DNA from: Candidatus Methanosphaera massiliense
Lineage (GTDB): Archaea; Methanobacteriota; Methanobacteria; Methanobacteriales; Methanobacteriaceae
DNA: 64,000 nt
Direction: 5' to 3'
Assembly: GCF_028890305.1 (NCBI RefSeq)
Contig: NZ_JARBXM010000001.1
Coordinates: forward strand, 188,501 to 252,500
Part shown: in pieces, positions 1-64,000 of the stretch
Numbering within the stretch: the first letter of the stretch is position 1
Layout of the letters: the number at the start of each line of letters is the position of its first letter
Notes under the pieces: model-generated
Seen by the model: only the letters and a program-made list of their open reading frames with translations
Databases searched by the model: none
What the model was told of the DNA's origin: nothing
Position numbers and translations under genes: made by a program

Positions 1-1423
1 TTGTATTATATAATACACTGCTTCCCTGCATTTCAATTCTTTCTTCCATGTCAACAATGTTCTTTATTTTATGTATGAAGAATGGACTAATATTTGTAAT
101 CTTTGCTAATTCATCTATTGATCTTCCATCTTTTAATGCTGAATATAATTGGAATATTCTTTGATCAGTAGCATGTTCTAAGTCATAATCTGTATATTCT
201 GTGTACTCAAATGCTTCTTGATCTATATCTAATGAACGTATAGCTTTCTGTAATGCTTCCTCGATTGTTCTACCTATTGCCATTACTTCTCCTGTAGACT
301 GCATTTGTACTCCTAATTCTCCAGTATTACCTTTGAATTTATCAAATGGCCATCTAGGTATTTTTGCTATTACATAGTCTATTGCTGGTTCAAATGAGGC
401 TGGTGTTTCCTTAGTTATGTCATTACTTATTTCATCTAAGGTCATACCTAAAGCTATTTTTGAGGATACTTTAGCTATTGAATATCCTGTAGCTTTTGAT
501 GCTAATGCACTACTTCTACTTACCCTAGGATTTACCTCGATAACTTTGTACTCCTTTGTTATAGGATGTACTGCGAATTGTATGTTACATCCACCACATA
601 TTCCTAATGCTCTGATAATTTTTATTGATGCATCTCTTAATCTTTGATTATCCTCATCAGATAATGTTTGTGTTGGAGCTACAACTATACTTTCACCTGT
701 ATGAATACCCATAGGATCAATATTTTCCATGTTACATACTATGATACATGAATCATTTTTATCTCTCATTACCTCATACTCGAATTCTTCCCATCCAAGT
801 ACTGATTCATCAATTAATACTTGGTTGATAAAACTCATTTCTAATCCATGGTTTACAATTTCTTCGAATTCTTTCTTATTATGAGCTATTCCTCCACCAG
901 TTCCACCAAGTGTAAATGCTGGTCTTACAATTGCAGGATATCCAATGTCTTCTACTGCTTTATATGCTTCTTCTAATGAATTTACAGCATGACATTTAGG
1001 TATAGGTTCATTTAGTTTTTCCATGAATTCAGCAAATAAATCACGGTCTTCTACATTATTAATTGTTTCTATTGGTGAACCTAATACACGTACTCCTTCA
1101 AGTGCACCCATCTTCTCCAAGTCTATTGCAATATTTAAACCAGTTTGTCCACCCATGGTTGGTAAAATTGCGTCAACTTGTTCTTTTTCAATTATTTTTG
1201 CTACTACTTCTGCTGTTAGTGGTTCTACATATACTCTATCAGCAGAATCAATATCTGTTTGTATTGTAGCTGGATTACTATTTACCAAGACTGTTTCAAC
1301 GTTTTCTTCTCTTAATGATTTACATGCTTGTGATCCAGAATAATCGAATTCTGCAGCTTGTCCTATTTGTATAGGTCCTGATCCAATAATTAATACTTTT
1401 TTAATATCTTTATCCTTTGGCAT
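1..1423 (-). CDS. carB: Carbamoyl-phosphate synthase large subunit, N-terminal part (cut by window edge)
   Basis: Synthetase subunit that makes carbamoyl phosphate from bicarbonate, two ATP and the ammonia delivered by CarA, feeding pyrimidine and arginine synthesis. Only about 474 N-terminal residues are present; the gene continues past the left edge. The translation opens [20 protein letters not shown] and contains [18 protein letters not shown], both typical of the first ATP-grasp half of CarB. The ATG at 1423 follows an AGGAG with a 9-base spacer. It lies 44 bases downstream of carA on the same strand, so the two are almost certainly co-transcribed. The C-terminal half and allosteric domain cannot be judged here. 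Confidence 0.96.
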
Positions 1424-1467
1424 ATCGACTAACTCCTAAAAAAAATTTATAAAATTTAATAGTCCAC

Positions 1468-2550
1468 CTAGTAATTCTTTATTGTTTCTACAAACTCTTC
1501 AAAGAATTGTTTTGAATCATGAGGTCCCGGTCCAGCTTCTGGATGGTATTGAATACATGATATTGGTAATTCTTTGTGTTTAATTGCTTCAGGTGTTCCA
1601 TCATTTAAGTTTATTTGAGTTATTTCTAAATCAGTACCTTTGATTGATTCTTCATCAACTGTGAAGCTATGATTTTGTGATGTCATGTAAACTTGACCAG
1701 ATTCTAAATCTTTAACTGGCTGATTTGATCCTCTATGTCCAAATTTCATCTTATAAATCTTAGCACCATATGTTAGAGCTATGATTTGTTGTCCAAGACA
1801 GATACCTGCTACTGGAAGTTTCTGTGCTACTTCCCTGATAGTGTCCTGTATATTATCTACATTTTCTGGATTTCCAGGTCCACTTGATACGAGTACACCA
1901 TCCACGTCCAAGTCAAATATTTCCTGTGCACTTGTTGATGAAGGTACTAATGTTATTCCTACTCCTTGTTTTGCTAGATTTTTTAGAATATTTTTCTTTA
2001 CACCACAGTCTATTACTGCTACATTGTATTCTTGTCTTTCTTTGATTATTTTAGGTTCTTTGACTGTGACCTTATCAACTAACTTCATATCTTCTATACG
2101 TGGTTGTTCTTCAACTATTTTCATTAATTCTTCATCACTAATATCTATATTAGCTACAGCTGCTTTCATTGAACCACGTTCTCTGATTTTTAGTGTTAAT
2201 GCTCTTGTATCAATATTACTGATACCTGGTACATTAAATTCTTCTAAGAATTCAGATAATGTTTTTTCAGACTTTGGATGAAAAGGATCTTTACATACTT
2301 GTCTTACAATATACGCTTCTACTTTAATATCATCTGATTGATACCAATCAGAGGATACTCCATAATTTCCTTCTAAGGGATAAGTTGACATTAATATTTG
2401 TCCCTTGAATGAGGGATCAGTTAATGATTCAACATATCCTGTCATTGCAGTTGAAAATACAATTTCTCCGGATTTAACGGTTTCAGCACCAAAACCTTCT
2501 CCTTTTAATATTGTACCATCTTCTAATGCTAATTTTGCAGTTTTTACCAC
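1468..2550 (-). CDS. carA: Carbamoyl-phosphate synthase small (glutaminase) subunit
   Basis: Class I glutamine amidotransferase subunit that hydrolyses glutamine and channels ammonia to CarB. It has 360 residues, the normal length. The N-terminal half is the CPSase small-chain domain. The C-terminal half holds the nucleophile motif GICLGQQ (Cys251) and the YHPE motif (His336) of the catalytic triad. The start is a GTG at 2550 preceded by GGGG; the [13 protein letters not shown] opening matches family N-termini. It is the first gene of the carAB operon, and its promoter must lie in the AT-rich gap upstream. Confidence 0.97.
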
Positions 2551-2972
2551 TTTAAAACCCCAATTTTATGATTATGATATTTTTTTATATTAATTATGAT
2601 TTACACTAATTTTAGTTAATATCATAAATTTCATTTTATTGCTTTAGTGAATTGATAAATGAACATGAAAATACTTAAAAAATATAATTATTTACCCCAA
2701 AAAATAATTCTTTAAAATAGAAAAGTTTTCTATTAACAGATAATATTTTATATTAAAATTCATGACATATGTAAAGTCATTTTTCTAAAATAATATGTTA
2801 TTACACTCTTATTTTTATAATAAAAATATATCCTATGTTAATAGTTCCGTTAAAAGAAAATATCTTATTTTTAATTATTAATTTTCAAAAAATCTTTACA
2901 TGCCCATTCCTAATATTAATATATATGATTTAATAGTAAAAAAAAGTAACGGTAAAAATAGTGGAAACATGA
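2551..2972. other. Intergenic region, no gene seen
   Basis: About 420 very AT-rich bases between the start of carA and the end of the GNAT gene, both leftward. I found no convincing reading frame, tRNA or guide RNA boxes. It must contain the carA promoter; several TATA-like AT runs prevent picking one. Near 2966-2985 a GAAAC/GTTTC inverted repeat at the end of the acetyltransferase gene may help end its transcript. Confidence 0.5.
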
Positions 2973-3410
2973 TTAAGTTTCATGTTTAGAATATTCCATA
3001 ATTATTGCTGCTTCTCCATCATTATAATAATTATCTTCTTCATCTACCTGTACAAATCCTCTTCTACAATAGAATTTCCTTGCACGAATATTAGATTTAC
3101 GAACTTCTAATCTGATTTTGAAAATATTATTCCTATGGAATATGTATATAGCTTTTTCAAGTAATAAAGACCCTACATGCATATCCTGATATTTAGAATC
3201 CACTCCTATTGCAATGATATGACCAAATCCTTCTTTAATCCAGAAAATAACATAGCCTATAACCATGCCACTAATTTCTGCAACTAAAAATCCACAGCCA
3301 ACATTATACAATTGAACTAATACATCAATAGGATATGGATCATCAAACACGTCAAATTCAATTCGAACTACATCGTCTAAATCGGATAATATAAAGTCAC
3401 GTATAATCAT
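2973..3410 (-). CDS. GNAT family N-acetyltransferase (RimI-like)
   Basis: Predicted acetyl-CoA-dependent N-acetyltransferase of 145 residues. The acetyl-CoA loop is visible as KYQDMHVGSLLLEKA (a Q/R-x-x-G-x-G/A type motif), followed by the usual RLEVRKSNIRARKFYCRRGF segment that in RimI/Ard1 relatives lines the active site. This resemblance suggests protein N-terminal or ribosomal-protein acetylation, but the substrate cannot be read from sequence. It is divergent from the UPF0146 gene, with 77 bases of shared promoter region. Confidence 0.85.
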   Translation of the reverse strand: MIIRDFILSDLDDVVRIEFDVFDDPYPIDVLVQLYNVGCGFLVAEISGMVIGYVIFWIKEGFGHIIAIGVDSKYQDMHVGSLLLEKAIYIFHRNNIFKIRLEVRKSNIRARKFYCRRGFVQVDEEDNYYNDGEAAIIMEYSKHET

Positions 3411-3487
3411 TAAATAATCACTCGAAAATACTTTCCTTAATTATAATATATATGTTTATTAATTAATTAAAGTCATATTATATTTAT

Positions 3488-3892
3488 ATGATGAAACTAT
3501 GGGAAAACTTTACAGAATATATTATAAATAATTACAGTGATAGTAATAAAATTATTGAAGTTGGAGTAGGTAAGATATTACAGCCTAGCCAAATATTAAA
3601 AGAACAATTAAAAGATACCGAAATAAAACTAGTAGACATTAATCCCTGTAATGATACAGTAATTTACGATGATATAACAAAACCGACTGATGAAATCTAT
3701 GAAGATGCTGACTTAATCTATTCTATAAGACCGCCCGAAGAGTTACAATATGATTTATTCAAGTTATCAGAGAAATATGGTGCTGATTTATTAATAAAAC
3801 CATTATTTACAGAAGAAGTAAATTACAAACTTCAAAACAAATTAAAACTTGTTAATTACAAAAAAATAGCATTTTATGTTATGAAAAAATGA
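3488..3892 (+). CDS. UPF0146 family protein
   Basis: Conserved archaeal protein of 134 residues. The fold looks like a degenerate Rossmann methyltransferase: an IIEVGVGK glycine loop near residue 22, a KLVDINP acidic strand end, then DDITKPTDEIYEDADLIYSIRPPEEL. That last segment is the hallmark of UPF0146. No function is established to my knowledge. No Shine-Dalgarno is visible; a TATA-like run near 3440-3455 would give a very short leader. It ends directly against the P-type ATPase gene, so the two are probably co-transcribed. Confidence 0.85.
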   Translation: MMKLWENFTEYIINNYSDSNKIIEVGVGKILQPSQILKEQLKDTEIKLVDINPCNDTVIYDDITKPTDEIYEDADLIYSIRPPEELQYDLFKLSEKYGADLLIKPLFTEEVNYKLQNKLKLVNYKKIAFYVMKK

Positions 3893-3904
3893 GTGGTAAA
3901 AACA

Positions 3905-6421
3905 ATGGAATGGGAAAAATTAACTATACCTGAAGTTATTACTGAATTAAACACTACACAGGATGGATTATCGAGTAGTGATGCAGAAGAAAGACTAGAA
4001 AAACATGGAAAGAATGTACTTAAAGAAAAAAAGAAAGAAAGTGAATTAAAAAAATTTCTATTACAATTCACAGAACCATTGATGATACTATTAATCTTAG
4101 CAGGAATAGTTTCAGCATTGATAAATGATTTTCTGGATTCAGCTGTAATATTCTTTGTAGTAATATTAAATGCAGTTTTAGGATATAGACAGGAAAGAAA
4201 AGCTCAGAATGCCATGGAAAAACTAAAATCCATGACTACAATGACAACTGTCGTACTGAGAGATAATCAGAAACAAGAGATTAATGTTGAAGATATTACA
4301 GTAGGTGATGCTGTAATACTTGAAGAGGGAGATAATGTACCTGCAGATGTAAGATTAATTGAAACATATGATCTTAAGGTTGATGAATCATTATTAACTG
4401 GAGAATCATTAGCAGTTACTAAAACAGCCACAGATGAAAATGATAATCATGAAAACATTGTTTACATGAACACTGGAATAACTCGTGGAAGAGCTAAAGG
4501 ACTTGTAATAGCAACAGGTATGAATACAGAGATTGGTAAAATAGCTTCCATGATTCAGGAAGAAGAAGGAAGTGAAACTCCCCTAGAAATTAAAATTGAT
4601 AAATTAGGAAAGACATTAGGATTATTCTCAATAATAATTTGTATTCTTATATTTATACTTCAATTATTCCATGGATTTGACATAGCAACTACATTCATGA
4701 CTGGAGTATCTTTAGCAGTTGCTGCTATACCTGAAGGATTACCTGCAGTGTTAACATTAACACTAGCTCTTGGTATGCAGAAAATGGCTAAAAATAATGT
4801 TATTATTAGAAAATTATTAGCTGTTGAAACACTTGGGTCATGTTCTGTTATTTGTACTGATAAGACAGGTACATTAACTCAGAATAAACTAACAGTAACT
4901 GATTCCTATATTACAGATAAAAATAAGGCCATTCTAGTCTCAGGGTTATGTAACAATGCTAAGGTTAATAAAAGTAAAGATGTTAAGATTGGTGATTCTA
5001 CTGATATATCAATACTAGAATTTGCTCTTGATAATGGTTTTGATGATGATATTTCATATGAGCGTATTGATGAAATTCCTTTAGATAGTAATCGTAAGAG
5101 AATGACCACTATAAATAAAATAGGTGGTGAGGAATTTGTACTGATTAAGGGAGCACCTGAAATTCTTATAGATAAATGTAAATTTATTGAAGAAAATGGT
5201 GAAATTAGTAAATTATCATCAGAACAGGTTCAGCATATCAAAGATAAAATAACAGAATATACAGATAATGCTCTTAGAGTAATATTATTAGCATATAAGA
5301 ATATTGATAATTATGAGAATTACGCTATTAATAGTCTGGAAGAAGACCTTATATTTGTAGGTCTTGTAGGTATGATGGATCCACCAAGAAAAAACGTGGA
5401 AAATTCAATAAAAATTTGTGCTAAAGCAGGAATCAATGTTAAAATGATAACAGGTGACCATAAAAATACTGCAGTAGCAGTAGCTAAAATGGTTGGAATT
5501 AATCATCCAGATAAAGTATTAACAGGTGACGAAATTAATAAAATGTCTGATGATGAATTCAGGGACGTTGTTAAAGATGTGAATGTTTTTGCAAGAGTAT
5601 TTCCAGAACAAAAAGTTAAAATTGTTAAAGCATTGAAGAGTATCGGTGAAATTGTTTCAATGACTGGTGATGGAGTTAATGATGCACCAGCACTTACAAG
5701 TGCAAATATAGGTGTTGCAATGGGTTCTGGTACTGATGTTGCTAAAGAATCTAGTGATATGATTTTACAGGATGATGATTTCTCTACCATCACTTATGCT
5801 GTTAAAGAAGGTCGTACAATTTATTCAAATATTAAGAGATTCCTCAAATATCAATTATCAACCAATATTGCAGCAATAATTACTATATTAATTTCATCAA
5901 TAATGTCATTAACATTACCATTTAATGCTGTGGAACTTTTATGGATAAATATAATAATGGATGGACCACCAGCACAGTCATTAGGTGTAGAGCCATCAGA
6001 TGAAGACATTATGAATGTTCCACCTAGTGATGAAAACATTGTATCAAAAAATAATTTAATACATATTATCCTAGTAGGATTAGTAATGGCTGCTGGTACA
6101 CTTGGATTATATTTATATGAGCTTTCAATAGGTACAGAACAAAGACTAGCAGGTACAATAGCATTCACAGTATTTGTAATATATCAATTAGTAAACGTAT
6201 TTAACTGCAGATCTAACAGTAAAGAAACAAATAGAACATTAATTATATCTATTATAATATCATTCCTATTACAGTTATGTGTGATTTACATTCCAGTGCT
6301 ACAAGAGATATTTAGAACAACAAGTATTCCTTTAATATCATGGATTCCAATTATTATCGTAGCACTCACAATATTAGTAGCTGAAAGAATAATTAGATTA
6401 TTTGAAAATGAGATAATCTAA
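3905..6421 (+). CDS. P-type Ca2+-transporting ATPase (type II)
   Basis: Membrane cation pump of about 838 residues. Visible in order: an N-terminal cation-ATPase domain, the actuator motif LLTGES, the M4 motif PEGLP, the phosphorylation site CTDKTGTLTQ (Asp about residue 319), the hinge GDGVNDAPAL, and M5-M10. M6 has the N-x-x-x-D pair (WINIIMDGPP) of Ca2+ pumps. M5 reads STNIAAII, with Ala where SERCA has a Glu ligand, as in plasma-membrane Ca2+ pumps, so one Ca2+ per cycle is likely (inference). A GTG at 3893 is also possible, directly abutting the upstream stop; the in-frame ATG at 3905 fits family starts better. Confidence 0.93.
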   Translation: MEWEKLTIPEVITELNTTQDGLSSSDAEERLEKHGKNVLKEKKKESELKKFLLQFTEPLMILLILAGIVSALINDFLDSAVIFFVVILNAVLGYRQERKAQNAMEKLKSMTTMTTVVLRDNQKQEINVEDITVGDAVILEEGDNVPADVRLIETYDLKVDESLLTGESLAVTKTATDENDNHENIVYMNTGITRGRAKGLVIATGMNTEIGKIASMIQEEEGSETPLEIKIDKLGKTLGLFSIIICILIFILQLFHGFDIATTFMTGVSLAVAAIPEGLPAVLTLTLALGMQKMAKNNVIIRKLLAVETLGSCSVICTDKTGTLTQNKLTVTDSYITDKNKAILVSGLCNNAKVNKSKDVKIGDSTDISILEFALDNGFDDDISYERIDEIPLDSNRKRMTTINKIGGEEFVLIKGAPEILIDKCKFIEENGEISKLSSEQVQHIKDKITEYTDNALRVILLAYKNIDNYENYAINSLEEDLIFVGLVGMMDPPRKNVENSIKICAKAGINVKMITGDHKNTAVAVAKMVGINHPDKVLTGDEINKMSDDEFRDVVKDVNVFARVFPEQKVKIVKALKSIGEIVSMTGDGVNDAPALTSANIGVAMGSGTDVAKESSDMILQDDDFSTITYAVKEGRTIYSNIKRFLKYQLSTNIAAIITILISSIMSLTLPFNAVELLWINIIMDGPPAQSLGVEPSDEDIMNVPPSDENIVSKNNLIHIILVGLVMAAGTLGLYLYELSIGTEQRLAGTIAFTVFVIYQLVNVFNCRSNSKETNRTLIISIIISFLLQLCVIYIPVLQEIFRTTSIPLISWIPIIIVALTILVAERIIRLFENEII

Positions 6422-6587
6422 TACTCACATCCTCTTTTTTTATATAAAATTTATTTTAATTTTGTGAAGCATAAATTAACATAACAAGTATTAGTTATTA
6501 TTTAAAAAAATAATCATAACAAAAATGATTTTAAAAAATACAATAATTAATGAAATAATTAATTTAAATATATTGGAGGCATGCTAA

Positions 6588-7358
6588 ATGAGATATATTG
6601 TAATGTCTGGTACATCTGATTCAAGTAAAGTTATAAATTTTCTAAGTGAAGATGAAAATAATTATATCCTCGCCACAACAGTTACTGATTATGGATCAAA
6701 AATAGCAAAATCTGCAGGAGCAACTGAAGTTATATCAAAAGCATTACGAAAAGAAGATTTTATTAACGTAATAAAAGAAAAAAATATAGACACACTCATT
6801 GATGCTACTCACCCTTTTGCAGCAGTAGCAACTGAAACCGCTATTGAAAGTGCTGAAGAAACAGGAATAAACTATATTAGATATGAAAGAGCATCAACAA
6901 TTCTACCAGAGTCTGATTTAATAAAAAAAGTTTCAACATTCCCTGAAGGAGCTTTAAAAGCAAAAGAATTATTAGGTGATAATGAAAAACTTATGCATCT
7001 AGCAGGAGTTATGACCTTACCAGAAATAGTCAAAGAAGTAGACCCAAAACAAATAATTGTAAGAGTACTTCCAAACACGTTCAGTATTTCAAAAACCCAG
7101 AAAACAGGTATTCCTGCAAGTAATATAGTTGCTATGCAAGGAACATTTTCCAAAGAATTTAACATGAGTTTAATGAAAGAATTCAATGTTAAAGCTGTAA
7201 TTACTAAAGAAAGTGGTGAAAGTGGTGGTTCTGAGGAAAAAATTAATGCTGCAATAGAATTAGGACTTCCTGTAATACTAGTTACAAGACCTGTAGTTGA
7301 ACAAATAAAGAACCATACAGTGGTTAGATCAATTGATGAATTAAAAGAAGTTATTTAA
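6588..7358 (+). CDS. cbiJ: Cobalt-precorrin-6A reductase
   Basis: NAD(P)H-dependent reductase of the corrin ring in the anaerobic cobalamin pathway; 256 residues, normal for CbiJ/CobK. Diagnostic stretches are GTSDSSKV at the N-terminus, DATHPFA near residue 75, YERAS, MQGTFSKEFN, and TKESGESGG near the C-terminus. The ATG at 6588 follows GGAGG with a suitable spacer. It stands alone between the Ca2+ ATPase and the convergent pan region; cobQ lies 18 kb away, so the cobalamin genes are scattered. Confidence 0.94.
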   Translation: MRYIVMSGTSDSSKVINFLSEDENNYILATTVTDYGSKIAKSAGATEVISKALRKEDFINVIKEKNIDTLIDATHPFAAVATETAIESAEETGINYIRYERASTILPESDLIKKVSTFPEGALKAKELLGDNEKLMHLAGVMTLPEIVKEVDPKQIIVRVLPNTFSISKTQKTGIPASNIVAMQGTFSKEFNMSLMKEFNVKAVITKESGESGGSEEKINAAIELGLPVILVTRPVVEQIKNHTVVRSIDELKEVI

Positions 7359-7432
7359 CTATTTTAATTTAATTATTCTTTTTTTAAAAATTAGTAATTT
7401 TCTTTCATTATTTTAAGGGTGGTTAAATAAAG

Positions 7433-7495
7433 TTAGCCTCAGATCGCCCATCATTCATCATCATATCAGAGCTCATAGGGTTCATCATAGGCTAT
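7433..7495 (-). ncRNA. C/D box small guide RNA (archaeal sRNA)
   Basis: Read on the minus strand, a GC-richer patch in an AT-rich gap has every element of an archaeal methylation guide. There is a 5' TAGCC paired with a 3' GGCTA terminal stem, box C (ATGATGA), a 12-base guide (ACCCTATGAGCT), box D' (CTGA), a 4-base spacer, box C' (ATGATGA), a second 12-base guide (ATGATGGGCGAT) and box D (CTGA). Both spacers are exactly 12 bases, the canonical archaeal length. It lies 46 bases past the pan stop. A minus-strand TATA run at 7527-7537 could drive it independently, or it may be processed from the pan 3' end. Such RNAs assemble with L7Ae, Nop5 and fibrillarin to direct 2'-O-methylation. Confidence 0.9.
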
Positions 7496-7526
7496 TTTTT
7501 TAAGTTAAAAAGAAAAGATTAAAGAG

Positions 7527-7537
7527 TATTATATAAC
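7527..7537 (-). promoter_or_regulatory. Candidate TATA box for the C/D box sRNA
   Basis: On the minus strand this reads GTTATATAATA. Its centre lies roughly 35-40 bases before the sRNA stem, so initiation 25 bases downstream would give a 5' end close to the start of the mature RNA. It sits between the pan stop codon and the sRNA. Confidence 0.45.
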
Positions 7538-7541
7538 ATGA

Positions 7542-8768
7542 TTAGTTATACATTACTCCTGCTTCTTTAGATAACTCATTTCTGTTTTTATTTTTGTTCA
7601 TCACTTTATCTAATGCATCTTCAAAGTTTTTAGATGATACACTGTGATGATTTTCTCTTATTGCGAACATACCTGCTTCTGTACATATTGATTTAAGGTC
7701 TGCTCCTGATGCCGTTTTTGCTTCAGTTGCAATTTTATTAAGATCAACATCAGAATCTAAGGACATGTTTTTGGTGTGTATTTTAAGAATTTCAAGTTTT
7801 CCTTCTTCATCAGGAACTGGAACTTCTATAATACGATCAAATCTTCCAGGTCTTACTAATGCTGGGTCTAATATATCAGGCCTATTAGTTGCTGCAATTA
7901 TACCAACATTTCCACGGGATTCAAATCCATCCATTTCTGCTAGTAATTGCATGAGTGTTCTTTGAACTTCACGATCTCCACTTGTAGATCCTTGTAATCT
8001 TTTAGCTGCTATAGCATCAATTTCATCTATAAATATTATGGCTGGTGCTTTTTCTTTAGCTAATTCAAATACTCCTCTTACTAGACGTGATCCTTCTCCT
8101 ATGTATTTTTTTACAAATTCAGATGCTACAATTTTTATGAAAGTTGCATTTGTTTCATGTGCGACTGCTTTTGCTAGGAGAGTTTTTCCTGTACCTGGTG
8201 GACCATAGAATAATACACCTTTAGGTGGTGTAATACCAACTTCTTTGAATATTTCTGGATTTTTTAATGGTAGTTCTACTGTTTCAACAGTTTCACGTAT
8301 TTGTTTTTTTAATCCACCAATGTCATCATAGCTTATATTTGGTTTTTCATCTATTTCCATTCCAGATACTAATGGATCTTTTTCGGAAGTTATAATATCA
8401 ACTATGCTGAATGTTTGTTGATTTAGTGCTACTCGTGATCCAATTTCTACTTTATCACTGTCTTTATCAGAGTATCTTAGTAAAAATGATGGTCCTGTGC
8501 TACTTTTTACTACTACTTGGTTGTTATCTAGTATTTCAGAGACAGTTGCTAGTACTAATGGTGGTGTTCTGAAACGATTTATTTCATTTTTTAATGATTT
8601 AACTTCACGGTCTAATCTGAGATTCTCGTTTTCTAGTAATACTTTGTCTTTTTCTAATTTTCTTACTTCCCATGTTAGATTACGTTCGATTGCCTCATGT
8701 TTATCTAATATGTTTGTTATTTCACGGTCTTCTTCTTCAACTGTGTTTAAAGGTGATGATTCTTCCAT
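7542..8768 (-). CDS. pan: Proteasome-activating nucleotidase (PAN)
   Basis: AAA+ ATPase that unfolds substrates and feeds the 20S proteasome; 408 residues. In order: an N-terminal coiled coil (about residues 20-65), an OB domain, then the AAA module with GPPGTGKT (Walker A), IIFIDEIDA (Walker B), the second-region-of-homology stretch [19 protein letters not shown], and a C-terminal helical domain. The protein ends in MYN, which fits the HbYX docking motif that opens the alpha-ring gate. The ATG at 8768 follows AGGAGGT, which lies in a possible hairpin. The alpha subunit gene psmA is elsewhere in the window. Confidence 0.97.
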
Positions 8769-8772
8769 AATT

Positions 8773-8790
8773 ATACCTCCTATTAGGTAT
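8773..8790 (-). promoter_or_regulatory. Hairpin that could cover the pan ribosome binding site
   Basis: On the minus strand the leader reads ATACCT, a 6-base loop, then AGGTAT: a perfect 6-bp inverted repeat. The Shine-Dalgarno AGGAGGT spans the end of the loop and the 3' arm, just before the start codon. Folding would hide most of it. Whether it forms in vivo is inference. Confidence 0.4.
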
Positions 8791-9084
8791 CATTAATTTT
8801 ATTATTTTTTTTCTACATTGATTTTGTTTTATTTTATTTTTCTTTAATCAATATAATTATATATTTATGTTTTTAAATCTTTTTTCTACTACTACAGTAT
8901 ATTTTTTTAAACTTTCTTATTATTATACTATTGGATTTATGGATAAATAATATTCTAATAATATTACAGTAAAATCAAAAAAGTAATAATAAAAGGGTTA
9001 TACTAGTTTAAATACTAGAAAAAACTATAACTATTATAATTAAGAAAAAAATATTTATATAAAAATTAGATTCAAGTGAATAAA
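8791..9084. other. Divergent promoter region between pan and the MBF1 gene
   Basis: About 290 AT-rich bases. It carries the pan promoter (leftward) and the mbf1 promoter (rightward; TATA at 9049-9060). I see no gene, tRNA or guide RNA boxes. Confidence 0.5.
9049..9060 (+). promoter_or_regulatory. TATA box of the MBF1 gene
   Basis: AATATTTATATA-type element about 30 bases before the ATG at 9085. Initiation about 25 bases downstream would give a nearly leaderless mRNA, consistent with the lack of a Shine-Dalgarno. Confidence 0.6.
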
Positions 9085-9582
9085 ATGAATTGTGAAATAT
9101 GTGGAACAGAAATTAAAGGACAACCTTATAAAACAAAAATAGACAATTCCGTAATGATTACATGTAAAGAATGTTCAAAATATGGTAAAGTTCAACACCA
9201 ACCACAAAAACAGAGAAATAATAGAAACAAAAAACATAATAATAATCATTATAGAAGTCGACGCCCACAGAAATCCTATAATAAAAGATCAGAAGATGAA
9301 TTTGAGTTAGTAGATAATTATCAAAAAATAATTAGACAAGCAAGAGAGAAAAAAAATCTTACACAGAAAAAACTCGGAGAAAAAATATATGAACGAGAAT
9401 CTGTTATTGCTCATATTGAAACAGGAAAAATGGTTCCTACACCTCAACTAGCTCGTAAAATAGAAAAAATACTTAATATTAAAATTATAGAAAAAATAGA
9501 ATCTGATGAAAGAGAATATCAGGATGTTAGACGCTTCCATGAAGCTACCATTGGAGATATTGCTCGTATAAAAAGAAATTAA
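9085..9582 (+). CDS. Multiprotein bridging factor 1-type transcription factor
   Basis: Archaeal MBF1 homologue of about 165 residues. It starts with a zinc ribbon (MNCEICGTEI with CKECSKYG), followed by a long basic, Asn/His-rich linker (about residues 45-75). Next comes a Cro/C1-type helix-turn-helix domain (YQKIIRQAREKKNLTQKKLG, then ESVIAHIETGKMVPTPQLARKIEKILNIK). Family members start at the MxCEICG Met, so the ATG at 9085 is preferred over a GTG at 9076. It acts as a general transcription cofactor; specific targets are unknown. Confidence 0.92.
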   Translation: MNCEICGTEIKGQPYKTKIDNSVMITCKECSKYGKVQHQPQKQRNNRNKKHNNNHYRSRRPQKSYNKRSEDEFELVDNYQKIIRQAREKKNLTQKKLGEKIYERESVIAHIETGKMVPTPQLARKIEKILNIKIIEKIESDEREYQDVRRFHEATIGDIARIKRN

Positions 9583-9588
9583 AATGAA

Positions 9589-9606
9589 TAAGAGGATTAC
9601 CTCTTA
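9589..9606 (+). terminator. Hairpin terminator after the MBF1 gene
   Basis: Perfect 7-bp stem TAAGAGG/CCTCTTA with a 4-base loop, starting six bases after the stop codon and followed by an AT/T-rich run. It lies between two convergent genes and could serve both. Confidence 0.6.
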
Positions 9607-9627
9607 CATTTTATATAATTATACTTT

Positions 9628-9999
9628 TTATTTATCTTGTTTTTTAGACTTATTTTTAGCAGAATAATATCCATCAAATACTTTTGCATTATAATACTCA
9701 TTATTTAATGTTTTGTATTCGGGATACTCTTCACTAATAACAATTACATGAACCGGTGGATGTATTTTTCTTAAGTTCATTATACTTACTGTTGTATCCT
9801 CTTCTACTTTAACAAGAACTGCTACTTTAATGTCATTGCGAGGTTCTTGTTTAATTACTCTTTTAGTGACATCGTGAATTTTATCTAAAGAAATACTCTT
9901 TGGTTTTCCAACTATTGTTAAATTTGCATGTCTTTCTAAATCTGCTAAGCCATTTAATGCTTTTTTTCTATTCATTGCTCTTATTAATATTAATGCCAT
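9628..9999 (-). CDS. DUF356 family protein
   Basis: Conserved methanogen protein of 123 residues. The MALILIRAMNRKKALNGLAD opening, the TIVGKPKSI segment and the central NDIKVAVLVKVEEDTTVSIM strand match DUF356. No enzymatic motif, membrane segment or zinc ligand set is visible; the C-terminus is Lys-rich. The ATG at 9999 follows AGGAG. Function unknown. It is convergent with mbf1, with 45 bases between them, and is not obviously operonic with the envelope gene upstream. Confidence 0.8.
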   Translation of the reverse strand: MALILIRAMNRKKALNGLADLERHANLTIVGKPKSISLDKIHDVTKRVIKQEPRNDIKVAVLVKVEEDTTVSIMNLRKIHPPVHVIVISEEYPEYKTLNNEYYNAKVFDGYYSAKNKSKKQDK

Positions 10000-10083
10000 T
10001 ATAATCTCCTAGAAAAAATTTTATACCCTAATAAAAACTGAAAAAAATTATTTTAATATCCAAAAAAGAAAATGGTAGAAGAC

Positions 10084-11349
10084 TTATCGTCTTCTGAAGA
10101 ATGATTTGATTAATGTACTACGGAATAAAGCTAATAATATTAATAAAATACCAATTAAGCTTTCAATATTACCTAACACGTCAAATACATTTGAATCTAT
10201 AGGTAAGTTCCATACAGGAGCACTTCTACCATTTGGTGCAGGAGTATAATATACACCTACAGCTTTAATGTTCTCCCTTACATTTATATCAGAGGAATCA
10301 ACATATTCCACTCCAACAATACTACCACTATCAATTGCTTTGTTAATTGATTGAGCTATTTTAACTGGATCATATCCATTTTTTTCAACAGAAGCATCTA
10401 CAACACTAGTTGTTGCTTCAGATATTCCTTTTTCATCTGATCCATATGTTGATACTGATGGATTATCATCGGATACTGTTATTGTATTTCCTAATGCTTG
10501 GTAAGCATATACTGTTGTTAGTGGACTTCCATCTACTGGAGATACTTGATAGTTATCTGCTTCAGGATAACCTACACTCCATCCAGAACTACTAACTTTA
10601 CTGTATGGTTTTTCCATTTCATAACCTGTATCATTTAATTGATCAGGAGTAAACATGTCTCCGGTTGTAACACCTGATACGAGGTTAATTGCACCTCCAC
10701 CATGGTCTTCTCCAGAATCTCTAGCAACTTCACCAAATGCTTCGGATACAATTTTTGTTGCAGGATAACCATCACGAATCATTTTACCTATATTCATAGC
10801 AGTTTGTAATCTTACTGTTTCTGCTGTTCCTGATTTAGGGTTTCCTTCAGAGTTACGAAGGTGTATTATTGCGCCTTTTGTACCTGCTGGTACTGTTGCA
10901 ACTCCTCCACTAGCTGCTTGAACTTTAATAGTACTATTGTTATCTACCGTAACAACATATACATCAAAGTCTCCACCTACAGCAATACCTTCAGTAGGAT
11001 TTACAGCCATTAAACGAATACCCTGATAATTTTGTGCGACACTTACCACTTGAGCAGGTGTTCCATTTTTTTGTAGCTGAGTTAATGCATTGATAATTGC
11101 AGCTACACGAACATCAGATGTACCTTCTCCTCCTGATAGCAATGCCATTTTATGTTCTTGTGAAAAGATAAAAGTTGACTGGAACATGTTAGCAGCAAAT
11201 GATTGACTTCCTGCAGCACATCCATTAGGATCTTTACCTGTTGGGTCGGTTATTACTGCAACGTTCATTGTTGCTGAGGCAGTTGTCGAAAATACCATTA
11301 CAATGATTAGGAATAAGGCTAATTTTGATAATGTAGATCTATTTACCAT
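10084..11349 (-). CDS. Secreted or membrane-anchored protein of unknown function
   Basis: Unrecognised protein of about 421 residues. An N-terminal signal segment (LALFLIIVMVFSTTASA) is followed by a large predicted extracellular region rich in Gly, Val and Ser. A single C-terminal membrane helix (about residues 398-415, LIGILLILLALFRSTLI) and a basic FFRRR tail would anchor it with the bulk outside. Upstream ATGs at 11361 and 11364 overlap the preceding gene by an ATGA; the ATG at 11349 is preceded by GGGTGAT and is the likely start. It forms an operon with the 171-residue gene upstream and lies just past the pseudomurein genes, suggesting an envelope role (inference). Confidence 0.7.
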   Translation of the reverse strand: MVNRSTLSKLALFLIIVMVFSTTASATMNVAVITDPTGKDPNGCAAGSQSFAANMFQSTFIFSQEHKMALLSGGEGTSDVRVAAIINALTQLQKNGTPAQVVSVAQNYQGIRLMAVNPTEGIAVGGDFDVYVVTVDNNSTIKVQAASGGVATVPAGTKGAIIHLRNSEGNPKSGTAETVRLQTAMNIGKMIRDGYPATKIVSEAFGEVARDSGEDHGGGAINLVSGVTTGDMFTPDQLNDTGYEMEKPYSKVSSSGWSVGYPEADNYQVSPVDGSPLTTVYAYQALGNTITVSDDNPSVSTYGSDEKGISEATTSVVDASVEKNGYDPVKIAQSINKAIDSGSIVGVEYVDSSDINVRENIKAVGVYYTPAPNGRSAPVWNLPIDSNVFDVLGNIESLIGILLILLALFRSTLIKSFFRRR

Positions 11350-11360
11350 AGTATCACCCA

Positions 11361-11876
11361 TCATCCTGTCTCAGAAGTTCCTTGATAATCTAAGGAACTG
11401 CCTGTTCCATTTGTACCGTTTGTTCCATTTGTACCATTTGTACTATTTGTTGTTCCATTGGTTTGTAATATTGAAAAGTCTTCTACTACTGTAACAACAA
11501 CATTTCCTGTAGTTGAATCAACTTGAACATCTACCGAACTTATAGGAGCTATTGAAGTACCTGGTATTGTCGATTTTTTAACCATTTGCTCTGCATTGTT
11601 AATAGCATCACTAAGAAGTAATTGTCTTTGTGACGTAATCAAAGTACTTCCATTAATATAACTTCCATCTCTAAATCCTGCAGCTTCTACATTGGATTTG
11701 ATAGTTGATGTAGGTATTATATCATTTCCTTTGACCATTATACCTGCAATTGGAACTCCATCATCAGTAGAATTAGATGATGCGAATGCTACATAACTCA
11801 TTGCACGTCCAGACAAAATTAATATAAATGCCAAGATTAAAATGATTAAAGTATCTCTCCTAACTTTTATAAACAA
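11361..11876 (-). CDS. Membrane-anchored protein with Asn-Gly-Thr repeat tail
   Basis: Unrecognised protein of about 171 residues. The likely start is the TTG at 11876, eight bases after AGGTGA; longer readings to 11948 add a basic stretch with no ribosome binding site. One membrane helix (DTLIILILAFILILSG) lies at the N-terminus, then an exported domain of about 100 residues. The tail holds a run of NGT/NST triplets, six or more N-glycosylation sequons within about 25 residues. It overlaps the start of the downstream 421-residue gene, so the two are translationally coupled. Confidence 0.65.
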   Translation of the reverse strand: MFIKVRRDTLIILILAFILILSGRAMSYVAFASSNSTDDGVPIAGIMVKGNDIIPTSTIKSNVEAAGFRDGSYINGSTLITSQRQLLLSDAINNAEQMVKKSTIPGTSIAPISSVDVQVDSTTGNVVVTVVEDFSILQTNGTTNSTNGTNGTNGTNGTGSSLDYQGTSETG

Positions 11877-12108
11877 AATTTCACCTCTAATTTTCGAGAA
11901 TTCTATATATCTATGATATTTAACTAGAAAGCTCGAAAGTACAATCATAATAAAATATATACATTATATAATAATAAAGTAAATTTTTATATTGAATTAA
12001 TCTATTATATATTTTTGATTTTATACTATTTAATAATAACAACAATTAAAAAAGTGTTTTTAAATGGGTGGTGATAGTTAAAAATAATAATAAAGGAAAA
12101 TTTATTGT

Positions 12109-13650
12109 TTATTCCCTTATCAATTCATTTTTATATTTGAATGCTGCTTCTCCTGTACATACCACTAGATTAACATCAATTTCTAATGCTTTATTAAAGC
12201 CTGCTAATACTTGTTCTATTGTTGCTCCAAGAGTACCTTCTTTATCTCCCTTAGGCATAGTATCAGGTAAAACTATTTTATCCGTGTATAATCCTTTTTG
12301 TAATGCTTTTTTAGCACATATGTATGAGTTATGTGATGCTGGTACAATATAATCAGCATATTCCGCTGCACATTTTAGTATTTCTTTATCTCCAGCCATT
12401 CCTGATTCTGAGGATGTTGTTATAACATTTACTAGAGTACTATATGAATTTTTTAATTCTTTTAATACTGTTGTTATACCTGCAGGGTTATGTGCATAAT
12501 CTACCATGATTTGCTTACCATCAATAGTACCTATTTTTTCCATACGTCCTTTAACACCTTTAAACGAGTATACTGCTTCGGCTATTACATTATAGGATAT
12601 GTTAAGTATTTCATGTGCTACAATTATAGAACCTACTGCATTATAGATGTTATGTATTCCGTTGATACTTAGTTTAAATACGTGTTCTTCGTTGTTTGGA
12701 GTGATTAATGTGAATTTATTATGTTGGTCGTTTATGTTTGTTGCTATGTAATCTGGTTTTTTGTATTCTATTCCACAATCACACTTATATGTTCCTACTC
12801 CAGCTATAAATTCCTCTACCTTAATTTCCTTTCCACAGAAACATTTTTTTGTAGATGTACGTACTGGTTCAGTATCTACTCCAAATGATATTATATTTCC
12901 ATGATAATTTAATTCTTTTAATAATCCTTGTATTGTAGGGTCATCATTATTGATTATTAATGTTTTTTGGTCTAAAAGTTCTACAAGTTCACCTTTTACT
13001 CTTGCATAATCTATGAAATTAGAATTTTCAGACAGATGGTCTGGTGTTATGTTAGTTATTACTCCAACATCTGGTTTACATTCTTTTGCTAAATTATATA
13101 AACTTCCTTTATATCCAAAGGTTCCTGTTTCAAGGATATTAACATCACCCTTTAATCTTGCTTGTAGGGAAGGTATATCCGCAGTATTTCCCTGTAATCC
13201 CTCCAGGTTATGTTCACAAGGTTTTAAATTAGCAGAATATGCTATATGTTTTAATAAGGTTGTTGTGGTTGTTTTACCATTTGTTCCGGTTATACAAATT
13301 ACAGGATGTACTGGCTCAAACATGTCACGTATATCTTGAACTGTTAGTATTGGAATATTATATTTTTTTACTTTCTGATATAGCATTGATTTTGATTCGA
13401 TTAATGCTGTTGGTAAAATCATGTAATCAGATTCTGTGAAGAATGATTCTGGTATTTTTCCATAGTATATTTTCATGTCAGGATAATCTTTTAATGAACT
13501 TTTAAAACGACAGTCTTCTTCATTAACCATGTCATTTGCTTGAACTTTGTATCCATGATCCATTAATATTCTAGCTATAATATTACCATTTATTCCACAT
13601 ACACCAACTACACTAAAAAGTGAATCTTTATCAATATCAGTTATTTCCAT
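12109..13650 (-). CDS. Mur ligase family protein with zinc-ribbon insertion (pseudomurein peptide ligase)
   Basis: ATP-dependent amide ligase of 513 residues, homologous to bacterial MurC/D/E/F and presumably adding an amino acid to the pseudomurein peptide. It has an N-terminal Rossmann-like domain, the P-loop ITGTNGKTTTTTLL (about residue 120), ITPDHLSE, a GRMEKIG motif and DYAHNPAG. Between the central sheet and GIHNIYNA there is a CFCGKE...YKCDCGIEY four-cysteine insertion (about residues 265-300), resembling the zinc ribbon of MurT. It overlaps the upstream ligase by 14 bases. Amino acid specificity cannot be assigned. Confidence 0.88.
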   Translation of the reverse strand: MEITDIDKDSLFSVVGVCGINGNIIARILMDHGYKVQANDMVNEEDCRFKSSLKDYPDMKIYYGKIPESFFTESDYMILPTALIESKSMLYQKVKKYNIPILTVQDIRDMFEPVHPVICITGTNGKTTTTTLLKHIAYSANLKPCEHNLEGLQGNTADIPSLQARLKGDVNILETGTFGYKGSLYNLAKECKPDVGVITNITPDHLSENSNFIDYARVKGELVELLDQKTLIINNDDPTIQGLLKELNYHGNIISFGVDTEPVRTSTKKCFCGKEIKVEEFIAGVGTYKCDCGIEYKKPDYIATNINDQHNKFTLITPNNEEHVFKLSINGIHNIYNAVGSIIVAHEILNISYNVIAEAVYSFKGVKGRMEKIGTIDGKQIMVDYAHNPAGITTVLKELKNSYSTLVNVITTSSESGMAGDKEILKCAAEYADYIVPASHNSYICAKKALQKGLYTDKIVLPDTMPKGDKEGTLGATIEQVLAGFNKALEIDVNLVVCTGEAAFKYKNELIRE

Positions 13651-15073
13651 AACGTTTACTTCCTTCTTTTAATCCTTTTAACATTCTTGTTTTTACTTGC
13701 TCATATGAATTTGATGCACCGGGACCTAGGTGAACTATTATATCTCCTGGTTTAGCATATTTCATTGCTAACTCTGCTGCTTCATCTATAGTGCATACTG
13801 CTAGTTTTATCACATCATCATTTTCTATTGCACTGAGTAGTTCTATTGCTCCATTCATATTGAGAGTATCAGTTATTTCAACATAACCTGTTGCTATTAC
13901 CATGTTAGCGTAATCACCTATTACTCTGCCGCTTTCTGATTTGTCTCGTATTGTTGTTGAATCTACAGAATTATATAATATTATAAGATATTCATCTTTT
14001 ATGGCTTCTAATGCTTGTCTTACACTTTGATCACCATAAGATGCATCATAATATGCATCAACACCGTTGAATTTACCAAGGTACTCCATACGTCCACCTA
14101 CTCCAGTAAATTCATTAATTCCCTTTTTAACATCATCTATTGATAATCCATAAGTCATACTTGCTGCTATTGCTGCTGTAAGATTTTCATAATTATAATA
14201 TGCTATTGTATCAATATCAATAGTGGTTTCTAGTTCTTCACCATTCTTATTTATTTTAATATGATATTTATCGTCATCATAGAATCCATCATAAATTGGA
14301 ACATATTTATCTGTATGAGATGGTTCATCATTTTCAAAGTTAAAATAGATTGTATCTTCACGTTTATATGTTAATAAGTCACCACATTGAGAGTTAGCTA
14401 CTAACAATTGACTTGCTGGTACAATACATGCTTTACGATCAACATATTTCTGCATTGAACCTCCGAATTCGCATAAGTGTTCTGGTCGTAGATTAGTTAA
14501 AACTCCAATTTTTAGATCAAGTTCACCCATAATACCTAATGTCCCATGAGGTAATTCTAGTATAGCAATATCTGCTCCCTTATATTCCCCTCTAACAATA
14601 TCATCAACTATAGCCTCACTAACTAGGTTCCATTTCATAGATGAACACTGATATACTTTATATCCTGCAGCTTTAAAGATATGTGTTAACATGTCTGTTG
14701 TAGTTGTTTTACCAAATGACCCTGTAATACCAATTTTATCCATGTCAAGAATATCATTAACAATATCACTAATTATCTTTCTAGTAACTATAATTTTGGA
14801 TTGATTATCAACTTCTTTACGGATAGGTGCTGATTCAGGTATTGTCGGTGCTAAAAATACAGCTTCATAATCTGATATATCTTGTTCTTTATCACCTAGG
14901 TTAAGTGTAACTCCTTCTTTATCTAATATGTCAAGCATTTCCTTTCTTCTATTAGTAAACTCATCGTATGTTTTTGAATCACTGATTGTTACATCAACCC
15001 CTATATGATTCAGTAATCTAGCTACTGGTCTTCCAGCATTACCTGCTCCTATTACTAAGCATGACTTAAACAT
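13637..15073 (-). CDS. Mur ligase family protein (pseudomurein biosynthesis)
   Basis: Mur ligase homologue of 478 residues with an N-terminal GAGNAGRPVARLL dinucleotide-type loop as in MurC/MurD. The ATP loop is GITGSFGKTTTTDML, with Ser-Phe where most ligases have Thr-Asn. Other landmarks are LTNLRPEHLCEFGG, YNYENLTAA, GVGGRMEYLG and DASYGDQSV in place of the usual DYAH-P motif. Adjacent to and overlapping the 513-residue ligase, it is part of the wall precursor cluster. The altered C-terminal substrate motif suggests an unusual acceptor or amino acid. Confidence 0.87.
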   Translation of the reverse strand: MFKSCLVIGAGNAGRPVARLLNHIGVDVTISDSKTYDEFTNRRKEMLDILDKEGVTLNLGDKEQDISDYEAVFLAPTIPESAPIRKEVDNQSKIIVTRKIISDIVNDILDMDKIGITGSFGKTTTTDMLTHIFKAAGYKVYQCSSMKWNLVSEAIVDDIVRGEYKGADIAILELPHGTLGIMGELDLKIGVLTNLRPEHLCEFGGSMQKYVDRKACIVPASQLLVANSQCGDLLTYKREDTIYFNFENDEPSHTDKYVPIYDGFYDDDKYHIKINKNGEELETTIDIDTIAYYNYENLTAAIAASMTYGLSIDDVKKGINEFTGVGGRMEYLGKFNGVDAYYDASYGDQSVRQALEAIKDEYLIILYNSVDSTTIRDKSESGRVIGDYANMVIATGYVEITDTLNMNGAIELLSAIENDDVIKLAVCTIDEAAELAMKYAKPGDIIVHLGPGASNSYEQVKTRMLKGLKEGSKRYGNN

Positions 15074-15243
15074 TGATATTGCAACTCCTGTAATTTAATA
15101 ATAAATAATTTTTTTTTAAAAACGTGATATACATAATAATTTCATAAATTTAGTTTAATACATGAAATAAATTATCATTAATTAAAATATGTATCTTTAT
15201 AAGATAAATAATTTTAATCTAAAAAAAGTAAAAAATAGAAAAA

Positions 15244-16710
15244 TTATTCAATTATATTGTTTTTTCTTAATAAATCGCTAGCAGGGTCCATTCCCTGTGC
15301 ACCTAACAATAATATAACATCATCATCTGATGCTTGGTTAATTGTATTTATTAATGCTTCTTCTAGGGATTCTATAAGTGTATATTGAATATTATCTTTA
15401 TCTAAGGTATCTAAGAAAATTTTTAGTTCAGAATCAAGAACTGTATTTAAATGATTCACTACATCAACACTACATGTTAGTACAAGAGTATAATTATCTC
15501 TATCTCCAAGTACTTCCGATAATGCCTCTGCTATTTCACGGTTAATATCCTCCCCTCTGGAACCTCTAATTGCATCAACAACAAATAAATTGTTACCGAG
15601 TTTAGCTCCATTTTCAATCGTTAATTTAATTCCTGAAGGATTATGAGCAAAGTCATCGATTATTACTGGTGAATCTTTTAATCTAATAAAACGTCTTGCT
15701 AAAGGTTTATAATTTCTTAAGGATCCTATAACGTCTTCCCTTTTAATATCTTCTAATGAGGTTACAACTGCTAATGCAGCCATAATATCCTGTATAAAGT
15801 GTGCTGATGTGAATGGTAACTCTTTTTCTTCTACATATAACTCGTCTTTACAGTATATCCCAACACCTTCCTTATATGAGATATCAAGTAAATTATCAGG
15901 GTTATAATTTCCGAAAAATAATACTTTACTATTAGTATCCTCTACTATCTTACTCATTTTACGAATATTCTTATCCTCATAGTTAAGAACTAGTAATCCT
16001 TTATTCATATCTCTAATAGTTCTTGCTGCACCGGATATTTCATACAATAAATTTTCAAATGAACCTGCTAAATTAATATGATCCATTGATGCATTTGTTA
16101 TTATTACTGCCCATGGCTGTAATGCACTCATCATCTGATAACAATGGTCTTCCATTATTCTATCATCCCATCCTTGAACTTCTGATACTTCTAAGGCAAT
16201 TGCCTCAACTTCACCTTTAGTCTCATAAAATTCAGCTAATTCTGATGCCACACGTGGATCAATAAGTGTATTACCCTCTGATTCTGCATCAGTATTAGTA
16301 TATGTGTTATAACCTAAATCTGAAAAAATAGTATAAAGAAGATGAGTGGTTGTTGATTTACCATTTGTTCCAGTAATTGCTATTTTTAGAGCATCACCTG
16401 CAAATTCCTTAACACTTTCATTTAATGCTAGTGCTGTTGCATATTCTATATGACTAGTTACAATTAATGTAAAATCTAATTTTTCAGCTACTTCTATAGC
16501 ATTATCATGAGGATTCTGTGTTATTAAACAAGAAACTCCCTTATTTTTTGCAATTTCAATACCTTTATCATTAATTTTATGTCTGATAACTATATCATTC
16601 AAACTTGCTTTATTTAAAAAAGTAAATTTACCAGATAAAATAATATCTGGACCATATAATACTCCATCAATTTTATCTGCTAATTCTGATGCTTTAATAC
16701 TATAATTCAT
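15244..16710 (-). CDS. Mur ligase family protein, MurE/MurF-like (pseudomurein biosynthesis)
   Basis: Peptide ligase homologue of 488 residues. It has an N-terminal MurE/F-type domain (SIKASELADKIDGVLYGPDI), the P-loop AITGTNGKSTTTHLL, an EVSEVQGWDDR stretch, NASMDHINLAG, ARRFIRL and DDFAHNPSGI. This is the most canonical of the three ligases here. The ATG at 16710 follows GGGGAA and lies 20 bases after the MraY-like stop, so the two are co-transcribed. The 170-base AT-rich gap to the next ligase holds no gene. Confidence 0.9.
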   Translation of the reverse strand: MNYSIKASELADKIDGVLYGPDIILSGKFTFLNKASLNDIVIRHKINDKGIEIAKNKGVSCLITQNPHDNAIEVAEKLDFTLIVTSHIEYATALALNESVKEFAGDALKIAITGTNGKSTTTHLLYTIFSDLGYNTYTNTDAESEGNTLIDPRVASELAEFYETKGEVEAIALEVSEVQGWDDRIMEDHCYQMMSALQPWAVIITNASMDHINLAGSFENLLYEISGAARTIRDMNKGLLVLNYEDKNIRKMSKIVEDTNSKVLFFGNYNPDNLLDISYKEGVGIYCKDELYVEEKELPFTSAHFIQDIMAALAVVTSLEDIKREDVIGSLRNYKPLARRFIRLKDSPVIIDDFAHNPSGIKLTIENGAKLGNNLFVVDAIRGSRGEDINREIAEALSEVLGDRDNYTLVLTCSVDVVNHLNTVLDSELKIFLDTLDKDNIQYTLIESLEEALINTINQASDDDVILLLGAQGMDPASDLLRKNNIIE

Positions 16711-16730
16711 ACATTATTCCCCGAATCAAT

Positions 16731-17813
16731 CTAAATTATACCAAATATGAATAATGCTACAATTGAAGCTACTACTGTAAGACCCCAATATAGTAATACT
16801 ATCTTTTGTTCAGACATTCCGTGATAATTTAATGTGTGATGTAATGGTTCAACTGGTAATGTAATAACATGTGCCCTATGTAATAAACTTATTATAACAG
16901 ATACAATAGGTACAGCTAATGCAATAATGGAAAATATTAAAGAATTTCCAAGTAAAGCAGCCACCATATATCCTGTTCCTAGAGCATATGAACCTGTATC
17001 GCCCATGAATATTTTTGCAGGATAATGATTTAATACTAAGAAACCAACAGAAGCACCTGCAATAACAATAAATGGTAATGAAGCAACTGAGCCTGTAGCA
17101 ATATTAGCATACAGTGCGGAAGCTACAGATGCTATAGCAATAATACCTGCTGCTAAACCATCCATTCCATCAATTAAATTAATTGAATTTATAGAACCAA
17201 TTATTGCACATATTGCTAATGGAATCATTAAATAACCAATTTCAAACCCACTAATATTAGTTGGTAATACTCCTGGTAAAATAATAAAACAAGCAACTAC
17301 AAACTGAGTTAGAATTTTTTCTTTTTCAGTTGTTTCACTCTTAATAGGTATTTCATCTATTACTGTGAGTTTATGTTCTTGTTCTACTATTTTATTATAA
17401 TCTTTTTTAGCTTTAGGTGATGCTATTCTAGCTTCTTCACCTGGTTCTAATGTTAATAATCCTATGTGAACTGGTTCAGTTCCATCATTACGGACAACTT
17501 TCTGATATTCTTTTACCTTGAAACCAAGTAAATCATCAAACATTCCGAATAAACCTGCAACTACCATCATGAACACAGTTATAAGCAAATAACTGGAAGA
17601 ATGCCAATCAAATAAAAATAATGCCATTAAAAGTACACCTAAGATGATTCCAAAACCACCCATTGTAGGTGTTCCACTTTTCTGTCTGTGTTCAGATATA
17701 ATTGGATTATCTCTTATGTCTGCTACTAATAATTCCCTTCTAACAACTGACGTGAAAATTGCAGTTGCAATGATTGTTATTAGAAAAATTAGTATATCTA
17801 CTTGTCCAATCAC
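16731..17813 (-). CDS. MraY-like phospho-sugar transferase (pseudomurein lipid precursor)
   Basis: Polytopic glycosyltransferase family 4 enzyme of 360 residues, predicted to load a UDP-linked peptide or sugar onto undecaprenyl phosphate. Family motifs are FDDLLGF, NLIDGMDGLAAG, FMGDTGSYALGTG and the histidine motif EPLHHTLNYHGM; about ten membrane helices are visible. A charged cytoplasmic insertion of about 70 residues (around 105-175) separates two helices and is longer than in bacterial MraY. The GTG at 17813 is chosen because GGGGG lies just upstream and the nearby ATG reads straight into TGA. Confidence 0.9.
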   Translation of the reverse strand: MIGQVDILIFLITIIATAIFTSVVRRELLVADIRDNPIISEHRQKSGTPTMGGFGIILGVLLMALFLFDWHSSSYLLITVFMMVVAGLFGMFDDLLGFKVKEYQKVVRNDGTEPVHIGLLTLEPGEEARIASPKAKKDYNKIVEQEHKLTVIDEIPIKSETTEKEKILTQFVVACFIILPGVLPTNISGFEIGYLMIPLAICAIIGSINSINLIDGMDGLAAGIIAIASVASALYANIATGSVASLPFIVIAGASVGFLVLNHYPAKIFMGDTGSYALGTGYMVAALLGNSLIFSIIALAVPIVSVIISLLHRAHVITLPVEPLHHTLNYHGMSEQKIVLLYWGLTVVASIVALFIFGII

Positions 17814-17948
17814 ATTTTAACCCCCTAAAGTTAAAAATTGAATTTTAATAATTAATATTTATTTTCATTAACATTAAAATAAGTAACTATTAAAAAAAGT
17901 AAAAATAAAAGATATTAAAAAAAATAAAAAAAGTAAATTAAATAATAT

Positions 17949-19103
17949 TCAATCAAAATGAATATTATTCTGATTAGCGTAATTATTTACAAGTTCATAA
18001 GTCAAATCGTTCAGATTACCTCTGTTTTCTGCTCGAATTGTAACTCTTTGGTAATGTTTTGGACCATGAACAATATAAGAATTATCACCATCAAATTTTT
18101 TTGTAGCGGGTATTTTTTTATCAGCAGGAAAATCTCCGACAGGTAATTCTGCAGAACAATAGTTTTTCATGGAATTTTTAACATTTTTAGCAGACCAGTT
18201 GCCTTTTGCCATGTCAATTAGTTGACATAATGGATAAATATTAGTGGTAGCTGCTGTCATATATCTTGTTCCACTAGGTCTTGTATTTAATTCTATGATA
18301 TAATCATTGTTAGAAGTGTTATCATGTAATATGTCAATGTCCATTGTTCCTTCTACACCGACTAAATCTGCTATTTTCTGAGCTAATACCTGTAATTCTT
18401 TGTTATGTTCTGCATTATCTATATCTTGAATATTTAAAGGAGCTTGTTTAATTTTCTTTAGAGGATGTGTACCTTTTAATGTTGTATCTCCTTTATATAC
18501 TGGACATAAAGCTACTGATTCATTATTCCAACGTAGCACTTCTATTGAAACTTCAAATCCTTCTATGAATTCTTCGGTGAAAATATTATTTTTTGATGAT
18601 ACAAATTCTTCAATATCCTCTCTATTAAGAGCTATTTTTACACCGGTTCCACCTTGTCCTTCTGGTGTTTTTAATACTATAGGTAATTCCTCTTCAATAC
18701 TGCTAATATTATAAGGTTCGTTTAGATGCTTAAATTTTGGTGTTTTTATATTATTTTCCTGTAATAATTGTTTAGTGGAATATTTATCAGCAGCTAATGT
18801 TGCAGTATATTGAGAAGCGGCTATTACTGGAATATCATTTTCTTTTTCTAGGACATCTTTCATTTTACCTACTTCTGGTAGTGGAGGGTCAATCCCTATT
18901 AATGGAATTACTGCATCTACATCCTCTTTTATTGCTACTTCCATTGGTTTATCCATTCCTCTTGGTACAATATATTTTTTATCTGCTAAATCAAGGTTGT
19001 CTGCATGTTCATTAGACTCTGTAACAATAGATGTTATACCCTCTTGTTTTAGATACCATGAAACGTCATCAAATAATCTTGACCCTATAAATAATATTTT
19101 CAT
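17949..19103 (-). CDS. ATP-grasp protein of the pseudomurein cluster (CarB-like)
   Basis: ATP-grasp ligase-type protein of about 384 residues. An N-terminal pre-ATP-grasp domain (MKILFIGSRLFDDVSWYLK) is followed by a glycine-rich nucleotide loop (LKTPEGQGGTGVKIA), EEFIEGFEVSIEVL and the metal-binding MDIDIL...IIELNTRPSGTR. CarB-like ATP-grasp genes next to MraY- and Mur-like genes are a known mark of the pseudomurein cluster; the reaction is not established by sequence. The ATG at 19103 follows AAGGAG, excluding a seven-residue upstream extension. It lies 13 bases after the hydrogenase protease gene. Confidence 0.85.
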   Translation of the reverse strand: MKILFIGSRLFDDVSWYLKQEGITSIVTESNEHADNLDLADKKYIVPRGMDKPMEVAIKEDVDAVIPLIGIDPPLPEVGKMKDVLEKENDIPVIAASQYTATLAADKYSTKQLLQENNIKTPKFKHLNEPYNISSIEEELPIVLKTPEGQGGTGVKIALNREDIEEFVSSKNNIFTEEFIEGFEVSIEVLRWNNESVALCPVYKGDTTLKGTHPLKKIKQAPLNIQDIDNAEHNKELQVLAQKIADLVGVEGTMDIDILHDNTSNNDYIIELNTRPSGTRYMTAATTNIYPLCQLIDMAKGNWSAKNVKNSMKNYCSAELPVGDFPADKKIPATKKFDGDNSYIVHGPKHYQRVTIRAENRGNLNDLTYELVNNYANQNNIHFD

Positions 19104-19116
19104 TAAAAAAAACTCC

Positions 19117-19620
19117 TTAAACAATTTCTACTAATAAATCTGTAAGCTCTTCAATACTTTCTTTTACTTCATCTGAAATCACGTTAACTAAAGTCATGTC
19201 TTTTGGTTGTATTCCAATAGTGAAAAAAGTACTTCCCACTGTTTCTTCGATAAAATTTATTATAAAGGATATGGGCATAGTGTGAGTTGATAAATTAAAT
19301 GTATCAATTTGCTCCTTCTCTATTTTAATTATTGATCCCGGTGTTGTATCAAATTCTACAGCATCTATAATTATTATATGTGATGGTTTTAGTTTTCTTA
19401 TTTCTATCGTATGATTTTCAGGAGCTGTTCCTGCATTTAAGAGATAAATATTGTCTGTATTTTTATCAGTTACTTTTGTTAGTTTATCATACAATATATC
19501 TAATGTTAATGGTCCTAATCCATCATCACCTCTTAATGTATTACCTATACCTAGTATTAATAAGTTATCATAATCTTTTAGAAAATTACTTAAGTCTTCT
19601 GATGTTTGCTTGGATATTAT
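19117..19620 (-). CDS. Hydrogenase maturation protease (HycI family) with non-canonical start
   Basis: Nickel-dependent endopeptidase that trims the large subunit of a [NiFe] hydrogenase after metal insertion. The conserved N-terminal part LLILGIGNTLRGDDGLGPL, then LLNAGTAPEN, IIIIDAVEFDTTPG and STHTMP, are all present in one frame. The only canonical start codon (TTG at 19494) would remove the GxGN and GDDG catalytic region. Upstream, the frame is open to a TAA at 19621-19623. Just after that stop are two ATA codons (19615-19620), preceded by a GGGGGGTGGAT Shine-Dalgarno-like run. I propose initiation at an ATA, giving about 166 residues. Start uncertain, identity sure. Confidence 0.78.
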   Translation of the reverse strand: MISKQTSEDLSNFLKDYDNLLILGIGNTLRGDDGLGPLTLDILYDKLTKVTDKNTDNIYLLNAGTAPENHTIEIRKLKPSHIIIIDAVEFDTTPGSIIKIEKEQIDTFNLSTHTMPISFIINFIEETVGSTFFTIGIQPKDMTLVNVISDEVKESIEELTDLLVEIV

Positions 19621-20347
19621 TTAATCCACCCCCCATTACATAATTAATATTAATAATAATTTTTTCACCAGCTGTTACATCTATTTCATCTACTGGTATT
19701 AGTAGTGGTGGATTTAACATTGGTGTTGGTTCTAGTATTATATCATCAGTTATTATTGTATATGTTGTTAATTTAATTGCATTAATTTTACCACTATTAG
19801 TTGTGGTTATCTTAATATTCTTTTCTACATTTTCATTTATTAATTCTGAGAAATTAACTCGCTGATATTTTAATTCATCAGATAATGATTCGTATTTTGG
19901 AAGATTATCTTCATAATAGGTTATATGATTAATATTTGTTGATATTAACTGTACTGTTGTATATACTGCTTTAGGTATGAATATTGTTGAATCAGTGATA
20001 TATTTATGAGCATTATTAATTACAGGTACTTGTTCTTCATCAATTAATGCAGTATCTAACATTTCACAAATTATTACATCAGGTTTCTCTGTAAATACAT
20101 ACTGTGTTGCATCCGTTTCTATTAATTTAATGTTTTTATTTTCTGAGAAATTTTCTTTTGTATGTTTTAATATGAATGGATTTTGTTCTATTGCAAATAC
20201 TTTTATAGCATTATTTGATGCAAATTGCGCTAATATACCTGATCCCGTTCCTAAATCATAAACTACTCCATGTGATAATCTATTGATAGCTTTTTTAAAT
20301 GATTCTACTCTCTTATTATCATTAATTAAATCATCATAATATGTCAT
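19586..20347 (-). CDS. SAM-dependent methyltransferase (PRMT-like)
   Basis: Class I methyltransferase of 253 residues. Motif I is VYDLGTGSGILAQFA, motif post I is VFAIEQNP, and CEMLDTALIDEEQV resembles the double-Glu loop of protein arginine methyltransferases. The C-terminal half is a beta-rich domain. The substrate is unknown; an arginine target is a guess from the loop. Its last 35 bases overlap the proposed start of the hydrogenase protease, implying translational coupling. Confidence 0.78.
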   Translation of the reverse strand: MTYYDDLINDNKRVESFKKAINRLSHGVVYDLGTGSGILAQFASNNAIKVFAIEQNPFILKHTKENFSENKNIKLIETDATQYVFTEKPDVIICEMLDTALIDEEQVPVINNAHKYITDSTIFIPKAVYTTVQLISTNINHITYYEDNLPKYESLSDELKYQRVNFSELINENVEKNIKITTTNSGKINAIKLTTYTIITDDIILEPTPMLNPPLLIPVDEIDVTAGEKIIININYVMGGGLNNIQANIRRLK

Positions 20348-20520
20348 TATATAATAATTTGTTATTCATCATAATAAGATTATATTAAGTACTCTGTGTT
20401 AGAAAAAAAGCTAAGATAATGTTTTAATTAAAAAAATAGTATCAGTATACTTGGATATTGAGATATAATTGAGAACTAAAATGATTGTGGGTATATTGTG
20501 TGGGTATAAAAATAATTATT
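20348..20520. other. Intergenic region between nikR and the methyltransferase
   Basis: About 170 AT-rich bases upstream of the leftward wall/hydrogenase-protease operon. It must contain that operon's promoter; no gene or structured RNA is seen. Confidence 0.4.
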
Positions 20521-20946
20521 TTAATTCTCGTCGCTAACTTTTTCTAATTCACCAGATCCTGCACTGGTTAATTTTACGTGTTCAACTCCTTTTAATCTCA
20601 TAAGTTTTTCAGTTAAATCACGTATATATATTACGTCACCTTTTACTATAATAACTTCTAAGCAATATTTATCATTCATATGTATATGTAAACTTGCACT
20701 AATTTGCTGACGGTATTCATGTTGAATATCTGTCATAGCTTCCATTACTCCAACGTAATGATGATCATAGATTACGGTGATTACTCCTACACGTTCACCC
20801 TCCATTTGATTCATCCATTGGTATCGAAGTATATAATCTTTTAATGCATCACGTATACCTTTAGAACGGGATTGATATCCTCTATCTCTTAGAACTTCAT
20901 CAAATTCACTAAGAAGTTTATTTGGTAACGACATACTTATTCGCAT
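20521..20946 (-). CDS. nikR: Nickel-responsive transcriptional regulator
   Basis: Ribbon-helix-helix repressor of nickel uptake genes, 141 residues from the ATG at 20946 (GGAGAG upstream). The N-terminal DNA-binding arm is MRISMSLPNKLLSEFDEVL; the C-terminal ACT-like domain binds nickel. His76, His87, His89 and Cys95 fall at exactly the numbering of the E. coli square-planar site (QHEY, LHIHMNDKYC). This fits an organism with nickel hydrogenases and methyl-CoM reductase. A partial palindrome overlapping its own presumed transcription start suggests autoregulation. Confidence 0.95.
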   Translation of the reverse strand: MRISMSLPNKLLSEFDEVLRDRGYQSRSKGIRDALKDYILRYQWMNQMEGERVGVITVIYDHHYVGVMEAMTDIQHEYRQQISASLHIHMNDKYCLEVIIVKGDVIYIRDLTEKLMRLKGVEHVKLTSAGSGELEKVSDEN

Positions 20947-20961
20947 AATTATCTCTCCAAA

Positions 20962-20980
20962 GTATTCCATTGAATAATAC
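20962..20980 (-). promoter_or_regulatory. Candidate operator at the nikR transcription start
   Basis: Imperfect inverted repeat GTATTC-N4-GAATAATAC, with outer GTAT/ATAC half-sites. It lies between the presumed TATA (TTTATATAA near 21004-21012, minus strand) and the ribosome binding site. Its position fits autoregulation; no regulator has been shown. Confidence 0.35.
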
Positions 20981-21192
20981 GAATTCTAACATTATTGTTT
21001 GATTATATAAATATTAACAAAGTAAACCTTTTTTTAATAATAAAGAAAAAAATATTAAGTTTACGAAGTCAATATTATATATAATAATATAAGTATTATT
21101 CTCTTTTAATAATTTATGATAATAATATATCATTGAATTCTTAAATAGTTTAATTACTTTAAATATAATTTGAATTAGAGGTTTGGTAATTT

Positions 21193-21591
21193 ATGCTAGT
21201 AAGAGAAATAATGAATAATAATATTTACTCAATAGATTCCACAGAATCAGTAAGAGAAGCATTAAGAGTAATGTACTCATTAGGGATACAAAGATTATTT
21301 ATATTTGATAAAAAGGAAAATCCTATAGGAATTATATCATATAAAGATATTTTATTATTATTAGGTTCCGATGAAACCATGATTGATGTTGATACTGTTA
21401 AAATATATGATATAATGACTGAAAATGTCAATACAATTGATGCTGGTGCAACTATTTCTGATGCAGCTAATTTAATGTTACGTGCAGATATATCTGGATT
21501 ACTAGTAACAGAAAATAGTGAAAATGTAGGTGTTATTACTAAAACAGATATTTGTAGAATAGTAGCAATATCAGACGTCACCCCCAAATAA
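21193..21591 (+). CDS. Two-CBS-domain protein
   Basis: Small protein of 132 residues made of a tandem CBS pair (Bateman module): first VREIMNNNIYSIDSTESVRE...GIISYKDIL, second IYDIMTENVNTIDAGATISD...GVITKTDICRI. CBS pairs bind adenosine nucleotides such as AMP, ATP or SAM and usually act as sensors. No attached catalytic or DNA-binding domain is present, so the regulated target is unknown. A TTTAAATATAA-type element near 21155-21169 suggests its own promoter. Confidence 0.88.
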   Translation: MLVREIMNNNIYSIDSTESVREALRVMYSLGIQRLFIFDKKENPIGIISYKDILLLLGSDETMIDVDTVKIYDIMTENVNTIDAGATISDAANLMLRADISGLLVTENSENVGVITKTDICRIVAISDVTPK

Positions 21592-21603
21592 CTATATAAT
21601 CAA

Positions 21604-21642
21604 AGGCTCTGTAGAAAAATAAGAGATATTTCTACAAAGCCT
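21604..21642 (+). repeat. Long imperfect hairpin between the CBS gene and tRNA-Gly
   Basis: Arms AGGCTCTGTAGAAA and TTTCTACAAAGCCT pair over 14 positions with one C/A mismatch around an 11-base loop. It starts 12 bases after the CBS stop codon. It may act as a terminator, although no clear T run follows. The GGCTCTGTAGAAA ends also resemble terminal repeats of some insertion sequences; no transposase is nearby. Confidence 0.5.
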
Positions 21643-21669
21643 ACTTGGATAAACATGAAAAACAAAACA

Positions 21670-21680
21670 TTTATATATAA
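21670..21680 (+). promoter_or_regulatory. TATA box for the tRNA-Gly cluster
   Basis: TTTATATATAA, the strongest TATA match in this gap. Initiation about 25 bases downstream (near 21703) would give a leader of about 33 bases before the first tRNA-Gly. Confidence 0.6.
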
Positions 21681-21735
21681 CATAAGATAAAAATTTGTAA
21701 TAGTTGTTAGTGATTATCACTAATAATATTAAGTT

Positions 21736-21809
21736 GCAGCGATAGTCCAGGCTGGCTAAGACTCTACCCTGCCACGGTAGTGACCCGGGTTCAAATCCCG
21801 GTCGTTGCA
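21736..21809 (+). tRNA. tRNA-Gly (anticodon GCC)
   Basis: A 74-base cloverleaf. Acceptor GCAGCGA pairs with TCGTTGC (one G-T), anticodon stem CTACC/GGTAG encloses loop CTGCCAC with anticodon GCC, and T arm is CCGGG-TTCAAAT-CCCGG. The discriminator is A and CCA is not encoded. It reads GGC/GGU glycine codons. The leader carries a perfect 8+8 palindrome at 21707-21723. Confidence 0.95.
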
Positions 21810-21818
21810 CTTTAAGAT

Positions 21819-21894
<76 letters not shown>

Positions 21895-21951
21895 ACCTTT
21901 TTAACAAAACTAATTTTAAAATATTAAATTATAAAAAAATTATTATTATAT

Positions 21952-22027
<76 letters not shown>

Positions 22028-22134
22028 ACAATTAATTCTAATTTATCAAAAATCTAATTCTGAAAAACTTTAATATTATTAAAAAATTATACTATTAACT
22101 ATAGTTTTAATTAAATAATATGAGCTGATTTACA

Positions 22135-22911
22135 TTGAATGGTATAATACTTGGCGCAGGTCGAATTGGTTATAATTTAGCAAAATCAATGGTAGATACT
22201 CATGATATTATTCTAATTGATAAAGACAAAGATACTTGTAACCGGGTTAATGATTTACTAGAATGTTATGTTATACATGGAACCGGTACTAATACAAGAA
22301 TACTTGAAGAAGCCGATATAAACAAAGCAGATTTTTTTGTAGCTACTACTAGTAATGATGAAGTAAATCTTCTATCATCAGTATATGCTAAAGAAAATGG
22401 AGTCGAGATAATTGTTGCACGATTAAATGATATTGATCATACTGAAATTTTTCGAAAATTAGGTATTAGATTTGTTAACCCTGAAACAAGTGCAATGAGA
22501 TATATAGCTAGAAATATTGTAAGACCTACTGCTCAATCATTAGTATCTATTGGAAAAGGAAATGCAGAAATAATGGAGTTAAAAGTAAAAAATTCAGACA
22601 TCATTTTTATGCCAATTAAGGAGATTGAAAATAATACTAACAAATTCATTATAGTAACAATATACATAAACGATGAAGCTATAATTCCTACTCCTGATAC
22701 AGAGCTAGGTTATGATGATAGTATAGCAGTATTAGTAAAATCAGAGTATTTAGAAGAAGTTCGTCAATATTTCACAGTGGATAATGCTAATATGAATGAT
22801 ATTGAAGATATTGATGATATATCTAACATTGATGAAATTGAAGACATAGATGATGTCGATGACATAGATGATATGGATGATATGGAAATTAATGAATATA
22901 ATAATTTTTAA
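22135..22911 (+). CDS. TrkA-like potassium uptake regulator (RCK_N + RCK_C)
   Basis: Cytoplasmic NAD-binding regulatory subunit of Trk/Ktr-type K+ transport, 258 residues. The Rossmann RCK_N domain starts at once with IILGAGRIGYNLA, has the acidic IDKDKD strand end and GTGTN; an RCK_C domain follows from about residue 140. The last 45 residues are an unusual run of Asp/Glu/Ile repeats. The start is a TTG at 22135, as the only ATG nearby is followed by a stop. No TrkH channel gene is adjacent. Confidence 0.88.
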   Translation: MNGIILGAGRIGYNLAKSMVDTHDIILIDKDKDTCNRVNDLLECYVIHGTGTNTRILEEADINKADFFVATTSNDEVNLLSSVYAKENGVEIIVARLNDIDHTEIFRKLGIRFVNPETSAMRYIARNIVRPTAQSLVSIGKGNAEIMELKVKNSDIIFMPIKEIENNTNKFIIVTIYINDEAIIPTPDTELGYDDSIAVLVKSEYLEEVRQYFTVDNANMNDIEDIDDISNIDEIEDIDDVDDIDDMDDMEINEYNNF

Positions 22912-22941
22912 CAGGAAAAATAATTCAAGGGGCAATTAATT

Positions 22942-24063
22942 ATGTCTGTATCTAAAATTATTACATTATCTAATTTTTTAAGAAAAGAGGGTATGCTAGT
23001 TAGTATACGTAGTACTATAACTGCTAGTAGAATATGGGAAGAATATCATGAACTAGCAGATTATGATGAATTAAAACTAGCTATTAAATGTATTTATGTG
23101 AAAAATAAGGAAGATTCATATAAATTTGATAATATTTATGACCAATTATTTAAGAAAGTACGTCCAGAAAAAAAGAAGAACAATGAATCACAGCATATTA
23201 AAAATAATGAAATTAGTTCTTCAGAAATGCCCTCCTCCAATAATCAATTAGTTCCAGAACAAGAATCTGTAGAAAATAAGGCGCTGATTAAGGATAGAAA
23301 GAAGCAGAAAGTTGTAAATGACAAGCTTACTAATGATAGTATTGCTAGTCTTGATGAATATGATAAACGTGTCTTTGATATATGTCAAAGATTAAGTAAA
23401 AAAATAGCTAATCAAAGATCTAAACGTAAAAAAAGACATACTTCTCATAATATTAACATGCCTGCTACTATCAGATATAATTTAAAAAATGGTGGACATC
23501 TAGTTACTTTAATTCATCAAAAGCCACCTATGAGAAAAACTAAACAGATTTTTTTAAGTGATATCAGTGGTTCTTGTGAATGGATAAGTACATGGTTTTT
23601 TGCTATTTTATATGGTTGTTATAAATCATTTGATAAAATTACAGTATATGATTTTGATAATAAAATTGTTGATGTTACTCCTACTCTTGGCTCTGAGTTT
23701 AAGAATGCTCATGAGATTAACTTTGCACATCAAAAGTTAGGTGTTCGTCCCTTTGGTCAGTCAGATATGACAAATTCTTTTAAGGAATTTCTAGACCAGG
23801 CCGAGTTAAATAAGCATACTGATGTTATTTTATTAACTGATTGCCGCGACTGGAATGGTAAACGGGAAAATGGTGTTTTAGAAAGTGCAGAGGTTTTACA
23901 CCAGATTGTTATTAAATCTAGGAAGGTAATTATTTTAAATCCTGAGAAGAAGATTAGGTGGAATACTCCTACTAGTTGTGTCAGTGAATATGAAAAGGCT
24001 GGTGCTGTTGTTTATGAGGCTGGTACTTTAAATCAATTTGCTGATGTTATTAGTCAACTATAA
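22942..24063 (+). CDS. VWA/CoxE-like domain protein, paralogue 1
   Basis: Protein of 373 residues with an N-terminal domain of about 65 residues (KIITLSNFLRKEGMLVSIRS), a charged low-complexity linker (about 66-135) and a C-terminal CoxE-type von Willebrand A domain. The metal site is visible as DISGSCEW, QSDMT and LLTDCRDW. CoxE-like VWA proteins usually work with a MoxR-type AAA+ ATPase as a metal-insertion or chaperone pair; no such ATPase is adjacent. It is followed 58 bases later by a paralogue of identical length. Confidence 0.82.
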   Translation: MSVSKIITLSNFLRKEGMLVSIRSTITASRIWEEYHELADYDELKLAIKCIYVKNKEDSYKFDNIYDQLFKKVRPEKKKNNESQHIKNNEISSSEMPSSNNQLVPEQESVENKALIKDRKKQKVVNDKLTNDSIASLDEYDKRVFDICQRLSKKIANQRSKRKKRHTSHNINMPATIRYNLKNGGHLVTLIHQKPPMRKTKQIFLSDISGSCEWISTWFFAILYGCYKSFDKITVYDFDNKIVDVTPTLGSEFKNAHEINFAHQKLGVRPFGQSDMTNSFKEFLDQAELNKHTDVILLTDCRDWNGKRENGVLESAEVLHQIVIKSRKVIILNPEKKIRWNTPTSCVSEYEKAGAVVYEAGTLNQFADVISQL

Positions 24064-24121
24064 ATAAGAAAAAACAAGTATTATATTAATACATATAAAT
24101 GTATTCATATAGGAGATTTTA

Positions 24122-25243
24122 ATGGTCAATGAAAAAATTTTAACTTTATCATACTTTTTACGAGAAAGTGGTATGAATGTCAGTATACGTAGTACTATCC
24201 TAGCATCAGATATATGGAATCAATTTTACGGTCAATTTGATTCTGATGAATTGAAGTATGCTCTTAAATGTGTGTATGTTAAAAGTAAAGATGATCTTGC
24301 TAGATATGAACGTGCATATAATTACGTTTTTGTATATAATAAGAAAATCGAGAGCAATAATCATGACCAAGATCATATAGACATAAAATCTAAGAAAAAC
24401 CATGATGATTCTAGTAGTGAGAAGAATAAAAAACCTGTTAAAGATACTACACGGGAAACTATTATTCGTAGAAGATTGAAAATGAAAGAGAATGTTGATG
24501 AGTCTATACTTGATGATGAATTTATTTCTCTTGACAATATTGATTACAGAGTATTTGATGTATGTCATGATTTTAGTAAGAAGGTGGCTAATCGTAGGTC
24601 TATAAGAAAGAAACGACATAAGACTAAAGGAGTTCATATTCCTCATACTATTCGTAAAAATCTTAAGAATGGTGGTCATCTTATAAACTTAGTTCACCAG
24701 CATCCTCCAATGCATAAATCCAGACATGTATTTCTATGTGACATTAGTGGTTCCTGTGAATGGGCAGCCACATGGTTTTTTTCATTATTAACTGGTTGTT
24801 ATAGGACTTTTGATAAGATGTCCTTATATGATTTTGATAATAGGATTATTGATGTTACACATGCTCTTAAGTCAGATTATAAGAATTCCTATCAGGTGAA
24901 TGTAGGTCTTCAATCTCTGGGTTTAAGACCAAGAGGTCATTCTGATATGACTAAGGCTTTTAATGAGTTTCTTAAGGATGCTAATTTAAATAAGCATACT
25001 GATGTTATTTTATTAACTGACTGCCGTGACTGGACTGGTAAACGTAAGAATGGTGTTTTAGAGAGTGCTACTGTACTGCATAGAATTGTTATTAAATCTA
25101 GAAAGGTAATTATTTTAAATCCTGAGAAGAAGATTAGATGGAATACTCCTACTAGCTGTGTTAAAGATTATCAGGAAGCTGGAGCTACTGTTTATCAGAC
25201 TAGTACTTTAAGAGAATTTTCTGATGTTATTGAAAAAATATAA
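24122..25243 (+). CDS. VWA/CoxE-like domain protein, paralogue 2
   Basis: Tandem paralogue of the preceding gene, also 373 residues, with the same layout: N-terminal domain (KILTLSYFLRESGMNVSIRS), divergent charged linker, and VWA domain with DISGSCEWA, HSDMT and LLTDCRDW. The VWA C-termini are nearly identical at DNA level in two blocks, while the linkers share little. It has its own AGGAG ribosome binding site. Function unknown; the pair may form a heteromer. Confidence 0.82.
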   Translation: MVNEKILTLSYFLRESGMNVSIRSTILASDIWNQFYGQFDSDELKYALKCVYVKSKDDLARYERAYNYVFVYNKKIESNNHDQDHIDIKSKKNHDDSSSEKNKKPVKDTTRETIIRRRLKMKENVDESILDDEFISLDNIDYRVFDVCHDFSKKVANRRSIRKKRHKTKGVHIPHTIRKNLKNGGHLINLVHQHPPMHKSRHVFLCDISGSCEWAATWFFSLLTGCYRTFDKMSLYDFDNRIIDVTHALKSDYKNSYQVNVGLQSLGLRPRGHSDMTKAFNEFLKDANLNKHTDVILLTDCRDWTGKRKNGVLESATVLHRIVIKSRKVIILNPEKKIRWNTPTSCVKDYQEAGATVYQTSTLREFSDVIEKI

Positions 25244-25289
25244 AAAATAGTGTTGGGGTTTATTATATGATTTATTTGATTATTTTTTT

Positions 25290-26801
25290 TTAAATTCCTA
25301 ATAAATTGTATATGAATGACATGTCAACATTATTTGCGAATAAGTCACCTAGTTGATTGTAGTTTACTCTTTTTGATTCCTTAAATTCATCCTTTGATGT
25401 GATACCTAATGGCTCTAATCCTTTATTTATTCTTAGCTGGTCTGTGAAGTTTCGTCTAAATTCAAAGTTATGGAATATACCATGGAAGTAAGTTCCGCAT
25501 ATATTGTTTTTTATAGCTCCATCAAATTGACCTGTTTTATCATTACCGTTTCCTTTTTCTACTTTTATGAATGGTTTTGCATCGTTTAGTATTGTTATTC
25601 CTTCGTGTAGTTCATATCCGTTTACTACTGTTCCTTTTTTGAATCCTAGTGAACTATCGTTTATTATTGTTCCTCTACTTTGTTCTACTACTTTATTTAT
25701 TTGTCCGAATTCTGTTTTTATATCTAGTAATCCCAATCCATCAACTGACCCATATTTTGATTCTGAGCAGTTTTTATCTATGATTTTCTTGGATAGCATT
25801 TGATATCCACCACATATTCCGAAGACTGGTATTTCTTTTGATACTTCTTCTATGTAGTCGAATGCTCCTGATTTTTTTAGTTCTACTATGTCATTTACTG
25901 TGTTTCTTGTTCCTGGTATGATTAGAGCATCTAAGTTGTCGAATTTATCGTAGATATCTACTAGTTTTATTCCTATATCTTGTTCGTAGTCCAGTGGGTC
26001 TATGTCTGTGAAGTTGGATATTCTTGGAAGTCTTAGTGTTCCTATGTTTATTTTCTCATTTTCACTGAAGTGGTGTGTTGATAGTGATGCTGAGTCTTCT
26101 TCTGGTAGATTTAGTGTTTCATCATATGGTATTATCCCTATTATTGGTATATTGGTCAGTTCTTCTACTTTTTTTATTCCGGAGTCTAGTACTTCTGCGT
26201 TTCCTCTGAATTTATTGATAATTACTGCTTTGATTCTTTTTCTGTCTTCCTCAGGTATTAAGAAGTATGTTCCTACAATTGATGCAAATACTCCTCCCTG
26301 ATCTATGTCTGCTACTAGTATTACGTCTGCATCTGTCATTCTTGCTATGAGCATGTTTGCCAGGTCTTTATCATACATATTTATTTCTGCTGGTGAACCT
26401 GCTCCTTCTATTATGGTTATATCATAGTCCTCTTTTAGGTATTCTAATGATTCTTTTATTGCTTTGATTGCTGGTTGTCTGAAATTGTTTTGGTATTCAT
26501 CAAATTGCATGTTTCCTGCGGGTTTTCCTTGGACTATTACTTGTGATGTGAAGTCTTCTTTTGGTTTTAGAAGTATTGGGTTCATATTACAGTTTGGTTC
26601 TATATCTGCTGCTTCTGCTTGCATTACCTGTGCTATGGACATTTCGTCATTATCTATTGTAGTATAAGAGTTTAAAGACATATTTTGTGATTTGAAAGGT
26701 GTTACTCTGTAACCTTTTCGTGATAGTAGATTACATAACGCGGCCACAGTTAGGGTTTTACCTGCATTTGATGATGTTCCTTGAAACATTAGGTATTTCA
26801 T
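25290..26801 (-). CDS. cobQ: Cobyric acid synthase
   Basis: Glutamine-dependent amidase that converts cobyrinic acid a,c-diamide (adenosylated) to cobyric acid; about 503 residues. The N-terminal dethiobiotin-synthetase-like domain has the P-loop QGTSSNAGKT and a following QNMSLNS; the C-terminal class I amidotransferase domain has FGICGGYQML with the nucleophilic Cys and FHGIFHN near the end. The ATG at 26801 is preceded by GAGGA; an in-frame ATG at 26816 would add five basic residues. It is convergent with the VWA genes. Confidence 0.95.
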   Translation of the reverse strand: MKYLMFQGTSSNAGKTLTVAALCNLLSRKGYRVTPFKSQNMSLNSYTTIDNDEMSIAQVMQAEAADIEPNCNMNPILLKPKEDFTSQVIVQGKPAGNMQFDEYQNNFRQPAIKAIKESLEYLKEDYDITIIEGAGSPAEINMYDKDLANMLIARMTDADVILVADIDQGGVFASIVGTYFLIPEEDRKRIKAVIINKFRGNAEVLDSGIKKVEELTNIPIIGIIPYDETLNLPEEDSASLSTHHFSENEKINIGTLRLPRISNFTDIDPLDYEQDIGIKLVDIYDKFDNLDALIIPGTRNTVNDIVELKKSGAFDYIEEVSKEIPVFGICGGYQMLSKKIIDKNCSESKYGSVDGLGLLDIKTEFGQINKVVEQSRGTIINDSSLGFKKGTVVNGYELHEGITILNDAKPFIKVEKGNGNDKTGQFDGAIKNNICGTYFHGIFHNFEFRRNFTDQLRINKGLEPLGITSKDEFKESKRVNYNQLGDLFANNVDMSFIYNLLGI

Positions 26802-27115
26802 TCTTCTATTCCTCATTTATTTTTTGTTTAGTGATACTATTTTTGTAATGTTGTTTGATTTAATACTATGGTAAATTTTAAAATTTATTAATTATTCTGT
26901 AACTTTTTTTTGATAATGTTAAATTTTTTAGTGTCATTGTCTTTAAAAAAAAAGGTACATTTTAAATACCTTAGGTTACTTAAATATATATGAATAATTT
27001 AAATAATAGAACATAATATTATAGTATAGAAGAAAAAATAATTCTAACAAAAATAATATAAAAAAAAATCTAAAAAATCATATGAAAAAAATTAATTCCG
27101 AAGGAGGATTAATTA
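26802..27115. other. Divergent promoter region between cobQ and lonB
   Basis: About 310 AT-rich bases with no gene. On the lonB side it holds a TATA run (ACTTAAATATATA, about 26979-26991), giving a leader of roughly 100 bases, and an inverted repeat AAGGTA-N9-TACCTT at 26952-26972 just upstream of the TATA. The Shine-Dalgarno AAGGAGGATT is at 27101-27110. Confidence 0.5.
26952..26972 (+). promoter_or_regulatory. Inverted repeat upstream of the lonB TATA box
   Basis: AAGGTA and TACCTT arms separated by 9 bases, ending about 7 bases before the TATA run. The position fits an activator or repressor site; the bound factor is unknown. Confidence 0.35.
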
Positions 27116-29215
27116 TTGACGGATACAAATAATGACGAAATATACGAAGAGGAATCAAGCATTAATAATGATGATTTAAAACAAGATGCTATTACAGATA
27201 ACAAAATAGAAACAGATACAGATACATCTAAAACAGAAGAAAATGCTGAAACAACAGAAGAATCAAGAAAAGAAGAAATCAAAGAATCAAACTACGATTT
27301 AAGTGACCACATAGTATCTGATATCGATCCCTCAAAATACAAAGATACAGAAGACATAGAAATCCCACCAAAATTAATAGATCAAATCATAGGACAAGAA
27401 GAAGCAGTAGAAACAATCAAAAAAGCAGCAAAACAGAGAAGAAATGTACTATTAATTGGTGAACCTGGTATAGGAAAATCAATGTTAGCAAAAGCAATGG
27501 CAGAACTATTACCACCAGAAGACTTACAAGATATACTAATATATCCTAACGTTGAAAATCCTAACAATCCACTAGTAGGAGTAATGCCTGCAGGTCAAGG
27601 AAAAAAAATAGTGGAAAATGCTAAAAAACAATTCAAAGGTCAGGAAGAAAGAAAAAATATCCTGACAATAGCAATCATAGCACTAATCATGGCTATAGGA
27701 TTTGTAACAAATCAATTCCTAACAGCAATTATTGCAGTTGGTATAGTATTCTTTGCATTATATCAGATAAAACCAAAAAGTCAACAATTAGTACCAAAAT
27801 TACTAGTTAACAATGAAAGCAAAAAAGTTGCACCATTCATTGATGCAACAGGAGCACATGCAGGAGCATTACTAGGTGATGTAAGACACGACCCATACCA
27901 ATCTGGAGGACTAGGAACACCAGCTCACGAAAGAGTAGAAAGTGGAATGATACACAGAGCAAACAAAGGTGTATTATACATAGACGAAATTGGTACAATG
28001 AGTATGAAAACACAACAAGAACTACTAACAGCACTACAGGAACATAAATATCAAATCACCGGACAAAGTGATACCAGTAGTGGTGCAATGGTAAGAACAA
28101 ATGCTGTTCCATGTGACTTTGTATTAGTAGCATCAGGTAACCTCGAAGTACTCGATGACATGCACATAGCATTAAGATCAAGAATAAGAGGATACGGTTA
28201 TGAAATATTCATGAAAGACAGCATGAAAGATACACCAGAAAACCGTGAAAAACTCGTACAATTCGTAGCACAAGAAGTTAAAAATGATGGCAGAATACCC
28301 CATTTCTCAAAAGAAGCAGTAGCTGAAATAATCAAAGAAGCACAACGTAGAGCAGGTAAAAAAGATGCATTAACACTTAAACTAAGAGATCTTGGTGGTC
28401 TAGTAAGAGCAGCAGGTGACGTTGCAGTAGAACAAGGAGCAAATGAAGTAACAGTAGACCATGTATTCGAAGCTAAAAAACAATCCAGAACACTAGAACA
28501 ACAAATAGCTGACAGATACATAACACAAAGAAAACAATACAGTGTATTCTCCAATCAGGGTGCAAAAATTGGTTGTATCAATGGTTTAGCAGTAATTGGA
28601 AACTCCAGTGGTATAGTATTACCTATAGCAGCAGAAGCAGCACCATCTCAAAGTAAAGAAGAAGGTAAAATTATTGCAGCAGGTAAACTTGGAGATATTG
28701 CAAAAGAAGCAGTGCAAAACGTTGGAGCTATCATTAAGAAAAGTATTGGTAAAGACATATCCAACTATGATATACACATACAATTTGTACAATCCTATGA
28801 TGGAGTTGAAGGAGACAGTGCAAGTGTATCCATGGCTACAGCAATCATATCAGCAATAGAAAACATACCAATTGACCAAACATTAGCATTAACTGGTTCA
28901 TTAAGTGTTCGTGGAACCGTACTTCCTATTGGTGGAGTAACCTACAAAATTGAAGCTGCTGCTGAATCTGGAATGAAAAAAGTTCTTATACCAGCATCTA
29001 ATGTTGATGATGTATTAATTGATAAAAAATACATGGAACAAATTGAAATTATCCCTGTAAAAACATTGACAGATGTTCTAGAAGAAGCACTTGTAGGACC
29101 TAGAAAAGATGAATTTATCAAACAACTAAAAGAGAACCGTCTTGACAAAATCAAAGATATGATTCCAAACACAAATGATATTATAAGTTCTAAACCATCA
29201 AAATCCAATAACTAG
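27116..29215 (+). CDS. lonB: Membrane-bound ATP-dependent Lon protease (LonB)
   Basis: Archaeal LonB of 699 residues, which degrades membrane and misfolded proteins. An acidic, low-complexity N-terminal extension (about residues 1-75) precedes an AAA+ module with GEPGIGKSMLAKA. This module is interrupted by two membrane helices (IAIIALIMAIGFV and AIIAVGIVFFALY, about residues 185-220) and resumes with VLYIDEIGTM. The C-terminal protease has Ser568 in GDSAS and Lys611 in TYKIEAA, the 43-residue Ser-Lys spacing of Lon. The start is a TTG at 27116 behind a very strong GGAGGAT. Confidence 0.97.
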   Translation: MTDTNNDEIYEEESSINNDDLKQDAITDNKIETDTDTSKTEENAETTEESRKEEIKESNYDLSDHIVSDIDPSKYKDTEDIEIPPKLIDQIIGQEEAVETIKKAAKQRRNVLLIGEPGIGKSMLAKAMAELLPPEDLQDILIYPNVENPNNPLVGVMPAGQGKKIVENAKKQFKGQEERKNILTIAIIALIMAIGFVTNQFLTAIIAVGIVFFALYQIKPKSQQLVPKLLVNNESKKVAPFIDATGAHAGALLGDVRHDPYQSGGLGTPAHERVESGMIHRANKGVLYIDEIGTMSMKTQQELLTALQEHKYQITGQSDTSSGAMVRTNAVPCDFVLVASGNLEVLDDMHIALRSRIRGYGYEIFMKDSMKDTPENREKLVQFVAQEVKNDGRIPHFSKEAVAEIIKEAQRRAGKKDALTLKLRDLGGLVRAAGDVAVEQGANEVTVDHVFEAKKQSRTLEQQIADRYITQRKQYSVFSNQGAKIGCINGLAVIGNSSGIVLPIAAEAAPSQSKEEGKIIAAGKLGDIAKEAVQNVGAIIKKSIGKDISNYDIHIQFVQSYDGVEGDSASVSMATAIISAIENIPIDQTLALTGSLSVRGTVLPIGGVTYKIEAAAESGMKKVLIPASNVDDVLIDKKYMEQIEIIPVKTLTDVLEEALVGPRKDEFIKQLKENRLDKIKDMIPNTNDIISSKPSKSNN

Positions 29216-29230
29216 AAGTTTATACTTCTA
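29213..29230 (+). terminator. Hairpin terminator after lonB
   Basis: Perfect 7-bp stem TAGAAGT/ACTTCTA with a 4-base loop. It includes the lonB stop codon in its 5' arm and is followed by a T-rich run. Confidence 0.6.
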
Positions 29231-29530
29231 TTCTATTTTTATTTTTTTATTAATGTATTAATCCTATTTTTAGATAACACTAAATAGTAATAATTAAAGA
29301 TTTATGATTAGAGGAAAATTATTCTTTTTTCAATTAAAGTAAGATTAGCATTAAGAGGATTATTTATATCAAAAGTATTAATAAATAAGGAAATATATTA
29401 AAATTAACTGATTTATGACAATGAAAAATAATACGCCAGTATTATTTAGTTTAAATATCACTTCTAATAATGATGAAAAAAGAATGATAAAACGGAAAAT
29501 TATTATTTAATATAAGGAGAGAACCCAATT
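29231..29530. other. Leader region upstream of the DEAD-box helicase
   Basis: About 300 AT-rich bases. It contains helicase promoter candidates and an AAGGAGAG ribosome binding site at its end. A 31-codon open frame from the ATG at 29415 to 29510 lacks a ribosome binding site and is not supported as a gene. Long leaders are common for cold-induced helicases, but no structure is obvious here. Confidence 0.4.
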
Positions 29531-31249
29531 ATGGATAAATTAAAATTCAAAGATTTAAATATATCTCCAGAGATACAGAAAGCTGTTAAAGACATGGGAT
29601 TTGAAGAAGCATCACCTATACAATCATTAGCGATACCTAAAATATTAGATCATAAAGATGTTACAGGTCAAGCACAAACAGGTACTGGTAAAACAGCTGC
29701 ATTTGGAATACCATTATTAGAGAATATTGAAAGTGAAAATAACAATTTACAGGCAATAATACTTTGTCCTACAAGAGAGTTAGCAATACAAGTTGCTGAG
29801 GAATTAAAGAAATTATCTAAATATCTGCCATCAATAAATGTATTACCTATTTATGGTGGACAGCCTATTGACAGACAGATAAAAGCATTAAGAAAAGGTG
29901 TTCAGATTATTATTGGTACTCCTGGAAGAGTAATGGATCATATTGACAGGGGTACTCTTGACTTAAGTACAATTAAAACTGTTATTCTTGATGAAGCAGA
30001 TGAAATGTTAGACATGGGATTTAGAGAAGATATAGAATATATTTTAGAAGATATTCCATATGAAAGGCAGTTCCTGTTATTTTCTGCTACACTTCCAGAG
30101 GAAATCCTTCAACTAGCAAAGAGATATCAGAATAATCCTGAAATAGTTAAAGTTACACAGCATGAACTAACAACTCCTGATGTTGAACAGAAATACTTTG
30201 AAGTTAAAGAGGATATGAAACTAGAATTATTATCCAGATTACTCGATTTATATGACTTTGACTTAGCATTAGTATTCTGTAATACTAAAAGAAAGGTTGA
30301 TAAACTTGTAAGTCACCTTCAAATAAGAGGTTATCTAGCTGATGGATTACATGGTGATTTAACTCAAAATCAGCGTGACCGTGTAATGGACAAGTTTAAG
30401 AAGGGAAATATTGAAATTCTTGTTGCTACTGATGTAGCTGCACGTGGAATTGATGTTAATGGTGTTGAAGCAGTATTTAACTATGATATTCCTACAGATA
30501 ATGAGTATTATGTTCATCGTATAGGTCGTACTGGACGTGCTGGTAAAACAGGTAAGGCTTATAGTTTTGTATCTGGACGTGAAATATATCAATTAAGAGA
30601 TATTCAGAGATATGCTAAAACTAAGATTGAACAAGCACCAATACCATCACTTACAGATGTAGCTGAAGTTAAGAAAGATAATTTCATTGATGACTTAAAA
30701 AAGAGAATTAACACAGAGGACATATCTAAAGAGGTTCATATCATTGAAAGACTTGTAGAGGAGGATTATAATTCAATTGATATTGCAGCCACACTACTTA
30801 AAGGTATAATGGATGAGAATAAATACAAGGAAGAGGAATTTGGTGATACTGGTGCTCATGAAGGTTTTGTAAGATTCTTTATGAGTGTTGGTAGAAAACA
30901 AGATATTACTGTGAATGTTATTATTAATTCTATTCATGAGAAAACCGGACTCAATAATCGTCAAATAGGTAATATTGATATCTTTGATAATTTCTCATTT
31001 GTTGAAATTCCTGTTGAAAATTCATCTGATTTCTATAGATTCATGGGTGACACTCATATTGAAAATAAACGAGTTCACATTGAACCAGCAAGACCTAGAG
31101 AAAAATCTAAGAAAAGAAACTCTGATAAGAAACGTTTTAACAGGCATAATAAAAAAAGTAACAAATTTAATCCTCATCATAAAAACAATCGTAGGAATAA
31201 CCATGATAAGGAAAGAAGTTCTCCTAAAAACTATAAAGATAAAGATTAA
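29531..31249 (+). CDS. DEAD-box RNA helicase with DbpA-type RNA-binding domain
   Basis: ATP-dependent RNA helicase of 572 residues. Visible in order: Q motif (FEEASPIQ), AQTGTGKT, PTRELA, GTPGRVMDHI, DEADEMLDMGF, SAT, then the second RecA domain with ATDVAARGIDV and HRIGRTGR. A DbpA/CsdA-like RNA-binding domain (about residues 440-510, FFMSVGRKQDI) and a Lys/Arg/Asn-rich tail follow. The layout matches bacterial CsdA/DeaD, which help ribosome assembly and cold growth; the same role is inferred here. The ATG at 29531 follows AAGGAGAG. Confidence 0.95.
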   Translation: MDKLKFKDLNISPEIQKAVKDMGFEEASPIQSLAIPKILDHKDVTGQAQTGTGKTAAFGIPLLENIESENNNLQAIILCPTRELAIQVAEELKKLSKYLPSINVLPIYGGQPIDRQIKALRKGVQIIIGTPGRVMDHIDRGTLDLSTIKTVILDEADEMLDMGFREDIEYILEDIPYERQFLLFSATLPEEILQLAKRYQNNPEIVKVTQHELTTPDVEQKYFEVKEDMKLELLSRLLDLYDFDLALVFCNTKRKVDKLVSHLQIRGYLADGLHGDLTQNQRDRVMDKFKKGNIEILVATDVAARGIDVNGVEAVFNYDIPTDNEYYVHRIGRTGRAGKTGKAYSFVSGREIYQLRDIQRYAKTKIEQAPIPSLTDVAEVKKDNFIDDLKKRINTEDISKEVHIIERLVEEDYNSIDIAATLLKGIMDENKYKEEEFGDTGAHEGFVRFFMSVGRKQDITVNVIINSIHEKTGLNNRQIGNIDIFDNFSFVEIPVENSSDFYRFMGDTHIENKRVHIEPARPREKSKKRNSDKKRFNRHNKKSNKFNPHHKNNRRNNHDKERSSPKNYKDKD

Positions 31250-31299
31250 TACTATTTAATCTATTATCTAATTACTATTTTTTTAAAAAAAAAGAAATG

Positions 31300-32175
31300 T
31301 TATAATGATTTTAAATGATTAGCTATTGTTTTAGCCACGCTTATATGTGCAACTTCACTTTTTAGTGTATTTGTTCCTGTTACAGAATTTGCTCCAGCTG
31401 CATTTATTTTTAGTATTGCATCGTTAACTAGTACTGGATGTACACAAACAACATCTACTGCTTTTGCACCTTGTCTTTTTAATATATCTATTGCATTTAC
31501 AATAGTTCCCCCAGTACTTATTATATCATCTACAATTATAACACTACGGTTATCTACTGTGATACTTTTAGTTTTTGTTTTTACTTTTTCTGGTGATAAT
31601 CTAACTTTTTCTAAATAATCATAATCCGTATTTAGTATTCTTGCTATTTCCTTTGCAAAGTTTTCTGCGCCCTTATCTGGTGCTAGTATTACTGGTTTTT
31701 TATCTGAATAATTTTCTCTGATATATGCTGCTATTGCAGGCATTGCTGATAGATTATCTACTGGTATATCATATAAATCACATATGCTTTGTTCGTGTAG
31801 GTTTATAGAGATTACCCGTTTTACGCCCATTGTCTGTATTAATTTTGCAATTGCTTTAGCTGAGATACATTCTACTTCTTTGAATCTGCGTTCTTGTCTG
31901 CTGTATCCTAGGTATGGTGATACTAGTGTTATATCTGTTACATTCATATCTCCAAGAATATCGAGTATGAAAAATAGTTCCATCATGTTTTCATCTTGAG
32001 GATATCCAGTTGATTGAATTACTATCACTGGTTCGTCTTCTGGTATTTCATCTTTTATTCTAAAGTATCTTTCTCCATCAGGAAATTTTCTTGTTTCAAC
32101 AGAACATAGTTTATCATCCAGTTCTCTTGCTACTTCTGCAGCTAGAGCTTGAGATGCTGATCCTCCAATAATCAC
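31300..32175 (-). CDS. prs: Ribose-phosphate pyrophosphokinase
   Basis: Makes PRPP from ribose 5-phosphate and ATP for nucleotide, histidine and methanopterin-type synthesis. It has 291 residues, the shorter archaeal form. Landmarks: RKFPDGERYFR near the N-terminus, the ATP-binding YSRQERRF, and the PRPP loop VIIVDDIISTGGTI. The start is a GTG at 32175 behind GGAGAG. It is convergent with the helicase gene and divergent from hypA across a 465-base gap. Confidence 0.96.
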   Translation of the reverse strand: MIIGGSASQALAAEVARELDDKLCSVETRKFPDGERYFRIKDEIPEDEPVIVIQSTGYPQDENMMELFFILDILGDMNVTDITLVSPYLGYSRQERRFKEVECISAKAIAKLIQTMGVKRVISINLHEQSICDLYDIPVDNLSAMPAIAAYIRENYSDKKPVILAPDKGAENFAKEIARILNTDYDYLEKVRLSPEKVKTKTKSITVDNRSVIIVDDIISTGGTIVNAIDILKRQGAKAVDVVCVHPVLVNDAILKINAAGANSVTGTNTLKSEVAHISVAKTIANHLKSL

Positions 32176-32640
32176 TTAATATTACTCTCCTTAAAAATCT
32201 AATATAATAAGTACTATTCATAATTGTATTTAATTCTAGAATTATTTATTTTCCTAGAAAAAAATGCGTTATCATAATCTAATTAATACTTATGAATTTC
32301 ATTTATAAAATAGTATCTTATTTTTATTAGTCTGTTAAGTGATGACTGATAGTTCGGATAAACAAAAAGTTTATATTAATTACCAATATATTAGTATATG
32401 TTGATATATTGATTTTAATAATTGACAAAAAATCGACAACAAGGAGTAAGTATACTTTTATTATTTTATTATTACAGATAATTGAGAAACCATCATGAAA
32501 AAATAAAGTAATTTTATAATATTATACTTACAAATATAAATAGTGATAAATAAATTCAATTTTAAAAAAATAATTATATAAAAAATATTTAAGTAATACT
32601 GATTTAAGTAATACTAAAAGATAATCGGAGTTAGCATATA
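32176..32640. other. Divergent promoter region between prs and hypAB
   Basis: About 465 AT-rich bases without a supported gene. Next to hypA it holds a TATA-like run (ATTATATAAAAA, around 32571-32585), followed at once by a tandem 14-base repeat (32587-32615). A GTGATGACTGA near 32339 looks like fused C and D boxes, but with no spacer it is not a guide RNA. Confidence 0.5.
32587..32615 (+). repeat. Tandem direct repeat in the hypAB leader
   Basis: Two perfect copies of ATTTAAGTAATACT separated by a single G, ending 25 bases before the hypA start. Adjacent head-to-tail 14-mers directly after a TATA run are a plausible operator or duplicated promoter element. Confidence 0.7.
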
Positions 32641-33024
32641 ATGCATGAATTATCTATGGCAAATAGTATGGTAGAAGCAATACTCGATACTGCAAAGAAA
32701 AATGATGCAATCAGTGTAACAGAAGCAGTACTGGAAGTTGGAGAACTAACCATGCTAAACCCAGAACAACTAAGATTCATGATGGATGTACTAATAAAAG
32801 ATACCATCATGGAAGATGCAGACATAATCATTAACATGATTCCTATTGAAATAGAATGTGAAAAATGTGGTTTCAAGGGTATAAGTGAAACAGATGAAAA
32901 TATGGATCATTTAATGGCTGTAGCTACATGTCCAAAATGTGACAGTACAAGAGTACATGTTATCCAAGGACAAGAATGTAATATTAAAACAATAAAAATA
33001 GAAAGAGAAGATGAAAATGCATAA
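32641..33024 (+). CDS. hypA: Hydrogenase nickel incorporation protein HypA
   Basis: Nickel metallochaperone for [NiFe] hydrogenases, 127 residues. The N-terminal MHEL provides the nickel ligands (His2 and backbone). The zinc domain shows CEKCGF and CPKCDS pairs about 40 residues apart, slightly longer spacing than in bacterial HypA. GGAG lies 11 bases upstream. It overlaps hypB by 14 bases, indicating coupling. It acts with HypB, and the HycI-like protease elsewhere in the window completes maturation. Confidence 0.96.
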
Positions 33025-33685
33025 CGTAGCAAGCATAGAAGTAGAACAAGATATTATTCAAGCAAATGACCAAATAGCATTTGATAACAGAAAAAAATTT
33101 GATGAAAAAGGAGTATTTACCGTAGACCTTGTAGGAGCAGTAGGTTCAGGTAAAACAGCATTAATCGAAAAATTAATCGATGAAATGGATGATGACATCG
33201 GAGTAATTGCTGGAGACATTCTAAGTAAATTTGATGCAAAAAGAATTGAAGCAAAAAAAGTACCAGTAAAAGGATTAAACACTGGAAAAGAATGTCACCT
33301 AGACGCACATCTAGTCGAACACTCACTAGAAGACGTACCACTCGATGATATTTCCGTATTATTCATCGAAAATGTAGGAAACCTCATCTGTCCAGCAGAC
33401 TTCAAAATAGGTGCACACGTAAGAACAGTTATTATCAGTGTAACCGAAGGAGATGACACAGCAGAGAAACATCCAATGATTTTCAAAAATGCTGATATGG
33501 CTATAGTTAATAAAATAGACATAGCTGATGCAGTTGGAGCAGATGCTGATAAAATGGTTAACGATATAAAAACAATCAATCCAGACATCCCAGTAATTAA
33601 ATGTAGTATAAAAACTGGTGAAGGTATTGATGAAGTTATAAAAACCTACAAAGACTTCCAAAGCAAAAGACTCAATGCAAACTAA
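33011..33685 (+). CDS. hypB: Hydrogenase maturation GTPase HypB
   Basis: SIMIBI-class GTPase that drives nickel delivery with HypA; 224 residues. Motifs: P-loop [17 protein letters not shown] switch I region, the metal-binding [21 protein letters not shown] (switch II) and NKIDIA for guanine. There is no His-rich nickel store at the N-terminus. ATGs at 33011 and 33017 are both possible. Confidence 0.96.
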
Positions 33686-33780
33686 ATTAAACTATTTAAA
33701 ACATTCAAATAAGTAAATAAATTAAATTTACTTATTCTACTTTTTTTATAATAACAAAAACTTTATGAGGAGCAACAACA

Positions 33781-34818
33781 ATGAAAATATGGATTGATAT
33801 TGTGAACACGCCCCACGTACGATTTTTTAATGGAATTATTAAAAAATTAAAAGCAGATGGGCATGACGTTCTAATAACTGCAAGAGATTACTCTAATATA
33901 CATGATTTATTAGATATTTTTGGATTAGAATATACTTCTATCGGTAATCATGGTGTTACACTCGAAGAAAAGTTATTATCAAGTACAAAACGTGCATATG
34001 AACTATCAAAATTCATATCAAAACAGGACATTGATGTTGCTATCACTAAACATTCAATTGAATTACCTAGAGTCGCTTTTGGACTAGGTATACCCAACAT
34101 ATTTATTCTTGATAATGAGCATGCTGTAGCAGCAAATAAATTAACATTACCACTGACAAACAAACTAATTATACCCGAAATATTTGATGTATGGAATACT
34201 ATTAAATTTGGAATGGATCCCAACAATATTGTCCGATATAATGGTACCTGTGAAGTTACACACCTAGAGGACTTCAAATATAATGAGAATATACTTGAAG
34301 ATTTAGGAATAAAACTTACTAAAGAACATGTTATATTAATGAGACCTGAACCCTCATTAGCATCATATTTAGATACAGATTGTACAAAGTCCGTGCTAAC
34401 ACCTATCATTAATGAGTTAAAAGATATTGCAGATATACTTGTAATCCCACGGTTTAAAGCACAGAGTGATATATTTAAGAACATACCTAATGTTCAAGTT
34501 ATAAAAACACCTGTTGATACTTTTAGTCTAATGAAGAGAGTAGATCTTGTTATTGGTGCTGGTGGTACAATGAATAGAGAAGCAGCTCTTTTAGGAACCC
34601 CTGTTATATCATGTTATCCTGGAAAACAATTATCAGTAGATACATATTATATTGAAAAAGGTCTGATGAAAAGATCAACAGATTTAAATGAAATTATCGC
34701 ATTATCTAAGGAGTTATTAGAAAATAAACATGTGGATAGACACGTTGAAACTGATAATCTTATAGATCTAATTGTTAATGAAATATATAAAACATACTCT
34801 GAAAACAAGAATAATTAA
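33781..34818 (+). CDS. DUF354 family protein (glycosyltransferase-B-like fold)
   Basis: Conserved protein of 345 residues. The opening MKIWIDIVNTPHVRFFNGII and the middle AITKHSIELPRVAFGLGIPN are DUF354 marks. The C-terminal half VIGAGGTMNREAALLGTPVIS has the nucleotide-sugar-binding look of GT-B enzymes such as UDP-GlcNAc 2-epimerase and MurG relatives. No substrate is known; a surface-polysaccharide or lipid role is possible. The ATG at 33781 follows GAGGAG. It is followed on the opposite strand by tRNA-Ala. Confidence 0.82.
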   Translation: MKIWIDIVNTPHVRFFNGIIKKLKADGHDVLITARDYSNIHDLLDIFGLEYTSIGNHGVTLEEKLLSSTKRAYELSKFISKQDIDVAITKHSIELPRVAFGLGIPNIFILDNEHAVAANKLTLPLTNKLIIPEIFDVWNTIKFGMDPNNIVRYNGTCEVTHLEDFKYNENILEDLGIKLTKEHVILMRPEPSLASYLDTDCTKSVLTPIINELKDIADILVIPRFKAQSDIFKNIPNVQVIKTPVDTFSLMKRVDLVIGAGGTMNREAALLGTPVISCYPGKQLSVDTYYIEKGLMKRSTDLNEIIALSKELLENKHVDRHVETDNLIDLIVNEIYKTYSENKNN

Positions 34819-34839
34819 TTTAATACATTATTATTAAAA

Positions 34840-34913
34840 TGGACTAGTCGGGAGTTGAACCCGAGGCCTTCGCCATGCCGAGGCGACGCTCTACCAAGCT
34901 GAGCTACTAGCCC
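34840..34913 (-). tRNA. tRNA-Ala (anticodon GGC)
   Basis: A 74-base cloverleaf on the minus strand. Acceptor GGGCTAG/CTAGTCC carries the G3:U70 alanine identity pair; D stem GCTC/GAGC; anticodon stem TCGCC/GGCGA around TCGGCAT, giving anticodon GGC. T arm is TCGGG-TTCAACT-CCCGA; discriminator A; no encoded CCA. Position 33 is C rather than the near-universal U. Confidence 0.93.
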
Positions 34914-35003
34914 TAGAATAAGATAGTTATATTATTATTTTTCATAATATATATTTCTTATCATAATTTAATAATTAATGATAAAAGTAAGAAGTGATAT
35001 GAA

Positions 35004-35516
35004 ATGGCAGACTTAGAAGAAATTATTAAAACACGTAGAAGTATACGAAAATATGCTGATAAAGAAGTAGAAGACGAAAAGATTGAAAAAATATTAAAAG
35101 CTGGAATGCAGGCACCAGGCAGCAGATTAGGTGCAGAACCATGGGAATTTATTGTTGTTAAAAACAGAGAAACCATTGATAAATTAGGTGAAATCAAACC
35201 ACGTGCTAAAGATGCACAGGCAGTGATTGTATTAGTAGCAAATATTGATTTATCATTCTATAAAGATGCATGGCAACAGGATATGAGTGCAGCTGCAGAA
35301 AACATGTTACTTGAAGCATGTAATCTTGGATTAGGTGGTCTCTGGAATGGAGTTGCTCCATGGCAGGATATTATGAATCCTATAGCAGAAATATTTGATT
35401 TACCTGAAAATGTAAGACCATTCTGCTTAATTACTTTAGGTTATCCTGGTGAAGGACAGGAAAATAAATTTATGGATAAATTCCATGAAGAAAGAATTCA
35501 TTATGAAAAATACTAA
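35004..35516 (+). CDS. Nitroreductase family protein
   Basis: FMN-dependent oxidoreductase of 170 residues. The family opening IIKTRRSIRKYADKEVEDEK binds the FMN phosphate. QAPGSRLGAEPWEF and the C-terminal FCLITLGYPGE also match. The natural substrate cannot be inferred. A second nitroreductase, fused to a ferredoxin, lies 1.4 kb downstream, beyond a membrane protein gene. Confidence 0.9.
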   Translation: MADLEEIIKTRRSIRKYADKEVEDEKIEKILKAGMQAPGSRLGAEPWEFIVVKNRETIDKLGEIKPRAKDAQAVIVLVANIDLSFYKDAWQQDMSAAAENMLLEACNLGLGGLWNGVAPWQDIMNPIAEIFDLPENVRPFCLITLGYPGEGQENKFMDKFHEERIHYEKY

Positions 35517-35728
35517 TAATAAATAAATATTCTTTTTATTATTCTCTTTATTTAATATCCGATTTTATCATACTGTTTTTTGAAAATTATTAATGATGTT
35601 TTCTTGACTTATTTTAACATAATTATTAATAAAATAAAATATTAATATAATTATAGTAATTAATTGAATTATACATTCAACAAACAATTAAATTCAGATA
35701 GGAATTTATTTGGAGGATAGATGATTAT

Positions 35729-36811
35729 ATGGCATTAATAGCTACTAATCACCTAATGTTAATTTTAGAAGTTGCTATTCTTATACATATAGGAGTTCTT
35801 TTAATATTAAACTTCTTACCATTAAGTTTCAGCTTAATATTTCTATTATCTTTAATATTAGGTGTAGGAATAACTCTATTATTCGGTGTGGATGCTATTT
35901 GTCTTCTACTACCAATGTTGAGTCATCATGAATTTACCCACCCATATGGTCCTATAGCTATACTGGTTGTGGTAACGTCGTGGGCGATTCTTCCAATGTT
36001 GCGAGATCAAAATATTAAAACATCTAATATTAGATTATTAATTATTTTAATAACTGCTGGTATTACTATATTTGGAGCAATAGTTCACAGAGACTTCTTA
36101 CTCATGTGGGTTCTTGGATTAGTTATCGGATTTTTCATTCTTAGTAAAACATTTAGAAGGGAAAATTCCATATTAAGTGCTCGAAGAATTCTGTTGATTA
36201 TTGTGGCATTGTTTGTAGTTTTCGGAGCTATGGAAGGATTATCTCAATTATTACATATGGAAATTATAAGTCCATTAGCAAGAATTGATCGTATGAATAC
36301 AAATCAATTTGCTAGTCTTCAATTAGTTATTGATAACACAAATGTACTTGGACATAATGCAAATGCAACCTACTGGGGAAATGCAAGTACAGGAAATAGT
36401 GATGGATATATATCATTACCATTAACCTTTATCACATACTTCGGTTTACCATTCCCGTTATTCTACGGTATCCTTGTAACTAGAAAAGATGTTATAGATT
36501 ACTTCTTACCTGGAATATTTGGTGTAGGATTTGATTTTGGTTATCTAGCATTAGCATTAATCATTATTTGGATTTTAATTGTAATAATTGTAGGACTTAA
36601 AGTATTAGATAAATATAGAGTTCAACGAGAACGTGGAAATAAAAAATATTTAGGAAGAGAAGCATTACTGATAGGATCACTATCAGCATTTATTGCTCAA
36701 ACCGTTTTAGGATTCTTTGTTATCACAAGAACAATCAATGGATCGGCACTGGTAACATATCTCTTCTTAAGTGCAATGGTTATGGCACATATTGTGACAA
36801 CCAAAAGATAA
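35729..36811 (+). CDS. Polytopic membrane protein, function unknown
   Basis: Unrecognised integral membrane protein of 360 residues with about eight to ten predicted helices. A longer polar segment (about residues 180-225, rich in Asn, with NANATYWGNAST) lies between helices. A basic loop (KVLDKYRVQRERGNKK) precedes the last two helices. It has a strong GGAGGAT ribosome binding site at 35712-35718. The topology could suit a polymerase, ligase or flippase of envelope polymers, but no motif supports that. Neighbours on both sides are nitroreductases. Confidence 0.7.
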   Translation: MALIATNHLMLILEVAILIHIGVLLILNFLPLSFSLIFLLSLILGVGITLLFGVDAICLLLPMLSHHEFTHPYGPIAILVVVTSWAILPMLRDQNIKTSNIRLLIILITAGITIFGAIVHRDFLLMWVLGLVIGFFILSKTFRRENSILSARRILLIIVALFVVFGAMEGLSQLLHMEIISPLARIDRMNTNQFASLQLVIDNTNVLGHNANATYWGNASTGNSDGYISLPLTFITYFGLPFPLFYGILVTRKDVIDYFLPGIFGVGFDFGYLALALIIIWILIVIIVGLKVLDKYRVQRERGNKKYLGREALLIGSLSAFIAQTVLGFFVITRTINGSALVTYLFLSAMVMAHIVTTKR

Positions 36812-36882
36812 TAACCCCCATTCCATATTTTTTTTACTTTTTTTATGATGAAAAGAATAATATTTAATAAGGAGTTAATTTT

Positions 36883-37674
36883 ATGAAACTAAATATTAAT
36901 ACTGATAAATGTATAGGCTGTGGATTATGTGAATCAGTTTGTATAAGGGACAATATTGAAGTTAATCCAACAGTAAAAGAAATAGGTGGAGATTGTTTTA
37001 ATTGTGGACACTGTATGGCTATTTGTCCAACCGGTGCAATATCCTTAAAAATATATGAAGATCAAGAGGACCGTGTTGAAAAATATGATGCAACAAAAAT
37101 ACCTATATCTTCAGAAGATTACTTACAGTTTCTTAAACAACGTAGGAGTATACGATGGTTCACTAATAAAAAAATAGATAAAGAAACATTCAACACACTC
37201 TTTGAAGCTGCATATTATAGTCCTAGTGGAATGAATAAACAAGACGTTGAATTTGTTGTACTTGATGAAAAATTAGATGAGTTCATGCAATTAGTATATG
37301 ATATAATTAAAGTAGAAGAAAATGAATTTTATCGGATAAAACAACTAGGAGAATATCTAAAAGATAATACATCACATAAATATCATCCACTTCTATGGAC
37401 AGGACATCAATTAATATTAGCATTTTCAACTGATATTACAAGTGCTGTAATAGCATCTACAAGAGTCGAATTAATGGCATATACTATGGGATTAGGTGGA
37501 TTTTATTCTTTATTCATACTTAAAGCTGACCAGATAGATCATGATAGACTCATGGAATTCTTCCCAGAAATCGATAAAAATAAACATATGAACTCAACAT
37601 TTGTTATTGGTTATCCTAAAAAGAAATTCAAAAGAACAATACCACATAAGAAAATAAAAATAACATATGCCTAA
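36883..37674 (+). CDS. Ferredoxin-nitroreductase fusion protein
   Basis: 263 residues: an N-terminal 2[4Fe-4S] ferredoxin (CIGCGLCESVCIR and CFNCGHCMAICPTGA) fused to a nitroreductase domain starting at QRRSIRWFTNKK. The arrangement suggests electrons pass from the clusters to FMN and then to an unknown substrate. The ATG at 36883 follows AAGGAG. Similar fusions are common in anaerobes and methanogens; the specific reaction is unknown. Confidence 0.92.
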   Translation: MKLNINTDKCIGCGLCESVCIRDNIEVNPTVKEIGGDCFNCGHCMAICPTGAISLKIYEDQEDRVEKYDATKIPISSEDYLQFLKQRRSIRWFTNKKIDKETFNTLFEAAYYSPSGMNKQDVEFVVLDEKLDEFMQLVYDIIKVEENEFYRIKQLGEYLKDNTSHKYHPLLWTGHQLILAFSTDITSAVIASTRVELMAYTMGLGGFYSLFILKADQIDHDRLMEFFPEIDKNKHMNSTFVIGYPKKKFKRTIPHKKIKITYA

Positions 37675-37781
37675 CCCCCTTTTCTCTTTTTTATCACTCA
37701 TTTTTTGATTACTTAAGTACTATTAATTACAATTTACAAATATTAAATATAATATAAAATTAACAACCAGGACTCGATAAT

Positions 37782-38756
37782 ATGAATATCATTACAACAG
37801 TGGTTGGTAGTTATCCAACTAATACATTCCAAGCTGAAAGCATTAATGATAAAATCACACAATCTCTTGGACTATATGACCCTTACAAACAAGCTATAAT
37901 AGACTCTGTAAAATCATTGGCTAAATCTAACATAGATGTTATATGTGATGGTCAGGTAAGAGGAGATATGGTGAAAATATTTGCTAGTAAAATAAATGGA
38001 TTTAAAATAGAGGATAATACTGTTTATATTAATGGAAAAATTACGCCAGCAGCTCATCCTATCTCAGTAAAAGACCTACAGCTAGCATACAAAACAGCAA
38101 AATCTATAAACCCCTCATACCAATTACATGCTTCACTAGATGCAATCTTTGAACATGAAGAAAAGGGTATAAAAGGAGTATTAACTGGCCCTACAACATT
38201 AATTCATTCATCAATGATTTCTAAATTTTACACTGAGAAAGAATATGCTATATATGACATGGCCAAGGCATTATGTGTTGAAGCACAAGCTTTAGAAAAA
38301 GCAGGAGCATGTGCAATACAAATAGATGAACCATTTATATCAACAGGTGCAGAAGATATCAACATTTCAAAAAAAGCTGTTGAAATAATTAGTGAATCTG
38401 TTGATATTCCAGTCATGTTACATGTATGTGGTGACTTAAAAGATGTTTTAAAAGAATTATTAACATTTAAGGTAGATGGACTTGACTTTGAATTCTCAGG
38501 AATGCCACAAAACATCGACATTCTCAGAAAAACTTGGCATAATTCCAAAAAACTAATAGGAATAGGCTGTGTAAACACCAAATTAGACGAAATAGACGAT
38601 GAAGATAAAGTCCAAAATACAGTGAAACAAGTAGTGGACATCATTAAAGAAGATAACATTATAATAGATCCTGATTGTGGTATGCGTATGCTACCAAAAG
38701 ACATAGCGGAAGGAAAATTAAAACTATTAGATAATATTAAAGAAAGGGGTGTGTAG
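37782..38756 (+). CDS. metE: Methionine synthase, archaeal MetE (C-terminal-domain type)
   Basis: Methyltransferase that forms methionine from homocysteine; 324 residues, corresponding to only the C-terminal half of bacterial MetE. In Methanobacteriales the short enzyme uses methylcobalamin-type donors. The zinc ligands are visible in LHVCGD, FEFSG and DPDCGMRML; the N-terminus has VVGSYPT. It overlaps the thymidylate synthase region closely (stop at 38756, next ATG at 38761), and this metE-thyA pairing is conserved in Methanobacteriales. Confidence 0.92.
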   Translation: MNIITTVVGSYPTNTFQAESINDKITQSLGLYDPYKQAIIDSVKSLAKSNIDVICDGQVRGDMVKIFASKINGFKIEDNTVYINGKITPAAHPISVKDLQLAYKTAKSINPSYQLHASLDAIFEHEEKGIKGVLTGPTTLIHSSMISKFYTEKEYAIYDMAKALCVEAQALEKAGACAIQIDEPFISTGAEDINISKKAVEIISESVDIPVMLHVCGDLKDVLKELLTFKVDGLDFEFSGMPQNIDILRKTWHNSKKLIGIGCVNTKLDEIDDEDKVQNTVKQVVDIIKEDNIIIDPDCGMRMLPKDIAEGKLKLLDNIKERGV

Positions 38757-38760
38757 ATTA

Positions 38761-39390
38761 ATGGCAAAATTTATTAGAACAAATTCAATAGCAAAAGCAT
38801 GGCTTACATGTGTAAAAAAGATAATGCAAGAAGGACATGAAGTTACAGATGAACGTGGAAGCTTAACAAGAGAACTACAAAACATAGTAATAGAAATTAC
38901 AGACCCTGATGATAATACTATTCCAGAATGCTCACCATGGCATGATGATAGATTAGAAACTTATAAAAAAGAATTATTAGACCCTAATAATGACCAAGGA
39001 TTTGTATACACCTATGGAAATAGGTTAAGACAATATTTTGGTATTGACCAACTAGACACATGTATTGAAAAACTAAACAACTGCCGTGAATCTCGCCGTG
39101 CAATAGCAATAACCATAGACCCTATACAAGATAATAAAGTAGATGAAATACCATGTTTACAGGAAATAGCATTCCTAATTAGAAATGATGAATTATATAT
39201 GACTGACTTCTTCAGAAGTAATGATTGTGGAGGAGCTACATTTCCTAATCTCTTCGGAATAAGAGAAGTAGGATACTATGTAGCAGAAAACACCAATACT
39301 AAATTAGTTAACATGGTACATCATGCAATGAGTCTTCATATCTATGAACATGATTGGGATAAATGCAGAGAGATATTAAAAAAGTACTAA
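38761..39390 (+). CDS. thyA: Thymidylate synthase, archaeal type
   Basis: Makes dTMP from dUMP using a methylene-tetrahydropterin; 209 residues, shorter than bacterial ThyA, as usual in methanogens. The catalytic Cys is in EIPCLQEIAF, followed by LYMTDFFRSNDCGGATFPN and, near the end, HHAMSLHIYEHD; SRRAIAI matches the phosphate-binding arginines. The ATG at 38761 is preceded by GGGGTG and is preferred to a GTG at 38749 inside metE. Confidence 0.92.
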   Translation: MAKFIRTNSIAKAWLTCVKKIMQEGHEVTDERGSLTRELQNIVIEITDPDDNTIPECSPWHDDRLETYKKELLDPNNDQGFVYTYGNRLRQYFGIDQLDTCIEKLNNCRESRRAIAITIDPIQDNKVDEIPCLQEIAFLIRNDELYMTDFFRSNDCGGATFPNLFGIREVGYYVAENTNTKLVNMVHHAMSLHIYEHDWDKCREILKKY

Positions 39391-39519
39391 AAATAAAAAA
39401 GATTCTTATAAATTAAAAATATATTAAAAATAAGTAATAAAACTACTATGTAAAGAATAATAGACAATAATAAAGTATTATGGATATTATTTAACTAATG
39501 TTTAATGGAGAAATAAAAT

Positions 39520-40503
39520 ATGAGTGAAAGTATGAACATATCAGCAAAAAAAATTGCAGATAAAATGGTTCAAGATTCTGAAAAATTAAAACTAATACCC
39601 TCAACATTATCTAATGGAACTGTTGTAATTGATTGTGGTGTTAATGCAAAAGGTAGTATTAAAGGTGGAGAATTATTTACAAAAGTTTGTCTCGGTGGAA
39701 TATGTGATGTAGGTATATCTATTCCAGGAGACCTTAGTGACATAATGGCAATGCCTGCTGTAAAAGTAAAAACTGATTTTCCAGCATTAACAACATTAGG
39801 TTCACAAAAAGCTGGATGGAAAATAGATGTGGATGGTTACTATGCAATAGGTTCCGGTCCAGGACAAGCACACAAATTTAAAGATGCTAAAATATATGAA
39901 ATAACAAATTACAAAGAAGAATCTGACATAGCTGTAATAACTTTAGAAGCAGATAAATTACCTGACGAAAAAGTAGCACAGTACATTGCAGATGAATGTG
40001 GAGTAAAAACAGAAAATTTAACAATTCTTGTAGCACCAACATCATCTCTAGTAGGTTCAATACAAATATCTGGTAGAACTTTAGAAACTGGATTATTTAA
40101 AATGCAGGAAATGATGAACTTTGATGTTACAAAAGTTACATATGCTGCAGGTATCACACCTATTACCCCAGTAGATCCAGATAGTCTTAAAGCAATGGGT
40201 AAAACTAATGATGCAATAATATTTGGTGGTCGAGCATACTTCTATATTGAACCTGATGAAGGAGAAGACCTTGAAGAATTAGCAGCTAACCTTCCATCAT
40301 CAGCATCAGATAAATATGGTCAAAGTTTCCTAGAATTATTTAAAGAAGCAGGTAAAGATTTCTATAAAATGCCTAAAGACATCTTTGCTCCAGCACAAAT
40401 CATTGTCAATGATATGGTAACAGGTAAAATGTATCATACAGGTTACATTGACCTAGACAGACTTAAAAAATCATTTGAAGTAAAAGAAATTATTAATAAA
40501 TAA
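39520..40503 (+). CDS. mch: Methenyl-tetrahydromethanopterin cyclohydrolase
   Basis: Interconverts 5-formyl- and 5,10-methenyl-H4MPT in the methanogenic C1 pathway; 327 residues, normal length. Typical stretches are GGICDVGISIPGD, DFPALTTLGSQKAGW, YAIGSGPGQA, ILVAPTSSLVGSIQI and GRTLETGLFKM. The ATG at 39520 follows GGAGA. It points directly to a methanogen. Riboflavin synthase follows 25 bases later, so they are likely co-transcribed. Confidence 0.97.
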   Translation: MSESMNISAKKIADKMVQDSEKLKLIPSTLSNGTVVIDCGVNAKGSIKGGELFTKVCLGGICDVGISIPGDLSDIMAMPAVKVKTDFPALTTLGSQKAGWKIDVDGYYAIGSGPGQAHKFKDAKIYEITNYKEESDIAVITLEADKLPDEKVAQYIADECGVKTENLTILVAPTSSLVGSIQISGRTLETGLFKMQEMMNFDVTKVTYAAGITPITPVDPDSLKAMGKTNDAIIFGGRAYFYIEPDEGEDLEELAANLPSSASDKYGQSFLELFKEAGKDFYKMPKDIFAPAQIIVNDMVTGKMYHTGYIDLDRLKKSFEVKEIINK

Positions 40504-40525
40504 ATAAGTTAGGGAGTGTTGTTAA

Positions 40526-40993
<468 letters not shown>

Positions 40994-41410
40994 TCTATTA
41001 ATTAACAACATTACTCTCATATACATTCTTTTTTAAATTTTTTTTTCAATTATAATTATTTTAATTTATATGAAAGAAACCAATAGACTTCTTTTTATAA
41101 ACATTATCCAGTTACATGTTAATTTTATAACTAATTTTTTTCAGATATTTTTTTAGTGAATTAACCTGTGAAAAATAGAATAATTTAATAATTAACAATT
41201 TGAAATTAGTATTCTATTTGGAAAATATTTTGAAATAAAAAATATATAATTTTAATAAAATTACTAGTACAAAGTTTACATAATTCTTTTATAAGTAAAT
41301 TATATAAAATAGTAATAAAATTAATTATTATTATAAATTGTATAGTAAATGTAATGACTAACTACCAAAAAATATAGTATATAGTAATTATAAATAAAAA
41401 ATACGGTATT
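40994..41410. other. Intergenic region, nothing recognised
   Basis: About 420 AT-rich bases after ribC. T runs near 41030-41050 could end the mch-ribC transcript. I see no ribosome binding site with a meaningful frame, no tRNA and no guide-RNA boxes. Confidence 0.5.
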
Positions 41411-41755
41411 ATGATAAGTGATGAATCTGGGCTAAGATTACGACTTTCAACAATTGACTGTAACACATCAACTAAATACTACCAACTAACTAGAAAAATT
41501 AATGACCGTCAAAAAGAAAAAATAAAACAATTCTTCAAATACTATACACCAGATAAATTTGATGATTTAAGTAAAGTTGCCGGTAAGACTAGAGGTTGGA
41601 TGTGTAAAAGTGAGGATTTGGAAGAAATCGAAAAAATTTTAGCTATTACAGAAACACATGAAAAACAAAATAAAATAATGGAATCAATGAAAAGAAAAAC
41701 TAGTGATAAAATACCAAACCTTTATGATAACTTGGAATTAAGTTTTTCAAAATAA
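41411..41755 (+). CDS. Hypothetical protein
   Basis: Open frame of 114 residues that I do not recognise. It is strongly charged (Lys/Glu/Asp-rich), mostly helical in appearance, with a central KFDDLSKVAGKTRGWMCKSEDLEEIEK region and no membrane segment, signal peptide or metal motif. No Shine-Dalgarno precedes the ATG; the AT-rich sequence just upstream would suit a leaderless start. It is convergent with the TFS gene. Codon use looks like its neighbours. Confidence 0.55.
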   Translation: MISDESGLRLRLSTIDCNTSTKYYQLTRKINDRQKEKIKQFFKYYTPDKFDDLSKVAGKTRGWMCKSEDLEEIEKILAITETHEKQNKIMESMKRKTSDKIPNLYDNLELSFSK

Positions 41756-41795
41756 TATTGAACATTACAATAATCTTTTTTTATAATCTTTTTTT

Positions 41796-42113
41796 TTAAT
41801 TAGACCTTCTCCATGTATTTCCACATTTAGTACAACGATAAAATCTCGTCTCTGCTTCATCTGAGTGATGCATCTGAACCATCCACCATTCTAATTCCCG
41901 ATTACCACAACGATAACATAACCCTTTTGTGGTAGGTAATGTATTAACTTTATCTCCTGTTACTACAATATCTTGTTTGTCAGACACGTCTTGTTCTATA
42001 ACATAGTCTTTTTTCTCGTCTTTAGTTAGTTTTTTTTCATAACCACATTCATAACAGTGAAGTATACCATGTTTTGGAAGTAAAACTTTTCCACAATTTG
42101 GACAAAATTCCAT
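41796..42113 (-). CDS. Transcription factor S (TFS, TFIIS-like)
   Basis: RNA polymerase cleavage-stimulating factor, 105 residues. The N-terminal zinc ribbon is FCPNCGKVL...LHCYECGYE; the C-terminal ribbon is CYRCGNRE...FYRCTKCGNTWR. The acidic DE pair in HHSDEAETRF is the catalytic hairpin that reaches into the polymerase active site to rescue backtracked complexes. Length and layout match archaeal TFS rather than RpoM paralogues without the acidic tip. Confidence 0.93.
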   Translation of the reverse strand: MEFCPNCGKVLLPKHGILHCYECGYEKKLTKDEKKDYVIEQDVSDKQDIVVTGDKVNTLPTTKGLCYRCGNRELEWWMVQMHHSDEAETRFYRCTKCGNTWRRSN

Positions 42114-42473
42114 TTTTATATCGCTACCTATACTTTTCTGTATAATATATATTTACAAACTATTATATAATACTAAAAAGAAATATTGTATAGTATAAAG
42201 ATTATATAATAATGTGCTATTAGTATAGTCTAATTTTAATACATTTTATTATATGAAAATTAGGGATTAATATTCCAAATTTAATGAATATAATAACTTA
42301 AACTAATTTATATTAGTTTTTTTATATTTTAGGAGAATATTAATAAGAAAACAGTGATAATACTGTTTCAATGGATAATTGTTTTACTATTATTCTTATA
42401 TACTCCTTCAATATACAAAACATAAAAACTTAAATTGGATGTGGCTTAACAGCTGAACAATGAGGTAGATATA
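42114..42473. other. Promoter region of the ribosomal/exosome superoperon
   Basis: About 360 AT-rich bases between divergent TFS and L15e genes. It must hold both promoters; several TATA-like runs lie in 42140-42220 and 42310-42330. Small inverted repeats such as ACAGTGATAATACTGT (42350-42365) could form a hairpin. No gene is seen. Confidence 0.45.
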
Positions 42474-43019
42474 ATGTATAAGTATATGAAAGAAGCATGG
42501 AAAAACCCAAAAGACTCATACGTTAACGAACTTATGAGAGAAAGATTACCAAAATGGAGAAGACAACCTGTTATTATAAGAATTGACAAACCTACAAGAA
42601 TCGACAAAGCACGACAATTAGGTTACAAAGCAAAAACAGGTTACGTTATTGCAAGAATTAGAGTAAGAAGAGGATCAAGAAGAAAATCACGATTCAAAAA
42701 CGGTAGAGATCCTAAAAGAATGGGTGTTAACAAAATCTCAGGAGAAAAATCCATTCAAAGAATGGCTGAGGAACGTGTTGCACGTAAATACCCTAACTTA
42801 GAAGTACTTAACTCCTATTGGGTTTGGGAAGATGGTAAAGCAAAATACTATGAAGTAATCCTTGTAGACCCTCAATGCCCAACAATCCAACATGATAACA
42901 AAATCAATTGGATTTGCAGTAAAAAACACACAAACCGTGCTTTCAGAGGTTTAACTGGCGCAGGTAAAAGAGGAAGAGGATTATACAAAAAAGGTAAAGG
43001 TGCTGAAAAGGTTAGATAA
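42474..43019 (+). CDS. rpl15e: Large ribosomal subunit protein eL15 (L15e)
   Basis: Ribosomal protein of 181 residues, nearly the standard archaeal length. [39 protein letters not shown] and [12 protein letters not shown] are diagnostic and very basic. The ATG at 42474 follows GAGGT. First gene of the superoperon; its stop TAA at 43017-43019 is immediately followed by the ATG of the next gene. Confidence 0.97.
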
Positions 43020-43448
43020 ATGATCCATAATATAACTTATAGAACATTTGTTTATGGAACCGAGGATGAAGAAAAGGTAATTGATGCTATTAGTTACCTT
43101 TTTTCTAATCCTTTACCTGAAAAAACTATTACTGAAGATCATTTCGGTAATGATATTGTTATTTTATCAGATAAGATAACTAAAAAAAGATTAAACAGAG
43201 ACTTCATAGAATTTCTTAATGAAAATTTATCATCAGATGATAAAGAAATTATTAAAAATGAATTAAGTCGTCGTATGGATGAAAAAGGAAACTTATTCCT
43301 ACGCTTTGATAAACAAGAGGCTTTAGATGAAAATCTTAAGTTGACTTACTCAGGCGATGCCATACATGTTAGAATAAAAATTGCTAGTTATCCCGTAAGT
43401 AAAGATAATGCAATTGAAGTTGCTCATAAAATCTTTAACTTCTTATAA
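43020..43448 (+). CDS. Predicted RNA-binding protein (COG1325 / exosome-associated)
   Basis: Conserved archaeal protein of 142 residues, usually placed next to L15e and RNase P/exosome genes and predicted to bind RNA. IHNITYRTFVYGTEDEEKV and the closing strand VRIKIASYPVSKDNAIEVA match the family. It begins on the base after the L15e stop codon. Exact role unknown; context argues for rRNA or tRNA processing. Confidence 0.85.
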   Translation: MIHNITYRTFVYGTEDEEKVIDAISYLFSNPLPEKTITEDHFGNDIVILSDKITKKRLNRDFIEFLNENLSSDDKEIIKNELSRRMDEKGNLFLRFDKQEALDENLKLTYSGDAIHVRIKIASYPVSKDNAIEVAHKIFNFL

Positions 43449-43495
43449 CTTCAATATTTTTCTATTTGAAATAACTATTTTCCAAGGTAACTTAT

Positions 43496-44191
43496 ATGAC
43501 TATTTTTTATGATTTTAATATTGCACCAAATATGGAAATAATTAAGACATTAGAAGATTTTAAATTTAGTGGTGCATGTATATTTTATGATTCTAAAGAT
43601 TATAACAAGAAAACCGTTGATAAATTTAATGAATTGAATAAATCTACAAATATTAAATTGTATCATGGAATATGTATTAATGAGAATAATCCTCAACTTA
43701 TTCACAAGACTGTTCAACGTTTTTATAGAAAGGTAGATCTTATCATGGCAAATGGTGGAGATACTAAGATTAATCGTTCTATATGTGAAATGCCTCAGAT
43801 TGATATTATTAATCATCCATACAATAATAAGAGAAATAGTGGAATAAATCATATTCTTGCTAAAATGCTTGTTAAGAATAATATTACTGTTAATATTAAT
43901 TTATCAGATATTCTTCATAATCATGGATATTATAAGTCAAGAATATTAAATCAAATTAATCAATTACTATTATTACAGAGAAAGTATAATTTCAGAGTTA
44001 TTCTTAGTAGTGGTAGTAGGTCATTTTATGATGTACGTTCACCAAAAGCTATGTTAATATTAAGTCAACTTATGGACATGGATACTGATTATAGTATAAA
44101 AACTATTTCTGATAATCCTATGAAAATAATTGAAAATATAGGCATACATAAAGATAGTATTATTGAAGGCGTTCAAATAATTAAAGATTAA
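43496..44191 (+). CDS. rnp3: RNase P protein component 3 (Rpp30)
   Basis: TIM-barrel-like subunit of archaeal RNase P, which trims tRNA 5' leaders; 231 residues. FYDFNIAPN at the start, KVDLIMANGGDTKINRSICE, INHPYNNKRNSGINHILAKM and ILSSGSRSFYDVRSPKA in the second half match Rpp30. An AAGGTAA lies before the ATG. It forms a heterodimer-of-dimers with Pop5, encoded next. Confidence 0.94.
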   Translation: MTIFYDFNIAPNMEIIKTLEDFKFSGACIFYDSKDYNKKTVDKFNELNKSTNIKLYHGICINENNPQLIHKTVQRFYRKVDLIMANGGDTKINRSICEMPQIDIINHPYNNKRNSGINHILAKMLVKNNITVNINLSDILHNHGYYKSRILNQINQLLLLQRKYNFRVILSSGSRSFYDVRSPKAMLILSQLMDMDTDYSIKTISDNPMKIIENIGIHKDSIIEGVQIIKD

Positions 44192-44217
44192 AGTAAGTAT
44201 TGTAGGTTTTTGTTATC

Positions 44218-44583
44218 ATGATGAAATTAAAAATATTACCACCAACATTAAGAGAAAAAAAGAGATACATAGCATTCAATTTATATAGCGAATGTAAAAT
44301 AAAAAAAGATGAAATAATCACATTCCTATGGAATAACCTAATAAATACATATGGTGAAATTGAATCAAGTAAAATCAACCTATGGCTAATTAATATTAAA
44401 CAAATCAAAAATCCTAAAAGATTCCAATATAAATGTATCATAAAATGTAGAAGAGGCTATGAAAAAGAAATGATACTGGTCCTAAATACAATAACAAGAT
44501 ACAAACATAGCCGTGTTGTAATCCATACACTAGGTACTTCAGGAACAATTAAAACATTAGATAATAAATATGACCTCCTCTAA
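44218..44583 (+). CDS. rnp2: RNase P protein component 2 (Pop5)
   Basis: RRM-like RNase P subunit of 121 residues. KILPPTLREKKRYIAFNLYS at the N-terminus and QYKCIIKCRRGYEKEMILVL followed by HTLGTSGTIKTL are family marks. It pairs with Rpp30 to support catalysis by the RNase P RNA, whose gene is not in this window. It lies 26 bases after rnp3. Confidence 0.93.
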   Translation: MMKLKILPPTLREKKRYIAFNLYSECKIKKDEIITFLWNNLINTYGEIESSKINLWLINIKQIKNPKRFQYKCIIKCRRGYEKEMILVLNTITRYKHSRVVIHTLGTSGTIKTLDNKYDLL

Positions 44584-44698
44584 AATAATTAATTCTTTTT
44601 TTAAAAAATATTTCAAGACCACTAATATAAAAATAATAAAAATCATAAATAAAGTATAGAAGACTATTCTAGAAAATTATGAATATCTACAATAGGGA

Positions 44699-44709
44699 TA
44701 TTTAAATAA
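44699..44709 (+). promoter_or_regulatory. TATA box of purB
   Basis: TATTTAAATAA about 30 bases before the purB ATG. With no ribosome binding site in between, the mRNA is probably leaderless or nearly so. It marks an internal promoter in the superoperon. Confidence 0.55.
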
Positions 44710-44738
44710 ATTTAATAAAAAGATAATAACTGATTATT

Positions 44739-46094
44739 ATGGCAATACATCCAATAGAATTCCGATATGGTACACCTGAAATGAAAGCTATATGGGAACA
44801 GGAATCAAAATTACAAAATATGTTGAAAGTAGAAGCAGCACTAGCAAAGGCAGAAGCAGAAATAGATTTAATACCTAAAGATGCTGCAGAAGAAATTAAT
44901 AAAAAAGCTACAACAGAATATGTTAAGCAAAAAAGAGTAGATGAAATAGAACAAGCTACGCACCATGACATCGCAGCTTTAATGAAAGCATTAGAAGAAG
45001 TATGTGATAATGGTGCAGGAGAATATGTTCACTATGGTGCTACAAGTAATGACATTATTGATTCATCACAATCACTACAATTAAAAGATTCAATAGAAAT
45101 TATAAGAGAAAAAGTAGTTAAACTCATAAAACTTCTAATAGATCTTGCAGAAGAACACAAAAATACCGTTACAATCGGACGTACCCACGGTCAACATGCA
45201 CTACCAACAACATATGGTATGAAATTTGCAATATACATAGATGAACTTACACGTCAATTAGACAGATTAGATTTAACAAAAGAACACTTATGCGTAGGAA
45301 TGATGACAGGAGCAGTAGGAACAACAGCAGCTCTTGGAGAAGTAGGTTACGATATACACATGAGAGTATCTGAAATATTAGGATTAAACCCAGTACACAT
45401 ATCCAACCAAGTTGTTCAAAGAGATAATCATGCAGAATATGTAATGACATTAGCAAACATATGTAGTACATTAGAAAAAATGGCATTAGAAGTACGTAAT
45501 CTACAAAGAACAGAAATTATGGAAGTTGGAGAAAAATTCGACCCTAAAAAACAAGTAGGTAGTAGTACCATGCCACACAAAAGAAATCCTATTACTGGTG
45601 AAAGAATCTGTGGTATTTCAAGAGTTGTAAGATCATACGTAAATGCAGCTCTACAAAACAACCCATTATGGCATGAAAGAGACTTAACAAACTCCTCCTG
45701 TGAACGTATTATACTTCCAGAATCAGCAATATTAACAGATTACATATTAAATCTTTCAATAAAACTATTCGGAAAATTAGAATTCCACGAAGATAATATT
45801 GAACGTAACCTAAACCTAAGTAATGGTCTTATTATGGCTGAAAGATTTATGTCTAAATTAACACAAAAAGGTATGGGTAGACAAAGTGCATACAGTCTTG
45901 TAAGATCCTGTGCAATGGAAGCATATGCTGAAGATAAAGGATTACGTGAAATACTATCAAGTCAAGAAGAGATACTTAAATATTTAACACAAGAAGAAAT
46001 TGATGAGACAATGGATCCTCACACATATCTTGGAAGTAGTAGTAAATTTGTAGACAATGTTATTACAAATGCTAAAAACATTATAAACGAATAA
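44739..46094 (+). CDS. purB: Adenylosuccinate lyase
   Basis: Fumarase/aspartase-superfamily lyase used twice in purine synthesis; 451 residues. Landmarks: MAIHPIEFRYGTPEMKAIW, EYVHYGATSNDIIDSSQ, GRTHGQHALPTTYG and the signature GSSTMPHKRNP. It is inserted between rnp2 and psmA and probably has its own TATA box. No functional link to its neighbours is evident. Confidence 0.97.
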   Translation: MAIHPIEFRYGTPEMKAIWEQESKLQNMLKVEAALAKAEAEIDLIPKDAAEEINKKATTEYVKQKRVDEIEQATHHDIAALMKALEEVCDNGAGEYVHYGATSNDIIDSSQSLQLKDSIEIIREKVVKLIKLLIDLAEEHKNTVTIGRTHGQHALPTTYGMKFAIYIDELTRQLDRLDLTKEHLCVGMMTGAVGTTAALGEVGYDIHMRVSEILGLNPVHISNQVVQRDNHAEYVMTLANICSTLEKMALEVRNLQRTEIMEVGEKFDPKKQVGSSTMPHKRNPITGERICGISRVVRSYVNAALQNNPLWHERDLTNSSCERIILPESAILTDYILNLSIKLFGKLEFHEDNIERNLNLSNGLIMAERFMSKLTQKGMGRQSAYSLVRSCAMEAYAEDKGLREILSSQEEILKYLTQEEIDETMDPHTYLGSSSKFVDNVITNAKNIINE

Positions 46095-46350
46095 GATTTT
46101 AAGTTAATCTTATTATTTTCTTTTCTTTTAAAAATAAAGAGTTCATAACTATTTTAAATTATTTTAACCACCAAAAAACTATATTTTAAAACTATATTTA
46201 TATAAGATTATGTGAAAAATATATTAATAACAAATAGTAATAATAAGTAATTGTAAATATAGATATGTAAATACAATAAAAAAAATACATAAAAAACATT
46301 AAAATAATAATAACATTTTTTCAAAATAAAACAAAAGTGAGGTAGAAAAT
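46095..46350. promoter_or_regulatory. psmA upstream region with TATA box
   Basis: AT-rich gap of 256 bases. A clear TATA run ACTATATTTATATAA lies near 46191-46205, which would give a psmA leader of about 120 bases; GAGGT precedes the ATG. No gene is seen. Confidence 0.5.
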
Positions 46351-47241
46351 ATGCAACAATTTTCAGGAGCAGGCTATGATAGAGCATTAACAGTATTCAG
46401 CCCAGATGGACGTTTATTCCAGATTGAGTACGCAAGAGAAGCAGTAAAAAGAGGAACAACATCAATTGGTATAGTATCTAAAGATGGTGTAGTACTTGCA
46501 GTAGATAAAAAAATAAAAAGTAAATTAGTAGTACCATCATCCATAGAAAAAATATTCAAAATAGATGACCATATTGCTACCGCATCAAGTGGACTTGTAG
46601 CAGATGCAAGAAGATTAATTGACATTGCAAGAAATCAAGCACAAGTAAACAAATTACAATACCACGAACCAATAACAGTCACAGGATTAGCAAAATACCT
46701 CGGTGACCTTGAACAGATGTACACCCAAAGTGGTGGAGTAAGACCTTTCGGTATCTCCTTAATTATCGGTGGAGTATCTGACGACGAATGCAGAATCTAT
46801 GAAACAGACCCAAGTGGAGCATTAGTAGAATATAAAGCTACAGCTATAGGACTTGGACGTGACAAAGCATTAGAATTATTTGAAGACAAATACGAAGATG
46901 ATATTTCATTAGAAGATGCAATTGACTTAGCAATTGAAGGAATATACGTAGCAACAGATGGAAAAATAGCTGATGACAGCGTAGAAATTTCAGTAATTGA
47001 TAAAAGTACAGCTCAATACAGAAAATTAGAGAGCGACGATATCGATACATATGTTCAAAAAGTACTTGATCGTAAAGAACAAGAAAAAATAGAAGCTGAA
47101 GAAAAAGCTAAAAAAGAAGCAGAGGAAAAAGAAGCTAAAAAAGCTGAAGCTAAAGCTAAAAAAGAAGCTGAAAGAAAAGCAAAAGAAGAAGCTAAAAAAG
47201 CCGAAGAAGAATCTGCTGATGAGAATGAAGATGAAGAATAA
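46351..47241 (+). CDS. psmA: Proteasome alpha subunit with charged C-terminal extension
   Basis: Alpha-ring subunit of the 20S proteasome; 296 residues against about 240-260 in most archaea. The N-terminal gate and first helix GYDRALTVFSPDGRLFQIEY are canonical, followed by YAREAVKRGTTSIGI and PFGISLIIGG. After about residue 235 comes a roughly 60-residue Lys/Glu/Ala tail with the look of a single charged helix, ending ESADENEDEE. PAN, its ATPase partner, is encoded at 7.5-8.8 kb with an intact HbYX tail. Confidence 0.96.
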   Translation: MQQFSGAGYDRALTVFSPDGRLFQIEYAREAVKRGTTSIGIVSKDGVVLAVDKKIKSKLVVPSSIEKIFKIDDHIATASSGLVADARRLIDIARNQAQVNKLQYHEPITVTGLAKYLGDLEQMYTQSGGVRPFGISLIIGGVSDDECRIYETDPSGALVEYKATAIGLGRDKALELFEDKYEDDISLEDAIDLAIEGIYVATDGKIADDSVEISVIDKSTAQYRKLESDDIDTYVQKVLDRKEQEKIEAEEKAKKEAEEKEAKKAEAKAKKEAERKAKEEAKKAEEESADENEDEE

Positions 47242-47472
47242 CTTCATCCTTCTCATACTAACCCATTTTATTAACCACCCCATAACATGTCTAATTTTTA
47301 ATAAAATCTAACTTATCTCTTGTAATCAATAATTATTTGCTAAATTTATTATAATAATAACAAAGATATTAATATATAGTTGTTGAAAAAATAGAATACA
47401 AATTTAAATAAAGATTAAAATCCGAATTTATTTTAACATCTTACAATAAAAAAAATAAGACAAGGTGAAACT

Positions 47473-48168
47473 ATGGTTAATGTAGACGATGCAGTAATTG
47501 CACGTTTAGAAAGTTATGGAGAACGCTTTGAAATATTAGTCGATCCAGAACTTGCAGCAGATTATAAACGCGGAGAAGACATAGATTTAGAAGAAATATT
47601 AGCAGTAGAAGACATATATAAAGATGCACATAAAGCAGATAAAGCATCTGAAGAAGCAATGAAGAAAGCATTTGAAAGTACTGATCCACTAGTTGTAGCT
47701 GATAAAATTATCCATAAAGGAACAATTCAGATAACAGCAAACCAAAGACGTAAAATGCAAGAAGAAAAAACAAAACAAGTAATCAATCAAATAGCCAGAG
47801 AAGCAATAAATCCACAGACCAAACTTCCACATCCACCAAAACGTATAGCTAAAGCAATGGAAGAAGCAAAAGTACATATTGATCCAATGAAAACAGTAGA
47901 AGAACAAATACAACCAACAGTAAAAGCTATTTTAACAAAGATACCTATAAGAATAGAAAAAGTACAGGTAGCTGTTAAAATACCAGGAACATATGCTGGT
48001 AAAAGTTATTCAACTATCACACAATATGGTAAATTAATGAAAGAAGAATGGGAAAGTGATGGTAGTTGGATTGGTATAGTAGAAATACCTGGTGGATTAC
48101 AAGATGAATTCTATACTGCACTAAGTGGTTTAACTCATGGAGAAGTTGAAACAAAACTACTCAAATAA
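47473..48168 (+). CDS. Ribosome maturation protein SBDS homologue
   Basis: Archaeal SDO1/SBDS of 231 residues, involved in late 60S-type subunit maturation. The N-terminal FYSH domain ([20 protein letters not shown]...[13 protein letters not shown]), the [17 protein letters not shown] helix and the C-terminal ferredoxin-like domain ending [11 protein letters not shown] are all present. AGGTGA precedes the ATG. Placement between psmA and rrp4 is the conserved archaeal order. Confidence 0.96.
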
Positions 48169-48193
48169 ACATTCTTAAAATGAAGAGTATACT

Positions 48194-48859
48194 ATGTTAT
48201 TTGTAGAAAACAAAGAAGTAGTACTTCCAGGAAGTTTATTAACAGATAATGATAGTTATAAACTAGGCAGAGGTACTTTCAAAGAAAAAGGTAAAATTTA
48301 CTCAGATATTACGGGTCTTGTTTACATTAATAGTGATACTATTAGTGTTATACCCTTCAAATATACCTACAAACCACAATATGGTGATTTAATAATTGGT
48401 CGTGTAACTAGCTCATCCTACTCATCATGGTCTATAAATATTAACAGTACATATCATGGATATTTATCAACATCTGAGTTGTATGATAAAAATGAACAGA
48501 ATATTAATAATATTATAAATGTTAATGATATGCTATTATTAAGGGTAGCAAATGTTGATGAAATAAACAGAGTAAAATTAACATTAAGAGCTCGTGGACT
48601 AGGTAAATTTAATCAGGGAATAATTGTTAGAGTAAAACAACCCACAGTACATTTTCTAAGTGAAGAAAATGCATTCATTACAACTATGATACAAGAATAT
48701 ACATATACTGATATGATTGTAGCAAAAAATGGATTAATTTGGATAAATGGTTTGAAAGAAAATGTTGAAATGATTTTAAAAATAATAGAAAAGATTGAAG
48801 AACAACCATTTAAACATAATCTTATTAAAAACGTGCAAAATATGATTATAAATCCATAA
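48194..48859 (+). CDS. rrp4: Exosome RNA-binding subunit Rrp4
   Basis: Cap subunit of the archaeal RNA exosome, 221 residues. An N-terminal domain (VVLPGSLLTDNDSYKLGRGT) is followed by an S1 domain (PQYGDLIIGRV...NINSTYHGYLS) and a KH domain toward the C-terminus (LIWINGLKENVEMILKIIEK). It binds RNA and feeds the Rrp41/Rrp42 ring. It lies 26 bases after SBDS and 13 before rrp41. Confidence 0.95.
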   Translation: MLFVENKEVVLPGSLLTDNDSYKLGRGTFKEKGKIYSDITGLVYINSDTISVIPFKYTYKPQYGDLIIGRVTSSSYSSWSININSTYHGYLSTSELYDKNEQNINNIINVNDMLLLRVANVDEINRVKLTLRARGLGKFNQGIIVRVKQPTVHFLSEENAFITTMIQEYTYTDMIVAKNGLIWINGLKENVEMILKIIEKIEEQPFKHNLIKNVQNMIINP

Positions 48860-48872
48860 ATAGAGGGATAAA

Positions 48873-49598
48873 GTGACAAGTCAATATATAAGAAAAGATG
48901 GACGATCATATAATGCTTTTAGAAATATAAAGATGGAAACTGGCGTACTTAATAATACTGATGGTTCTGCATACATTGAATGTGGTCATAATAAAATACT
49001 AGTAGGAGTATATGGACCTAGAGAATTACATTCTAAAAAACATTCAAAACCTGATGGTGCAGTTCTAAGATGTAGATATAATATGGCTCCATTCTCAGTT
49101 AAAGAAAGAAAAAGACCTGGACCTGATCGTAGGTCTACTGAAATATCAAAATTAATATCAGAGGCAATTACACCAAGCATATTCCTCGAAAAATATCCGA
49201 GAGCATCTATAGATATTTCAATAGAAGTTTTGGAAGCAGAGGGTGGTACTAGATGTCTTGGAATAATTGGTGCAAGTTTAGCATTAGCTGATGCTGAGAT
49301 ACCAATGAAAGATCTTATTAGTTCATGTGCAGTTGGTAAAGTTGATGGTCATATTGTATTAGATTTATCTGAAGATGAAGACCAGAATGGAGAGGCAGAT
49401 ATGCCTGTTGCAATTATGCCAAGAACTGGTGAGATTACATTCCTACAAATGGATGGCCATTTAACTAGTGAGGAATTTGAAGAAGCATTACAATTAGCTT
49501 ATGATGGTTGTTACTTCATTAATAAGTTACAACAACAAACATTATATAACAAATATGGTGGTGACACTAATGGTAAATATAATCTCGGAGATTTCTAA
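48873..49598 (+). CDS. rrp41: Exosome catalytic subunit Rrp41
   Basis: Phosphorolytic 3'-5' exoribonuclease subunit (RNase PH fold), 241 residues. [41 protein letters not shown] and the acidic catalytic stretch [11 protein letters not shown] are conserved. The start is a GTG at 48873. Its 3' end overlaps the rrp42 start by 29 bases. Confidence 0.96.
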
Positions 49599-50373
49599 GG
49601 AGAAAATATTTGATTTGTTAAATAAAGGTAAAAGAGTAGATCATAGATCTTTTACAGAGTATAGGGATATTCATATTAAAACAAATTATATTGGAAAATC
49701 TGAAGGATCTGCAAAGGTTTCTATTGGTAAAACTACTGTGGTTGCCGGTGTTAAAGCTCAAATTACCACTCCCTTTAATAACACACCAGACCAGGGAATT
49801 CTTATAACTAACACAGAATTACTTCCTATTGCTAATCGTAATTTTGAGTATGGTCCTCCTAACAAGTTTGCTGTAGAAATATCACGTGTTGTAGATAGAA
49901 CTATTCGTGAATCACCACTTGTTGATTTAAAAAAGTTATGCATCGTTGAAGGTAGTAAAGTATGGAAATTACACATTGATATTTACATTGTTGACTTTGA
50001 TGGTAATATTATGGATGCTGCATGTCTTGGTGCTGTAGCTGCATTATTAACAACAAAGATACCTACAGCAACTAGTGTCAACGGTGAAATTACTCTTGAT
50101 GAAGATAATCTTACAACACTACCTATAAGTAATAAGAGTATTTTATGTACTGTTGTTAAGATTAATAATCAGTTAATTGTTGATGCTACATATGCTGAGG
50201 AAAATCTGATGGATGCTGGTATTTCCATTGGTTTTAGAGAAGATGGAAGTATCTGTGCAATACAGAAAAGTGGTTTAAATATCTTAACCGTAGATGAAGT
50301 CCTTAGGTCTAAAAAGATTGCTGAGATTAGGTCACGGGAATTATTTTCTGTAATCAATAAGATAAAATCATAA
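49570..50373 (+). CDS. rrp42: Exosome subunit Rrp42
   Basis: Structural RNase PH-fold partner of Rrp41; the hexamer alternates the two. About 267 residues from the ATG at 49570, which is preceded by GGTGGTGA inside the rrp41 coding sequence; longer in-frame readings to 49501 lack homology. [37 protein letters not shown] and [15 protein letters not shown] are typical. Translational coupling with rrp41 fits equimolar assembly. Confidence 0.95.
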
Positions 50374-50677
50374 ACTTTATATTAGATAAGTTTTAAAAAT
50401 ATTATATAGTTATATTATAAGGATAATAGATTTTAGGTGTCTATTACTTTAATTCCGAAATAATATTATTTTTAAAGCTAATTATTAGAAGTACAGTTAA
50501 TTCGCTGTCGCTTTTAGTTAAAGAATGAAAAGATTATGAGAAAAATTAAAATAACATTTTATAGGTTTTTGTTATTTAATTAAAGCTCAAATAAGTTGTT
50601 ATCATCGGTAAATATTTAGAGTATTAAGAAAGATGATATAATATTTTTTTAATATTGACTTAACGGAAGGTGAAAAA
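50374..50677. other. Gap between rrp42 and L37Ae, nothing recognised
   Basis: About 300 AT-rich bases, unusually long inside an otherwise tight operon. An internal promoter for the L37Ae-RpoP genes is likely; there is no frame, tRNA or clear guide-RNA box set. A GATGATA on the minus strand near 50600 lacks a matching D box. Confidence 0.45.
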
Positions 50678-50947
50678 ATGGTTAAAAAAAGTAAAGTAGG
50701 ATCTACTGGTCGTTTTGGTGCTAGATATGGTAGAAAAGCAAAAAGAACCGTAAAAGATGTCGAAGACAAAATGCACAAAAAACATATTTGTCCTAGATGT
50801 GACAGACCAGGTGTAAAAAGAACTCATGCTGGTATCTGGAAATGTAGTAAATGTGGAAATGTATTTACTGGTGGAGCATACGTTCCTACAACACCAATGG
50901 GAAGAGTTGCAAAACGTAACATAAAACGTATCGTTGGAGGAGAATAA
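50678..50947 (+). CDS. rpl37ae: Large ribosomal subunit protein eL43 (L37Ae)
   Basis: Zinc-ribbon ribosomal protein of 89 residues. [20 protein letters not shown] opens the protein, then CPRCDRPG and [13 protein letters not shown] supply the four cysteines. GGAAGGTGA precedes the ATG. It is followed two bases after its stop codon by rpoP, a conserved archaeal pairing. Confidence 0.97.
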
Positions 50948-50949
50948 GC

Positions 50950-51081
50950 ATGTACAAATGCATTAAATGTGGACAAACAGTTGATATTAAAAAATATTCA
51001 GAAGCTAAATGTCCTAAATGCAGATACAGAATTTTATTTAAAGAAGTTCCTGTAGTAAAACGTACAATTAAAGCTAGATAA
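50950..51081 (+). CDS. rpoP: DNA-directed RNA polymerase subunit P (Rpb12-like)
   Basis: Small RNA polymerase subunit of 43 residues. [19 protein letters not shown] and [14 protein letters not shown] give the zinc ribbon, and the tail [10 protein letters not shown] is basic. It holds the interface between large subunits during assembly. ATG at 50950, two bases after the L37Ae stop. Confidence 0.95.
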
Positions 51082-51099
51082 ATAACTATTTTTTTAATA

Positions 51100-51122
51100 A
51101 AGGAAGATGAATCATCCTCCTT
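51100..51122 (+). terminator. Hairpin terminator after rpoP
   Basis: Ten-position stem AAGGAAGATG/CATCCTCCTT with one A/C mismatch and a 3-base loop, followed by TTATCAATTTTT. It separates rpoP from the Brix gene. Confidence 0.55.
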
Positions 51123-51226
51123 TTATCAATTTTTAAATAACATGAAAAATACTGTTTTTCTTTAAGATTAATCAAATTTTATACTTATAAATAGAATACA
51201 AAAAGATTAATAATGAGATAATTAAC

Positions 51227-51751
51227 ATGATACTAACTACCAATTCTAATTTAGTTATTACAACTAGTAGAAAGCCATCACAGCTTACTAGACGATTTGC
51301 ACAATTTTTAAAACATTACTTTAACTCTACATACATTAATAGAGGAAAAACCAGTTTTAATAAAGTAGTTAACCAGGCAAGAAATGAAGATTATTCCAAA
51401 TTACTTGTTATAACTGAAACAAAAGGTAATCCCAGTGCTATAAATATATATGATCTTGAAAGTGACATGAATAATCCATTATATAGTATTTATATAAATG
51501 TATCAATACCTCAGGAAAAAAATACTATTAACGTAAATAAAGAGGAAATTACTTTTATCAATAAATCTCAAGCATTAAATGAGTTAAATGAATTCTTCAC
51601 ACCATTAAATCCTACAGATAAAATCAAACAAAACTGTATTATCATAGAGGATAATGATGAGAAAAATAATATTGCATCCATCAAATTCATAGATAAAAAA
51701 GGATTAGATGTGAAATATAAAATATATGTTACAGGATATAAAATATTCTAA
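51227..51751 (+). CDS. Brix domain (Imp4-like) rRNA biogenesis protein
   Basis: Archaeal Brix protein of 174 residues. ITTSRKPSQLTRRFAQFLKH at the N-terminus is the sigma70-like RNA-binding motif of the family, followed by YINRGKTSFNKVV and KLLVITETKGNPSAINIYDL. Eukaryotic Imp4/Brix proteins act in ribosomal subunit assembly; the archaeal role is inferred. It lies in the same gene order as in other Methanobacteriales, upstream of pcc1. Confidence 0.88.
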   Translation: MILTTNSNLVITTSRKPSQLTRRFAQFLKHYFNSTYINRGKTSFNKVVNQARNEDYSKLLVITETKGNPSAINIYDLESDMNNPLYSIYINVSIPQEKNTINVNKEEITFINKSQALNELNEFFTPLNPTDKIKQNCIIIEDNDEKNNIASIKFIDKKGLDVKYKIYVTGYKIF

Positions 51752-51767
51752 GAAAAAATAATATTTA

Positions 51768-52037
51768 GTGATTGAATTGGAAGAAAAGAATATACTAGAC
51801 AATGTTGAAACTGTATTTACAGTTGAATTCGACACAGAAAGAGATGCTGAAATCATATATAATTCTATTAAGCCAGAAATATCTTTCTCTAGAAATGATA
51901 GATCAAAAACTATTATGCATCTTGATAATAATTCAATTATCATAACTATTAAATCAAAGGATGTTGTTAGTCTACGAGCATCTATTAACTCATACGTTCG
52001 TTGGATTAATCTATCCACAAAAATATTAAAAATATAA
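51768..52037 (+). CDS. KEOPS complex subunit Pcc1
   Basis: Small dimerisation subunit (89 residues) of the KEOPS complex, which makes t6A37 in tRNAs. VFTVEFDTERDAEIIYNSIK, KTIMHLDNNSIIITIKSKD and VVSLRASINSYVRWINL match the Pcc1 fold. The start is a GTG at 51768, 16 bases after the Brix stop. The other KEOPS genes are not in this window. Confidence 0.87.
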   Translation: MIELEEKNILDNVETVFTVEFDTERDAEIIYNSIKPEISFSRNDRSKTIMHLDNNSIIITIKSKDVVSLRASINSYVRWINLSTKILKI

Positions 52038-52143
52038 AAAGTAGAATAAAGATATATTATATTATTATAATTTATTAAATAAGAATATATATTATATGTT
52101 ATTTATTCTAATATAAAAAAAAAAAAACATTAGGTGATTATAA

Positions 52144-52488
52144 ATGGATATACCAGAAAATGTACAAGAACAATTAAATCAATTCCAACAAGTACAACAA
52201 CAAGCTCAATCTATTGCTATACAAAAACAAAATTTAACATTACAACTCAATGAATCTAAAAAAGCTTTAGATGAATTATCAAAAACTGATGATGATGCTG
52301 AAGTATATAAAACAGCTGGTCCTCTACTTATCAAAACAACAAAAGCTGAATCTGAAGCAGATTTAAAAGATAAAATAGAAATGTACGAAATCAGACAAAA
52401 AACAATTGACAAACAAGAAAAACGTATAACTAGTAAACTTGAAGAGTTACAATCAAGCCTTCAAACAGCTATGAATCAAATGCAATAA
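52144..52488 (+). CDS. pfdB: Prefoldin subunit beta
   Basis: Coiled-coil chaperone subunit of 114 residues. IPENVQEQLNQFQQVQQQAQ forms the first helix, a central beta-hairpin carries EVYKTAGPLLIKT, and the second helix runs to the C-terminus (KQEKRITSKLEELQSSLQTA). With the alpha subunit it forms the jellyfish-shaped hexamer that hands unfolded proteins to the thermosome. AGGTGAT precedes the ATG. Confidence 0.96.
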   Translation: MDIPENVQEQLNQFQQVQQQAQSIAIQKQNLTLQLNESKKALDELSKTDDDAEVYKTAGPLLIKTTKAESEADLKDKIEMYEIRQKTIDKQEKRITSKLEELQSSLQTAMNQMQ

Positions 52489-52650
52489 ATAGAAGATTAA
52501 AAAATTCTTCTATAGAATAATACCCTTTTTTTAAAAAATAATCCTTTGATAAGAAAAAATTTATTATAAAAAAAACTTTTTTTGAAGGATATAATTTTAT
52601 TTTTATTTTACTATTTTTTGATTATATACTTTTACAGGAGATTATTAGAT

Positions 52651-52923
52651 ATGAAAAAACTAACTGATGAAGAAGTAGACGAAATAATCAATTTAGCATA
52701 CACTACTTCTGCAAACTATATATTAAATTACATGAATAAAAAAGACTTTGAAGATATTGATATTACTATTAATTTAGATACTGGTAATGATAGTTTTGAT
52801 ATTGATATAGATATTAACTTAGATACTGATGCACCACTACCGAATAATTTAGCTGAGAATGCCATTGATGCTAGTATCCATGCGGTTGATGAATACATTG
52901 AAAAAAGAAATTCTAATTTATAA
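52651..52923 (+). CDS. DUF3194 family protein
   Basis: Small conserved methanogen protein, 90 residues from the ATG at 52651 behind AGGAGAT. KKLTDEEVDEIINLAYTTSA opens it, and two repeated acidic strands (DIDITINLD, DIDIDINLD) occupy the middle. No known function; its conserved place beside prefoldin beta and the HisA-like gene suggests the superoperon's chaperone/translation group. An upstream in-frame hydrophobic stretch to 52582 lacks support. Confidence 0.8.
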   Translation: MKKLTDEEVDEIINLAYTTSANYILNYMNKKDFEDIDITINLDTGNDSFDIDIDINLDTDAPLPNNLAENAIDASIHAVDEYIEKRNSNL

Positions 52924-52935
52924 GTCTTGATTATT

Positions 52936-53619
52936 ATGATTATTCCTGTGATGGATATTATGAATAATGACTGTGTTAGTGGTAAATCAGGTAACAGGTC
53001 TAGTTATACTCATCTCAACAGTGTTTATGGTGATACACCCATAGATATTGCTAAGAATCTTAGAAAAGCAGGTGCTAAAGCATTATATATTGCTGATCTT
53101 GATAAGATTGAAAATATGGGGGATAACCTTGAATTAATATCCAGTATAAATAAGATTATTCCTGTTTTATTAGATAGTGGTATATCTGATATTAAGGATA
53201 TTAGAAATGATGAAAATAAATGTACTTACCCTATATTAGCTACTGAAACTATGGACACTATCGAAGAGACTTATGAAATATTTAAGAACTATGATAGTAA
53301 TCAATTAGTTTTTAGTATAGATATTAAAAATAACCAGGTTCTATTAAAAAATAATAACATTGAACTTAAGGATATAATTGAATTAATTAATAAAGTAAAA
53401 CCAAAATATACTATAATACTAAACATATCCCAAGTAGGTACAAAAAAACAGTCCGACACTCAACTAACAGAAAAAATAATAAAACTAACTCCACATACCA
53501 CACACTTTATAGCTGGTGGATTAACAAACAAAACTATTCATGAATACAAAATGAAGAATATCAATAATTTTCTTGTGGGCACAATACTACATGAGGGAAA
53601 TTTAGAAAGTAAACTATGA
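52936..53619 (+). CDS. HisA/HisF-like TIM-barrel protein
   Basis: About 227 residues, related to phosphoribosylformimino-AICAR isomerase (HisA), of the HisA/F-related group found in methanogens. MIIPVMDIMNNDCVSGKSGN at the start, ALYIADLDKIE, PVLLDSGISDI and FIAGGLTNKT keep the two phosphate-binding strands. The catalytic Asp at the N-terminus (VMDI) is retained, but other HisA marks are weak, so the substrate probably differs. A PfkB kinase follows 16 bases later, suggesting a shared pathway for a phosphorylated sugar or cofactor. ATG at 52936 or TTG at 52927. Confidence 0.8.
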   Translation: MIIPVMDIMNNDCVSGKSGNRSSYTHLNSVYGDTPIDIAKNLRKAGAKALYIADLDKIENMGDNLELISSINKIIPVLLDSGISDIKDIRNDENKCTYPILATETMDTIEETYEIFKNYDSNQLVFSIDIKNNQVLLKNNNIELKDIIELINKVKPKYTIILNISQVGTKKQSDTQLTEKIIKLTPHTTHFIAGGLTNKTIHEYKMKNINNFLVGTILHEGNLESKL

Positions 53620-53635
53620 CAAGGTGTTCTAAACT

Positions 53636-54535
53636 ATGAAAAAAAAGATACTTACTATAGGTCCTGTTACAAAAGATAAAATCATTACACCACACCATGA
53701 ATATAACCATATTGGTGGTGCATCATACTACCAGATATGTACATTACATCAATTAAACACATCAACAACTGCAATAATATCCATAGGTGAAAACGATGCA
53801 AAAATGATTGATGAATTTCCAGATAAAAAACAAGTAAAAACAATAACATACCCCCAAACAATGGAATACACAAACATTTACAAAGAAAACATGACAAGAA
53901 CACAGCTAGCAACACTACCACCAAACACGATAACACCCCAAAAAATAGAAAACACCAATATTAATCTAAAAAATTATGGCTACGCAATTCTGTCACCCTT
54001 ATGCCCCTATGATATTCCACCAGAAACAATAAAATATCTCAAAGAACATGACATAGAAACAATATTATCAGCACAGGGATATCTAAGATCAACAGATTCT
54101 CATAATAATGTTATAAGTACAACATGGAAAAATAAGGAAGAATACCTAAAATACACAGATACACTCACATTGGATAACCATGAAATGAAAAAAGCATTTA
54201 ATCTAGAATCAATAAGTGATGATGAAGTATACAATATAATATCAGAAAATAATTTAAAAACAATAATTATAACAAAAGCAGAACAAGGCTCAGACATATA
54301 CACAAATAATACTAAAATACACATTCCCGCCATAAAAACTGATAAAAATATTGATCCTACAGGATTAGGCGACACATACATAGCATCATACATATCTAAA
54401 AAACAGGATACTGATTCAATATACACTGCAGGCTTATTTGCAGCAATAACAACGAAATATAAAATAGAGACTCGCGGCCCAATAAATGTAAATAAAAAAA
54501 TAATAGAAAAAGAATTAGAAGAAAGATTAAATTAA
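53636..54535 (+). CDS. PfkB family carbohydrate kinase
   Basis: Ribokinase-fold kinase of 299 residues. GPVTKDKIITP near the start, HIGGASYY for substrate binding, and DPTGLGDTYIASYI with the catalytic Asp and anion hole near residue 250 are present. Substrate is unknown. AGGTG lies before the ATG. It overlaps the 3' end of a convergent small gene by nine bases. Pairing with a HisA-like protein argues for a small-molecule pathway rather than general sugar catabolism. Confidence 0.85.
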   Translation: MKKKILTIGPVTKDKIITPHHEYNHIGGASYYQICTLHQLNTSTTAIISIGENDAKMIDEFPDKKQVKTITYPQTMEYTNIYKENMTRTQLATLPPNTITPQKIENTNINLKNYGYAILSPLCPYDIPPETIKYLKEHDIETILSAQGYLRSTDSHNNVISTTWKNKEEYLKYTDTLTLDNHEMKKAFNLESISDDEVYNIISENNLKTIIITKAEQGSDIYTNNTKIHIPAIKTDKNIDPTGLGDTYIASYISKKQDTDSIYTAGLFAAITTKYKIETRGPINVNKKIIEKELEERLN

Positions 54536-54703
54536 AGTAGTCAGTATAGCAAACGGCACAATTACTGCTAAACAGAATAAAATCACACCAACAACTGTAA
54601 ATAACCTTTTATGATCTAAAACACCTGTTCCTATAAAGTATAATCCTACAATAGCTAAAACTGTTGGAATAATTTCTGAATATAAAATTACTGACTGTAC
54701 CAC
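54527..54703 (-). CDS. Small two-helix membrane protein
   Basis: Open frame of 58 residues starting at a GTG (54703) with a very strong AGAGGAGGTTAA upstream. The translation has two hydrophobic helices (ILYSEIIPTVLAIVGLYFIG and LFTVVGVILFCLAVIVPFAI) joined by a short DHKR turn, the layout of a small integral membrane protein. I do not recognise the family. Its last nine bases overlap the convergent PfkB gene. Confidence 0.75.
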   Translation of the reverse strand: MVQSVILYSEIIPTVLAIVGLYFIGTGVLDHKRLFTVVGVILFCLAVIVPFAILTTLI

Positions 54704-54798
54704 TTTATTAACCTCCTCTAATTACTGTTAAATCCCTTATAAAAGTACAAACTATTTATATTTTATGTTATAAGAATTATATACAAGTTACGGATATC

Positions 54799-55479
54799 TT
54801 ATAATATTTTCATTAAATCAATTAATGAATTTAATTCAGTTACACTATAATTTGATTCATCAAGAATTTTCTTTTGTTCAGGTGTTAGTTTAGAGTTAAT
54901 TATCATACTCTGTATACCTGCTTTACATGCACCAAGAATATCCACTTCAAAATTATTACCTATCATCAATGAAGTACCTGCTGTAACATTCAATCTATCC
55001 ATTGCTATTTTAAATATTTCAGGGTCTGGTTTTTCTACACCTGCAGCCTCTGATGTTACAACATCGTCAAAGAATGGATATACTCCAAGACGTACTAATT
55101 TTTCCCACTGTTTATTTTCTTTACCATTAGTGATTAATCCAACTTTATAACCCTTACTTTTCAAGTATAATAATATGGAAAATGATTCTGGTTCTAATTT
55201 TAACATTGCAAACTTGGTGTTGTGATATGTGATTATACCATTCACAATAATTAACGGATCTTCATCCCCATTAATCTCTTTTGTTAAAATATTAAAGTGT
55301 TTATCATAGTTAGAACCTTTTTCTTTAACAATCTCCATTAGACAATCGTATCCTTCATCTTCGGTACATTTAAGTCCATTATGTACCATGGACTTTACTG
55401 CAGCTCTACGTGCAATTGCAGCAAAACCTGAAGTATCGTATAGTGTATCGTCCATGTCAAAAAATACTGCTTTAATCAT
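54799..55479 (-). CDS. HAD superfamily hydrolase
   Basis: Phosphatase-like HAD hydrolase of 226 residues. Motif I FFDMDDTLYD supplies the nucleophilic and acid/base Asp; motif II is LITNG; motif III Lys is in EKPDPEIF; motif IV is MIGNNFEVDILGA, with Asn where many have Asp. A C1-type helical cap lies between motifs I and II. The substrate is unknown; phosphoglycolate-, haloacid- or pyrimidine-nucleotide-type activities are all possible. Confidence 0.88.
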   Translation of the reverse strand: MIKAVFFDMDDTLYDTSGFAAIARRAAVKSMVHNGLKCTEDEGYDCLMEIVKEKGSNYDKHFNILTKEINGDEDPLIIVNGIITYHNTKFAMLKLEPESFSILLYLKSKGYKVGLITNGKENKQWEKLVRLGVYPFFDDVVTSEAAGVEKPDPEIFKIAMDRLNVTAGTSLMIGNNFEVDILGACKAGIQSMIINSKLTPEQKKILDESNYSVTELNSLIDLMKIL

Positions 55480-55554
55480 ATGTAATATATTTTTATTTCA
55501 ATTTATTTATATGTAAAGAAAGTTTTATGAAAAAAAGATAAAGGAAAGAGAAAT

Positions 55555-56802
55555 TTATAATTTGAAAGAACCATCTAAAATGTCTTTCTTAAGTTCTTCT
55601 GATATGTCCATACCACGTTTTTTATCGGATTGACGACAAGTTACTGGTATTGTTTTCTCTTTACCATCAGCTTCAAATGTTACACTACCCATATTTATGC
55701 TTGGAACACCTCTAGGACATACTGTAGCACAATAACCACAGCCATAACATAAGTCAGGGTCTATTGTTTTATCTTTCTTATATGCATGTACTGGGCAGTA
55801 TATTTCTGGAAGACATGGAATACAGTTAAAACAACTGTCTGGGTCAACTGTTGGTCTAAGATCTGCACCATCCCACATGGTATAATCAACAGTATCTATT
55901 GGTAAATGTCTACCATGAATATCAGCTAATGGCAATGGAATATCTTTATTTAATACCTTTAAGTTTTCTAATATTTCTTCATTAAGTACTGGTATTGGTA
56001 TTGCTACTGAATCAAATACTTCTGGACCTAGACCTGTTTTAAAACCACCAACATAATATGAATTCATATCCTTAATATTAGCTGTTAGTAATAAGTTAGG
56101 TTTTTCAGGATTACTTCTTGTACCATTATCAATAATCACTCCCTCCGCACCATTTAATAATATTTTTGTACCTGGTGTGATTACTTTCTGTTCTGGGTCA
56201 TTCTGTAATGGGTTTATATCCCCACATCCAGAGAAGGAATAGGAATTATATGGTCCTTCCATTGGTGAAACATTGAAGATTGATTTTTGTGCCTTGGCTT
56301 GTGGATTTGTGAAAGAATTATAGTTTTTAAATGCCATTCTTGTTCCAATCATACGTGCTGTATTCATTTCATCAAGGGTTACTTCTTTAGTAAATTCATT
56401 ACCTTCTAAGTCAATAACTTTTACTTCTACAGCTTTACCATTGATAAGATCCTTAATAAGAAATCCGCCACCATAATCCTCAATGGTCTGACTATGATTT
56501 GTTCCATATAATATTACATCAACAGAGCCTAGTAATTCATTAGGACATGGTCCTGGATATGCTGGTATTCCATTAATGTATACTTCTTTTGCTTTAGTAA
56601 ATGCTCCCGGTTCAGTAATTTGCATGTGGAATAGTGCTGCTGTACCAGACATAACACCACTAGTACCACATGTTACAACATCCACATCATCCACTGTAAC
56701 TTCTTCACCATCACGTAGTTTTGTTTTTAATTCTTCTGCTGTAAGGACTACTGCATCTCCAGAATCTAATTTTTTCTGGATATCCTCTATTGTTTTTGCC
56801 AT
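55555..56802 (-). CDS. Methanogenesis marker 16 metalloprotein (DUF39 + ferredoxin)
   Basis: 415 residues: an N-terminal DUF39 domain with the conserved Cys region GPCPNELLG, and a C-terminal 2[4Fe-4S] ferredoxin (CFNCIPCLPEIYCPV and CYGCGYCATVCPRG). DUF39 proteins such as Methanosarcina MA1821 take part in making homocysteine from aspartate semialdehyde with sulfide; a related sulfur-transfer role is inferred. It fits the metE methionine synthase in this window. The ATG at 56802 follows AAGGAG. Confidence 0.9.
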   Translation of the reverse strand: MAKTIEDIQKKLDSGDAVVLTAEELKTKLRDGEEVTVDDVDVVTCGTSGVMSGTAALFHMQITEPGAFTKAKEVYINGIPAYPGPCPNELLGSVDVILYGTNHSQTIEDYGGGFLIKDLINGKAVEVKVIDLEGNEFTKEVTLDEMNTARMIGTRMAFKNYNSFTNPQAKAQKSIFNVSPMEGPYNSYSFSGCGDINPLQNDPEQKVITPGTKILLNGAEGVIIDNGTRSNPEKPNLLLTANIKDMNSYYVGGFKTGLGPEVFDSVAIPIPVLNEEILENLKVLNKDIPLPLADIHGRHLPIDTVDYTMWDGADLRPTVDPDSCFNCIPCLPEIYCPVHAYKKDKTIDPDLCYGCGYCATVCPRGVPSINMGSVTFEADGKEKTIPVTCRQSDKKRGMDISEELKKDILDGSFKL

Positions 56803-57031
56803 ATTAACACTCCTTATGTTCTGTTATTAAATTAGCATACTGTTATCTTATAAAAAAAATAATAATTAAATTAATTTGTATCAATCCTGCTAAAATCCTA
56901 TTTTTAACAGTGAAAATATGATATGTTACTTTAATAAATTGATATCATCATGTTATCTTATATTAAACATTCTTAAAAAAATTATAGGAAAAAAAGTAGT
57001 GTTGGAAACGATTATTGAAATAGAATTTCTC

Positions 57032-59743
57032 TTAGTTCCAACTTTTTATTTGATTTTTAATCTCATTAAAAGCTTCATCTTGTTTATCAAGATTGGTCAT
57101 TTTAGCACCTTGTGCTAGTGTAGGTTTTCCTCCACCTCTACCTCCAAGGAATTTACCAATATCCATGATAACATCGCCCATTTTCATACCGTTATCTAGT
57201 ATTTTTTCATTAGATGAAGCTACAATATTACCCTCATTATTTAGTAATATAGCTAAATCGGCTATTTTATCTTTTTCAACTAAGTTAATTGCTATTTCTC
57301 TTAGTTGTCCTGGGTTAACTGATAGTACCTGTGTTATTACATTGTAACCATTAATATCTTCTACCTCATCTTTTAATGAGGATATTTTTGCTTCAGCTAG
57401 TTGTTTTTCTAGTGATTTAATGGTTTTTTGTTGTTCTTTCCATTCATTGAAGAATCTGTCACAAGTTTTTGGTAGTTGTTCTGGGTCGACTCCGAATACA
57501 TCACTACTTTCTCTTATTATATCATCGTCTTCTTGTATTTTCTTAATACCTGAATCTGATACAGCATATTCTAGTCTTTCAACACCATCCTGTACTCTTT
57601 CAGTTCTTAGTAATTTAATTACTCCAACATCACCAGTTTTCTCACAATGAGTACCTGCACAGGCTTCTACGTCTACTCCTGGTATTTCTACTACTCTTAT
57701 ATTTTTACCTGGAACTATACCTCCCTGGTATAATCTGAAGCCATATTTACGTTCTGCATCTGTTCTGTCATACCATTGTATATTAACAGGAATGTTTGAT
57801 TGTACTCTTTGATTTGCAAGTTTTTCTATTTCCTGTAATTCTTCGTGGCTTATACGTTTATAGTGTGATAAGTCGATTCTTGATTTATCCACACCTTTTT
57901 GTGCTCCTGCCTGCCAGATATGTTTTCCTAATACTTTTCTTGCGGAGGATATTACTAGGTGTGTTGCTGTATGGTTTCTTGTTAAAAGGTCTCTGCGTAG
58001 TGCATCGATTTCTCCAGTGATTTCTTCACCAGTTATTCCATCTAATTTTGATACATCGTCATCTGCTACTTGATGTAATACTACGTCATTAACTTTCTCT
58101 GCGTAGATTATGTTTAGTTCTGTTCCATCAGCTCTTGTTATTGTTCCTTCATCAGATGGTTGTCCTCCACCTTCTGGGTAGTATATTGTTTGGTCTAGAA
58201 CTATTTTATTTGAATCTACTACTCCTAGTACTTTTGCTTGGAATGTTCTCTGTTTAAGGTCATCGTAGAATGATAGTTTTGTTGGTGGGTAATCTAGTTC
58301 TACTTGTTCTTTTTCTTCTTCCTCTTCTTCTTCGTGTGCTGCTGCTATTTGTGTATAGAAATTATCAGGTATGTTAGCTTCAAAGGCATTTTCTTTGGAT
58401 ATTTCTTCTACTGTTTCTGGTGGTATACCATGTGAATCATAGAATTGTATTAGCATGTCTGTTGGGAAGGATGTTTTATTTTGTTTTTTGAGAGTTTTGA
58501 TAGATCTTTTTACTAGATTTCTTCCCTTTTGGAGTGTTGTGTTGTATCTTTCTTCTTCTAAATCTGTAATGTTAATTATGTGTTCTTTGTTATCTTTGAT
58601 TTCAGGGTATGTTTTTGATAAGTAGTCTACTTGCATTTTCATTATGTCTGATAATGATTCATTTAAGCCTAATTCTTTCATGTATTTTACTGTACGTCTT
58701 AATACTAGTCTTGCTAGGTATCCTTCTTTTACATTTGATGGTATGATTCCATCTGCTAACATGAAACTTAAGCATCTTGTGTGATCTGCGACTATGTATA
58801 TTGCTTCCATTGGTGCTGTTGCTTTTTTAAGTACATCTGAGTCTAAAGATAATTTATTTGCTACTTTTTTACGTAGTAATTTTAAATCTGATATATCCTC
58901 AATATCCATCATACCAGCAATTCGTGCATTTTCTGATAAGATTTCTTTATCTAATTCTACTCCACTAATATCAGTTAGTTGGTCAATCATAGGTCCAAAA
59001 GTTGCATCATATGCTGTTGGTGTTCCTTGGCTTACCCATGCAATTCTTTCTAGACCATAACCCGTATCTACAATTTTTAATGGAATTTCTTTAAGACCCT
59101 CTTTTGTTGTAGCATATTGAATGAAAACTAATGTTGCAAGTTCTACACCATATGCACATATTTCAAATGAAGGTCCTTCATTTCCTCCACCTTTCCACCA
59201 TGATTCAATATAAGTAATTTCTTCAGGATTTATTCCGATACTTACAAGGAATTCATGACAATATCTTAGAGTCTCATCTTTCCAGTATACTGGATTATCT
59301 TCAGTATTAAATGCGTGGTGAGCACCCATAGTGAAACATGTCATATGTCTTCCAGTTCTTCCTACATTATCTACATCATTTAATCTAATTGATGGTTGTG
59401 CTATTGTAAGTGGATTTGCTGGAGGTTTAACCATACCACTAGTTACCCATGGCTGGAAGTCGTAAATTGTTGCTCCTACAAGAAATACATCATTTCTCCA
59501 TCTTTTTGCTAAAACAGGATACCTGTTTATTGGAGTATGACCATGATCTTTAAAGAAACCTTTAAATTTCTTTTGTATTCCCATTAAATCATATTGTTTA
59601 TCTGTCACTGGATTTCCAATAAATTCATATTCATCACATGGAGCGTCTCCACATGTTGCTCTTTCACGAATAGACCAGAAAGTATTTCCACATTTTTGAC
59701 AGACTTGTTTCTTATATCCTAATTGTTCAAGTTCATAAGTCAT
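57032..59743 (-). CDS. alaS: Alanyl-tRNA synthetase (archaeal type)
   Basis: Class II synthetase of 903 residues. An archaeal N-terminal zinc motif (CQKCGNTFWSIRERATCGDAPC) precedes the catalytic core (FMLADGIIPSN, GYLARLVLRRTVKYM). The editing domain has HTATHL and CAGTH zinc-binding motifs, and the C-terminal domain ends GGRGGGKPTLAQGA. A Glu-rich stretch EEEEEEKE occurs near residue 480. A cognate tRNA-Ala with the G3:U70 identity pair is encoded at 34.8 kb. It lies downstream of the L12 operon, as in other Methanobacteriales. Confidence 0.97.
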   Translation of the reverse strand: MTYELEQLGYKKQVCQKCGNTFWSIRERATCGDAPCDEYEFIGNPVTDKQYDLMGIQKKFKGFFKDHGHTPINRYPVLAKRWRNDVFLVGATIYDFQPWVTSGMVKPPANPLTIAQPSIRLNDVDNVGRTGRHMTCFTMGAHHAFNTEDNPVYWKDETLRYCHEFLVSIGINPEEITYIESWWKGGGNEGPSFEICAYGVELATLVFIQYATTKEGLKEIPLKIVDTGYGLERIAWVSQGTPTAYDATFGPMIDQLTDISGVELDKEILSENARIAGMMDIEDISDLKLLRKKVANKLSLDSDVLKKATAPMEAIYIVADHTRCLSFMLADGIIPSNVKEGYLARLVLRRTVKYMKELGLNESLSDIMKMQVDYLSKTYPEIKDNKEHIINITDLEEERYNTTLQKGRNLVKRSIKTLKKQNKTSFPTDMLIQFYDSHGIPPETVEEISKENAFEANIPDNFYTQIAAAHEEEEEEEKEQVELDYPPTKLSFYDDLKQRTFQAKVLGVVDSNKIVLDQTIYYPEGGGQPSDEGTITRADGTELNIIYAEKVNDVVLHQVADDDVSKLDGITGEEITGEIDALRRDLLTRNHTATHLVISSARKVLGKHIWQAGAQKGVDKSRIDLSHYKRISHEELQEIEKLANQRVQSNIPVNIQWYDRTDAERKYGFRLYQGGIVPGKNIRVVEIPGVDVEACAGTHCEKTGDVGVIKLLRTERVQDGVERLEYAVSDSGIKKIQEDDDIIRESSDVFGVDPEQLPKTCDRFFNEWKEQQKTIKSLEKQLAEAKISSLKDEVEDINGYNVITQVLSVNPGQLREIAINLVEKDKIADLAILLNNEGNIVASSNEKILDNGMKMGDVIMDIGKFLGGRGGGKPTLAQGAKMTNLDKQDEAFNEIKNQIKSWN

Positions 59744-59993
59744 AAAATACTCACTTAGTTAATTTATTTAAAAATATTATTCTTCAATAATAAACATTAC
59801 AAAAATAATAAGGTAATTTTAATTATTCAGTATATAAAACTTTATGTTTTTTATTATATAAAAAAGTAGTACATTCAGGATATGAAAAACATTTAAAAAA
59901 AAAAAGATATCTAGAAAAATAGAATTTTAATTAATTTAGAATAAGAAAATATTGTTATAATAAAAAAAAGATTAAAAGAAAAGGATAATGCAC

Positions 59994-60302
59994 TTATCCG
60001 AAAAGTGCACCTAATCCAGCTGCAGCTGCTGCTTCAGCTTCTTCTTCGTCATCTTCTTCTTCAGCAGGAGCTTCTTCTTCTGCTTCTTCTTCAGAAGGTG
60101 CTGCAGCTGCTGCTGCAGGAGCTGCTACTGCTGCTGTAGCGATTGCTTCTTCAATATCTACATCTTCTAATGATGCGATTAAAGCTTTTACTCTAGCATC
60201 GTCTACTTCTACTCCAGCTGCGGATAATACAGCTGTAACGTTTTCTTCATTAATGTCTTTTTCTGCTGCGTTTAATAATAATGCTGCGTATACGTATTCC
60301 AT
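59994..60302 (-). CDS. rpl12: Ribosomal protein P1 (L12, acidic stalk)
   Basis: Acidic stalk protein of 102 residues. [20 protein letters not shown] forms the dimerisation helices, an Ala-rich hinge follows, and the tail is Glu/Asp/Ala-rich ending in GLGALFG, the factor-recruiting peptide also seen at the end of L10. AAAGGTG precedes the ATG. It is encoded 139 bases downstream of L10. Confidence 0.97.
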
Positions 60303-60383
60303 GTTAATACACCTTTGTTATTTTTTCTATATTTTATATTGTAATTAATACAATTTTTCATATTTTAATCTTTTTTTATAAGT

Positions 60384-60408
60384 TAATCCCAAATTGCTTT
60401 TGAGATTA
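60384..60408 (-). promoter_or_regulatory. Stem-loop in the L10-L12 gap
   Basis: Ten-bp stem TAATCTCAAA/TTTGGGATTA (one U-G pair) with a 5-base loop, read on the minus strand. No U run follows, so it is not a classic terminator; a processing or stabilising element in the L12 leader is possible. Confidence 0.4.
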
Positions 60409-60441
60409 GTGATTTTCCGTTATTTACTAGTAGCCTTCCAA

Positions 60442-61443
60442 TTATCCGAAGAGAGCGCCAAGACCTACTGCTGCAGCTTCTTCTGCAGCTTCTTCCTCTT
60501 CTTCAGGTTCTTCTTCAGGTTCTTCTGTATTATCTTCTGCAGGGGTTGTAGCTGCTGCTGCTTGTGAACTTAATTTTTCACTAAGTTCGTCATCTAATGC
60601 ATCAGCTGATAATTTACCTGCTAGAGCTAACATTTGTAAGTAAGCTTTAGATAATATTTTATCAGTTGTTTCAGAAGTTAATATATTAGCATTTAATGCT
60701 AAGTTTAATGCGTCTCTTGCTGCTTTCTGTACTATTACAGGAGCAGATTCGCTGTTGTATATACCTGCAAATACTGCTAAGTTAATAGCATTTTGATGTG
60801 CTGTTTGAATTGTTTGAATAGTTTCCTCTTCATCAATTTCAAGAACATCTGCAGTATATATTGTATCTCCTTCACAAACTGCTAGTAGATCTATTCCCAC
60901 TTCCATTGGATGAATTTCGAGTTTTGTTAAGATATCTGCAACGTCTTTTGAAATTTCGTCTCCTTCTTCAACAACAACTGCGTCATCGGTTACAACAATT
61001 TTTCCTTTATCTATTTTTGCAGGAATTCCTGCTTGTTGTAATTCACCAAGAATTGGACCTGGTGGGAAAGATGTATCTCCTGCTGGAACTACGATATCAG
61101 CTGGAGCAATACTTCCAGCTTTTGCTGGAGCTTCCGTTTTACTATCTTCTAAGATTTTAAATAGTTTGAAAGGATTTGTTTCTGTGAAGACCATTGCTGG
61201 TTGACCATCAATGTAATCTACTAGACCTTTTAAGTTTTCGTTGTCAGCGTTTTCTAAAGCAAGTTTAATGAAATTTTTACGTGACATTTTTATAACTGCT
61301 TTACCGTATAAAGATTTTCTCATTGTTTGTAATTGAGGTGCTGGGATATCAGCTAAGTTTACAATACCAATGATTTCATGATCTTTTGTTAAGTCTTCTA
61401 ACTCTGCAACTTTTTCTTTCTTCCAATCTGCAACATGATGCAT
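60442..61443 (-). CDS. rplP0: Ribosomal protein uL10 (P0)
   Basis: Stalk base protein of 333 residues with the archaeal insertion domain. [15 protein letters not shown] opens it and [19 protein letters not shown] marks the P0-specific domain. The C-terminal helical region binds L12 dimers. The acidic tail ends GLGALFG, shared with L12. It starts at an ATG right behind the L1 stop, with GAGGGTGAT upstream. Confidence 0.97.
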
Positions 61444-62082
61444 CTAAATCACCCTCGTTACAGGTCCCATTGTAGTTTTTAAATACATTGCTCTAATCTG
61501 TTTAGAACCATTTTCTAAGTTACGATCAAGAACATCCATTATAGCATCGATATTTTCAGCAATTTCTTGCTCAGACATATTTTCTGATCCTACAATAGAT
61601 TGTATTATAGGTTGGTCTTTCACTCTTATTTTTATTGTACTTCTTAATCTACCTAATATGACATTTGGATCAGCACTTGCTGGAATTGGTTTAGGCATTT
61701 TTTTCCTTGGTCCTAATACAGGTCCTAGGAATCTACCAACTGTTGGCATTAAATCTGTTTGTGCTACAAAGAAATCATAGGAGTTAGCCATTTTTTTAGC
61801 TTGAGGTCTGTTTTTACCTAATTCTTCTAATTTTTCTTTGTTGATAACAAGATCTGCGCCTGCTTGTTCTGCTTGGTATGCTAATTCACCTTCAGCAATG
61901 AATGCGATTTTAACATCTTTTCCACGTCCATTAGGGAGAAGCACTTCTTCATCTATACGGTTTTCCGGTTTATTTATGTCTAAATCGTTGATGGTTATGA
62001 CCACATCTATAGACTGTGTGAAGTTTCTCGGTTTAGCTTCTTCTTTAACCTTCTTCACTGCTTCTTCAATTGCTTGTGTCAT
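61444..62082 (-). CDS. rpl1: Ribosomal protein uL1
   Basis: L1 stalk protein of 212 residues. [20 protein letters not shown] begins the RNA-binding domain, and [19 protein letters not shown] is the central signature. In methanogens L1 often represses its own operon by binding its mRNA; here a 16-bp palindrome lies in its upstream gap. GGAGG lies nine bases before the ATG. Confidence 0.97.
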
Positions 62083-62146
62083 CTAATTTCCTCCAAAGAA
62101 CTGGATTTAATTAATTCAAATCAAGTTCAACGTGTAAAATAATATG

Positions 62147-62162
62147 TACAATGTACATTGTA
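62147..62162 (-). promoter_or_regulatory. Perfect 16-bp palindrome upstream of rpl1
   Basis: TACAATGTACATTGTA, perfectly self-complementary, in the 164-base gap between L11 and L1 about 65 bases before the L1 start. A TATA-like TTTTATAC immediately precedes it on the minus strand, so it could be an operator at an internal promoter or a leader hairpin. Confidence 0.5.
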
Positions 62163-62246
62163 TAAAATTTTTATATTAAAAGCCTAATCGTATTGATTAA
62201 TATAATATGATAGTTACTTTATGAAATTTGATTATTTGGAAAGTAT

Positions 62247-62729
62247 TTATTGTTCAAATACTTCGTCATAATCTCCATTATCGATATCTTTTTGGGTTTC
62301 ACGTCCATCTTTTCCTTCAACGTTAATTCCCATACTTACACATGTACCGACTACTTCTTTTGTTGCGTGTTTGTAATCGTTTGCAAGTAAATCATCGAAT
62401 TTCATTCTAGCAACTTTAAATGCTTGTTCAACTGTGAAATCAGCTGCTACTTCTGTACCTGGCTCATGTGAACCACTTGCAATACCTAATTCATCAAGAA
62501 TTAGAGCTGTTGTAGGTGGTGTACCTATGGATATTTCGAATTCTTTTGTATCCATATCAGCAGTTATTTTTACAGGTACTTTCATACCATTGAAATCAGC
62601 GGTTTTATTGTTGATTTCTTCAACAACTTGCATCATATTAATACCTAATGGACCTATAGCTGGACCTAATGGTGGTCCTGGTGTGGCTTTTCCACCTTCC
62701 ACTAGGATTTCAATAGTTTGACTAGCCAC
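62247..62729 (-). CDS. rpl11: Ribosomal protein uL11
   Basis: GTPase-centre protein of 160 residues. [20 protein letters not shown] is the universal signature; [15 protein letters not shown] and the C-terminal [19 protein letters not shown] bind 23S rRNA. The start is a GTG at 62729 sharing one base with the NusG stop (TAGTG), behind GGAGG. Confidence 0.97.
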
Positions 62730-63172
62730 TATTCAGCCTCCCTTTGTATTAATCTGATTTGGTCACCCTTTACTGTGACAGGTATTGGAACTGCTGCTTC
62801 GATTAATTCCAATACTACATCTTCTTTAGCTTCATCAATTCTTACCACTTTAGCTTTTTCGCCTTTGAATGGTCCTGAAGTTAATTCAACAATGCTACCT
62901 TTTGAAACATTAGCCATTGCGGGTTCAGGATTTAAGAATGCTTTAAGCTCATCGAAATCCACGTCACCTTCGACTAAACCTCTCAAATTAGGAACTTTTA
63001 GTGCAGGATGCCTCATATCTAATGCCTTATCTGATTCAACAAAAATGTAACCTTGCATGGATTCTGGAGATAATATCGCAGAAATCCCTGTGTCTTCATG
63101 TTTAACACTTTGTGCTAATAAAGCGGCTACTGTTTTTTCTTGTCCTATAAGTACTCTCATTGCGTAAAACAT
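62729..63172 (-). CDS. spt5: Transcription elongation factor Spt5 (NusG family)
   Basis: Archaeal Spt5 of about 147 residues. The NGN domain runs from [20 protein letters not shown] through [10 protein letters not shown], and the KOW domain is [21 protein letters not shown]. It binds the polymerase clamp and increases processivity with Spt4. The ATG at 63172 is chosen because AAGTGA lies just before it and MFYA is a typical start; a TTG at 63187 adds five residues. Confidence 0.95.
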
Positions 63173-63296
63173 ATTTTCACTTTTCAATCATTGTTTTAAA
63201 AGATATTATTTCTTTTATTCATTATTACTCTTAAATATTATAAAAAATAATATTTTGATTTTAATTTATTATTCTCTTTAGTTTCTAAAAAACAAT

Positions 63297-63482
63297 CTAT
63301 GAATAGAATAATACTTGTGATAATAATGAAATCACGAATCCTATCAAACCTATAACAATAATTCCTAAACCGGTAACTTTTGCTACGGTTTTGTATTCTT
63401 CGTTATCTGGCTTTTTGGAAACTCGTAAAACTCTTTCACATTGTTTTAAAAAACCACGTATTGATTCTTTGTTTATATTCAT
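63297..63482 (-). CDS. secE: Preprotein translocase subunit SecE (Sec61 gamma)
   Basis: Single-span translocon subunit of 61 residues. An amphipathic helix SIRGFLKQCERVLRVSKKPD precedes the membrane helix (GLGIIVIGLIGFVISLLSQV, about residues 38-57). It is the first gene visible of the secE-spt5-L11-L1-L10-L12 operon. In other Methanobacteriales ftsZ precedes secE; it does not here. Confidence 0.93.
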   Translation of the reverse strand: MNINKESIRGFLKQCERVLRVSKKPDNEEYKTVAKVTGLGIIVIGLIGFVISLLSQVLFYS

Positions 63483-63770
63483 ATTACTACCTGCATTTAA
63501 AATTCTAAAAATGAGAAAATTTAAAACCTAAGATAGGGATCATATATAATTTATTAATCTCACTATTAATAAAGCTTTTTATTATAGGGTTATGATACTT
63601 TTTTTAAGTAATTGTTCTTATCCTTTTTTAGCATCATATATCATCATTTTATTAACCCATGAATTTTTTAATAAATATACAGGTAGTTCTGATTTAATTA
63701 ATGTATATTTGAAAGTTATGTTTAAAATTAATAATAAAAAAAATATTATAGGTTAAATACATTATTTTGT
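63483..63770. other. Gap upstream of secE, nothing recognised
   Basis: About 290 AT-rich bases between secE and the partial TIGR04076 gene. It presumably contains the promoter of the secE-ribosomal operon. No ftsZ remnant or other reading frame is visible. Confidence 0.45.
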
Positions 63771-64000
63771 TTATGGTTTAGATTCAATATCTGTTTTTTC
63801 TAATTTGAAAATTACTGGTCTTAAACCATCATTACAACAGACAATTGCAACACCAGGCTCTTTTATCCAATCATTATAATAAAATAGGCCTTCACCGGCT
63901 CCATGTGCAAGTGCAAATACATACTGATATATTGCCTTCCATGCTTCATCACAGAATCCGTCAGGCTTAGCGTAATCTGCATAGAAAACATCGCCTTCAT
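63771..64000 (-). CDS. TIGR04076 family protein, C-terminal part (cut by window edge)
   Basis: The last 75 residues of a gene that begins beyond the right edge. The stretch FCDEAWKAIYQYVFALAHGA followed by VCCNDGLRPVIFKLEK matches the small TIGR04076 family, where the usual CPDG is replaced here by CCNDG. Function is unknown; members are small cytoplasmic proteins with conserved Cys and Trp residues. The stop TAA is at 63771-63773. Confidence 0.75.
   Translation of the reverse strand, partial: EGDVFYADYAKPDGFCDEAWKAIYQYVFALAHGAGEGLFYYNDWIKEPGVAIVCCNDGLRPVIFKLEKTDIESKP

Follow-up and report, generated by a model that had tools for sequence, protein, structure and literature searches.

A dual-guide box C/D sRNA gene beside pan in Candidatus Methanosphaera massiliense, with elongator pre-tRNA-Met as predicted target of one guide

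A 64,000-nucleotide stretch of the Candidatus Methanosphaera massiliense genome (hereafter the window) carries, on its minus strand from 7494 to 7434, what the available tests support as a box C/D guide RNA gene. It is very probable that this gene specifies a dual-guide sRNA derived from the transcript of pan, in which the D' guide is directed to C34 of elongator pre-tRNA-Met and the D guide most likely to C2558 of 23S rRNA. The anatomy of the gene, its conservation, the covariation of its closing stem, the complementarity of its guides and the matching differences between guide and tRNA in two distant lineages are described first, and the model that they suggest is then set beside known guide RNAs.

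Structure of the gene

An earlier note on this DNA, written from the letters of the window, had proposed a complete C/D box methylation guide RNA adjoining pan. This proposal is borne out by the boxes, their spacing, a co-varying stem, nearly frozen guides and a complementary target that fits the N+5 position. As the note had described, boxes C, D', C' and D lie in that order on the minus strand between 7494 and 7434, each of the two guides is exactly 12 bases long (D' guide, 7481-7470; D guide, 7454-7443) and a 5-bp stem, TAGCC/GGCTA, closes the RNA (7494-7490 with 7438-7434). The strand reads, in full, TAGCC-T-ATGATGA-ACCCTATGAGCT-CTGA-TATG-ATGATGA-ATGATGGGCGAT-CTGA-GGCTA, and the features are as follows.

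7434..7494, minus: box C/D sRNA gene, about 61 nt
7490..7494, minus: closing stem, 5' arm TAGCC; covaries with the 3' arm (76 distinct rows)
7482..7488, minus: box C, ATGATGA
7470..7481, minus: D' guide, ACCCTATGAGCT; pairs with elongator pre-tRNA-Met GGCTCATA/GGGT, the stroke marking the exon-intron junction; N+5 is C34
7466..7469, minus: box D', CTGA
7462..7465, minus: D'-C' spacer, TATG; 3-7 nt in relatives
7455..7461, minus: box C', ATGATGA
7443..7454, minus: D guide, ATGATGGGCGAT; best match 23S helix 92, TTCGCCCATTAA; N+5 is E. coli C2558
7439..7442, minus: box D, CTGA
7434..7438, minus: closing stem, 3' arm GGCTA; covaries with the 5' arm
7528..7536, minus: TATA-like sequence, possible own promoter; not conserved in place
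7542..8768, minus: pan, proteasome-activating nucleotidase, 408 aa; upstream of the sRNA and its likely source transcript

These are the features of an archaeal C/D RNA: RUGAUGA, CUGA, RUGAUGA and CUGA occur in order within about 50-65 nt, with two guides in the range of 10-12 nt (here 12 + 12), a short D'-C' spacer (4 nt), a closing stem beside the C/D k-turn and at least nine guide pairs that cover N+5 in rRNA or tRNA. When the window was searched on both strands with a strict C-D'-C'-D pattern a single match was obtained, and 100 first-order Markov resamplings of the same 64 kb gave none; a looser pattern, asking for a stem of at least 3 bp, gave one match in the window and one across the 100 resamplings. 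The fold of the sRNA is also better than that of its shuffles (z -3.1; 2 of 200 shuffles as good).

The note had warned of a 29-codon open frame on the plus strand that could mislead annotation. An open frame is there, although it measures 28 codons from stop to stop. Over the sRNA, no plus-strand ORF that opens with a usual start codon reaches 20 aa, and the minus strand has one of 21 aa. A coding reading of the plus strand was rejected on the first of these grounds and on the length of the D'-C' spacer, which ranges over 3-7 nt in relatives, so that there is no conserved frame.

Conservation among relatives

Homologues were sought by BLAST of 63 nt in 60 genomes, 49 of them from the same class, and were found in 47 of those 49, own genome included (E 3.5e-15 or better). 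The same-class genomes without a strong match are G011, which is 70% complete, and G028, which is in 490 contigs. Absence of the boxes from related genomes was one of two findings that the earlier note had named as telling against it, and the pattern TGATGANNNNTATGAGCNCTGA, in which the four letters beside box C are free, is instead present in 139 of the 151 phylum genomes, among them 90 of the 91 good ones; its reversed control matched no phylum genome. In this phylum search, the free letters are ACCC, except in G024 and G048 where they are TCCC.

As 76 distinct rows were chosen by a pattern that fixes most guide letters, guide conservation is judged instead on 46 BLAST rows, which leave out G040 and in which four rows with C before the core were read by eye. 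Here, the D' guide is ACCCTATGAGCT in 42 rows and differs by a single edge letter in the other four, while its core CCCTATGAGC is present in all 46. The core of the D guide is TGATGGGCGA in 45 rows and TGATGGGCGC in one. The guides are therefore nearly frozen, whereas the flanks and spacer vary, the latter taking 20 forms of 3-7 nt in the 76 distinct rows.

The closing stem was evaluated in the same 76 rows, against shuffles that ignore the relatedness of those rows: at stem positions 2, 4, 5 and 6 the observed pairing is 1.00, 0.97, 0.96 and 0.86, which exceeds in each case the best of 500 shuffles (0.97, 0.89, 0.74 and 0.64). Positions 1 and 3 hardly vary, and past position 6 pairing is no higher than in the shuffles. 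This pattern of conservation, together with the co-varying stem, fits a guide RNA and does not fit a peptide.

At least 120 stretches in named genomes matched the guide pattern, and records titled Methanobrevibacter and Methanosphaera are among those with the gene. Box C stands directly before the guide in 16 of the 80 matches listed (L106-L185), 15 of which also carry the second guide; L158, a Thermoplasmata contig among the 80 matches listed, has box C before the guide but is without the second one. When 14 genomes were searched with a one-mismatch pattern, four matched (G048, G049, G050 and G059) and none was found in G051-G058, G011 or G028. A Cm34 guide of this form is therefore not universal.

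The D' guide and elongator tRNA-Met

The sequence GCTCATAGGG occurs only twice in the unmasked part of own genome, once as the complement of the sRNA and once in tRNA-Met (C1:847508-847517, minus strand). The second site lies inside a tRNA-Met(CAT) gene called by ARAGORN, in which a 35-nt intron follows the A after the anticodon. The D' guide forms 12 of 12 pairs, one of them G-U, with this pre-tRNA (GGCTCATA/GGGT), spanning the exon-intron junction. The fifth guide base upstream of D' faces C34, the first base of the anticodon (N+5), and four of the twelve pairs fall on the intron letters GGGT; N+5 on C34 of the elongator form and a pairing that includes intron letters are the marks of a tRNA-Met C34 guide. 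Only 8 pairs form with the spliced molecule, and likewise with the initiator or with the other CAT tRNA.

Shuffled guides were used as a control. Against a tRNA set of 35 distinct own sequences (the genome has 42 Rfam matches, and tRNA-Trp is absent from the set), none of 400 shuffled D' guides formed ten core pairs of Watson-Crick type, and 5 of them reached ten when at most one G-U was allowed. Against rRNA, the corresponding counts were 5 and 11 of 400. In the three rRNA pieces scanned the real guide nowhere reaches nine core pairs, and the partial 16S locus L263 offers nine pairs with several G-U. An rRNA target for it was rejected. Elongator pre-tRNA-Met, with C34 as the site, is thus supported as the predicted target of the D' guide.

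The core GCTCATAGGG is kept in all 44 tRNA-Met loci of the class that were examined. In G025, G030 and G035, each in several contigs, the sRNA is present and no intron-bearing tRNA-Met was found. Outside the class, G052 and G056 have GCTCATAGGG in tRNA-Met, and the one-mismatch pattern found no guide in either. The GG at the start of the intron can also be required by the bulge-helix-bulge splice motif.

As a separate observation, the 35-nt intron itself is much alike in 30 loci (L226-L255; the own copy is L105:440-549, minus strand), its interior GGGTATTAAGCAgtGCTCTGACTTTTTCCTGGGAT included. The alikeness of the interior seems to exceed what the splice motif needs.

Two distant lineages show matching differences in guide and tRNA. 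G059 has the guide CGCTTATGAGCT and a tRNA-Met reading CGCTCATA/AGCC; G050 has the guide CGATTATGAGTG and a tRNA reading GACTCATAATCT. Each guide forms 10 of 10 core pairs with the tRNA of its own genome and 8-9, G-U counted, with tRNAs of the other lineages, while the own-type guide forms 8 pairs with the G059 tRNA and 6 with that of G050 (G-U counted); as the search fixed the letters TATGAG, the comparison bears on about four letters per lineage. G049 has an own-type guide and a tRNA that matches it. The G050 tRNA (L343, about 1501-1603, minus) is recognised as a tRNA by Rfam though not by ARAGORN; it appears to read CAT and to have its intron before the anticodon rather than at 37/38. The G050 guide follows exon letters of this tRNA, and action before splicing is therefore not general. 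The last box of the G050 sRNA is TTGA.

The D guide and 23S rRNA

In the unmasked own genome, TCGCCCATYA is found in the complement of the gene and in own 23S rRNA at C1:972660, and nowhere else. The match lies on the 3' side of helix 92 and comprises ten core pairs including one G-U, with no pair at guide position 1 in this genome. When the A-loop is taken as U2552 to C2556, N+5 of the D guide corresponds to E. coli C2558. The complementarity alone is suggestive, and weight is added by the edge letters of the guide, since those that vary among relatives are the ones least paired with helix 92. Helix 92, with C2558 as the site, is perhaps the target of the D guide, a weaker case than that of the D' guide.

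An alternative is that the function of the D' guide holds while the D guide has another target (16S, a masked part of 23S or another RNA), or has none at all and persists for structural reasons. We consider this unlikely, but deserving of weight. The pairing is imperfect, and is equalled in rRNA by 6 of 400 shuffled D guides and in tRNAs by 2 of 400. In addition, guide position 10 is an invariant G that stands opposite U and is never A in the 46 BLAST rows. Masking covers own 16S and much of own 23S and could hide another target; the 23S family search of own genome gave no match, though part of its 23S was later found, only one of 20 genomes around G037 has part of its 23S, and the 16S family search found any 16S in 8 of 119 genomes. 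Against this alternative, the ten letters TGATGGGCGA, which are also present in G049 and G054, all pair with helix 92 where the edge letters vary, and the helix 92 match is unique in the unmasked genome. On the rRNA strand, the 16S of three relatives (L258, L260 and L261) pairs with no more than 9 of the 10 core positions. A tRNA target for the D guide was rejected, the best having 9 core pairs with several G-U.

Position beside pan and origin of the RNA

The protein encoded upstream is identified as pan by NCBIfam TIGR01242 (612.5 bits, cut-off 500), and the sRNA begins 47 nt past its stop codon on the same strand. The arrangement recurs in relatives: of 77 distinct loci, 76 have pan directly upstream in the same orientation, and in the single exception the contig extends just 78 nt ahead of the gene. 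From the pan stop to the core of box C there are 13 to 288 nt, and in 31 of the 76 loci 30 nt or fewer, a gap that could hardly hold a promoter unless it reached into the pan coding sequence.

The earlier note had offered two origins, a promoter of the gene's own and processing from the pan transcript. Its TATA candidate was located (TTATATAAT, 7536-7528), and a promoter at this site is possible in this genome; in 18 same-genus upstream regions read by eye, no TATA-like box stands at a fixed place. According to a review, most archaeal C/D genes are without a promoter of their own and are cut from longer transcripts (PMC7994747). This pattern and the short gaps favour processing, which therefore fits the relatives better, and the 3' part of the pan transcript probably yields the sRNA on cleavage.

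Constant company with pan could also suggest a structure or terminator in the 3' untranslated region of pan in place of a separate RNA. This is very improbable. Although the position downstream of pan is nearly invariable, the guides match tRNA-Met, and G049 carries both guides, swapped, at a place where the neighbouring ORFs are unlike pan by eye.

Rfam searches

The earlier note had also suggested a covariance search with an archaeal C/D model. At gathering score, Rfam gave no C/D match in the window, only four tRNAs; below it, the best families are indeed archaeal C/D sRNAs, namely sR1 with 35.5 bits (cut-off 45) and sR2 with 34.9 (cut-off 42). These scores deny membership of those two families, not of the box C/D class. 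For family sR49 (RF01303) the score is 22.4 bits (gathering score 50), and for sR41 (RF01126) the window gives 22.8 bits (gathering score 54), although one guide core is in common with sR41. That the gene is decayed or silent, or a chance match, is scarcely credible: the lack of an Rfam C/D family at gathering score would agree with it, but the guides are nearly frozen beside changing flanks, the stem co-varies and the shuffled windows yielded no strict match.

A model for the action of the sRNA

Were the gene expressed, as we infer it to be, its RNA would probably be released from the 3' part of the pan transcript and, in keeping with what is established for the class, associate with L7Ae, Nop5 and fibrillarin. 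The D' guide would then span the 5' exon-intron junction of elongator tRNA-Met while this is still unspliced, and direct 2'-O-methylation of the wobble base C34. With four of the twelve pairs contributed by the intron, and only 8 pairs available in the spliced elongator and the two other CAT tRNAs, methylation would be expected to precede splicing and to be confined to the elongator. The D guide would most likely direct methylation at the equivalent of 23S C2558, beside the A-loop.

A bolder extension is tentative, and we think it somewhat less likely to hold than to fail. It states that the intron is kept in the class as an address label read by the sRNA, that C34 methylation acts as a checkpoint before splicing and that a single RNA ties the C34 mark to one at the side of the A-loop. 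The anticodon loops of the elongator, the initiator and the other CAT tRNA are identical over the reach of the guide, so that the intron alone would let the guide tell elongator tRNA-Met apart. The case makes it testable whether a tRNA intron is a specificity tag for wobble methylation of tRNA-Met.

Relation to known guide RNAs

Guides for Cm34 of tRNA-Met are already known in other archaea, and the present gene has a guide pair and a position of its own. The C/D RNA sR-tMet of Haloferax volcanii is reported to guide Cm34 of elongator pre-tRNA-Met (Joardar et al. 2011; PMC4033218), the same 2'-O-methylation as is predicted here; the two are compared by description, and the title of that paper speaks of 'unique features'. 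Pyrococcus sR49 is a predicted guide for Cm34 of tRNA-Met; Grosjean et al. 2008 report 18 candidate tRNA-Met Cm34 guides and describe a pre-tRNA-Met intron that partly pairs with the guide, so that methylation precedes splicing (PMC2584109). The predicted site and a part for the intron in the pairing are common to these guides and the present sRNA. The Rfam model named sR49 shows no such guide in its printed consensus, and names may differ between sources.

The nearest known sequence found is Rfam sR41 (RF01126) of Thermococcales. The D guide of its consensus, GCCCUAUGAGCG, holds the ten core letters CCCUAUGAGC of the present D' guide, and two further loci of the 80 listed matches, L118 (4889-4942, minus) and L167 (1826-1879, plus), carry CCCTATGAGC next to D and pass the sR41 gathering score. 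In Thermococcales the tRNA-Met-type guide stands next to D and the other guide differs; here, it stands next to D'. Pyrococcus sR41 has been called an orphan that could modify G1950 (PMC2584109). Its D guide may have C34 of pre-tRNA-Met as target, and the present case thereby suggests a target for the second guide of sR41.

A further parallel is the C/D RNA encoded in the intron of tRNA-Trp, which likewise guides Cm34 (and Um39) on a pre-tRNA; that guide sits in the intron of its own target, whereas the present one is a separate gene beside pan. For the D guide, archaeal A-loop C/D guides target U2552 and C2556 in helix 92 of 23S (PMC4644070), and the present site, which would be C2558, has this helix in common with them. 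Neither 2558 nor 2832, the alignment number of the site by count, is in the main text of that paper.

The consequence of the mark has been described elsewhere. According to one source, Cm34 limits decoding to codons that end in G, and the same source places Cm34 of M. maripaludis and P. furiosus on a tRNA labelled initiator tRNA-Met (PMC7668247); this label does not sit easily with a mark on the elongator only. A review reports that box C/D guide sequences show accelerated evolution, against which two guides nearly frozen over a class stand out. A search of titles and abstracts found no description of this RNA in Methanobacteria, and the present analysis names an RNA gene that is easy to overlook in the genomes of methanogens, including those whose records bear the titles Methanobrevibacter and Methanosphaera.

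Relatives with a different arrangement of guides

Two loci outside the main pattern are recorded here. In G049 (L030, about 1577-1626) both guides are swapped, with TGATGGGCGAT before D' and ACCCTATGAGCT before D, as after a circular rearrangement, and the neighbouring ORFs include no obvious pan by eye. A circular rearrangement that repositions two guides has been proposed for Methanopyrus sR39/119 and sR88 (PMC4644070), and repositioned guides are common to both cases. The Methanopyrus event is within one species and one guide has decayed, whereas in G049, a distant lineage, both cores are intact. Finally, G054 (L056, about 1015-1070) has a C/D-like RNA with only the TGATGGGCGA guide in common, its other guide being TAGGGAGAGTT.
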